IMG/VR virus record: IMGVR_UViG_3300031862_000783
Coordinates: 1 to 31,786 of that record
Direction: 5' to 3' (one strand)
Origin: a virus
DNA: 31,786 nt
Made by a program: the position numbers and the translations under genes. Below the pieces are notes generated by a model that was not told the DNA's origin, did not search any database, and saw only the letters and a program-made list of their open reading frames with translations. Positions 1 to 31,786 of the stretch are shown in pieces (within the stretch, counting starts at the first letter, position 1; every line of letters starts with the position of its first letter).

Positions 1-86
1 GCTAGATAATATGTGCGAACCAAAGCGCAACGATGATTAAACAGGCAAATGTCAATTTCTAGAATTTAGCAACACGCTGGCGCGCG

Positions 87-161
87 CTAAGACAGGCCAA
101 AGGCGAACAGCGTCCAAATAACAGCAATTGCTTGCTTTGTGTTTATTGAAACCTCCACCAT
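87..161 (-). CDS. Possible tiny hydrophobic peptide or remnant of a small membrane protein
   Basis: A 24-codon frame starts with ATG right behind a strong GAGGAGGTGAGG-like ribosome binding site (plus-strand 162-173). The peptide has a hydrophobic middle (AIAVIWTLFAFGL) and then stops. Beyond the stop, the other frames on the same strand read a short basic stretch and, at about 2-59, another hydrophobic segment (LIIVALWFAHII). A two-helix membrane protein broken by frameshifts would look like this; so would an isolated small peptide. I do not recognise a family. The ribosome binding site is the main support. Confidence 0.25.
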   Translation of the reverse strand: MVEVSINTKQAIAVIWTLFAFGLS

Positions 162-472
162 CCTCACCTCCTCTACTCTCAAGTGTTTATGTTGACTTCT
201 CCTTCTCCATACCCTTAACAGGATTCTCTCTAAATAAGTACTTATGGAAGAATCTTCTATGCATCAATGGTCTAAGCGTCAAACATAGCGCGTTTGGTCG
301 ATCCGGTCCTTCTCCGTTGTACGGTGCTTTCCGCATAAACACATGTATAGATACACTTGTATCTGTATATGTTAAGATATGTCACGGGACTGTTGCTAGG
401 CTTGTGATTACTAATAAGGTGATTACTGTGAGTGCGAAAAATATGGTTTCGGCGTTGACGTACTCTCCCTTC
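162..472. other. Intergenic stretch without a convincing gene
   Basis: About 300 bases between the minus-strand AN1 protein and the small frame at 87-161. A 117-codon plus-strand frame crosses it, but its composition is not protein-like and it has no ribosome binding site. I see no RNA gene or repeat here. Confidence 0.5.
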
Positions 473-1027
473 TTATGTTAGGAGTATAAGAAGCCAATTT
501 GTTATTGAAAAAATGCATATTACTGCTATGATTGCGTATATTTCGACGGGCATTGCCTTTTTTAGTCGGTTAATGTATGGGTTGCTTGCGTTTTGGTTCT
601 TTGAGGCGAGTTTTCTTGTTGTGAACAGTATGAAGCATGTTGTCATGAGTATGATTGGAGAAGCCAAATAAGGTGTCAGCCACTGCGAGGCCATTGCAAC
701 GTAGATGTTTGGCTCCAAGAAGGGGGAGTTCTTTATGTGGCTTATTTGTCTAAGTACCTCATCAAGAAGGACGAGCGTGAATGTGGCCGCGAAGAAATTT
801 CTCTGGATGCTTGTTATTCTTGCCGACAGTGTTTGTGGTTTTTCCAACATTTTTGTTGCGGGTTGTTGGAATCTTTGTGGTTGGGGTTCTGCGGGTGTTT
901 GGTGGATTTGCTGGTGTGATGGGCAGTTGTGTGCTTCTGATTCGCGGTGATCCAAGCAGTAGTATTCTTTGCAGTAAGGACATATGTGGGTTACGTATGA
1001 TTGTTTGCTGCAGTATTTACATTGCAT
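473..1027 (-). CDS. AN1-type zinc finger membrane protein
   Basis: This 184-residue protein starts with a complete AN1-type zinc-binding pattern: C3, C6, C16, C19, C24, H27, H33 and C35. A Gln/Pro-rich linker follows (about 36-65), then three hydrophobic segments at about 78-95, 121-138 and 162-184, the last ending the protein. AN1 fingers joined to membrane helices are common in archaea, where the finger probably faces the cytoplasm and mediates protein or ubiquitin-like contacts; its partner is unknown. A GAGAAGAGG-like site precedes the ATG by about ten bases. It lies 47 bases downstream of another zinc-domain membrane protein on the same strand, so the two are probably one transcript. It is probably a host gene rather than a viral one. 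Confidence 0.75.
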   Translation of the reverse strand: MQCKYCSKQSYVTHICPYCKEYYCLDHRESEAHNCPSHQQIHQTPAEPQPQRFQQPATKMLEKPQTLSARITSIQRNFFAATFTLVLLDEVLRQISHIKNSPFLEPNIYVAMASQWLTPYLASPIILMTTCFILFTTRKLASKNQNASNPYINRLKKAMPVEIYAIIAVICIFSITNWLLILLT

Positions 1028-1074
1028 TGATAGTTTTGCCTCTTCTCGCGTTGTTTAGGGCTGAGGGTGTGTTG

Positions 1075-1707
1075 TTATGGTATTTGTCCTGTTAGGCGAT
1101 TTATGATGGCTGTCCAGAGTGGCATGTAGGATGTTGCGTCGATTTGTGCTATGAGTTCTTGGAATCGTATCGTTACGGTCATTGTTAGGCTTGCGAACCC
1201 CATGTTGAGGGTTCTTTGCGCATCTTGATAATTTATTAGTACTTTGCCGAGGATGATGATGCATGTTGTCACGTTTTGGGCTGTTTCTGTTGATGTTAAG
1301 CTGGCAGAGTCTGCTGAGACGCGTAATGCCATTTGCCCTTCTGTATAGTTAAGGCTGAATTGTGATATCGTGAAGTTTACCAGGTTTATGTATGGAAGTA
1401 TATCTTTAACTGGGTCTATTGAGGTTTCTGCTGCGAAAACCCTTACAGGTACAGGTATTTGCACTACTGATACTAGAGCAAGCGATGCTAAGATGGCTAC
1501 TGTTGCTACTTCCCAGCGCCAGTTGCTAGTTCTCAGCCTTGGCAACGCCCGCGGCTGTTTATATAGAGTCTTTGCCTTAGGCGTGTAGCCGTCTTTCTCT
1601 GGAATGTAGCCGCAAGCGAGGCATCTGTAGTAAAGCTCGTTCAAAAAGCCTGAGGAATCCCTTCGGCATAATATCATCATATCATCATTACATTTGGGGC
1701 ATCTCAA
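1075..1707 (-). CDS. Zinc-ribbon protein with one membrane anchor
   Basis: A 210-residue protein that starts at a TTG behind a purine-rich GGAGAAGGGAAAGG stretch. Residues 1-35 form a zinc ribbon (C3, C6, C29, C32). A basic linker leads to one hydrophobic helix at about 65-88, followed by a roughly 120-residue C-terminal region rich in Thr, Ser and aliphatic residues with NxT/NxS sites, which is probably outside the cell. A cytoplasmic zinc ribbon plus an extracytoplasmic domain suggests an anchored or sensing protein; I do not recognise the extracellular part. It is the upstream gene of the pair with the AN1 protein. TATA-like A/T-rich stretches lie upstream around 1751-1800. Confidence 0.65.
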   Translation of the reverse strand: MRCPKCNDDMMILCRRDSSGFLNELYYRCLACGYIPEKDGYTPKAKTLYKQPRALPRLRTSNWRWEVATVAILASLALVSVVQIPVPVRVFAAETSIDPVKDILPYINLVNFTISQFSLNYTEGQMALRVSADSASLTSTETAQNVTTCIIILGKVLINYQDAQRTLNMGFASLTMTVTIRFQELIAQIDATSYMPLWTAIINRLTGQIP

Positions 1708-1808
1708 GACCTTTCCCTTCTCCTCATTTGAATAAAACTAGGTTGGGCTGTTATTTAGTGCGTATGCAAAAAACCCCTATATTTCTAGAGAAGATATATT
1801 GTATCTGA

Positions 1809-2619
1809 AGAAACGATAACTCTACGCTGAATCATCTGGCTTTGGGAGTCTTCAGAGACGAAACCTTGGCCAAGCTGCAGTATCGCCATGTCCAAGAAGA
1901 CCTTGAGAAAGGTGTGGTTTCCATCCATGCACTTGTAGAGGCAGAAATCACCAAGGGCAAGTACGCAGACTATGACACCTTAAGTTCTGAGGCACCCGAA
2001 TATCTTAGGCTTTACCTTGAACTGTGAAGGCGAGGTAGCCCAGACAGGAGAAACCCGCCTGAAACCCTCACTGGCGAATCCCCATTGATCAGAGATGAGA
2101 CCAGCCTAACTCCACGTAATAGGACCCAAGCAGATAAGGAAGATTGTTCATCAGCTCTATGCGAAGGCAGGCCTCCTAAAGGTGTCCAGAGGCCGCATGT
2201 ACGAGCTTAGGGTTCACAGCCTCAGAAAATACTTCAAAACCCAAATGCTAGGTTTAGGAGTGCAGCCCGATTACGTGGACTACACGATGGGCCACACAGC
2301 GGACACGCACTACGACATCCAAATGAAGGGAATAGAGTTCCTCCGCAACATCTACACTGCCAACGACTTGTCCATCCAGCCCAAAACCAGAGTCAACAAG
2401 GTCGAAGCCTTAAGAGAGATAATCCGCGCCTGGGGACTCAACCCAGAGGAAATCCTAACCAGAGAAGCGCTAGCTGAACCCCACAGAACCGTAACCATTG
2501 ACTTCGAGGACAGAGACAACAGCCAGCTCCAAACCCTAAGCAGAGCCTTCAAAGACAAGATACGCCAAGAAACAACAGTGCAAATGTGCTCCAGTCATGG
2601 CGGGCCCGCCGGGAATTGA
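1809..2619 (+). pseudogene. Tyrosine recombinase (integrase) remnant, truncated and frameshifted
   Basis: Three reading frames together spell one archaeal-type tyrosine recombinase. Frame one (1809-2027) covers a central part with ETLAKLQYRHVQEDLEKG and EITKGKYADYDT. A second frame continues from about 2027 (RRGSPDRRNPPETLTGESP). A third frame runs from about 2121 to 2619, with IGPKQIRKIVHQLYAKAGLL, then the box-II motif HSLRKYF, the MGHTADTHYD box with a likely catalytic Tyr, and a C-terminal tail. The N-terminal domain and the first catalytic Arg region are missing, so the enzyme cannot be functional. The last codons and the TGA stop lie inside the 3' half of tRNA-Lys on the other strand, the usual overlap of an archaeal integrase gene with its tRNA attachment site. 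The family match is from memory of related archaeal integrases. Confidence 0.85.
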
Positions 2620-2696
2620 ACCCGGGACCACCGGGTTTCCTTGCATTGCTTTTCGCTTAAAAGCCCGGTGCTCTATCCTTACTGAGCTACGGGCCC
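2598..2696 (-). tRNA. tRNA-Lys (TTT) with a 21-nt intron
   Basis: On the minus strand a full cloverleaf can be drawn: acceptor stem GGGCCCG with CGGGCCC, D-arm TAGCTCAG..GAGC, anticodon stem CCGGG/CCCGG, T-arm CCGGG-TTCAATT-CCCGG, discriminator G, and an encoded CCA (2598-2600). The anticodon loop reads C-T-TTT-A, then a 21-nt insert, then A38 and the 3' stem. The insert thus sits at the canonical archaeal position 37/38 and would be removed by the tRNA splicing endonuclease. The 3' half overlaps the end of the decayed integrase, so this gene served as an attachment site. Confidence 0.93.
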
Positions 2697-2706
2697 ATCG
2701 TGGCCT

Positions 2707-2922
2707 TTGCTTTCGCTCTTAGATGTAGAAAAGGTGTTCTTTAGCGTTTCGATTAGCTTAGGCTTGCGGAAAAATTCATGGGGTGTATTGGACTTTCAGA
2801 AGGCTCGTTATGAGGTTTTTGATCTTGTCGTTTGCGCCCAGTCGCGCGCGCAACGACGAAATAGAATCGGAGCCTTGAGGGCTGACGGGGATATTGCGTT
2901 TTTCGGTGCTATGAAGAGCTGA
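2707..2922 (+). CDS. Hypothetical protein, doubtful
   Basis: A 71-codon frame with a TTG start and no clear ribosome binding site. The second half (RAQRRNRIGALRADGDIAFF) is basic and has plausible protein composition; the first half is less convincing. It could be a short gene at the edge of the provirus or a degraded one. From 2923 to 3080 I see only A/T-rich promoter-like sequence (TTTTTAAA near 2936). Confidence 0.25.
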   Translation: MLSLLDVEKVFFSVSISLGLRKNSWGVLDFQKARYEVFDLVVCAQSRAQRRNRIGALRADGDIAFFGAMKS

Positions 2923-3080
2923 CGGGCTAGTTTGTTTTTAAAGCTCGATTCCTTGTCTGCAGGGGCAAAACAGCCCTCCTGAACAGTTAGCGATATATCC
3001 AGTTTTAATGGAGATGTCTCCCGCACAATCCCCTCTTTTTTTGTTTTCAAGCATGCGCACCCGACTCGGAGGGTTAGACC

Positions 3081-3191
3081 TTGAATGCATGCATGCTTGA
3101 ACGTATTGAAGATAGGCTTGATTCTATCGCGTTTTTGCTCAAACAACGGATTAAAGATGCAAATAGAGAATTGCAAGAGGCGAAACCATGA
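3081..3191 (+). CDS. Small coiled-coil-like early protein
   Basis: A 36-residue frame (MNACMLERIEDRLDSIAFLL, then a charged helix) starts at TTG 3081, seven bases after GGAGGG at 3068-3073; an internal ATG at 3093 is the alternative. It ends with an ATGA overlap into the next gene, the same coupling used elsewhere in this cluster. The amphipathic pattern predicts one helix that could oligomerise. The function is unknown. It is the first gene I can support in the early operon. Confidence 0.5.
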   Translation: MNACMLERIEDRLDSIAFLLKQRIKDANRELQEAKP

Positions 3192-3382
3192 GAGATGAGG
3201 CAATCAGCGACTACGAGTTGGAGCAGGAACGCAAGCATAATGCGAGTCCAGTCAAGCACGACGAGTACGATCAGGACACTGAAGAAATGATGGACAGGCT
3301 TGAAACACTCGAAGTTGCGGTGGATGAAATTAAGAATTGTTTGAAGATACTCAAGAAGGAGCTGAAGGAGGCTTCATCTTGA
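3188..3382 (+). CDS. Small acidic coiled-coil protein
   Basis: A 64-residue, highly charged protein. Its C-terminal half (MMDRLETLEVAVDEIKNCL, then KILKKELKE) has a clear heptad pattern of a coiled coil. It starts at an ATG overlapping the stop of the previous small gene (ATGA), with AAGAGGCG ahead of it. Its last codons contain the AAGGAGG that serves as ribosome binding site for the next gene, so translation is coupled. The role is unknown; a small multimerising or adaptor protein is possible. Confidence 0.6.
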   Translation: MRDEAISDYELEQERKHNASPVKHDEYDQDTEEMMDRLETLEVAVDEIKNCLKILKKELKEASS

Positions 3383-3669
3383 ATTTTGACAAGTGTGTCG
3401 CTTGTGGCCTGCCAGAAGTTGGCTTTACTGGCTACTTGTTCATGGCGAACGGCAAAAGCGTCGTGGGTATGCCTTACTGTACACGGCACATGGAAGAAGT
3501 TGGCTTTGTTTTTGCTAACCCTGTGTTCGAGAATGAAGAGGCACTGCGACTTTTCAAGGATCAACATCCCGGCCTGTACATTAAGCGCGTGAGGGACAAG
3601 CAGATAATCTTTCTGAAAGGGAAGGAAGTGAAAAAAAGCGCGTGTGCGAATGCCAACGGAAGGAGGTGA
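3379..3669 (+). CDS. Small zinc-binding protein
   Basis: A 96-residue protein starting at TTG 3379, eight bases after a perfect AAGGAGG; longer versions beginning upstream lack such a site. The N-terminus has CVACGLPEVGF and, 30 residues later, CTRHMEEVGF, giving a C-x2-C...C-x2-H zinc site. The rest (FVFANPVFENEEALRLFKDQ, then a basic tail) is not recognised. Small zinc proteins of this sort are frequent in viral early regions and often bind nucleic acid or host proteins; this role is inferred only. Confidence 0.65.
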   Translation: MNFDKCVACGLPEVGFTGYLFMANGKSVVGMPYCTRHMEEVGFVFANPVFENEEALRLFKDQHPGLYIKRVRDKQIIFLKGKEVKKSACANANGRR

Positions 3670-3675
3670 TGTTGG

Positions 3676-4062
3676 ATGAGCAAGGATGAAGCTACCCTAG
3701 AGATTCTGACTGACTTTCTGAACGCGGTGGAAGCGGCCGTTGTCAACGGTAAAAGACAGATTGCTGAGCTAGCCCGAGTTACACCATTGGAAAAAGCGTT
3801 GGGCCACGACGCGAGCGTGAAAGGCTCTCCTAAACTGCCTTTTGATGCTTCAAAGATTCAGTGGCAAGACCGTGAGAACGAGAAGGGCAAGTTCCAAATG
3901 AGCGAGGATTTCAACAGTCCAGACCATAAGGCGTTGTTGGCGTTTCTGAATGAGCATGTGCCCAGCAAGCGTGTCCAATCAGAAGGTTGGTTCTATTGGG
4001 TCTATCCGAATGGAAGCACGATTGGAAGGAAGGAAACGAAATATTTGAAGAAGGCAAAGTAA
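3676..4062 (+). CDS. Hypothetical early protein
   Basis: A 128-residue protein with a good ribosome binding site (AAGGAGGTGATG upstream of ATG 3676). The N-terminal 40 residues are helical (EILTDFLNAVEAAVVNGKRQ). The C-terminal half (KALLAFLNEHVPSKRVQSEG, WFYWVYPNGSTIGRK) resembles a small strand-rich DNA-binding or single-strand-binding fold, but I cannot name a family. The stop codon shares its last base with the ATG of the ATPase gene, so the two are translationally coupled and it may act in replication. Confidence 0.65.
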   Translation: MSKDEATLEILTDFLNAVEAAVVNGKRQIAELARVTPLEKALGHDASVKGSPKLPFDASKIQWQDRENEKGKFQMSEDFNSPDHKALLAFLNEHVPSKRVQSEGWFYWVYPNGSTIGRKETKYLKKAK

Positions 4063-5651
4063 TGACAGATAAAAAGAGTGAAGAGGAAAAGACTGTTCAG
4101 GCGTATTCACCCGGGTTTCTGACGAAAAACAAGAAAATAGTGTTTGAACAGATAGAACGTGAAACCTATGCCATGTATAACGTGGCTGACGGGGCGTTGA
4201 TGGTTGCTGAGAGTGGGCCTCTATCGTTCTTTTACGACCGTCAAACTGAGATGCGATACACACCGTTGATCCACACGCCTTGGCCGCTCGCTAACCCAAA
4301 ACTAGGTTTCACGCTGTTGGAAGAGCCTGACCTATGGAAAGAGGTTTGCACTTTCATTTACGAGCATGTGGACGTGTTAGAGCCAGAGCTGTATGATGTT
4401 CTGACGGCGTGGATCTTCACCACTTACATTCCTGAGGTTTGGATGGTTGTGCCTTACATCTTCGCTTTTGGTCCAGTGGCTACGGGAAAGACAAGGCTAC
4501 TAGAGGCCCTACAGATTCTTGCGTACCGTGGAATAATCGGCTCTAACGTTTCGAGCGCGAGTCTCTTTCGCGGTTGTGAACAGTGGCATCCCACAGTGTT
4601 TCTGGACGAAACCGAGATTTACAGTCAGGTTGAACACGTGGAAATCATTGGTTTACTGAACGCCGGGTATAGGCGCGGGCAGTACGCTTGGAGAGTAAAG
4701 AACACTGAGCAGGGCTGTGAGTTAGAATTATTTGATGTGTTCGGTTTTAAAGCATTAGCTGGGACGGAGGGCCTAGCGAAAACGCTGGAGAGCCGCTCAA
4801 TAATGGTGAGGATGATGAAGAACACTAGGCCCGTAAAGTTTCTGGTTGACCAGAAAAAAGCGGAGGAACTGCGTGGCAAGTTGCTGATGTGGCGCTTTCT
4901 GAAGTTGCATCAGGTCTTAGGAAACCATGAAGGATATGAAGGATATGAACCTTTTCAGGAGGTCCCTACCGCCCTAGATTTTGCGAATGGCAGGTTGATC
5001 GAACTGTTTCAGCCTTTGCTAGCTGTGGCGAATCAAGGGTATGAAAACATAGTGAAATACGCTAAAAAAGTCTATGAAATACGACAATTAGAGGAAGAGA
5101 CAAGCGTGGAAGCCATGATTCTTAGCGCGCTCTTAGATTCAGAGGCTAAAGTAGAAGAGAAGGTTATTTTGACGGCTGATGTTAAGGAAACGCTTAACAA
5201 GAACATCTCTGAGAAGGAGCAGTTCAAAACATCATCTGTTGGAAGAATAATGCGCAGATTAGGCTTCCTGCCAAAACACACTATGAGAGGAAACGGCTGG
5301 CTCTGGGACGAAAGCAGAGTTAAACTTCTGAGTATGCGGTACCTACCACAAGGCACACCCTCCGAAGATCATTCATATCATTCATATCATTCAGCCATAT
5401 CTTACGATTCACTAATCAAACTGGATCAGGTAGCGCCAAACGAGCCCGCTGAAAAATGTGAGTGTTGTGGAGAGTTTCCAGTAGCCTACACGTTCACCTA
5501 TGACGGGCAGCAACTTAGGCGATGTAAGAACTGTATCGAGAAAATGCAGAGCAGAGGTCTCAAGTTTACAACTTTGAAGAAAGTGAATGATGACAAGTTA
5601 GAGCAAGCGCTGGGTCATAGGCCGCCGAAAGTGGAAGGTGAACAGCCATGA
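4062..5651 (+). CDS. D5/primase-helicase-like replication ATPase
   Basis: A 529-residue protein from ATG 4062, which directly overlaps the upstream stop codon. It has a Walker A motif GPVATGKTR at residues 137-145, a Walker B motif TVFLDETE at 178-185, and a later GFKALAGTEGL stretch typical of the sensor region. Together these place it among the AAA-type ATPases seen in viral and plasmid replication proteins of the D5/DUF3631-like kind. The C-terminal third has a winged-helix-like part (SVGRIMRRLGF) and ends with a zinc-binding module (CECC...CKNC). The predicted role is unwinding at the viral origin. I see no primase catalytic motif at the N-terminus, so the primase would be separate or lost. 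It is the largest early gene. Confidence 0.8.
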   Translation: MTDKKSEEEKTVQAYSPGFLTKNKKIVFEQIERETYAMYNVADGALMVAESGPLSFFYDRQTEMRYTPLIHTPWPLANPKLGFTLLEEPDLWKEVCTFIYEHVDVLEPELYDVLTAWIFTTYIPEVWMVVPYIFAFGPVATGKTRLLEALQILAYRGIIGSNVSSASLFRGCEQWHPTVFLDETEIYSQVEHVEIIGLLNAGYRRGQYAWRVKNTEQGCELELFDVFGFKALAGTEGLAKTLESRSIMVRMMKNTRPVKFLVDQKKAEELRGKLLMWRFLKLHQVLGNHEGYEGYEPFQEVPTALDFANGRLIELFQPLLAVANQGYENIVKYAKKVYEIRQLEEETSVEAMILSALLDSEAKVEEKVILTADVKETLNKNISEKEQFKTSSVGRIMRRLGFLPKHTMRGNGWLWDESRVKLLSMRYLPQGTPSEDHSYHSYHSAISYDSLIKLDQVAPNEPAEKCECCGEFPVAYTFTYDGQQLRRCKNCIEKMQSRGLKFTTLKKVNDDKLEQALGHRPPKVEGEQP

Positions 5652-5788
5652 CAGGCTCAATTCCTGAATATCAAAAGCAAATCAAAAGCAAGACATCCAC
5701 AGATTTTCGAGTTAACGGCTTCAGCTTTTGGTATAGCTTCCCTTTGTGGCTGGAAAAAGTGAAGGAAGCAAAGCCAGAGGAGACCTGA
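5648..5788 (+). CDS. Small hypothetical protein coupled to the ATPase gene
   Basis: A 46-residue frame starting at an ATG that overlaps the ATPase stop (ATGA), with GGAAGGTGAACAG as ribosome binding site inside the upstream gene. It has a basic N-terminus (KQIKSKTSTDF) and an aromatic patch (GFSFWYSFPLWL). Its end carries GGAGA for the next gene. No family is recognised, but the coupling on both sides supports expression. Confidence 0.5.
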   Translation: MTGSIPEYQKQIKSKTSTDFRVNGFSFWYSFPLWLEKVKEAKPEET

Positions 5789-5793
5789 TTATT

Positions 5794-6018
5794 ATGTGTC
5801 TTAAGAAACTGCGTTTGCTTCTCACACGGCCTAAACATGAAAACGCCGAACTGACGTTTTTGTTACAGGCAATAATCGGTCAAAGGCTCATTGGAGTATC
5901 GCAGGATAAGGATGGTACAATTCAGTTGCATTTTGACGACTGGGTAGTTTTTGTTAGAAATCCGTTTCCCAGCCCGATAATTGAGCGGGTCCCTCATGAA
6001 ACTGGAGGATCTCGCTAG
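5794..6018 (+). CDS. Hypothetical early protein
   Basis: A 74-residue protein starting at ATG 5794, about ten bases after GGAGA; a longer frame from 5746 would overlap the previous gene without a ribosome binding site. It has a helical N-terminal half (CLKKLRLLLTRPKHENAELT) and a strand-rich second half (GTIQLHFDDWVVFVRNPFPS). Not recognised. It belongs to the same run of small early genes. Confidence 0.5.
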   Translation: MCLKKLRLLLTRPKHENAELTFLLQAIIGQRLIGVSQDKDGTIQLHFDDWVVFVRNPFPSPIIERVPHETGGSR

Positions 6019-6062
6019 TGTTCAAGATTTACTACGAGCATGTAGGGGGTCCGTTTTAAGGC

Positions 6063-6218
6063 ATGTGCGTCGCGATGGAAAAAGTTGAGATTTGCTGGCG
6101 CTGCAAGAAGCCCTGTAACCCTGTGATATATGCATACTCTAAACGAAAAGGAAAAACCCTTCCGATGTGCAAAAAATGCGCTGAGATTTGGCTTGAACAT
6201 GGGAGAATGCCAAGATGA
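6063..6218 (+). CDS. Small zinc finger protein
   Basis: A 51-residue frame (47 if started at ATG 6075), too short to be obvious but with a clean zinc site: CWRCKKPCNP, then about 20 residues on, CKKCAEIWLEHG. This C-x2-C...C-x2-C layout is that of a treble-clef or ribbon finger. The ribosome binding site is weak (TTTTAAGGC). The neighbours are other short early genes. A role in nucleic-acid binding or as an inhibitor of a host factor is possible but only inferred. Confidence 0.6.
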   Translation: MCVAMEKVEICWRCKKPCNPVIYAYSKRKGKTLPMCKKCAEIWLEHGRMPR

Positions 6219-6232
6219 TGGAGGAAATGTAA

Positions 6233-6349
6233 GTGGTTAGCCTAGGTGACGTGTACCCTTCATGTTTCATATTCGTTCATGGTGTAAACGAAAAGTGCTA
6301 TCATAACATCATGTGGTTACGTAATGAGCGAACGGAGAAGGAGACGTGA
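6233..6349 (+). CDS. Possible small Cys/His protein
   Basis: A 38-codon frame starting with GTG behind GGAGGAAATGTAA. The product (VVSLGDVYPSCFIFVHGVNE, then KCYHNIMWLRN) carries C..H..C..H residues that could hold a metal. It ends just before the ribosome binding site of the HTH gene. Length makes this uncertain; the ribosome binding site and the filled gap support it. Confidence 0.35.
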   Translation: MVSLGDVYPSCFIFVHGVNEKCYHNIMWLRNERTEKET

Positions 6350-6352
6350 AAA

Positions 6353-6595
6353 ATGAGCCCAGTCAAGAAACCAAGGTTTGTTAGGAAAATAGGCTTCACT
6401 GATCGTGAACGACAGATACTTGAAGCGATCGCTATGTACCACAGGATTAACTCAGTTGCGAAAGTGCTGCGTATAAAACCAGCAACGGTGAGGACGACTT
6501 TGCACCGGATCCGCGTGCGATACGATATTTCTGTAAATTTTATTGAGGAATATCATAAGTGGAAAAAGGAAATGCCGAAGAGAAAATACTTGTGA
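6353..6595 (+). CDS. Small helix-turn-helix DNA-binding protein
   Basis: An 80-residue basic protein with GGAGAAGGAGACG ahead of its ATG. The core (FTDRERQILEAIAMYHRI, then NSVAKVLRIKPATVRTTLHR and IRVRYDI) matches the LuxR/sigma-region-4 type helix-turn-helix: helices at about residues 18-30, 35-41 and 45-58. The A-x-V-L-x-I-K-P-A-T-V pattern is the turn and recognition helix. It probably regulates early or late promoters of the provirus. No sensory domain is attached. Confidence 0.75.
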   Translation: MSPVKKPRFVRKIGFTDRERQILEAIAMYHRINSVAKVLRIKPATVRTTLHRIRVRYDISVNFIEEYHKWKKEMPKRKYL

Positions 6596-6605
6596 GGGAA
6601 ATTTG

Positions 6606-7280
6606 ATGAGTGAGAAAGCTATTGCCATAATTCCGTTTACGTCTCTCCGACAGTGGGTGGACGAAGGCGGGCATAAACTTGATGGGAACATAACGTATTT
6701 GGTCGGCTCACCCTATCGTTATGATGTTGTGGAAAAATACAAGGATACGATCCTTCCTTACCTGAAATTTTTTAGCCGTCATCACACTGCCCTTGATTTG
6801 CGTTATAGCAGCGTTAAGTTTAAGGTTCCGTTTGATTCGCGGAAAAGCCTTGATATAGCGATGCACAATGGAATTGACGACTGCCAAATCCAAAGGTTGA
6901 CACTTGAGTTTCTGGATAAAAAGCCACCGTACCTTCAATCTCTTGTCTTAAGCTTCACAACTAAACCTGTCCGGGCAACAAGTTCCGTTGGACAGTACGT
7001 TATACACAAAAGGATAGCCTTTTTAGACAAGTTTTACGGAAAAGAAATGGATAAAATTAAGCTTACGCAGCCTCGACATTTGGAACTCATTGTAGCTATG
7101 AAAAATGGGCGGAACTTGAACATTCAAGAGCAGACCAGCGAAGTTTTTCTCCGCGAAATACAGAAAAGAACTTTGAGCATTGTTTTAATTAAATCGCTCA
7201 TCCCGTATGAGATTACAAGGTTTAGGGATGGACACATTCTCAACGGCGTTTTCTATAAAGGAGGTGAAATAGAAGAATGA
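6606..7280 (+). CDS. Unknown 224-residue early protein
   Basis: ATG 6606 follows GAGGGAAATTTG, so I start here rather than at the in-frame ATG 6543, which lies inside the HTH gene. The protein is mixed alpha/beta with no membrane segment or zinc site. Its first 50 residues (KAIAIIPFTSLRQWVDEGGH, then ITYLVGSPYRYDVVEKY) read like a Rossmann-like or nuclease-like start, but I cannot assign a family. A basic central region (TKPVRATSSVGQYVIHKRIA) may contact nucleic acid. The stop overlaps the ATG of the AbrB-like gene, suggesting a functional pair. Confidence 0.65.
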   Translation: MSEKAIAIIPFTSLRQWVDEGGHKLDGNITYLVGSPYRYDVVEKYKDTILPYLKFFSRHHTALDLRYSSVKFKVPFDSRKSLDIAMHNGIDDCQIQRLTLEFLDKKPPYLQSLVLSFTTKPVRATSSVGQYVIHKRIAFLDKFYGKEMDKIKLTQPRHLELIVAMKNGRNLNIQEQTSEVFLREIQKRTLSIVLIKSLIPYEITRFRDGHILNGVFYKGGEIEE

Positions 7281-7594
7281 CGGAGAAGAATGAGGAAAGG
7301 AGCATTGAGGAAGAAATCATAGCTTCTTATCAGCAGAAGATGAGTACATCAGCCATAAAAAAAGAGTATGACATAAGCGCGTTTGAGTTATACTATATTT
7401 TAGGTAAACATAATATCCCGATAAGACAATGTTACCACAAGGTCGGAAACGACATAACGATCGTGTGTATTGATGGCGGACTGAGAATACCTAAGAATAT
7501 CATAACAACTCTCGGACTTAAGCACTTCCAGAAAATAAAATTTGTTATTGTCGACAAACAAGATCTAACTTTGCAACTGCATGAAATAAAGTAG
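7277..7594 (+). CDS. HTH plus AbrB-like small regulator
   Basis: A 105-residue protein with GGAGGTG upstream and an ATGA overlap with the previous gene. Residues about 8-45 (EEEIIASYQQKMSTSAIKKE, then YDISAFELYYILGKHNI) fit a helix-turn-helix of the homeodomain-like resolvase/transposase type. The C-terminal 50 residues (ITIVCIDGGLRIPKNIITTL, then GLKHFQKIKFVIVDKQDLTL) resemble a swapped-hairpin AbrB/SpoVT DNA-binding domain. Two DNA-binding halves in one short chain suggest a transcriptional regulator. It is the last intact gene of the early cluster. Confidence 0.6.
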   Translation: MTEKNEERSIEEEIIASYQQKMSTSAIKKEYDISAFELYYILGKHNIPIRQCYHKVGNDITIVCIDGGLRIPKNIITTLGLKHFQKIKFVIVDKQDLTLQLHEIK

Positions 7595-7601
7595 AGGACG
7601 C

Positions 7602-7757
7602 GTCAACTTTGAAGACTTGCCTTCGACGTTTGGGGCGAAACGGAAAGAGACATTAAGGAAGAGCCTCAGCAAGAGGATATACGGAATAGGGATTACGGAT
7701 ACTGTTAAGTTACCCAACATCTTTAAGTTGCTTGTGATGACCCTTTTTGGTATTTGA
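7602..7757 (+). pseudogene. Truncated gene fragment cut by a repeat element
   Basis: From 7602 the frame reads VNFEDLPSTFGAKRKETLRK and then SLSKRIYGIGIT, which has normal protein composition and continues the spacing of the early operon but has no start codon. At about 7697 the frame runs into the TACTGTTAAGTTA repeat, and only accidental codons follow until a stop at 7755-7757. I read this as part of a viral gene whose remainder was lost or displaced when the island inserted. The source gene is not recognised. Confidence 0.35.
7697..7740 (+). repeat. Island end motif, two tandem partial copies
   Basis: GGATACTGTTAAGTTACCC at 7697-7715 is followed by a second partial unit, TTTAAGTTGCTTGTGATGA, ending at 7740. 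The first matches the ends at 8265 (same orientation) and 12527 (inverted). The second matches the inner part of the 14591 and 14925 repeats. This is the left edge of the accessory island. Confidence 0.75.
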
Positions 7758-7765
7758 TTGCTCCA

Positions 7766-7780
7766 AGAAAACTTAAAAGA
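7766..7780 (+). promoter_or_regulatory. TATA-like promoter for the orphan gene
   Basis: AAGAAAACTTAAAAG combines a purine-rich BRE and a TATA-like CTTAAAAG about 28 bases before the ATG at 7803, the spacing of a leaderless archaeal transcript. A short inverted repeat, GACGA...TCGTC, sits between box and start and could be an operator. Confidence 0.45.
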
Positions 7781-7802
7781 CGATTAACCTGTAGTCGTCA
7801 TC

Positions 7803-8261
7803 ATGGCTACTCATGAAAGACCACCTGACGACCTGAAAAGACCACTACACACTTATGTTTGCAATGCAAAGCATGACGAATACGCGAAAGTTTGTGAGCG
7901 TTTTTTAGGCAATTTTAGCAACCTTAAAGTTTGGCGAGTGCAATATCCCGATTCTAAAGTCTACACTTGTTGGTATGCTGGTTTTAATTACAGTTTTAAT
8001 TATGAAGAAGAGCGTTATCTTCTAAATTTTGAGATTCGACCAAAAAATATCAAAATTGAATTTCGCCATCCTGAATTTTTGCCAAAGAACACATATGATG
8101 CCTTAAAAAACAATTTAGATTGGAAAACTCTGTTATTCACAGAATACCCTGAAAAATATCTTAAAGAACTAGTCAGTGTTTATCTAAATACTGTTAAATC
8201 TGTATTTGATAGCAACAGAGAGAAATTCCATAGATGGCATCCTAAGATATTCAAAAATTAA
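7803..8261 (+). CDS. Orphan AT-rich cargo gene
   Basis: A 152-residue, aromatic-rich soluble protein. It has no signal peptide, membrane helix or zinc site. The core (KVWRVQYPDSKVYTCWYAGF, NYSFNYEEERYLLNFEIRP) alternates strands, and the C-terminus (KELVSVYLNTVKSVFDSNRE) is helical. I do not recognise a family. Codon use is clearly more AT-rich than in the provirus genes. There is no ribosome binding site, but a TATA box sits at leaderless distance. Direct copies of the TACTGTTAAGTTACCC motif lie on both sides (7697 and 8265), so it looks like a passenger carried into the provirus. Passenger genes in such places are often defence or toxin genes, but nothing in this sequence proves that. Confidence 0.7.
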   Translation: MATHERPPDDLKRPLHTYVCNAKHDEYAKVCERFLGNFSNLKVWRVQYPDSKVYTCWYAGFNYSFNYEEERYLLNFEIRPKNIKIEFRHPEFLPKNTYDALKNNLDWKTLLFTEYPEKYLKELVSVYLNTVKSVFDSNREKFHRWHPKIFKN

Positions 8262-8264
8262 GAC

Positions 8265-8285
8265 GGTACTGTTAAGTTACCCCAA
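8265..8285 (+). repeat. Island end motif, direct copy
   Basis: GGTACTGTTAAGTTACCCC starts four bases after the stop codon of the orphan gene and repeats the 7697 copy in the same orientation. The CTGTTAA-type core recalls ends of IS6-family insertion sequences, but that is only a resemblance. Confidence 0.75.
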
Positions 8286-8326
8286 GGTCGTAAACTTTAA
8301 GAACCAAGGGATACATTAGGTATTTG

Positions 8327-8470
8327 TGGCGCATGGAAGGGGATTTGAACCCGGATAATTTAAACCGAGATTTTCTCTAGTCAGACCCGTCATCCTTGTT
8401 AATCCGAAGTGAGAAATTTAAACGAGAATAGTCTCGTATCCCGGGCTACCATAAAACCCTAGTCAGACGA
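8327..8470 (-). other. tRNA-like 3' end with internal direct repeats
   Basis: On the minus strand 8352-8327 reads a T-arm and tail of tRNA type (GGGTTCAAATCCCC, then TTCCATGC, G, CCA). The T-stem is imperfect and I find no convincing acceptor 5' strand or anticodon arm upstream. Two direct repeats lie in the block: CTAGTCAGAC at 8377-8386 and 8459-8468, and AATTTAAAC(C)GAGA at 8357-8370 and 8415-8427. It could be a decayed tRNA gene, a tRNA 3' fragment carried as an attachment site, or an unusual multi-intron tRNA. Confidence 0.35.
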
Positions 8471-8497
8471 CGTTCAAAACTCTCGGTTCAGTGGTGG

Positions 8498-8519
8498 TTG
8501 GGGTAAATTTTTATCCCAA
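8498..8519. terminator. Short hairpin
   Basis: TTGGGGTAAA and TTTATCCCAA form a 10-bp stem (one G-T pair) with a two-base loop. It may be a transcription end or RNA processing signal. The rest of 8286-8690 contains only the tRNA-like block; the 62-codon frame at 8576 is not convincing. Confidence 0.3.
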
Positions 8520-8695
8520 ACCCAAAGGTACCGTTTTATCCACACGTAACATAAGCGTTCTGGAAACGAAGGTGAATGGCAAGTTTTGTCAACAGAAAAA
8601 AAGAGAATGTTAAGCAGCGCCGAAGTTCGGTCGCAGAACTTGTCTTGGCGTTAAAGGCCTACAAGTGGTATAGGTTAGAGGCGCCTTATTTTTGG

Positions 8696-8767
8696 CTATT
8701 TCTTTTCCTCAGTTTTCTTTTCTTCTTCAGTTTTCTTTTCTACCTTCTTCTTTCTCCGGAATGACAA
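8696..8767 (-). CDS. Possible tiny Lys/Glu-rich peptide
   Basis: A 23-codon frame from TTG directly behind a very strong GGAGGGGAGG site (plus-strand 8771-8779). The product is almost only Lys and Glu (RRKKKVEKKTEEEKK). It could be a real charged micro-protein or the tail of a lost gene. The ribosome binding site is the main reason to list it. From 8768 to 8989 I see nothing else. Confidence 0.25.
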   Translation of the reverse strand: MSFRRKKKVEKKTEEEKKTEEKK

Positions 8768-8989
8768 TTAACCTCCCCTCCTGGGGCTCTTGACAGCTTG
8801 AAGTGAGCCTGTGTAAAGCCGCTGTGATTCAAGTGAGATATACGCATTTCTATCGCTAACCGCCTAAAGATTACGCTAAAGAAGTAATGAAAGCCAGCCT
8901 TGAAAGACTTGCACGCTTAATCAAAGTGTGCGAGTTTCTTCTGCAGACGAAGGTTTATCTTTTCTGGAAAGACTTGAATGTGTAAGCGG

Positions 8990-9388
8990 TTACAGCTTTC
9001 TGTGGCTTCTGACTGTGACTTTGAGTCCCACGCCCTTCTCCCGCTTCTTCATGTATCTCGTTTCAAGCTTCACTATTTCTATATCTTTTCTTCCATGTAT
9101 ATGCCTTAGGACGTCGAACTTTACGTTTCCGAGGGCTGTAAGCGTGGCTCTTTCACCCATTTGTAACCCTTTTTCAAGTTCATCCTTCCATCTACCGTCC
9201 TTAGCACATCTTATGTATAGACCTTGGCGATTTTCTTCCGTTGCCGTTAATTTTCGCTTTCCAATCAAAGGTTCATAGTGTTTACAAGTTTCATATTCGT
9301 GAGGTGCGTTACAGAATTTACCGAGTTCTCTGCACAGAGATTTTCTTTTAGACCTGTGTTTGCATTTCGCTTTTGCTTGATGCATCAT
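8990..9388 (-). CDS. Lys-rich putative zinc-binding protein
   Basis: A 132-residue basic protein with GATGAGG ahead of its ATG. The N-terminal 40 residues carry four cysteines and several histidines (CKHRSKRKSLCRELGKFCN, CKHYE), a likely metal site. A variable middle and a strand-helix C-terminus (LGNVKFDVLRHIHGRKDIEI) follow. I chose this strand because the overlapping plus-strand frames lack protein-like composition. Function unknown; the charge suggests nucleic-acid binding. It sits alone on the minus strand between the tRNA-like block and a run of repeats. Confidence 0.55.
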   Translation of the reverse strand: MMHQAKAKCKHRSKRKSLCRELGKFCNAPHEYETCKHYEPLIGKRKLTATEENRQGLYIRCAKDGRWKDELEKGLQMGERATLTALGNVKFDVLRHIHGRKDIEIVKLETRYMKKREKGVGLKVTVRSHRKL

Positions 9389-9514
9389 GCTTGTGCCTCA
9401 TCTTTGCAGGGCTGTCGATGGAATTGGTTAGGCTCAACCAGCTTGTTTAAAAGAAGAAGCTTTCCACATTTAGCCTTTTCACCATATAATTTCGCCGTTC
9501 CATTCTTTATCCCG

Positions 9515-9695
9515 TAGCGCGCATGCTTGTTCCTAAATTGGTCTAAAATGGTTTTTATTCACCTTTTATGATTTGGAGACAGTTTTGGACTTCGCATTTG
9601 TTCATGAATCCCTTGCGGCAACCAGCCTTCTCGAACCCGCAGAAGTTTGCAGAACGGAATTAAAACCATTTTTAACCATTTATTTAACTCCCCCG
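9515..9695. mobile_element. Small inverted-repeat element (MITE-like)
   Basis: The left arm (9515-9562) read on the minus strand, and the right arm (9659-9695) read on the plus strand, share AAAACCATTTTTAACCATTT-like cores and GCGCGC ends. They enclose about 96 bases with no gene. A third, solitary copy is at 14528-14570. This pattern is that of a short non-autonomous element with terminal inverted repeats. No transposase for it is visible in the window. Confidence 0.5.
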
Positions 9696-9769
9696 CGCGC
9701 ATATGATAACTAGCAATCAAAAACGTTAACAGCATCGGCATAACAAGAATGGAAATGATCATCGGCAAA

Positions 9770-9856
9770 GTGGTGAGGTTCCAAACCAGACAGCATAACT
9801 AAGAATCAATGTCGGTAGAAGCCAGTTCTTAGTCATGCTATGCTGTGCCTCACCAC
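9770..9856. repeat. Long imperfect hairpin
   Basis: Three paired segments form a stem of about 24 bp: GTGGTGAGG (9770-9778) with CCTCACCAC (9848-9856); CAGCATA (9791-9797) with TATGCTG (9839-9845); ACTAAGAA (9798-9805) with TTCTTAGT (9826-9833). The loop is about 20 bases, with a bulge on the right arm. It lies 123 bases before the methyltransferase gene, and could be another small element, a structured RNA or a regulator of that gene. Confidence 0.6.
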
Positions 9857-9978
9857 GCCGACTATGGAACTAGTTAATACTGCTTCACCATTTAAAAGTC
9901 TGTTTCCCCAAAAACATATTTGGCGAAAAGGAAAGAATAGATATGAGCCACTCTCAAACAAGATGTAAAGGTTGAACA

Positions 9979-12513
9979 ATGCCTCAAGAATCAATTTCGC
10001 ACATTAATCATGCTTTGGTTCCCAAAACGCATCCACCAATATACATGATACATAAGTATTGGGCGCGAAAGCCACACAATGTAGTGGAGGAATACATTAA
10101 ACATTATAGTCAGCCATCGGACATAGTTCTTGATCCTTTTTGCGGAAGTGGCGTGACTGTAATTGAGGCAATAAGAAACGGAAGGCTCGCTATCGGTTTC
10201 GATTTAGATCCAGTGTCCGTCATGCTTATGGAATCTTCACTCGAGGAAATTGACCTAGATGAACTTGATGAAGTTTTCAACAGAGTTCTGGCTGATGCTG
10301 AGGACGAAATTAACGATCTCTACAAAACGAAATGCCCAAAGTGCGGCAATACACACGCAGTAATCAGATATGCAGTTTGGAGCAACGTAGTCATCTGCCC
10401 AGAATGCCGAAAGAAAGTCATTATGGCAGAAGCAAAAAGGCCACATGGGAAGAAACAGAACATCTACAAGTGTCCACATTGCAAAGAGGAATTTAGCTAT
10501 GCGAATGTACCAATAATAGGCGAGACTCCCATTTCTGTCACGATTGACTGTGAAAAGTGCCATTCTACGCGTCGAATCGTCAATCCCAAACTTGATACGC
10601 CAAAAGTCGATTTGAGTAGAATCTGGTATCCTAAACTCAAGTTTTCCTACAATGGCGATAAGCCATTTGCGACGAAAAGACGAGCTTCCACAATCGAGGA
10701 GCTTTATACTCCAAGGAATCTTTACGCACTTGCCATTCTATTCAAAGCAATATCGGATGTTCCTGAACCGATGTGCAAGTTTCTTAGACTCACTTTTTCA
10801 TCAATGGTTCCGCAAGCCAGCAAAATGATGATAGTGACCGAAACCCAAGGGCCAGGATGGAAAATGCCTGAATATCTTGTTTGGGCAGTTCATTGCGAAT
10901 TTAATGTTTGGTCGCGTTTTCTCAATCGCTATAAGTCCTTGAAACGTGGTTTGGAAGACAGAAAAGAGACAATGCCAAAAAGTCAAGTAGTAAAGGATTT
11001 TGATTCTCTTGTGTCTGGCAAAGGCAATGCGTTTGTGGAAATGCAAAACGCGCTTGAAATTACGGGAAAGCTTCCACCAGACTCTATTGATTATGTTTTT
11101 ACAGATCCACCTTACGGTGGTTCAATACAGTATTACGAATTAGACATACTTAGAGCAGCTTGGTTCTACGATAAAGATGAACTTGAGCAATGGTGGAGAG
11201 AGGAAATTACTGTAAACACTAGAGGTCAAGGGAAGGATTTTGATTATTACCACAAAATGCTGTCAGCATCTTTTGCTCAGGTATATCGGGTTCTGAAGCC
11301 AGACCACTATCTAACTGTCACATTTCACAGTACGGATATCGATGTTTGGAACTCGATCATAATAGCAGTTCGTTTAGCAGGGTTTGAACTAGAAAAAATC
11401 GTATATCAACCACCCGCAAAAGCTTCAGCAAGAGCGATGTTGCAGCCTTATGGAAGTGCCATTGGCGATTACTATATCAGGTTCAGGAAGCCGAGGCATA
11501 GAAAAGAAATCACGGAAGAACAGGCTAGCCGAGACAAGTATGCTAGAGTGGTTATTGAGACTACCAAGAGAATAATAGCTGAACGTGGAGAACCTACGCC
11601 CTTTACATTTATTCTAAACGGCATCATACCCGAATTGGACAAGCAAGGCGTTTTCTTTGTGGATAGAAGAGGGTCTAGAGGTATAGAGGAAGTTCTCAAG
11701 AATAGACTCAACATCGACTTTGTGCTTAAACCAATTCTCGGTAAGAGTGGAAAAGAAGCTGGTGTTGGATGGTGGTTTAAAGACCCTGGCACAATACCGT
11801 ACTTGGAAAGCACTCCTCTTCGTGAACGAGTAGAAAAGCTTGTTATAAACATCCTAAATAACAAAGTTATAGTCACTTTTGATGATGTACTCCAAGAAGT
11901 TTTCATCAAGTTCCCAAATGCACTTACACCAAATACACAGAGTGTTAGAGAGGTTTTAGAGGAATATGCGACTAAAACGCGTGATAAGAAATGGATGCTT
12001 AAGCCAAAGTACAAAATGAGAGTCAAAGAACATGACATTATAGTGAAGAATCTTGCAGAATTGGGCAAGCATCAGGGGTATGAAGTGCATGCGGATATTG
12101 ATGGTTACAGACAAGCTTCTTTTCCGTTTCAAGCAATCAATCAGAATCGACTCAAAAAAATTGATGTGATCTTTTATTCAAAGAATGATGCAAATGCTAT
12201 ATTCGAGGTCGAAAACACAACGGGAATATCAGAAGCAATAATCAGAGGTAGCAACATCCCTAATCAAAATTTGTTACGCGTGATTGTTATACCAGATGAG
12301 CGAAAACACTTTCTAAAATCTAGGTTACGTGAACCCATTCTGAAAGAAGAAATAGCAAAATACAATTGGTATATGATAACCTACGATGAACTAAGCGATT
12401 TTCTGAACGAGAAACCTTCCAAACAAACTATTGAAGCATTAGCCAACAGATTAGTTCGACTGAGTGACTTCAAACTTCAGGATCAAAGTTCCATGCAGAA
12501 ATTTCTTAGCTAA
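9979..12513 (+). CDS. DNA methyltransferase fused to a nuclease-like domain
   Basis: This 844-residue protein belongs to the amino (N6-adenine/N4-cytosine) DNA methyltransferases of the DUF1156-like kind. Residues 23-40 (MIHKYWARKPHNVVEEYI) and 49-60 (IVLDPFCGSGVT, motif I, S-adenosylmethionine binding) open it. Two zinc ribbons follow (C119/C122/C140/C143 and C165/C168/C191/C194), then the catalytic motif IV TDPPYGG at 375-381. After about residue 520 a second region begins. Near 727-750 it has KKIDVIFYSK and AIFEVENTTGIS, a D...ExE arrangement like PD-(D/E)xK restriction nucleases, with the usual Lys replaced. One chain could thus both modify and cut DNA. The ribosome binding site is weak. 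The gene ends 13 bases before an inverted copy of the island end motif, so it is probably island cargo acting in restriction or self-protection. Confidence 0.8.
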   Translation: MPQESISHINHALVPKTHPPIYMIHKYWARKPHNVVEEYIKHYSQPSDIVLDPFCGSGVTVIEAIRNGRLAIGFDLDPVSVMLMESSLEEIDLDELDEVFNRVLADAEDEINDLYKTKCPKCGNTHAVIRYAVWSNVVICPECRKKVIMAEAKRPHGKKQNIYKCPHCKEEFSYANVPIIGETPISVTIDCEKCHSTRRIVNPKLDTPKVDLSRIWYPKLKFSYNGDKPFATKRRASTIEELYTPRNLYALAILFKAISDVPEPMCKFLRLTFSSMVPQASKMMIVTETQGPGWKMPEYLVWAVHCEFNVWSRFLNRYKSLKRGLEDRKETMPKSQVVKDFDSLVSGKGNAFVEMQNALEITGKLPPDSIDYVFTDPPYGGSIQYYELDILRAAWFYDKDELEQWWREEITVNTRGQGKDFDYYHKMLSASFAQVYRVLKPDHYLTVTFHSTDIDVWNSIIIAVRLAGFELEKIVYQPPAKASARAMLQPYGSAIGDYYIRFRKPRHRKEITEEQASRDKYARVVIETTKRIIAERGEPTPFTFILNGIIPELDKQGVFFVDRRGSRGIEEVLKNRLNIDFVLKPILGKSGKEAGVGWWFKDPGTIPYLESTPLRERVEKLVINILNNKVIVTFDDVLQEVFIKFPNALTPNTQSVREVLEEYATKTRDKKWMLKPKYKMRVKEHDIIVKNLAELGKHQGYEVHADIDGYRQASFPFQAINQNRLKKIDVIFYSKNDANAIFEVENTTGISEAIIRGSNIPNQNLLRVIVIPDERKHFLKSRLREPILKEEIAKYNWYMITYDELSDFLNEKPSKQTIEALANRLVRLSDFKLQDQSSMQKFLS

Positions 12514-12526
12514 AAAATGTTATGTC

Positions 12527-12544
12527 CTTTAACTTAACAGTATC
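12527..12544 (-). repeat. Island end motif, inverted copy
   Basis: On the minus strand this reads GATACTGTTAAGTTAAAG, the inverse of the 7697 copy. The two face each other across 4.8 kb holding the orphan gene, the tRNA-like block, the Zn protein and the methyltransferase. Confidence 0.75.
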
Positions 12545-12582
12545 TGTTAGTACCCTTTCTGTCTCGGTCTTTTTCCTGATTA

Positions 12583-13678
12583 TAGTTAAAGACATAGTTG
12601 ATTGGACTGTTGTGGCAGGAACTTTTGTATCCAGCTTTTGGCGAAGCTTACTCTAGTGGACAGTTGCCTGTAAGTCTTCTCTATTATCGTTCGAAACTCG
12701 GTTTCTGTTCTGAAAGCTGCTGTGGATATTTCGCGTTTTAGGCATCTCCAGACTTGCTCGATGGGGTTCAAGTCTGGTGAATAAGGCGGCAGATAAGTTA
12801 AGCGTATATCCAGCTTCTGAGCCTTCAGTCTTGTTGCTTCTGATCTGTGAGAGCGAAAATTGTCAAGGATCAAAACAATGTTCTCGTCTGGGTTGTTTGC
12901 TCTAACCTCTTCTAGGAAAGTGCAGACACTCTCTTTCTTCGAGTTTTCCATAAAGCTAATGACGCTTCTGCCATCTGGAGCGTAAAACCCAAAAGTGTTA
13001 GCCCGATAATGCGTGGTATCCTTTATGATGACGGATTTGCCAAACGACCACACCCTCTGGGTGTTAGCGCAGGTTTGAGGGCTGCACTCATCCATGAAGC
13101 CCAGCAGAACGTTCTTTTCAGCTTCCAAGTCTTCCAAGCCCTCCAAAGAGGTTTCCACCGCGCTCTTGAGTTTAGTCTCGGCGTCTTTTGGCCTTCGGTA
13201 ATCCCTCGGGTAGGGCTTAGCGTACCTCATGCCAAGCTGCCTAAGAATCCTGCTTACGCTTCTAAGGGAGTAAGTGACGCCGAACTTTGCCTCGATTTGG
13301 CCTTTTACCTCTCTTGTCGTCCAGTACCCTTGCTTTTGGAGCATTTGTTTTAGTTCTTCTTGTTTCTCGCGGGACAACTTTGGGGCTTTGCCTTCTCTGG
13401 GCGTAGGCTTCAAAGCAACTAGGCCGCCCTTGTTCCACCGCTTCAGCCACAAGTAACCCGTTGCCCTACACCTTCCAAGCTTCCTAACCGCAGTCTCCAC
13501 AGCCTCGCCAGCGTAAAGACTTCGGATGAAAATCAGCCTCACCGCAAACCTCTTGCTCTCCTCATGCCTGATCAAGTCTTCCAACCCCGCTTCAGAAATA
13601 TGCTTCACCAACAAAAACAATTCACCTCCTCCACAAAACAAAAAGAAACAACAGTCTAATTAACATTGACGTAAACTA
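12583..13678 (-). mobile_element. Complete IS630-family insertion sequence
   Basis: A 1096-bp element. Its ends begin TAGTT and pair as inverted repeats over about 31 bp; across 12581-12613 and 13648-13680, 26 of 33 bases match including the flanking TA. A TA dinucleotide stands on each side, the target duplication typical of IS630/Tc1-mariner elements. It contains one transposase gene whose stop codon lies inside the left repeat. The element looks intact, so it is probably a recent arrival. Confidence 0.88.
12586..13614 (-). CDS. IS630-family DDE transposase
   Basis: This transposase cuts the element out and inserts it at TA. Numbered from the first possible TTG (13641), an N-terminal helix-turn-helix (about 45-75, RCRATGYLWLKRWNKGG) and a second winged-helix region (about 90-140) bind the ends. 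The catalytic DDE triad is D184 (GFMDEC), D260 (LILDNFRSH) and E295 (YSPDLNPIEQVW). I start at TTG 13614 because GGAGGAGGT sits about ten bases upstream; TTG 13611, GTG 13608 and the longer 13641 start are alternatives. The length of about 342 residues is normal for the family and no frameshift is seen, so the enzyme is probably active. Confidence 0.92.
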   Translation of the reverse strand: MLVKHISEAGLEDLIRHEESKRFAVRLIFIRSLYAGEAVETAVRKLGRCRATGYLWLKRWNKGGLVALKPTPREGKAPKLSREKQEELKQMLQKQGYWTTREVKGQIEAKFGVTYSLRSVSRILRQLGMRYAKPYPRDYRRPKDAETKLKSAVETSLEGLEDLEAEKNVLLGFMDECSPQTCANTQRVWSFGKSVIIKDTTHYRANTFGFYAPDGRSVISFMENSKKESVCTFLEEVRANNPDENIVLILDNFRSHRSEATRLKAQKLDIRLTYLPPYSPDLNPIEQVWRCLKREISTAAFRTETEFRTIIEKTYRQLSTRVSFAKSWIQKFLPQQSNQLCL

Positions 13679-13689
13679 TAATTCGAAGT

Positions 13690-13699
13690 GATTTAAATA
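13690..13699 (+). promoter_or_regulatory. TATA-like box
   Basis: GATTTAAATA lies about 40 bases before the GTG start of the small anchored protein and just outside the right end of the insertion sequence, a fitting place for an archaeal promoter of the next two genes. Confidence 0.4.
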
Positions 13700-13739
13700 T
13701 GGGTTATGCGAAGTATTTAATTTGTAAAGAGGTGATGCC

Positions 13740-13970
13740 GTGATAGGATTGAGATGGACATTATGCCTCTGCATTGGCGTAATCCTAATCATTGCAGGTG
13801 TTTCTCTCTTGATATTCACTCCTCACACAAATGTTGTTACTGTTGGAGTAGATGTTAACCAAGGTCTTTCGTTTCAAGCAAGCATAACAACTAGTGTTAG
13901 TATTACTGTCGAAAGAGCGAATTCAACAGAAACCTCGAATTCTACAGTAACGAACTCTACACTACCGTAA
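13740..13970 (+). CDS. Short membrane-anchored extracytoplasmic protein
   Basis: A 76-residue protein starting at GTG behind AGAGGTGAT. One hydrophobic helix (about residues 6-26, TLCLCIGVILIIAGVSLLIF) is followed by a Thr/Ser/Asn-rich region (ITVERANSTETSNSTVTNST) with several NxT/NxS sites. It has the look of a cell-surface protein facing out. The next gene has the same layout, so they may work together at the cell surface, for example in altering or excluding virus attachment; that is a guess. Confidence 0.6.
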   Translation: MIGLRWTLCLCIGVILIIAGVSLLIFTPHTNVVTVGVDVNQGLSFQASITTSVSITVERANSTETSNSTVTNSTLP

Positions 13971-13990
13971 AACTATGGAGCGAAAGTATC

Positions 13991-14446
13991 TTGGCAAGGG
14001 ATTACGCAAAAATCGGCTGTATTGTTGCAATAATCGCATTGGCATTAGCATTAATAGCTTCTATTCCCGTTCTTTACAACTTCTTTAATCCAATAAGAGC
14101 GGAACTTACCATATCAGTTGATTCTATCAGCTTTAGCTTCACCGACAGCACAACCGCTTCTATAAGTGTCCCTGTCAGAGTAATAAACTACAGTCCAAAG
14201 GAAGCACGCATCAAGGATTGGAGTCTTGTACTGAACTTCAACGGTACGTCATTTCAATTCCCGAACCAGAATTGTACTCATGGACTGACCGACCTTTTTC
14301 CTGTACAACAAACGGAATTTGTATATTCCTATGATATAAGTAACAACAGTTCACTTTCTAACAGACTAACGAGCGGGGTCTTCACTATCTCATTTATAGA
14401 TGAGCTAGGAACTCTGCAACAACAATTCGAGTTTTATAGAGGATAG
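13991..14446 (+). CDS. Membrane-anchored beta-rich surface protein
   Basis: A 151-residue protein from TTG 13991 with TATGGAGCG ahead. A membrane helix at about residues 8-32 (IGCIVAIIALALALIASIPV) precedes a 115-residue beta-rich domain (ELTISVDSISFSFTDSTTAS, then SVPVRVINYSPKEARIKDW) resembling an immunoglobulin-like or late-embryogenesis-type fold. The topology is N-in, C-out. No catalytic residues are evident. It follows the other anchored protein by 20 bases and is probably co-transcribed. A T-rich terminator follows. Confidence 0.65.
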   Translation: MARDYAKIGCIVAIIALALALIASIPVLYNFFNPIRAELTISVDSISFSFTDSTTASISVPVRVINYSPKEARIKDWSLVLNFNGTSFQFPNQNCTHGLTDLFPVQQTEFVYSYDISNNSSLSNRLTSGVFTISFIDELGTLQQQFEFYRG

Positions 14447-14466
14447 TAATTCGGGCAAGGGAGTTC

Positions 14467-14480
14467 TTCCTTTTTTTTCT
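14467..14480 (+). terminator. T-rich archaeal terminator
   Basis: CTTCCTTTTTTTTCT just after the surface-protein gene is a typical archaeal oligo-T stop. Confidence 0.5.
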
Positions 14481-14527
14481 GTCTAAGAACGATTAAACTG
14501 ATTCACTTTACTACGGATATTTGTTGT

Positions 14528-14570
14528 GTAAAACCATTTTTAACCATTTTCGGAACAAACATGCGCGCTA
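14528..14570 (+). repeat. Solitary copy of the MITE-like end
   Basis: AAAACCATTTTTAACCATTT followed by GGAACAAACATGCGCGCTA. It matches the inverse of 9515-9562 almost throughout and the first half of 9659-9695. Confidence 0.6.
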
Positions 14571-14590
14571 TTTGTCATGGGTAGAAAGTA

Positions 14591-14950
14591 GGATATTGTT
14601 AAGTTGTTTGTGATGGAGGTTCCTGTTTCTTTCTCTTGCTCGTAGAATGCCATCTGAGGAGAAGGAATCCTATGAAGAAGAAAGGAAGGGAAAATACTAT
14701 GATGATGTTTCGAAATGTTGTTCCAGCGTTCAGTTCAAAATAGAAGGCTAATCCAACTACGAGAACAAGCGAACCGATTAATATTAAGATAATACCACGC
14801 CTAAGAAAGTTAATCTTTCCTATTGCACGCTCCATAATCAGCAGTCATACGTTTTACAGATAAATCTTCTTCGTCATGAACATCTATGTCTCACCACTTA
14901 ATCAAAACCAGAATAAAATGTAAACCATCACAAATAACTTAACAGTATCG
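14591..14950. mobile_element. 360-bp element with 26-bp terminal inverted repeats
   Basis: The left end (14591-14616) and right end (14925-14950) are inverted copies matching at 23 of 26 positions; shared parts are TGTTAAGTT and TTTGTGATGG. They are full-length versions of the TACTGTTAAGTT island motif. Between them lies one minus-strand gene for a small membrane protein. I see no matching target duplication outside the ends. Confidence 0.6.
14599..14835 (-). CDS. Small two-helix membrane protein
   Basis: A 78-residue protein with two hydrophobic segments (about 13-33, RGIILILIGSLVLVVGLAFY, and 42-62, NIIIVFSLPFFFIGFLLLRW) and a basic tail (RKKQ), so both ends probably face the cytoplasm. 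It fills the inverted-repeat element, and its last codons and stop are written by the left repeat. The ribosome binding site is weak. I do not recognise the family; a holin-like or toxin-like role would fit the size, but so would many others. Confidence 0.55.
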   Translation of the reverse strand: MERAIGKINFLRRGIILILIGSLVLVVGLAFYFELNAGTTFRNIIIVFSLPFFFIGFLLLRWHSTSKRKKQEPPSQTT

Positions 14951-14963
14951 AACCATCAAAAAG

Positions 14964-15209
14964 TTAAGAAGGCAGAAGTTGGTTGCAGATGCGGTAGTGC
15001 TGTAGGAACGTGCGTCCTTTCTCCGTGATACTTAGTCGAGCATGCCTCTTTCCTGTTTTCTGCACTTCCATGAGACCATTTTGTAAGAAGATTTCTACGT
15101 AAGAATAGTTGATGCCTACTCTGCCAGAGAGTCTACTCGGCGCGATATTAGGCGCTTTAATAATTTCTTCCAGAACCGCAGCAGCCAAGTCTTTTCTGTT
15201 TCGTGGCAT
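14964..15209 (-). CDS. Winged-helix transcriptional regulator
   Basis: An 81-residue protein with the pattern of a minimal archaeal winged helix: helix 1 (DLAAAVLEEIIKAPN), a turn and recognition helix (SRLSGRVGINYSYVEIFLQN), and a wing (GLMEVQKTGKRHARLSITEK), closing with GRTFLQHYR. It faces away from the packaging genes and toward the island. It probably acts as a repressor of a nearby promoter. It is not part of the inverted-repeat element next to it. Confidence 0.8.
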   Translation of the reverse strand: MPRNRKDLAAAVLEEIIKAPNIAPSRLSGRVGINYSYVEIFLQNGLMEVQKTGKRHARLSITEKGRTFLQHYRICNQLLPS

Positions 15210-15497
15210 CGCATAAAACTATTGAACTCTAGCATATATTAGGATTCTTGATGCTCGTTCAGTATCGGCGAGCAATAACGTTCTTTTCGCTGTTCAGCTT
15301 CATATCCAAGTTGTTTATTCGTTTCGTTTCAGTCTCATCGCCTTTGAGTGATGCTAGCAGTTAGCATTTTTCAAGTTCTGGAGTGTAGAGTCTTGCATAG
15401 GAGAAAAAAAGGTGTTAGTTTACAGAAGATGCTGATTCGTGCTTTGATTTTCAACAGCAGCTTTCATGATGCGCAGCGGTGCGAGACGGTATGTCGA
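15210..15497. other. Intergenic region before the packaging genes
   Basis: About 290 bases between the regulator and the terminase genes. It probably contains promoters for both directions (TATA-like ATATATT near 15233 on the regulator side). An 89-codon frame from 15348 crosses it, but only its final part looks like protein. I see no clear operator repeat. Confidence 0.4.
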
Positions 15498-15617
15498 ATG
15501 TCACGCGTAGATATTCTTGCGTTGCTGACTGGGCCTGTTGAAGTCGGCGATGTGCCTGACGTGGAGAAGGGCGAGGTTCTCGTTGACAGTCGTGGCCAAG
15601 GAAGTTTTCAACGTTAG
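15498..15617 (+). CDS. Possible small protein before terminase
   Basis: A 39-residue frame (MSRVDILALLTGPVEVGDVP, then DVEKGEVLVDSRG) with sensible composition but no ribosome binding site. It ends where the GGGGGAGGGG site of the next gene begins. It may be a short real gene or leader. Confidence 0.3.
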   Translation: MSRVDILALLTGPVEVGDVPDVEKGEVLVDSRGQGSFQR

Positions 15618-15638
15618 AGGGGGAGGGGTAGGCGCATT

Positions 15639-16028
15639 TTGCGGGGTCGTTTGACTGTTAAAATGAGGGTATCCCGTCGAGTCGCCAAAATACGGAGGAC
15701 TGTCAATGTTGACACGCAGCAGCTGCGTAAGAAGACTGTGAGGATGCTTGAGGACATTTTCAAGATTGCCGCTGATTATGCACGTGGCAAAGTTGACCGT
15801 GTAACTGATGAGGATGGAAAGGCGAGGGAGCTCACTATTCCTGAGAGGCAGTTCTGGGCTCGCATTGCTGCGTACACTGCACAGATTATCAACACTATTG
15901 CCAGGGGGATTGATGAGCGCCAAATAGACCAGGACCTAGACAAGCTGGAGGTTATGCTTCATAAAGGGACGCCAAAAAACGAGGCTGAACAACCTGGAGA
16001 AGAAGCTTCAGGAAAGCTCAGCAGCTGA
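15639..16028 (+). CDS. Probable terminase small subunit
   Basis: A 129-residue basic helical protein that starts at TTG about nine bases after GGGGGAGGGG. It lies directly before the large terminase gene. A basic N-terminus (RVSRRVAKIRRT), a long helix (QQLRKKTVRMLEDIFKIAAD), a second helical block (QFWARIAAYTAQIINTIARG) and an acidic tail fit a small terminase that binds viral DNA and oligomerises. The assignment rests mainly on position, size and charge. Confidence 0.6.
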   Translation: MRGRLTVKMRVSRRVAKIRRTVNVDTQQLRKKTVRMLEDIFKIAADYARGKVDRVTDEDGKARELTIPERQFWARIAAYTAQIINTIARGIDERQIDQDLDKLEVMLHKGTPKNEAEQPGEEASGKLSS

Positions 16029-16050
16029 GCCTGCTGCTGTAAGCGTTAAC

Positions 16051-17373
16051 TTGCCTCAGGATCCAGTGGAGTTTGTCAGGCTGCTTTTTCGTTTCATCTG
16101 TACAGTTTATCAAGCTGCGCTGCTTGAGGACAAGAGTAAGCGTATCGTCGTGCGTTGGAGTCGACAAGCAGGTAAAACAACTTGTATAGCGCTGCGGGCT
16201 ATCTGGTTTGCCCTTACTCATCCGAAGACGTTGACGTTGATTGTGGCGCCGACATTACGGCAGTCCATGATCATGTCAGATCGGATTCAGGACTTTTTAA
16301 TGAGTCTGCCGAAAGAAGATCTGGACACACACATAGACCGGCAGACACTTATTGATAAACTTCAGCGCACTACTATGCGATTCAAGAATGGCAGTCGGAT
16401 TGTAGCGTTGCCTAACAGTCCACAGCTGCTCAGAGGATACACGGCGAACCAGGTGATCGCGGATGAGGCCGGGTTTTTCCGTGAAGATGACCTAGTCTTT
16501 TACAATGTGCTGTATCCGATGCTAAGCACGACTGATGGGACGTTAATCGCCTCGAGCACTCCCTGGAGCAAGGACAGCGTCTTCTACAGGATGTGTCAGA
16601 ACCAGAAGTTCAGCAAACATATTACCACGTATGAAGGCGTCGTGAAGGCGGGCCTGATCAAGCAGAGTTTTATTGACGAGATGCAGGCTCAGCTTCCACA
16701 TGAGCGTTTTCAGCGGGAGTTCATGGCGGAGTTTGTTGAGGATGTCGACGCGTGGCTGACGCAAGACCTGATCGTGCAGTGTATTGACAGCCAACTATTG
16801 CCCTATGATTTTATGGATGTGTCGAAGGGCGAATTTTATGTTGGCGTTGACTTTGGAAAGGAACAAGACTTCAGCGTAGTGCTTGTTGCCGAGAAGGTTG
16901 GCAATGTGCTGCGCGTCGTTCATGTTCATCGGTTCCCACTCAAAACCGAATATGCTTCGGTTATTGGCTATACGAAAAGCTTGCAGGATCGCTGGCAGAC
17001 TGTGAGAGCTATCTACGCAGACATTACCGGCGTTGGAAACTATATTGTTGAAGATATGGTGCGCAGTGGGATCCAGGGCGTTATGGGCGTAACTTTCACG
17101 GTTCAGTCGAAAGAAGAGATGGCTACGATCCTGCGTGAGAAAATGCGCATGGGAGAAGTGCAGATTCCCTATATTCCCGCTAACAAACTTCAAGACGTTG
17201 ATTTGACTGCAGAATTGAACATTGAAAAGTATGAATTAATGAAGACGGGGCATCTCAGGTTCAGTCATCCTGAGGGCGGCCATGACGACGTGTTCTGGAG
17301 CACTGCTCTAGCAGTGTATGCAGCTGTTCAGTCGCCGTTGCCTGGTAAGGGCGCGGTTATGCTTCCACATTAG
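16051..17373 (+). CDS. terL: Terminase large subunit
   Basis: The DNA-packaging motor: an ATPase joined to a nuclease that cuts concatemers. It shows Walker A WSRQAGKTT at 36-44, Walker B VIADEA at 135-140 with catalytic E139, the coupling motif SST at 168-170, and an RNase H-like nuclease with D267 (VGVDFGKEQD) and D412/D413 (GGHDDVFWS). The length of 440 residues is normal. TTG 16051 lacks a ribosome binding site; the frame is open further upstream (about 20 codons overlapping the small subunit) without an obvious start, so translation may be coupled to the upstream gene. Confidence 0.95.
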   Translation: MPQDPVEFVRLLFRFICTVYQAALLEDKSKRIVVRWSRQAGKTTCIALRAIWFALTHPKTLTLIVAPTLRQSMIMSDRIQDFLMSLPKEDLDTHIDRQTLIDKLQRTTMRFKNGSRIVALPNSPQLLRGYTANQVIADEAGFFREDDLVFYNVLYPMLSTTDGTLIASSTPWSKDSVFYRMCQNQKFSKHITTYEGVVKAGLIKQSFIDEMQAQLPHERFQREFMAEFVEDVDAWLTQDLIVQCIDSQLLPYDFMDVSKGEFYVGVDFGKEQDFSVVLVAEKVGNVLRVVHVHRFPLKTEYASVIGYTKSLQDRWQTVRAIYADITGVGNYIVEDMVRSGIQGVMGVTFTVQSKEEMATILREKMRMGEVQIPYIPANKLQDVDLTAELNIEKYELMKTGHLRFSHPEGGHDDVFWSTALAVYAAVQSPLPGKGAVMLPH

Positions 17374-17385
17374 AAGGAATGAACT

Positions 17386-17442
17386 GTGACTTTTGAACAG
17401 AGGTATCACATTCGCCGAAAGAGGAAGAAAAAAAGAGAATAA
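17386..17442 (+). CDS. Possible 18-residue basic peptide
   Basis: A GTG-started frame behind AGAAGGAATGAACT encodes a very basic peptide (RRKRKKKRE). It fills the gap between terminase and the next gene. It could be an RNA- or DNA-binding micro-protein, or chance. Confidence 0.25.
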   Translation: MTFEQRYHIRRKRKKKRE

Positions 17443-17454
17443 GAAGGCTAGAGA

Positions 17455-17667
17455 ATGGAAGAGGAAATCTTCAAAGCTTCAGCTAAAGACAGGCTTGTGA
17501 AAGTTGTCGGCATAAAGCTTGGCTGCAACTTGGAAGACCTGCGTATCTACGTTAACGGTGTGGACATCACGAAGAACTTTGTCCTCGAAGAAGTCCGCAT
17601 AGTTACTGAGAGCAAGCCTGCAGAAGTTGGGGTTATCATAACGGGACCTGAGAAGAAGGCTGAATAA
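17455..17667 (+). CDS. Hypothetical protein between terminase and portal
   Basis: A 70-residue acidic, beta-rich protein (VKVVGIKLGCNLEDLRIYVN, then GVDITKNFVLEEVRIVTESK). It has AAGAAGGCTAGAGA before its ATG and ends two bases before the portal start. Conserved small genes are common at this place in siphovirus genomes, but I do not recognise this one. Confidence 0.6.
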   Translation: MEEEIFKASAKDRLVKVVGIKLGCNLEDLRIYVNGVDITKNFVLEEVRIVTESKPAEVGVIITGPEKKAE

Positions 17668-17669
17668 AC

Positions 17670-19061
17670 TTGCCGTGGACGAGCGAGAAAGAGAAGCAGG
17701 GCCTCATAGCGCAGCGGGAAGTGCCGCCTGAGGTTAGCAAGCGCCAGATCGTAGAAGAAATCCCTGTTACTTGGACTAAAGACGTGAACCTCTGGGGCTA
17801 CGTCAACCGCTACATACTTAAAGGCTCGGGCATCGGCTTCGTCACGCCGCCATACATGGCGTATTTTGAGAGAATTTGGGGTGCAACCCCTGTTGAGGAT
17901 CTTGGGAAATATAAGGATCTTTACACTTTTACGCCGTTCATCAAAGCAAGCATCGATGTCACGGTTAATTTGACTGTCAGCAACGGGTTCGAGCTTCAGG
18001 GCGGAGATGACGCCGTTCGTGAATGGCTTGAGAACTGGCTTGATGAGCATAACATCCTGCAAACTTTACGGATTTCAAGTGCGGATGAACTTATTTTTGG
18101 TAACGCTTACTTGGAAATCTGCAGGGAAGAGGGCATGCCCCCCGAACAGTGGAACCTTAAGCCGCTAGACCCGGTGCACATGAGGGTCCGTAGAAATGAG
18201 TACGGATCTGTGTTTGGCTATCTGCAATTGCTAACCTTCCCGCCCGTAGTGTTTGAAGCTAGAGACATTGTCCACTTCCGTTTTGGCGCCAAAAGCTGGT
18301 GGTACGAATTTTCCTACGGCACAAGCCTCCTCAGGCCTTTACTTCTTGTTCAAGCATTGATAGATGATTTCCAAACAGAAATGGCAACCCTGATGAAAAT
18401 TTATACGAAACCAATGCTCATTGTCCAATGCGGCACACCCGAACGTCCATTTTCGGACCCGCAACTGGCAGGAGTCGTGCAGGCTTTCCAAAGCAGAGGC
18501 CCAGCAACAGACGTGTTCGTTCGTGGCGACGTGAACGTTCAATCAATCCAAAGCATGACAAGACAAATTAATGTCGAATGGTGGCTAAAATATCTCCATG
18601 TGCAACGCATCGCAGTACTAGGAGTTCCAAAACTTTTCTTGGGTGAAACAGAGGGCATAAACAGAGCAACAGCCGACGTCGTAATGCAGGAATATGTCAC
18701 GCGGATCAGAATGAACCAGGAAGCAATTGCAGACACGTTGGAAACTGTCCTCTTCAAGCAGCTCGTTGAAGCAAAATTCGGCGAAGGCGTTGAAGTTCCC
18801 GAGGTTAAATGGCGCCCAGTCTGGGAACCGACATTAGACTTAAAAGAGAAGTATCTCGGCGACATGGTTGACAAGGGCATAATCACAACGAAAGAAGCAA
18901 GAGCACCGCTTGGATTCCCAGAGGACGTACCAACGCAACAGCAGGAAGGCATACTTGAAAACGGAGAGCAAAGCGCAAGTTCAGCAGTGCAAGTTAGCGC
19001 TGGAACAGCTTCCATCGTCAAAGCGAATGGAAAGCGATGGTTAATTGCAGAGGCTAAGTGA
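17670..19061 (+). CDS. Portal protein
   Basis: A 463-residue portal of the HK97/SPP1-like group, forming the ring through which DNA enters the head. Support: its place right after terminase; normal length; an N-terminal clip/stem layout; LKPLDPVHMRV; DIVHFRFGAKSWWYEFSYG, the usual 'H-x-R...G-x-S' stretch; and a C-terminal GVPKLFLGETEGINRATA, the motif before the crown helix. It starts at TTG 17670. The stop overlaps the next gene's start by 17 bases. Confidence 0.9.
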   Translation: MPWTSEKEKQGLIAQREVPPEVSKRQIVEEIPVTWTKDVNLWGYVNRYILKGSGIGFVTPPYMAYFERIWGATPVEDLGKYKDLYTFTPFIKASIDVTVNLTVSNGFELQGGDDAVREWLENWLDEHNILQTLRISSADELIFGNAYLEICREEGMPPEQWNLKPLDPVHMRVRRNEYGSVFGYLQLLTFPPVVFEARDIVHFRFGAKSWWYEFSYGTSLLRPLLLVQALIDDFQTEMATLMKIYTKPMLIVQCGTPERPFSDPQLAGVVQAFQSRGPATDVFVRGDVNVQSIQSMTRQINVEWWLKYLHVQRIAVLGVPKLFLGETEGINRATADVVMQEYVTRIRMNQEAIADTLETVLFKQLVEAKFGEGVEVPEVKWRPVWEPTLDLKEKYLGDMVDKGIITTKEARAPLGFPEDVPTQQQEGILENGEQSASSAVQVSAGTASIVKANGKRWLIAEAK

Positions 19062-19338
19062 CACCTTTGAAGCTTTCCAAGCCTTTCAAGCTGCAATAGT
19101 TGACCCGCGGGTCAAGTATTCTGTTTGGCGCTTCCACGTCGTTAGCGATACTCGGCTATGCGACGATTGCGAAAAGTTCGGCGGGGATCTTTACGAACTA
19201 GCTGATCCTGATGACCTTTATGGCATGTTTGAATATGGCGAATTTCTTGATGATGAGACTTTTGCGCCGACCGTTCACCCAAACTGCCGCTGCATTGTCG
19301 TGAAGGAAGAGGAAGTTTATTATGAAGAGACCGAGTAG
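19045..19338 (+). CDS. MuF-like head morphogenesis protein (short)
   Basis: A 97-residue protein from TTG 19045, overlapping the portal end. The C-terminal SDTRLCDDCEKFGG...TVHPNCRCIVV is the conserved zinc-like signature of SPP1 gp7/Mu gpF head proteins, here without the long helical N-terminus. Some archaeal proviruses keep only this part. It is probably a minor head protein bound near the portal. Confidence 0.75.
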   Translation: MQRLSDTFEAFQAFQAAIVDPRVKYSVWRFHVVSDTRLCDDCEKFGGDLYELADPDDLYGMFEYGEFLDDETFAPTVHPNCRCIVVKEEEVYYEETE

Positions 19339-19609
19339 GTGGTGGCCTCGCATGGGCTGCACTAGCCTTTGCGGTTACACGAATGAGATGCACAGGCCCC
19401 ACTTAAGCTGTCTATTCTGTCGTGTAAGACGGTTTTTCTACGGTAAGATGGACACGAAACAGTATCATTACAACAGGCTCATGCGCATCGTGATGCCACG
19501 AGACCAGACAACCTACATCCTCTTCATCGATAACAAACGGAAACATGAAGGAATAAAAAGGCCAATTTTGAAGTGGTGGCTCACGATAGCTGAATGGTTA
19601 GCGAATTGA
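19322..19609 (+). CDS. Small zinc-binding head-region protein
   Basis: A 95-residue basic protein overlapping the MuF-like gene by 17 bases, with GGAAGAGGAAG before its ATG. Four cysteines near the start (C13, C17, C30, C33 in GCTSLCGY and CLFCRVRR) form a likely metal site. The C-terminus is helical with several Trp. Not recognised. Confidence 0.55.
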   Translation: MKRPSRWWPRMGCTSLCGYTNEMHRPHLSCLFCRVRRFFYGKMDTKQYHYNRLMRIVMPRDQTTYILFIDNKRKHEGIKRPILKWWLTIAEWLAN

Positions 19610-19622
19610 TAGTGATTTAGAT

Positions 19623-19934
19623 ATGCCCGGTTTGGAAGAAAGCGTTACGGTCTGGCGTTACCGAGTGGCGGATCCTACTAAGTTTGAGAAATTTCGAGTA
19701 AAAGAAATCACCAAAGGCGTCAAAATCACCTTGGGCAAGGTTAAGGGTTCGGACCGCTGGGAAATTCAGAACTACATGTTTGACAAGGAACAATTCAAAA
19801 CTCACGAGCAGGTCCGTAAATGGCTTGACGGACACCTCAAAGCCAAGATTCACACGCTCTTAGACTTTAAAGCATGGGATGAATGGCGGCGGCGTTTCAC
19901 GAATGCTTACGTGGAAATCTCAGAAGTTTCATAG
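19623..19934 (+). CDS. XkdF-like N-terminal head protein
   Basis: A 103-residue protein with the pattern seen at the start of XkdF-type prohead proteases: VTVWRYRVADPTKFEKFRVK, GVKITLGKVKGSDRWEIQ, YMFDKEQFKTHEQVRKWLDG. The usual protein goes on in one chain; here it stops and the later parts lie in the next two genes. It probably acts with the protease in head assembly. Confidence 0.6.
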   Translation: MPGLEESVTVWRYRVADPTKFEKFRVKEITKGVKITLGKVKGSDRWEIQNYMFDKEQFKTHEQVRKWLDGHLKAKIHTLLDFKAWDEWRRRFTNAYVEISEVS

Positions 19935-19970
19935 TCATGAAAATGACGAAAAAAAGGAGTGAAATAAAAA

Positions 19971-20375
19971 TTGAGTTTTCAAGCAAAAGAATGGGGCACA
20001 AAATACATAAACGACCTCAAAGACAGCGCTTTCGCCTTTATCGTTAAAGGCGAGAAAGACGAATCTGGCAAAACGGTTCCACGGACAAACCGTAATTTGC
20101 CGCATCATAAAACGAACGGCGATGTTGATTTGCCTCATCTACGCAACGCCATGTCTCGTGTGACTCACACAAGCCTAAGCAAGCAACAGCAGAAGGAAGC
20201 CCATGACCATCTTCTCCGACATTATAAGCAGCTTGGTATGGAGCATCCGAAGTGCAGTGTTCCCGGCTGCCAAGGTTATGAGCCAAGCAGCAAGAAGAGC
20301 ATGCTCGAAGACAATCAAGCATTCAGAGCATTTCAATATGCTGTTTATCGGGAGTTGGTGAAGAATGCAACTTAG
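19971..20375 (+). CDS. XkdF-like middle part, head protein
   Basis: A 134-residue protein from TTG 19971 with AAAAAGGAGTG upstream. NRNLPHHKTNGDVDLPHLRN and AMSRVTHTSLSKQQ match the conserved 'LPHH...VDLPHLRNAL' block of phage prohead proteins. A CSVPGCQGY pair follows. It overlaps the protease gene by 11 bases, consistent with one head-assembly unit. Confidence 0.65.
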   Translation: MSFQAKEWGTKYINDLKDSAFAFIVKGEKDESGKTVPRTNRNLPHHKTNGDVDLPHLRNAMSRVTHTSLSKQQQKEAHDHLLRHYKQLGMEHPKCSVPGCQGYEPSSKKSMLEDNQAFRAFQYAVYRELVKNAT

Positions 20376-21549
20376 CTACTTTATTCCGTTCAAGGCGCAA
20401 GACGGCATCAACGCCGAGATGGCTCTCAGGGAGAAGCTCATCAACATCGAAGGCGAAGCCATGGATACAAGCGTTAACCAAAATAAATGGCAAGTACCCG
20501 CTGAAGACTTGGACTTTTTCGTAGAAACTTTGCAGAACGCCCAACTTCGTGTTGACCATGCTGAAAGCGCCTTAGCTGTGATTGGAAAAGTCTCACTCGC
20601 GCAGCGTATAGGCGATAAAGTTCTTTTCCGCGCAGAAGTAGGCGACACAGCAATGATTGAGAAGATTCTGCGAAACTATGTGAGTCACGTAAGCGCTCAA
20701 GTCGACAGTGACGATGTTGAATGCAGTAAATGCAAACGTCCAACCCGTAAAGAGGGCATGCTCGTGCATCTATGTCCCGGAGCATGGGAGATCGTCCATA
20801 AACCAAAAGTCCGAGAATTAAGCATTGTTGCGAGCCCAGCTTACAAAGAGACGCAATTTCATCCTGTGGGCTTCGCGGCAGCTATGAATGAAGGCCAGTG
20901 GGAGGCTATAGTGAAAAGACAGGATGAAACAAGCACGATAATTCAAACTCTTACAAATTCAAAGTTACTGGAAGGTAACAAAGATGTGGGTTCTAAGGGA
21001 AACCTGCAAGAACCTGAAAACAAAAATTTGAACGCACAGGAGGTGAAGCTCTTGTCTGAACATAACGCTCAGCAAGCAGCTTCTCCACAGAAAGCACAAG
21101 GCGTAGTAAACGTCGCACCCGGCGAAAGCGCACCAAAACAAGTAACATATGAAGAGCTCATGAACCAATTGACAACCCTTCAAAACAAGATAAGCTCAGC
21201 TGAAGATGCTGACATGGACGCGATGCAGAAGAGAGTCTCGGACCTTGAAGCAGAAGTCGCGAAGAGAGCAAGCAAGAAGCTGCTTACGAAGAAAATAAGC
21301 GACCTTCAACAGAAACTTAAGCAAGCGCAAGAAGAAGGCGAGGAAGAAGGAGCTGCGAAAGGCGACAGCGGCATAGGCGCAGAAGAAGAGGCTGAAGCAA
21401 TCAAGAAAGCCTCAAGCCTAGTGATTCCCACAGGTAAAGGAATCGTAGGCGCACTAGCTCCCGACGAGCTTAACAAAGACGCACTCGGCGACTTCGACTG
21501 GTTCAAAGACATCCTGAAGGCGCGAAGCACGCTTACCGGAATGAAGTAA
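20365..21549 (+). CDS. Prohead protease fused to scaffold
   Basis: A 394-residue protein. Residues 1-190 are a prohead protease: VDHAESALAVIGKV has the likely catalytic His, and RELSIVASPAYKETQF is the conserved Ser-containing strand. Between them sits DDVECSKCKRPTRKEG...CPGAWEIVH, a Cys-rich insertion that may bind zinc. Residues from about 230 to 330 are a long charged coiled coil typical of an internal scaffold, and the final 50 residues (LAPDELNKDALGDFDWFKDI) resemble a capsid-binding tail. In virion assembly the scaffold shapes the procapsid, then the protease removes it. Confidence 0.8.
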   Translation: MQLSYFIPFKAQDGINAEMALREKLINIEGEAMDTSVNQNKWQVPAEDLDFFVETLQNAQLRVDHAESALAVIGKVSLAQRIGDKVLFRAEVGDTAMIEKILRNYVSHVSAQVDSDDVECSKCKRPTRKEGMLVHLCPGAWEIVHKPKVRELSIVASPAYKETQFHPVGFAAAMNEGQWEAIVKRQDETSTIIQTLTNSKLLEGNKDVGSKGNLQEPENKNLNAQEVKLLSEHNAQQAASPQKAQGVVNVAPGESAPKQVTYEELMNQLTTLQNKISSAEDADMDAMQKRVSDLEAEVAKRASKKLLTKKISDLQQKLKQAQEEGEEEGAAKGDSGIGAEEEAEAIKKASSLVIPTGKGIVGALAPDELNKDALGDFDWFKDILKARSTLTGMK

Positions 21550-21560
21550 GGTGACTATGT

Positions 21561-21959
21561 TTGTCTAGTTCATTTCCACTTGAAGGCCTAACTCCACTCA
21601 TAGCAGATCGTTTTCTCAACACGTATATTGCTGGCGAAGACCTCTTAACAATAGGCTTAGTCGTTGAGCTCACAGGCGACTGGACAGTTAAAAGATGCAA
21701 CACTATGAACAGCACGAAAGTCGTGGGCTTAAACTTGACAATAGCTAAGAACGGTCAGAAAGTTACGGTTGTTGCAAGAGGAATCGCGAGAGCAATAGCT
21801 TATGGCAACATCGTAGCGGGAGACCAAGTTATATCAGCAAGCGCGGGATCTGGAATCGGAATGATCCAAACAGACAACACCTCTAAAAATACAACGGTGC
21901 TCGGACAAGCTATAGCAGGCGCAGTAAGCGGCGGCACAGCAATCATTATCCTTTGGTAA
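21561..21959 (+). CDS. Capsid decoration protein (DUF2190-like)
   Basis: A 132-residue beta-rich protein from TTG 21561 with AAGGTGACTATG before it. Short Gly/Ala/Ile-rich repeats (GLVVELTGDWTVKRC, VVARGIARAIAYGNI, DQVISASAGSGIGMI) and the place between scaffold and major capsid protein fit a head-stabilising protein of the DUF2190 type. Confidence 0.7.
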   Translation: MSSSFPLEGLTPLIADRFLNTYIAGEDLLTIGLVVELTGDWTVKRCNTMNSTKVVGLNLTIAKNGQKVTVVARGIARAIAYGNIVAGDQVISASAGSGIGMIQTDNTSKNTTVLGQAIAGAVSGGTAIIILW

Positions 21960-21972
21960 AAGGTGAATTGAA

Positions 21973-22062
21973 ATGAGTTTCGTACGAGATGCACTAGCAT
22001 GGATTGACAGCGGTGCAGTACAATATCCAGCGCTACATAAGCACATCATCGAGTTAGAATAG
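21973..22062 (+). CDS. Short frame, probably the displaced N-terminus of the capsid protein
   Basis: A 29-residue frame (MSFVRDALAWIDSGAVQYPA, then LHKHIIELE) with a good AAGGTGAATTG site. It ends at a TAG only 28 bases before the capsid ATG. Its sequence looks like the start of a major capsid protein. The bases after it read VYIPIPRE in a second frame, then MPALVVKRLL in the capsid frame. Either it is a separate small protein, or frameshifts have split the capsid gene. Confidence 0.5.
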   Translation: MSFVRDALAWIDSGAVQYPALHKHIIELE

Positions 22063-22090
22063 GTGTGTACATACCTATTCCTCGAGAACG

Positions 22091-22897
22091 ATGCCGGCGC
22101 TGGTTGTAAAACGACTTTTGCCAGAATTTCCGTTGGTGGCTGGCAAGACAGCAACATTTGTGAAAGAGGCAGGCTCCAGAAGTGTTGGCATAAGCGAAAC
22201 CAGCGAAGGCGCAGAACTACTTATGGACTACACACCGCTTAGCACAGTGACGGTTACACCTTACAAAAAAGGCCAAAAAGCACGCATTTCCAGAGAAAAC
22301 ATCGAAGACCTCTACATCCCCGTCATCGAACAGCAGCTCCGACGTCTGGCCAGGCGCGTTGCCTACCAGATCGACCTTGACTGCATGACGGTCATCGCAA
22401 GCGCAGCTGGTTACTCATCTGCAGGGTCGGGTAAAAGCTTAGGTGCAACTGGTACAGAATTTACCGTCACAGGCGGAATCGGCACAAAGGACATTGTGGC
22501 AGCAGATGCTTACATAGCAAGCAAGAACTTTGTCGCTGATTCCTTGATTTGCAATCCCATAAACGGACGAGATCTCAAATATTTGCCCCAGTTTAGTTTA
22601 GCAAGTCAATATGGAGACCCAGTAATACAAACAGGTGCCATTGGCAAAGTTTACGGCCTCGACTTATTCGTCTCTAACGTTTGCTCCGCAGGCTCAGCAT
22701 ACGTCATAAGCACAGGACAAAACCTGTCAGCAAGCTACGCTCCCCTCGGATTTTTCGTAATCAAACGACCTTTGATGACGGATGTTGACCCGAAGAAAGA
22801 GTTTGACAGCGTCGACATAAGTCTGACCACAAGATACGCGCCAGTCGTGCTGAATGGAGAATGCGTCGCTCAAATTACTAACTTGGCTACAGCTTAA
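22091..22897 (+). CDS. Major capsid protein (HK97-like fold)
   Basis: A 268-residue protein forming the icosahedral head. Its place after protease/scaffold and decoration genes, its size, and its sequence (FPLVAGKTATFVKEAGSRSV; an IPVIEQQLRRLARRVAYQID spine-like helix; SLICNPINGRDLKYLPQF; DVDPKKEFDSVDISLTTRYA) fit an HK97-fold capsid protein. The N-terminal arm is short, and ATG 22091 lacks a ribosome binding site, whereas the 29-residue frame just upstream has one; a split of one original gene is likely. A diverged second copy of its last 13 codons lies at 23541. Confidence 0.85.
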   Translation: MPALVVKRLLPEFPLVAGKTATFVKEAGSRSVGISETSEGAELLMDYTPLSTVTVTPYKKGQKARISRENIEDLYIPVIEQQLRRLARRVAYQIDLDCMTVIASAAGYSSAGSGKSLGATGTEFTVTGGIGTKDIVAADAYIASKNFVADSLICNPINGRDLKYLPQFSLASQYGDPVIQTGAIGKVYGLDLFVSNVCSAGSAYVISTGQNLSASYAPLGFFVIKRPLMTDVDPKKEFDSVDISLTTRYAPVVLNGECVAQITNLATA

Positions 22898-22917
22898 ACA
22901 GTATGACGCAATAAATA

Positions 22918-22935
22918 TTAACTTCCCCCTTTTTG
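22918..22935 (+). terminator. T-rich terminator after the capsid gene
   Basis: TTAACTTCCCCCTTTTTG just after the capsid stop. A similar CCCCATTTTTTC follows the displaced capsid tail at 23600-23615, suggesting each copy kept its own terminator. Confidence 0.45.
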
Positions 22936-22945
22936 GAGTAATAGC

Positions 22946-22982
22946 AAAATCTTATATCGGGCTACCTATTATCTTCAATAGG
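22946..22982 (+). promoter_or_regulatory. Promoter of the homing endonuclease gene
   Basis: GCAAAATCTTATATC has a TATA-like core about 27 bases before the GTG start, as in leaderless archaeal transcripts. A small inverted repeat, CCTATT (22965-22970) and AATAGG (22977-22982), covers the start and could fold. Confidence 0.4.
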
Positions 22983-23542
22983 TGATTAAAACGGCTATTG
23001 AGGATAAGGGGGTTAAAATAGAAAAACTCGATTACGGAGTTATAGTCCGTGACGAAAAAGGAAGGATCGCCAAAGGAACAAATTTGTCCTTTTGGAAAGG
23101 CAAAAAGTTTTCGGTTGAGCATAGAAAAAAGCTTTCGGAAACCCAAAAAGTCGTTTCGTTAACACGCAAACCAAGAGTAATCGACAGCGATACCAAGAAG
23201 CGCAGAAGCATGGAACAATCGGAGTATATGAAGAAACGCTGGGCCGACCCCAAATATCGGCAGAACCTGACGCTTAAACTACAAAATTGGTCAGGGGAAA
23301 ATCACGATTTATTGGTAAAGCAGAAATGCGAGGCGCTTCAAGCTCAAGGATTCAGATGTGTGCCGATCGGTTTAATATCTTGTCCAAGGCCTGATATCAT
23401 CGCAATCAAGGACGGCAAAGTGGTCGCTGTGGAGATAGAACGTCGTAATAAGTCCCTAAGTAAATATGAGGGCATAGCTTGGTATGATGACGTTATCTGG
23501 GATATGCATAGAATTAATAATCGCGAACCATGGTACCCTTGA
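22982..23542 (+). CDS. NUMOD3-type homing endonuclease
   Basis: A 186-residue basic protein starting at GTG without a ribosome binding site. Residues 36-55 (SFWKGKKFSVEHRKKLSETQ) match the NUMOD3 DNA-binding motif, and YMKKRWADPKYRQNL at 82-96 resembles a second unit. The C-terminal part has CPRPDIIAIKDGKVVAVEIER, with D138 and E151-x-E153, a PD-(D/E)xK-like nuclease core with the usual Lys replaced. Together these indicate a freestanding homing endonuclease. It sits between the capsid stop and a leftover capsid tail, so its target is probably the capsid 3' end. Confidence 0.75.
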   Translation: MIKTAIEDKGVKIEKLDYGVIVRDEKGRIAKGTNLSFWKGKKFSVEHRKKLSETQKVVSLTRKPRVIDSDTKKRRSMEQSEYMKKRWADPKYRQNLTLKLQNWSGENHDLLVKQKCEALQAQGFRCVPIGLISCPRPDIIAIKDGKVVAVEIERRNKSLSKYEGIAWYDDVIWDMHRINNREPWYP

Positions 23543-23581
23543 ATGCGTTGCACAAATTACGGGATTAGCAACAACTTAAAC
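23541..23581 (+). pseudogene. Leftover 3' end of the major capsid gene
   Basis: These 41 bases encode ECVAQITGLATT and a stop, in line with ECVAQITNLATA and stop at 22859-22899 (32 of 41 bases match). The fragment starts exactly where the endonuclease gene ends. It is either the original capsid tail displaced by insertion, or a 3' exon if the insert is an intron. Confidence 0.8.
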
Positions 23582-23673
23582 TCGATAAACCCTACTTTCT
23601 TATTTCCCCATTTTTTCAAATTTCATAATCAACCCGAAACTTTCAGAGGGGCTCTCCTTTCTCCTTAACGGAG

Positions 23674-23689
23674 GTTTACCCGGGTAAAC
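23674..23689. promoter_or_regulatory. Perfect 16-bp palindrome
   Basis: GTTTACCCGGGTAAAC, 67 bases before the connector gene, in an otherwise gene-free 175-base gap. A symmetric site of this size suits a dimeric regulator; a hairpin at the end of the capsid transcript is the alternative. Confidence 0.45.
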
Positions 23690-23755
23690 TTTCAGAATTT
23701 CAGCAAACCCTCTCTGGAAGCGGGAAATAACAGAAAATCATGATTCGGTGATAAA

Positions 23756-24220
23756 ATGGCAGCAGTGTTTGTTACGGTTTTGGATGTGCAGGCTCAGCTG
23801 AACGCTACGTATGATGCTGCAGCGCGTGTCTACAGTGTCTACGGGCTTAACATTCAAGAAGCGAGCCTGCAGGCGCATGTGGATTACGCGAACACTTACA
23901 TTAGCGCGTTCTTCACAACGGACCTTGCAGTTTCTGACCCGCGGTATTCAGCTGCGAAGCTTGCGGCTTTAGACGTTGCCTGCATTCGCGCTCTCGTGAT
24001 TGCCACCGGCGGTAGTTTAGTGGGCGCCTACGATTATTTCTTGGGCGACCTGCGAGTTTCGAGGGCTGGGCCTTTCGCAACTGCGATTAAGAGCACGATT
24101 GAAGGTTTTAAGGAAGACTTGCTTAGGCAAGTAACGAATGTGTCAACGCCTGTGAAAACGGGAGACGTACAAGAAGCTGGTAAAGTGCCCACATATCGTG
24201 GTGGGGGGGTCTCACCGTGA
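23756..24220 (+). CDS. Head-tail connector-like protein
   Basis: A 154-residue, mainly helical protein with TCGGTGATAAA before its ATG. It is the first gene after the capsid block, where siphoviruses keep the head completion/adaptor protein (gp6/gp15-like). The helical core (LQAHVDYANTYISAFFTTDL, AAKLAALDVACIRALVIATG) fits this family's size and layout. The stop overlaps the next GTG. Confidence 0.6.
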   Translation: MAAVFVTVLDVQAQLNATYDAAARVYSVYGLNIQEASLQAHVDYANTYISAFFTTDLAVSDPRYSAAKLAALDVACIRALVIATGGSLVGAYDYFLGDLRVSRAGPFATAIKSTIEGFKEDLLRQVTNVSTPVKTGDVQEAGKVPTYRGGGVSP

Positions 24221-24438
24221 CTCCTTTACCAAGTGAAGTTCAGGCTTCAAGCGCTGGAACGGCACTTATCGACTTGAGCGTTCCAACGAATCCGAAGGGT
24301 AATACTCTTTGGACAAACAACTTGATCGTTGCAAGGGTGAACGGCTTAAAAGTCGTCATAACAAGCGAACAACTTCAACAATATTTCGACAACGGGTATG
24401 ACGTAATAGTCGTAACGCCCGGCACGGAGAGTGGTTAA
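24217..24438 (+). CDS. Small connector-region protein
   Basis: A 73-residue protein from GTG 24217, coupled by overlap to the upstream stop. It is beta-rich (NNLIVARVNGLKVVITSEQL) and ends in a DVIVVTPG strand. Not recognised; probably a small head-tail joining protein. Confidence 0.5.
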   Translation: MTPLPSEVQASSAGTALIDLSVPTNPKGNTLWTNNLIVARVNGLKVVITSEQLQQYFDNGYDVIVVTPGTESG

Positions 24439-24440
24439 CG

Positions 24441-24644
24441 ATTGCTGAAGTTAAAGTATTAGAAGATTGGGGTCGAGAGGCAGAGTTACGTAAAAAGTGG
24501 ATGCAAATGTGGGAGCGGCTTGGAGTTCGCATCTTGAAGTTTCCAAAGTGGATGCAGGTAATCATTTTGGAAGACGTGAACACGGCGATTGAGAATCGCG
24601 TAGCAACTATGGAGATGATCCGCAATGCGAAAACAAGAAGATAA
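24441..24644 (+). CDS. Small helical protein, start uncertain
   Basis: An open frame of 67 codons (AEVKVLEDWGREAELRKKWM, then WERLGVRILKFPKWMQVI) fills the gap after the 73-residue protein. The first ATG is at 24501; from 24441 only ATT could start it, so the shorter 47-residue form is safer. It overlaps the next gene by 20 bases. Highly charged and helical; function unknown. Confidence 0.5.
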   Translation: MAEVKVLEDWGREAELRKKWMQMWERLGVRILKFPKWMQVIILEDVNTAIENRVATMEMIRNAKTRR

Positions 24645-24780
24645 AGTTTCTGAATGTTTTTGGGGAGCGTATTGTGGTCACGCAATTTTGACGGATAGAA
24701 TTAGCGTTTACCGTTGTCCGTTCTTAGGTTCCTGCTTCAAAAGAGTCGAAGTGAAAAAGGATGAGCAAAGTTCTCGGTGA
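24625..24780 (+). CDS. Small four-cysteine protein
   Basis: A 51-residue frame (ATG 24625, GGAGATGATCCGCA upstream) with cysteines at 11, 17, 31 and 37 (CFWGAYCGH, CPFLGSCFKR) that could hold one zinc. It sits between connector and tail-completion genes. Not recognised. Confidence 0.5.
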   Translation: MRKQEDKVSECFWGAYCGHAILTDRISVYRCPFLGSCFKRVEVKKDEQSSR

Positions 24781-24786
24781 AACTGA

Positions 24787-25230
24787 ATGGTTACGCAGGA
24801 TAACGCGGCAATAATTTCTGGCGTTCTGCATGACAATTGGACGTTAACAGGCCCAGCAGTTGGAGACGTTCTTTGGGCAACCTCACGTGTAGACGCTGCT
24901 GCATTTTTGAGTAGCGGCAAAAACTATGCTGTCGGCTGCTACAACCCTACCAGCCCAACGCAAGTAGCGCCTTTAAGCCGTGAAGTTTGGCAGCAGATCG
25001 AGCGGGTTATGGTTGACGTTTACGTGAAGGTGACGACTACACCCGCCGGAGCAGCAGACATCCGTGAAAGCATGAGGCTCCAGATATACCTGATTTTACA
25101 TAGTCAAGAGTTCAAAGTTTCAGGCATTAAGGACTTGTACATTGAAAGGGAAAGCAGCAAGGTTGAAGGTCCTGACCTTGTGAGGTTAACGCTTCAGGTA
25201 GCTTGCGTCAGCTTTCATGTTCAACAGTGA
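24787..25230 (+). CDS. Head-closure or tail-completion protein
   Basis: A 147-residue protein starting at ATG 24787. It has mixed helices and strands (SREVWQQIERVMVDVYVKVT, then ADIRESMRLQIYLILHSQEF; VRLTLQVACVSFHVQQ at the end). This shape, and its place beside the gp10-like gene, fit a minor tail/closure protein such as those of the DUF3168 kind. The name rests on position and pattern. Confidence 0.5.
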   Translation: MVTQDNAAIISGVLHDNWTLTGPAVGDVLWATSRVDAAAFLSSGKNYAVGCYNPTSPTQVAPLSREVWQQIERVMVDVYVKVTTTPAGAADIRESMRLQIYLILHSQEFKVSGIKDLYIERESSKVEGPDLVRLTLQVACVSFHVQQ

Positions 25231-25236
25231 TTCTTG

Positions 25237-25617
25237 ATGAGCGTTAAAATGGAGGTAGACGTTGAATACGCGAGGGAACTGGCTGCCAGCCTACGCGAAA
25301 ACTTTTCTGAAGCGCTTACCAGAGGCGTGCAGGACGCTGTGATGGTTGTCGGTGAGCGGATGGCGAATGATGCACGGCAATTCTGTCCTGTCCGCACGGG
25401 CTACCTTCAAAGCTCAATTGCGCTGGATCAGCCGGGCGCGGCTAAATGGGTGTTTTACCTTTTTGCACGCGCACCCTACAGCGTTTATGTGGAGTATGGA
25501 ACGAAGAGGATTGCTGCAAGATTGTTCATGACTCGCGCAGTTGAGCTTCACACGCCTGAAATGTGGGAGGAAGTTGAAAACGCAGTTGCAAGAGCGATCA
25601 GAGATACTTTCCATTAG
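25237..25617 (+). CDS. HK97 gp10-like neck/tail completion protein
   Basis: A 126-residue protein. It carries the family hallmarks: an N-terminal helix, DARQFCPVRTGYLQSSI, PYSVYVEYGTKRIAARLFMT, and a final amphipathic helix. These proteins join the connector to the tail tube. TTG 25234 is an equally possible start. Confidence 0.85.
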   Translation: MSVKMEVDVEYARELAASLRENFSEALTRGVQDAVMVVGERMANDARQFCPVRTGYLQSSIALDQPGAAKWVFYLFARAPYSVYVEYGTKRIAARLFMTRAVELHTPEMWEEVENAVARAIRDTFH

Positions 25618-25628
25618 GGGGTCGCGGC

Positions 25629-26120
25629 ATGCATAAGGAGCTTAAGTTATGTTTAACAAAGAAATTCGTGAATTTTGCCGTGAGAATTTTGGGTAGGCTT
25701 GTTCCAGAGGCGAAAGCAACTTACCCGCAGACATTGATGACTGACAACATGTTCAAGCGGCTGGTTAAAGCTTACCAGATTGAGGCGTATGCTGGCCGCT
25801 TCGACGACATACCATACAAGCAGCTTCCAGAATTGAAGGACAAAAACTTCATGAGGTTCCTGATTTTCTCTCGGAAAATTCTGGTTTACCTTGGCGAGAA
25901 CGACCGTTACTACCGCATGTGGCTCGGCTACGCGTTGCTGCTTGCAGAAGACGAGGTTAAAGCTGAACTTGAAAGGCTCAGCATGGAAGATTTCCTCACG
26001 TTAACTGAAGCTCAATGGGAGTTTAACATGCAGGATGCGTTTCCAAAAGAATATTTTATGACTCATAAAAGAGATCTCCTCAACATTCTCTTAGCTAACT
26101 TCCTCACAAACTTGGCATAG
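25629..26120 (+). CDS. Hypothetical helical neck-region protein
   Basis: A 163-residue protein with TAGGGGGTCGCGGC before ATG 25629. It is almost all helix (FMRFLIFSRKILVYLGENDR, YYRMWLGYALLLAEDEVKAE). It lies between the gp10-like and tail-tube genes, where tail terminators are found, but it lacks their usual beta-rich fold. I cannot name it. Confidence 0.6.
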   Translation: MHKELKLCLTKKFVNFAVRILGRLVPEAKATYPQTLMTDNMFKRLVKAYQIEAYAGRFDDIPYKQLPELKDKNFMRFLIFSRKILVYLGENDRYYRMWLGYALLLAEDEVKAELERLSMEDFLTLTEAQWEFNMQDAFPKEYFMTHKRDLLNILLANFLTNLA

Positions 26121-26189
26121 TCACGAAAGAGAGTCAAACATGTTTTGCTCTCCGTGAACGCAACAAAAATTTGAAAGAGGTGAAAACAC

Positions 26190-26579
26190 ATGAGTCTTCC
26201 ATTGATTGGCCGTAACGCCATCATCCAGATGGGTGCAACAACGATAGGCTTCGCCACGGGTGTCACGAGCAACATAAGCGTTGACTTGATCAAAGAGTAT
26301 GCTATGGGCAGTGACAAGGCGCAGGTTCTCAGTGCTGGAAACAAAAGTTTCAAGGTTAGCTGTGACAAAATGTACATTGACAACACGTACGCGTCGCAGG
26401 TTCTAGGCGGTACAGCCGTAGACTTCGTAATCGCTCCTGCAGGCACGACTACGGGCAAACCGAAAATCACCATTAAAAACGTGGTGCTGACGGTTTGGGA
26501 TTACAAGGCAGACCAGAAAGGCATCGTCAGCGAGAAGGTAAGCGGCGAAGGAAACGACTTCCAAGTTGGAACATTCTAA
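26190..26579 (+). CDS. Major tail (tube) protein
   Basis: A 129-residue beta-rich protein with AAAGAGGTGAAAA before its ATG. The sequence (RNAIIQMGATTIGFATGVTS, AVDFVIAPAGTTTGKPKITI, KNVVLTVWDYKADQKGIVSE) is that of a small tube subunit. It directly precedes the tail chaperone gene, as usual. A strong T-rich terminator follows, in keeping with high expression. Confidence 0.8.
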   Translation: MSLPLIGRNAIIQMGATTIGFATGVTSNISVDLIKEYAMGSDKAQVLSAGNKSFKVSCDKMYIDNTYASQVLGGTAVDFVIAPAGTTTGKPKITIKNVVLTVWDYKADQKGIVSEKVSGEGNDFQVGTF

Positions 26580-26583
26580 GTTT

Positions 26584-26611
26584 CCCTCTTTTTTCTTTTA
26601 CACCCTTTTTA
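26584..26611 (+). terminator. T-rich terminator after the tail tube gene
   Basis: CCCTCTTTTTTCTTTTACACC then CCTTTTT: two oligo-T runs in the only sizeable gap of the tail operon. Confidence 0.55.
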
Positions 26612-26643
26612 TGGGTGCAGCTTCAAAATTTGGAGGTTAAAAA

Positions 26644-27099
26644 ATGAGTGAAAAACAGATAGATTGGAGTAAAGTTGCCGAGTTCGAGAATGCTATCGAA
26701 GAGTATTCGCTTGAGAAGCTTGCTAAAGTAAAAATGTTTGACCCGAAAGAGCTTGTGAGAAGCGCTAAGAAAGTCAGGGAAATCATTGATGAGGATTTGG
26801 GTACGATATGCTACGTGTTGCTTAGCTTTGACGATCTGAACGAGATTGTCGAGAAGTACAAGGACAACAAGGACAGAAGCATCCAGCTGCTCTACAGGCA
26901 GCTTTCGCCTGCCAATAAGGGCTTAACGGTTGAGGACATACGCCAAATGCCCTATGAAGTCGTCGTGAGACTTTTGACTAAGCTGCAGAGTGAAGGCAGT
27001 TTTTTTCCGCGGAAGCCATTCAAGACTGGATTGACGTCGACGCTAGAGCCCAAACCATCGGATTCATCGCTCACAAGTACGGTTACCCACTTCACCTGA
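26644..27099 (+). CDS. Tail assembly chaperone, G-type product
   Basis: A 151-residue helical protein with TTGGAGGTTAAAA before its ATG. It sits between tail tube and tape measure, as lambda gpG does. After residue 121 the frame turns into a low-quality Ser/Thr-rich tail, because the real continuation is in the -1 frame. It guides tail assembly around the tape measure and is absent from the virion. Confidence 0.8.
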   Translation: MSEKQIDWSKVAEFENAIEEYSLEKLAKVKMFDPKELVRSAKKVREIIDEDLGTICYVLLSFDDLNEIVEKYKDNKDRSIQLLYRQLSPANKGLTVEDIRQMPYEVVVRLLTKLQSEGSFFPRKPFKTGLTSTLEPKPSDSSLTSTVTHFT

Positions 27100-27176
27100 T
27101 AGGTAAGCTTACTCCTTTCCAGATTGAGTTTCTGAAGCAGTGGGTACTCTGGTTCATCAAACAACAGAAAGGTTAG
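26644..27176 (+). CDS. Tail assembly chaperone, GT-type frameshift product
   Basis: Translation slips back one base at 27000-27006 (T TTT TTT). The protein then joins residues 1-121 of the G-type product to 56 more: SAEAIQDWIDVDARAQTI, GFIAHKYGYPLHLIGKLTPF, QIEFLKQWVLWFIKQQKG. The total is about 177 residues, ending at TAG 27174-27176, six bases before the tape measure gene. The -1 region has clear protein composition and no start codon or ribosome binding site of its own. Coordinates cover both frames. Confidence 0.82.
27000..27006 (+). promoter_or_regulatory. -1 ribosomal frameshift site
   Basis: The heptamer T TTT TTT is in exact X XXY YYZ phase with the zero frame (AGT TTT TTT CCG). Slipping gives TTT TTT then TCC GCG. 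A CCGCGG lies directly after and could add structure. Confidence 0.8.
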
Positions 27177-27182
27177 CTGTTA

Positions 27183-30086
27183 ATGAGTGAAGTCGAAATA
27201 CACCTTGTCGCCTATGACGAGGCAAGTGAAAAAATAGAGAGCGTAGGTAACACTGTTTCCGCAACGTTCACGGATATTGAAGGCAAAACGCGAAGCCTCA
27301 CAACGGTGACTGATGAATCGACAGGGCAAATCGCTGACAGTTACAGCAAAGTCTCAGATGCAGGCGCAAACCTTCAGACGCAGCAAGCCAAAACAACGAT
27401 GGGGTTCAGTGACTCTGCACTCGCAGCGAACAGTTTGGCGCTGTCAGGCGCCACATTATTCATGAGTTTTGAACGTGTTGAAAAGGCTCATGTTGCAGTT
27501 GACAGGGCGAACCTCAACGTGCAGCGCAGCACTGAAGCTGTGGATCAAGCTCAAAAATCATACAACGCTACAGTTGCTAAGTACGGTGAGAACAGCGCTC
27601 AGGCAAAGGATGCTGCTGACAAGCTTGCCATCGCTCAGGAAGCACATAACGTTGCGCTTGAAAGGGCGGGAATTGCTTCAGGAAACCTTAACCAAGCAAT
27701 GATTTTCAGTGCGCTTACCGTGATTCCAAGCTTAATTTCGATAGTCACGAGTGTTTCGCACATCACGGAAATTTGGCAGGGAGTACAAGCTGGGCTTAAC
27801 GCCATTATGGAGGCAAACCCGATCTTTCTGATAATCGGACTTATCGCCTTACTTGTCGTCGGCATAATCGCTGCTTACAACGCTTGCGAACCGTTCCGCA
27901 ACGCTATAAACGCCATTGGAAAAGCTCTCAGCGACTTCTTCAAGCCCGCAATAGACGCGGTTAAAGGCGCACTTGAATGGCTTTGGAACAACATTCTTCA
28001 GCCTCTCGGCAGTTTCCTCAGCGCCATGTTTACGTATGACATTAAAGTTGTCGGAGACGCTTTCAACTGGTTAGCTGGAGTTTTGAAGCCTCTCACAGAT
28101 GCTCTTGGAGCAATCGCAGGCGCTGTTGGTGGAGCGTGGAATGCGGCTGTAGGGGCAATTGGAGGAGCCGTTAGCGCTATAGGAGGCTTCTTCGGAAACA
28201 TTGCAGACGGATCAAACAACCTTTCAAAGGGCGTAACAATAGATACTGGTGAGATGGTTGTCGGGCTGGAGAAAGTCGGAGACTCGCTGGGACCCTTCAG
28301 CGGCACTTTCAACGCGATGAAAGACGTAGTTTTGGGCTTCACTGGACAAACAAAAGCATACTACGAGTCTTGGCGTGACGAGTCGCTTAAGCTGGTTGAT
28401 GAGAACCTTTCAAAACAGTTAGATGTAATAAACAAAAAATATGATGAGCAGCTGAAGACGGTCGACGATAGTCTTTCGAAACAGGTTGACGAGATAAACA
28501 AGAAATATAACGACATGACTAAAACCGTTAACGATGCTTTCGACAAGGAATATGCGGAGTTCATCAAGCATTACGACGAGATTATTGAGCCACCAGTAAG
28601 TGCGCTTGACAAGGTCCTAGCAAAGTATAACAGTTATTTTGATAAGCAGATCGCGGACCTCACGAGGCATTACGGCGAAGAAACAAAAAGCACAACATCG
28701 CATTATGACAGCTTGATAAGTGATGTTGAGAAAAGCCTGAATGAACAGAAAAGATTCATTGAAGCAGACTACAGCGAGCAACTTAGGACTGTCCAGCAGG
28801 AATACAACGACGAAATCGCCGCAACCCGCAGCCACTATGACGACATGATTGGCGCTGTGAATGCGGGGCTGAAACAGATTCAGAACGCACGGAAAGGCGA
28901 TTTGGATGCTCTGGAGCTTAACATGTTACAAGAAAAAGAGAAACTGAAAGCAGCACTTGACTCTCAACAAATAACGCAGGAAGAATATAATAAAGCTGTG
29001 AGTGAGCTTGAAAAAACTTACAATTCGCAACGTGCCAATACTAACGATTCGTATAGACTGAAGGAGCTTGAGTATGAGAAGGCGCACGCCGGCGAAGTTG
29101 AAGCATTAACGAAAGAGAAAGGCGATAAACTCACAGAACTCGCAAACAAGGAAAAAAACACGATTACAGATATTAATGCAGAAAAGAATGAGAAACTTTT
29201 AGGTGCCGAAACCGCAGCGAACGCCAAACTTACTGCGCTTAACCAAGAGAAAACAGATAAATTGACAGCAATCGCCGACGAAGAGAAAGATGCGCTCACA
29301 AAGATTGAAGATGAGAAAAACGCGAAGATTAAGGAGATTCAAGATAGAGCTGCCGCGCTAGAAAAAGAGCATGCCGACAACATCGTAGCAATCGAGAAGT
29401 CTAAGAATGAGGAGATTAACGCCGTCACAACTGCCGCGGAAAACGCTAAAGCAGCTCTCATCGTGAGCAAGGAAGGCGAAATTAAAAACACGATTCAAAC
29501 GGCCGAAGATGAGAAGCAGCGCATCATCAGCGAGTCAGGCGAGAAACTTAAAGCTTCAAATCAAGACGTTTGGAGCAACATGGGAAGCGCAATTTCAGGT
29601 GCGTGTGCATCTGCTTCCGCCACGTTGCAAAGTTGGGGGAAATCCGTTACGGACGCGATGGCCGGCGCGTGGGATGCCATAAGCGGGTTTATCGGAAGCA
29701 TCTGCTTTGCGCACGCTCTAGCGCGGGCTGCTGACGAAAGCGACAAAACCATGACTGACTGGGTCAGCATAGTCAATGATAAAATGGACAGAGGCTTAGG
29801 CAGCATTAAAGAGTTTAATAGGCAAGCTGAACTTTCAGGCGCCGTCGCCTCGGCTGGCGCTGGAGCCACGCCTATGCCGTCTGCTGCATTGGCTGGGGCG
29901 AGAGCGCCAATAACAGTCAATGTCACGGCACCCCTCGTGAACGTTGAAGGTTCAGCGGATAAGGCGACTGTAGATTTGGCTTCACGGCAGGTTTTGGCTA
30001 CTTTAAAAAGCATTATTGTTGAGCCTACAAGCGTAAGCGCGCCTGCAACTCAAAAGAGGATTAGAAAATCATATTTAGTGATGTAA
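27183..30086 (+). CDS. Tail tape measure protein
   Basis: A 967-residue protein, the longest in the window, setting tail length. After an N-terminal region starting EIHLVAYDEASEKIESVGNT come an amphipathic helix, hydrophobic segments at about 173-190 and 211-232 (ANPIFLIIGLIALLVVGIIA), and a helical part with Gly/Ala repeats (GAIAGAVGGAWNAAVGAIGG). From about 390 to 790 it is a coiled coil with repeated D-K-Q/Y-D-E and E-K-x-A-x-L units. The C-terminus (PITVNVTAPLVNVEGSADKA) is strand-rich. The hydrophobic segments could insert in the host membrane during DNA entry. Confidence 0.92.
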   Translation: MSEVEIHLVAYDEASEKIESVGNTVSATFTDIEGKTRSLTTVTDESTGQIADSYSKVSDAGANLQTQQAKTTMGFSDSALAANSLALSGATLFMSFERVEKAHVAVDRANLNVQRSTEAVDQAQKSYNATVAKYGENSAQAKDAADKLAIAQEAHNVALERAGIASGNLNQAMIFSALTVIPSLISIVTSVSHITEIWQGVQAGLNAIMEANPIFLIIGLIALLVVGIIAAYNACEPFRNAINAIGKALSDFFKPAIDAVKGALEWLWNNILQPLGSFLSAMFTYDIKVVGDAFNWLAGVLKPLTDALGAIAGAVGGAWNAAVGAIGGAVSAIGGFFGNIADGSNNLSKGVTIDTGEMVVGLEKVGDSLGPFSGTFNAMKDVVLGFTGQTKAYYESWRDESLKLVDENLSKQLDVINKKYDEQLKTVDDSLSKQVDEINKKYNDMTKTVNDAFDKEYAEFIKHYDEIIEPPVSALDKVLAKYNSYFDKQIADLTRHYGEETKSTTSHYDSLISDVEKSLNEQKRFIEADYSEQLRTVQQEYNDEIAATRSHYDDMIGAVNAGLKQIQNARKGDLDALELNMLQEKEKLKAALDSQQITQEEYNKAVSELEKTYNSQRANTNDSYRLKELEYEKAHAGEVEALTKEKGDKLTELANKEKNTITDINAEKNEKLLGAETAANAKLTALNQEKTDKLTAIADEEKDALTKIEDEKNAKIKEIQDRAAALEKEHADNIVAIEKSKNEEINAVTTAAENAKAALIVSKEGEIKNTIQTAEDEKQRIISESGEKLKASNQDVWSNMGSAISGACASASATLQSWGKSVTDAMAGAWDAISGFIGSICFAHALARAADESDKTMTDWVSIVNDKMDRGLGSIKEFNRQAELSGAVASAGAGATPMPSAALAGARAPITVNVTAPLVNVEGSADKATVDLASRQVLATLKSIIVEPTSVSAPATQKRIRKSYLVM

Positions 30087-30087
30087 A

Positions 30088-31140
30088 ATGCTGTTAAGTG
30101 AGCAAGTCAGGACTAAAGACATATCACTGATTGAAGACGCAACACAGTATGTTGGTGCAGCCGCTCCTGGTTGGGTTACCCTCAAAGATTATGGCAACAT
30201 AACACTTTCTGAAAACGCTATCATAGCCTTTACCTATGACAACGGGATGGTAGTTAACGGGGGCGGTGCAGCGTGTAACCACAGATTAAAAATCGGCGGC
30301 ACAATCGTATGCGGCTTCCCGAGAAACACGGCTGGTCCAGAAACGGTTCACGGAGTCTTCTTTTTAGTGGCTGGAACATATGACGTTCTCATGGAGGGTG
30401 TAACGGATTGGTATGACGGGAACAACTATAGAAAACCTTACGTTCAAAACTTCAAACTTGGCAAGTTAAGCTTAAGCGACGTTCAAGGTAGCAGTTTAGC
30501 AGTGTATTCAGCGGCGATAACGAAGAATCTGCCTCAACGAAAAACGTGTGTCGGGTCATTGAAGAACGGCAACATGATCATAATCGTTTCCGCATATACA
30601 CCCGGTACGTATACAAACTTTCAAAACGTAGGCGAAGGCGCCGCTAACAGCGTGTCAATAACTGTCGATGGGACCCAGAGGAACTGGACAGAGCGAAAAC
30701 CAGACACCCTTGCTGGTCAATTTAATACTATTTTTGGTGCAGGGTTAGGCCGCCTGCACATCAGTTTAGCTGCAGGGTCAGACCATACTGTCTCCATTGG
30801 AATATCGAACGTTCTCACAGTTGTAAATATTTCATTGTGTTATAGTCCGTGGCTGCTGTCAGCGGATACAATGTTTGAGCCAGTTTCGCTGGATTTTCCG
30901 CAGGGAAGCACGCTATACGTAGTTGGGGAGCCTCTAAGTGCTAACCCAACAAAAAACATTAGGGTTGGCAAGAAACGAGCTGTAAGTTTCGGTTCTGTAG
31001 ATGACTATTACAGTACGGCAAGCGGAACGGACATTCTTAGTTGGAGTTACTCTTTCGAAATTATTGAAGTTACGAACGTTGTCTTAGTGATGGATGGTTG
31101 GGGGGGCTGCATCGGCGCTATCGCTGCGGACGTGAGATAA
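30088..31140 (+). CDS. Probable distal tail virion protein
   Basis: A 350-residue beta-rich protein that starts one base after the tape measure stop. Repeating strands (ENAIIAFTYDNGMVVNGGGA, GVFFLVAGTYDVLMEGVTDW, VVNISLCYSPWLLSADTMFE) and many Gly/Asn/Thr residues suggest a structural or host-binding domain (jelly-roll-like). Position indicates distal tail or receptor-binding function; no family is recognised. Confidence 0.6.
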   Translation: MLLSEQVRTKDISLIEDATQYVGAAAPGWVTLKDYGNITLSENAIIAFTYDNGMVVNGGGAACNHRLKIGGTIVCGFPRNTAGPETVHGVFFLVAGTYDVLMEGVTDWYDGNNYRKPYVQNFKLGKLSLSDVQGSSLAVYSAAITKNLPQRKTCVGSLKNGNMIIIVSAYTPGTYTNFQNVGEGAANSVSITVDGTQRNWTERKPDTLAGQFNTIFGAGLGRLHISLAAGSDHTVSIGISNVLTVVNISLCYSPWLLSADTMFEPVSLDFPQGSTLYVVGEPLSANPTKNIRVGKKRAVSFGSVDDYYSTASGTDILSWSYSFEIIEVTNVVLVMDGWGGCIGAIAADVR

Positions 31141-31424
31141 TGACAATTAAAATCACGCAGATCCAAACAGCAGGCGGCGACGCTGTCCTCATTTTAACTT
31201 TTGATAATCCTTCAGGAAGCGGCAACCTCTTAACCTTCACAGTTAGAATGCAGGATCTGGTTGACCGACTCATCACCGTCCGCAACCTTCTCGGGAGACC
31301 ATTGACCTTGACTGACGCGCGGCAGGCGCTTGTTGCATTAATAAACGAGGTTCGGAAAGGGAAAAGCGGAGTTCCTGAACGGTTTGATTTTGCGCCTCAC
31401 ATAGGTGCTGAGATGGAGGCTTAA
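31140..31424 (+). CDS. Small tail protein
   Basis: A 94-residue protein; ATG 31140 overlaps the upstream TAA (TAATG). A beta-rich start (AVLILTFDNPSGSGNLLTFT) and a helical end (DARQALVALINEVRKGKSGV). Located among tail genes. Not recognised. Confidence 0.6.
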   Translation: MTIKITQIQTAGGDAVLILTFDNPSGSGNLLTFTVRMQDLVDRLITVRNLLGRPLTLTDARQALVALINEVRKGKSGVPERFDFAPHIGAEMEA

Positions 31425-31426
31425 AG

Positions 31427-31786
31427 TTGGCTACAACGCTAGACGGCAAAACCTTGACTGTGACAAAGTGGGGCGAGAACGTTCAAACTGTTGCCAGCCA
31501 ATATGACGCTTGGGTTTCAAGTACGTACAAGCGTAAAATCAAAGTTTACGGCATCATCCGCGGTTACAGCATTGACTGCATCGAGCAGAACGTTGATTGG
31601 GCAACCAGTCTCGCAAACTATTTTGAGGCGGTCGCGCTCGCGGGGAACTCTGTTATATTATTTAGTGATGCATCCGTGCGTCCAGTGGCGAGCGTTACAG
31701 TGTATGTGCTCAATGTCGCTTACACCCTTGAGAACTTGGGCGGGAAGAACATCCGCAAGGTAACTTTGACCCTGCAAGAAGCATAA
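31427..31786 (+). CDS. Tail protein, distal-tail-like
   Basis: A 119-residue protein from TTG 31427 with GAGATGGAGGCTTAAAG ahead. The sequence (ATTLDGKTLTVTKWGENVQT, KRKIKVYGIIRGYSIDCIEQ, ASVTVYVLNVAYTLENLGGK) is strand-rich and resembles the domain found at the start of distal tail proteins. Its stop codon is the last three bases of the window, so it is complete; the tail operon surely continues. Confidence 0.6.
   Translation: MATTLDGKTLTVTKWGENVQTVASQYDAWVSSTYKRKIKVYGIIRGYSIDCIEQNVDWATSLANYFEAVALAGNSVILFSDASVRPVASVTVYVLNVAYTLENLGGKNIRKVTLTLQEA

Follow-up and report, generated by a model that had tools for sequence, protein, structure and literature searches.

The window, by which we mean the whole stretch of DNA analysed (31,786 nucleotides), is the 31.8-kb viral record IMGVR_UViG_3300031862_000783, which encodes a terminase, a portal and an HK97-type capsid protein. 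It also encodes an 844-aa DNA methyltransferase (9979–12513) whose profile matches are permuted or interrupted, with zinc-ribbon-like matches between them. In profile searches the capsid protein matches Pfam PF25209 (2.9e-9) and the major head protein family phrog_1650 (3e-13), and among annotated phages the closest capsid belongs to Halogranum tailed virus 1 (25% identity). Its close relatives, at 80 loci (L002–L081), come from metagenomic viral contigs. A capsid with 67% identity to that of the window lies in L086, a provirus in a Candidatus Bathyarchaeota MAG, and more copies are present in genomes of the class Bathyarchaeia. Because the provirus and these further copies sit in genomes of that class, the host of the virus is most likely a member of Bathyarchaeia. 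The capsid locus is laid out as follows:

21973–22055, plus strand: putative capsid exon 1 (MSFVRDALAWIDSGAVQYPALHKHIIEL...), fused in frame to the capsid in most relatives, for example L061 (MSFQRDALTWVDSGAVAYPALHKKIIELTMPALVV)
22056–22086, plus strand: predicted 31-nt bulge-helix-bulge (BHB) mini-intron, with a BHB score of 17.5, the best of the whole window (p=0.001 against shuffles)
22087–22897, plus strand: capsid exon 2 (HK97-type major capsid protein; PF25209, phrog_1650), including the present tail
22859–22897, plus strand: replacement tail brought by the element (ECVAQITNLATA and stop), differing at 9–10 of 39 bases from the empty-site relatives L002–L004, with 7–8.5% in the gene body
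22898–22935, plus strand: 3' flank of the replacement tail by sequence, with a T-rich run and a borderline likeness to the native flank (p=0.05)
22965–23010, plus strand: RNA hairpin at the nuclease start (-18.9 kcal/mol, z=-3.9)
22982–23542, plus strand: putative homing endonuclease ORF of PD-(D/E)xK type with an Hjc-like core, 186 aa, from profile matches; the start codon is uncertain
23541–23579, plus strand: displaced resident capsid tail (ECVAQITGLATT and stop), identical at 37–38 of 39 bases to the capsid tail of L002–L004
23580–23620, plus strand: native 3' flank and T-rich terminator of the capsid gene; 77 of 80 bases in 23541–23620 are those of L004
23756–24220, plus strand: next conserved gene, a right-hand landmark by its position relative to the capsid stop in relatives

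The capsid frame that starts at 22091 has 268 codons and stops at 22897, where a sequence-only reading of this DNA had placed its end; the true start is probably 21973, upstream of the BHB intron. That reading had also described a second copy of the capsid 3' end exactly at the nuclease stop codon, and this holds: the TGA at 23540–23542 overlaps the first bases of the copy (GAATGCG..., from 23541), and 32 of 41 bases match between 22859–22899 and 23541–23581, with a binomial chance of about 1e-11 per position. The duplication is real, although its unit is 12 codons and a stop, not the 13 codons first proposed. The two tails differ silently at five codons and carry two residue changes (N/G and A/T); at the protein level the downstream copy scores 46, and the best other place downstream reaches 20. 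The label "same frame" applies only to how the copy is divided into codons; the offset between the tails, 682 bp, is not divisible by three, and the nuclease and the second tail are in different frames. The left boundary of the insert is ambiguous across the shared GAATGCGT, and the insertion point, at the left edge of the native tail, lies at, or a few bases past, codon 256 of the 268. In a scan of 2476 ORF ends, over all loci and both strands, a tail copy around an intervening gene was found only in the window (and in its own copy, L001); two further matches are both on the antisense strand, and one of these, in L107, was discarded because it is an internal repeat of a tail-type gene read in antisense.

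Which of the two tails is native is settled by relatives with an empty site. The capsid proteins of L002–L004 are 97–98% identical to the window's and the nuclease is absent; L003 and L004 are without the insert, and their next gene starts 95–96 bp past the capsid stop. Alignment with the insert-free relatives matches the resident tail to 23541–23581, not to 22859–22899. The tails of L002–L004 are 1–2 of 39 bases away from the downstream copy and 9–10 of 39 from the upstream copy (5–6 silent codons and two amino-acid changes), the latter a divergence within that of the most variable 13-codon stretch of the gene body (for L002, 9 against a maximum of 9; for L003, 10 against 12). The 3' flank of these relatives also matches the flank of the downstream copy. 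Because both tail and flank match the empty-site relatives, the downstream copy is, judged by this comparison, the native tail in a displaced position, and the tail now joined to the capsid gene, the upstream one, is newly arrived. The proposal of an element that arrives with a capsid tail of its own and displaces the resident tail is thus supported, as insert-free relatives carry the 23541–23581 version with its flank. The T-rich terminator reported after the second tail is present, but since empty sites have this stretch too, it is native to the locus; the upstream tail has a T-rich stretch of its own (22920–22935). By comparison, the capsid gene joined to the upstream tail encodes a full-length capsid protein, and the element seems to keep the gene working by carrying a replacement ending.

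The landmark gene lies 68–1280 bp past the capsid stop in most relatives and about 3.1–3.8 kb past it in a minority. In many relatives (L005, L006, L012, L022, L036 and L040) the interval between the capsid and the next gene is occupied by variable genes, most of which encode membrane-like proteins of about 130–180 aa. Extra genes in this interval were considered as further nucleases and set aside, as those read encode mostly membrane-like or other non-nuclease proteins.

The family profile of the nuclease matches Hjc-type Holliday-junction resolvases (2eo0, 3.9e-5; 1hh1, 4.4e-4; range to 5.5e-4) and also, weakly, the DNA-binding part of I-TevI. The core reads PDIIAIKDGKVxAxEVE, with PDII..K invariant; the catalytic motif in the window is PD...ExE rather than ExK, and DxK occurs in L061 and L065. 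A NUMOD3 match, suggested earlier for the window protein, is not significant there but is significant in the relatives L058 (1.9e-12) and L082 (1.2e-4). The nuclease structure predicted with AlphaFold is of low confidence (pLDDT 58) and could not support a fold search. Some relatives of the nuclease lie in capsid-gene introns (L058, L061 and L065), and others are free-standing ORFs, including one that immediately follows a capsid-like gene (L083). In a DegT-type aminotransferase gene of a viral contig (L084, 3975–5966), the nuclease of an intein belongs to the same family. None was found in annotated phages. An intein, introns and free-standing ORFs are settings typical of homing, and these relatives therefore support the view that the window ORF encodes a homing endonuclease. 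The hairpin at 22965–23010 may hold back its translation. Two 7-mers, AATAGGT and ACCTATT, have only two occurrences each in the window, always as the arms of a hairpin, once in the mini-intron (22058–22079) and once, in the opposite order, just upstream of the nuclease start (22964–22983); this may be chance.

A second locus, L027, whose capsid protein is 66–68% identical to the window's, has the same arrangement. Its first tail (ECICAITNLATS) differs from that of L030 at 14 of 39 bases (nine silent codons and one that is not), with 9.9% in the gene body (p=2.5e-5); control pairs without the element show only 2–8 differences in 39. A truncated nuclease, with 55% identity to window residues 134–177, directly follows the capsid stop, and after this relic come a second tail and flank that match L030 (5 differences in 57). 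Judged by this shared layout, L027 is a second, independent case around a decayed nuclease. The body of the L027 gene is nearest to L059 (6.2%) while its tail is nearest to L086, and the tail thus has its own history. In the provirus L086 (5001–5807) the tail is 11 of 39 bases from L030 and L062 and 5 of 39 from L027; there is no second tail, and a search of the genome that holds L086 gave no nuclease match. The recoded tail of L086 may be a remnant after loss of the element, or L086 may represent a donor lineage. A DNA pattern search of viral contigs found no donor virus with the exact upstream tail of the window. The pattern common to the tail-1 copies (ATTACYAACTTGGCNAC) had 23 matches in viral contigs, one of them (L131) the L027 contig itself, where about 23 are expected by chance.

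Taken as a whole, we think it likely, with good confidence, that the 3' insert is a homing element of the mobile-ORF kind that restores the coding sequence it enters, made up of a replacement capsid tail, a terminator and an endonuclease. On this model the nuclease would cut the uninterrupted capsid tail of an element-free virus co-infecting the same cell, and during repair the element would be copied across, its left arm provided by the capsid body and its right arm by the displaced tail with its flank. Silent changes in the imported tail would be enough to escape cutting and would protect the carrier. Full-length capsid protein would be made without RNA or protein splicing at the 3' site, and the displaced tail would persist as an untranslated remnant. 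The nuclease would later decay, as in L027; its loss may follow, with the new tail left behind, as perhaps in L086.

An alternative is that the capsid end was first duplicated locally in tandem, that the nuclease arrived later or hitch-hiked, and that the upstream copy simply drifted, with no homing. In both imported tails the amino acids are those of the respective clade (window, ECVAQ; L027, ECICA), hence a near origin, as a duplication would give. The two tails also have ATT-ACY-AAC-TTG-GC in common, and may stem from near donors or be duplicates recoded under selection to escape cutting. A tandem origin requires the same accident twice, in two clades and with the same nuclease clade between the tails; it also leads one to expect drift in the untranslated downstream copy, yet it is there that the sequence is conserved. 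Neither the 2476 ORF ends nor the 76 relatives in L002–L081 whose 3' end is readable include a duplicated tail that lacks nuclease sequence. We regard a tandem origin as improbable.

The case for splicing deserves serious attention because putative BHB introns occur at five sites in the capsid family. Candidates were scored by the BHB rules (a 4-bp central helix, 3-nt bulges and a cut after the second bulge base) and compared with shuffles in which exons and length were fixed and the intron was shuffled. This test recognises 25 of 27 other interruptions of the family (p<=0.022), not all of them independent; the two that failed, both at site D, had been given a wrong junction offset, and one of them, in L074, scores 19.5 in a free scan. 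The inserts of relatives lie at codons 45, 55, 216–218 and 223 and often have a length that is no multiple of three, and predicted splicing restores the conserved protein, as in FFV|IKRP. Introns without an ORF measure 25–68 nt, and those with a nuclease 534–794 nt. At three sites, nuclease-bearing and ORF-less introns occupy the same place in different viruses; some viruses have two introns within one capsid gene (for example L073, L074 and L076). The introns at the lettered sites are:

Site A, nuclease-bearing: L061 (534 nt) and L065 (663 nt)
Site A, 25–68 nt: L064 (4151–4175), L067, L068, L069, L070, L076, L098, L099 and L110, the last located in a genome of the class Bathyarchaeia
Site B: L073, L074 (794 nt, with a Vsr-like nuclease), L066 and L038/L079
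Site C: L058 (643 nt, with a nuclease), L071, L076 and L099
Site D: L063, L073 and L074

The window has its own candidate at 22056–22086, with a BHB at both junctions and a restored frame that joins the ORF from 21973 to the capsid. Its removal gives HIIEL-T-MPALVV, and the product, HIIELTMPALVV, is exactly as in intron-free relatives. The same mini-intron is found in L003 and L004, and L002 has at this site a longer intron whose inner helix is unrelated but fully paired. From their predicted structures, the BHB introns of the capsid family look spliceable by archaeal machinery.

Could the 3' insert likewise be a spliced intron with a nuclease ORF, in which the shared GAATGCGT joins the downstream tail and the upstream tail is read from unspliced RNA only? 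True nuclease-bearing BHB introns exist elsewhere in the same capsid family (L058, L061, L065 and L074), and three genomes of the host class each have two EndA-type endonuclease genes, both points in favor of this alternative, which the sequence-only reading had also raised. Against it, the insert scores 6.0 at 682 nt, the sole seamless length (shuffled mean 5.5, p=0.37), and the L027 insert 4.5, whereas true introns score 8.5–17.5. The upstream tail, moreover, is kept as protein by silent changes, which the start of an intron would not need. A group I or II intron was also considered, and no Rfam match was found up to E=1 in 21900–23800. As the BHB test failed at the junctions and Rfam gave no intron match, we reject the intron reading for the 3' insert and rate it as quite unlikely. 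An intein was discarded as well: the capsid frame stops at 22897, the nuclease is in its own frame and no Hint profile matches. Least likely of all, and in our view very improbable, is an assembly chimera of two co-occurring viruses; the window is a single metagenome contig, but both flanks are syntenic with relatives, the same structure occurs in an independent contig from another sample (L027), and the overlap between the stop codon of the nuclease and the displaced tail is exact.

We favor, with somewhat more reserve than for the element itself, the idea that the capsid gene of Bathyarchaeia tailed viruses is a hot spot for homing. Related nucleases would avoid breakage of the gene either by residing in internal BHB introns, removable by the EndA splicing machinery of the host, or by replacing the 3' tail, with one relative housed in an intein of another virus, and the mini-introns of 25–68 nt would be what is left of decayed homing introns. 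Some of these mini-introns share splice sites with nuclease-bearing introns. On this hypothesis, viral capsid genes would be a source of archaeal protein-coding introns, and a single gene family in which empty, nuclease-bearing and mini-intron alleles exist for one splice site offers a direct test of whether archaeal introns arise through homing followed by decay. A practical consequence would be that the capsid genes of such viruses are mis-called by ordinary gene finders. The intron-rich context matters more than the 3' element and is the larger surprise.

Several known systems bear comparison. Free-standing homing endonucleases of the Seg/Mob type in phage T4 lie beside essential phage genes and are thought to spread by cutting lines without them. 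The window nuclease likewise adjoins an essential phage gene, with a start region possibly in an RNA hairpin. To our knowledge, free-standing phage homing endonucleases carry no replacement piece of the target gene and leave no displaced copy, unlike the window element, which has both a replacement tail and a displaced copy.

The other capsid-family inserts fit the BHB rules, as do the archaeal introns of the cbf5 pre-mRNA, tRNA and rRNA (PMC2738675); the 3' insert of the window differs from these in having no BHB. As of 2009, archaeal pre-mRNA splicing was confirmed essentially only for cbf5, and the same paper mentions an archaeal virus with putative 12-bp introns (PMC2738675). Compared with these, the capsid introns are viral, occupy five sites and, where they carry an ORF, encode PD-(D/E)xK or Vsr-like nucleases. 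A paper on Bathyarchaeia viruses leaves introns unmentioned (PMC10848311), and in the limited set of literature searched we found no description of BHB introns in a viral capsid gene, nor of a tail-replacing element in a virus or prokaryote.

The closest parallel to the 3' element is with the mORF elements of fungal mitochondria, described in atp6, atp9, cox2 and nad3 of Glomus and in atp6 of Allomyces macrogynus (PMC3630166). In both, an endonuclease ORF lies at the 3' end of a gene, an imported C-terminal piece is in frame with that gene, and the native C-terminal piece is displaced past the ORF and is the one closer to element-free relatives; as in Glomus, the imported piece is changed mostly at silent sites and no splicing is needed (PMC3630166). 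The structural and distributional features of mORFs are thus found here: an ORF absent from L002–L004, an in-frame imported tail, a displaced native tail and a patchy distribution, with two occupied loci, one of them decayed, and relatives otherwise empty, although the cases are few. There are also differences. The window element resides in an archaeal tailed virus rather than a mitochondrion and targets a virion capsid gene rather than a respiratory gene; its nuclease is a putative Hjc-like PD-(D/E)xK enzyme by profile, whereas the fungal ones are LAGLIDADG or GIY-YIG; and its tail is very short, at 12 codons. If our interpretation is correct, gene-end replacement, which in the literature searched is confined to fungal mitochondria, would extend to an archaeal virus, where it acts on a virion gene and employs another class of nuclease, and tail swapping would offer a route for capsid C-termini to move between viruses.
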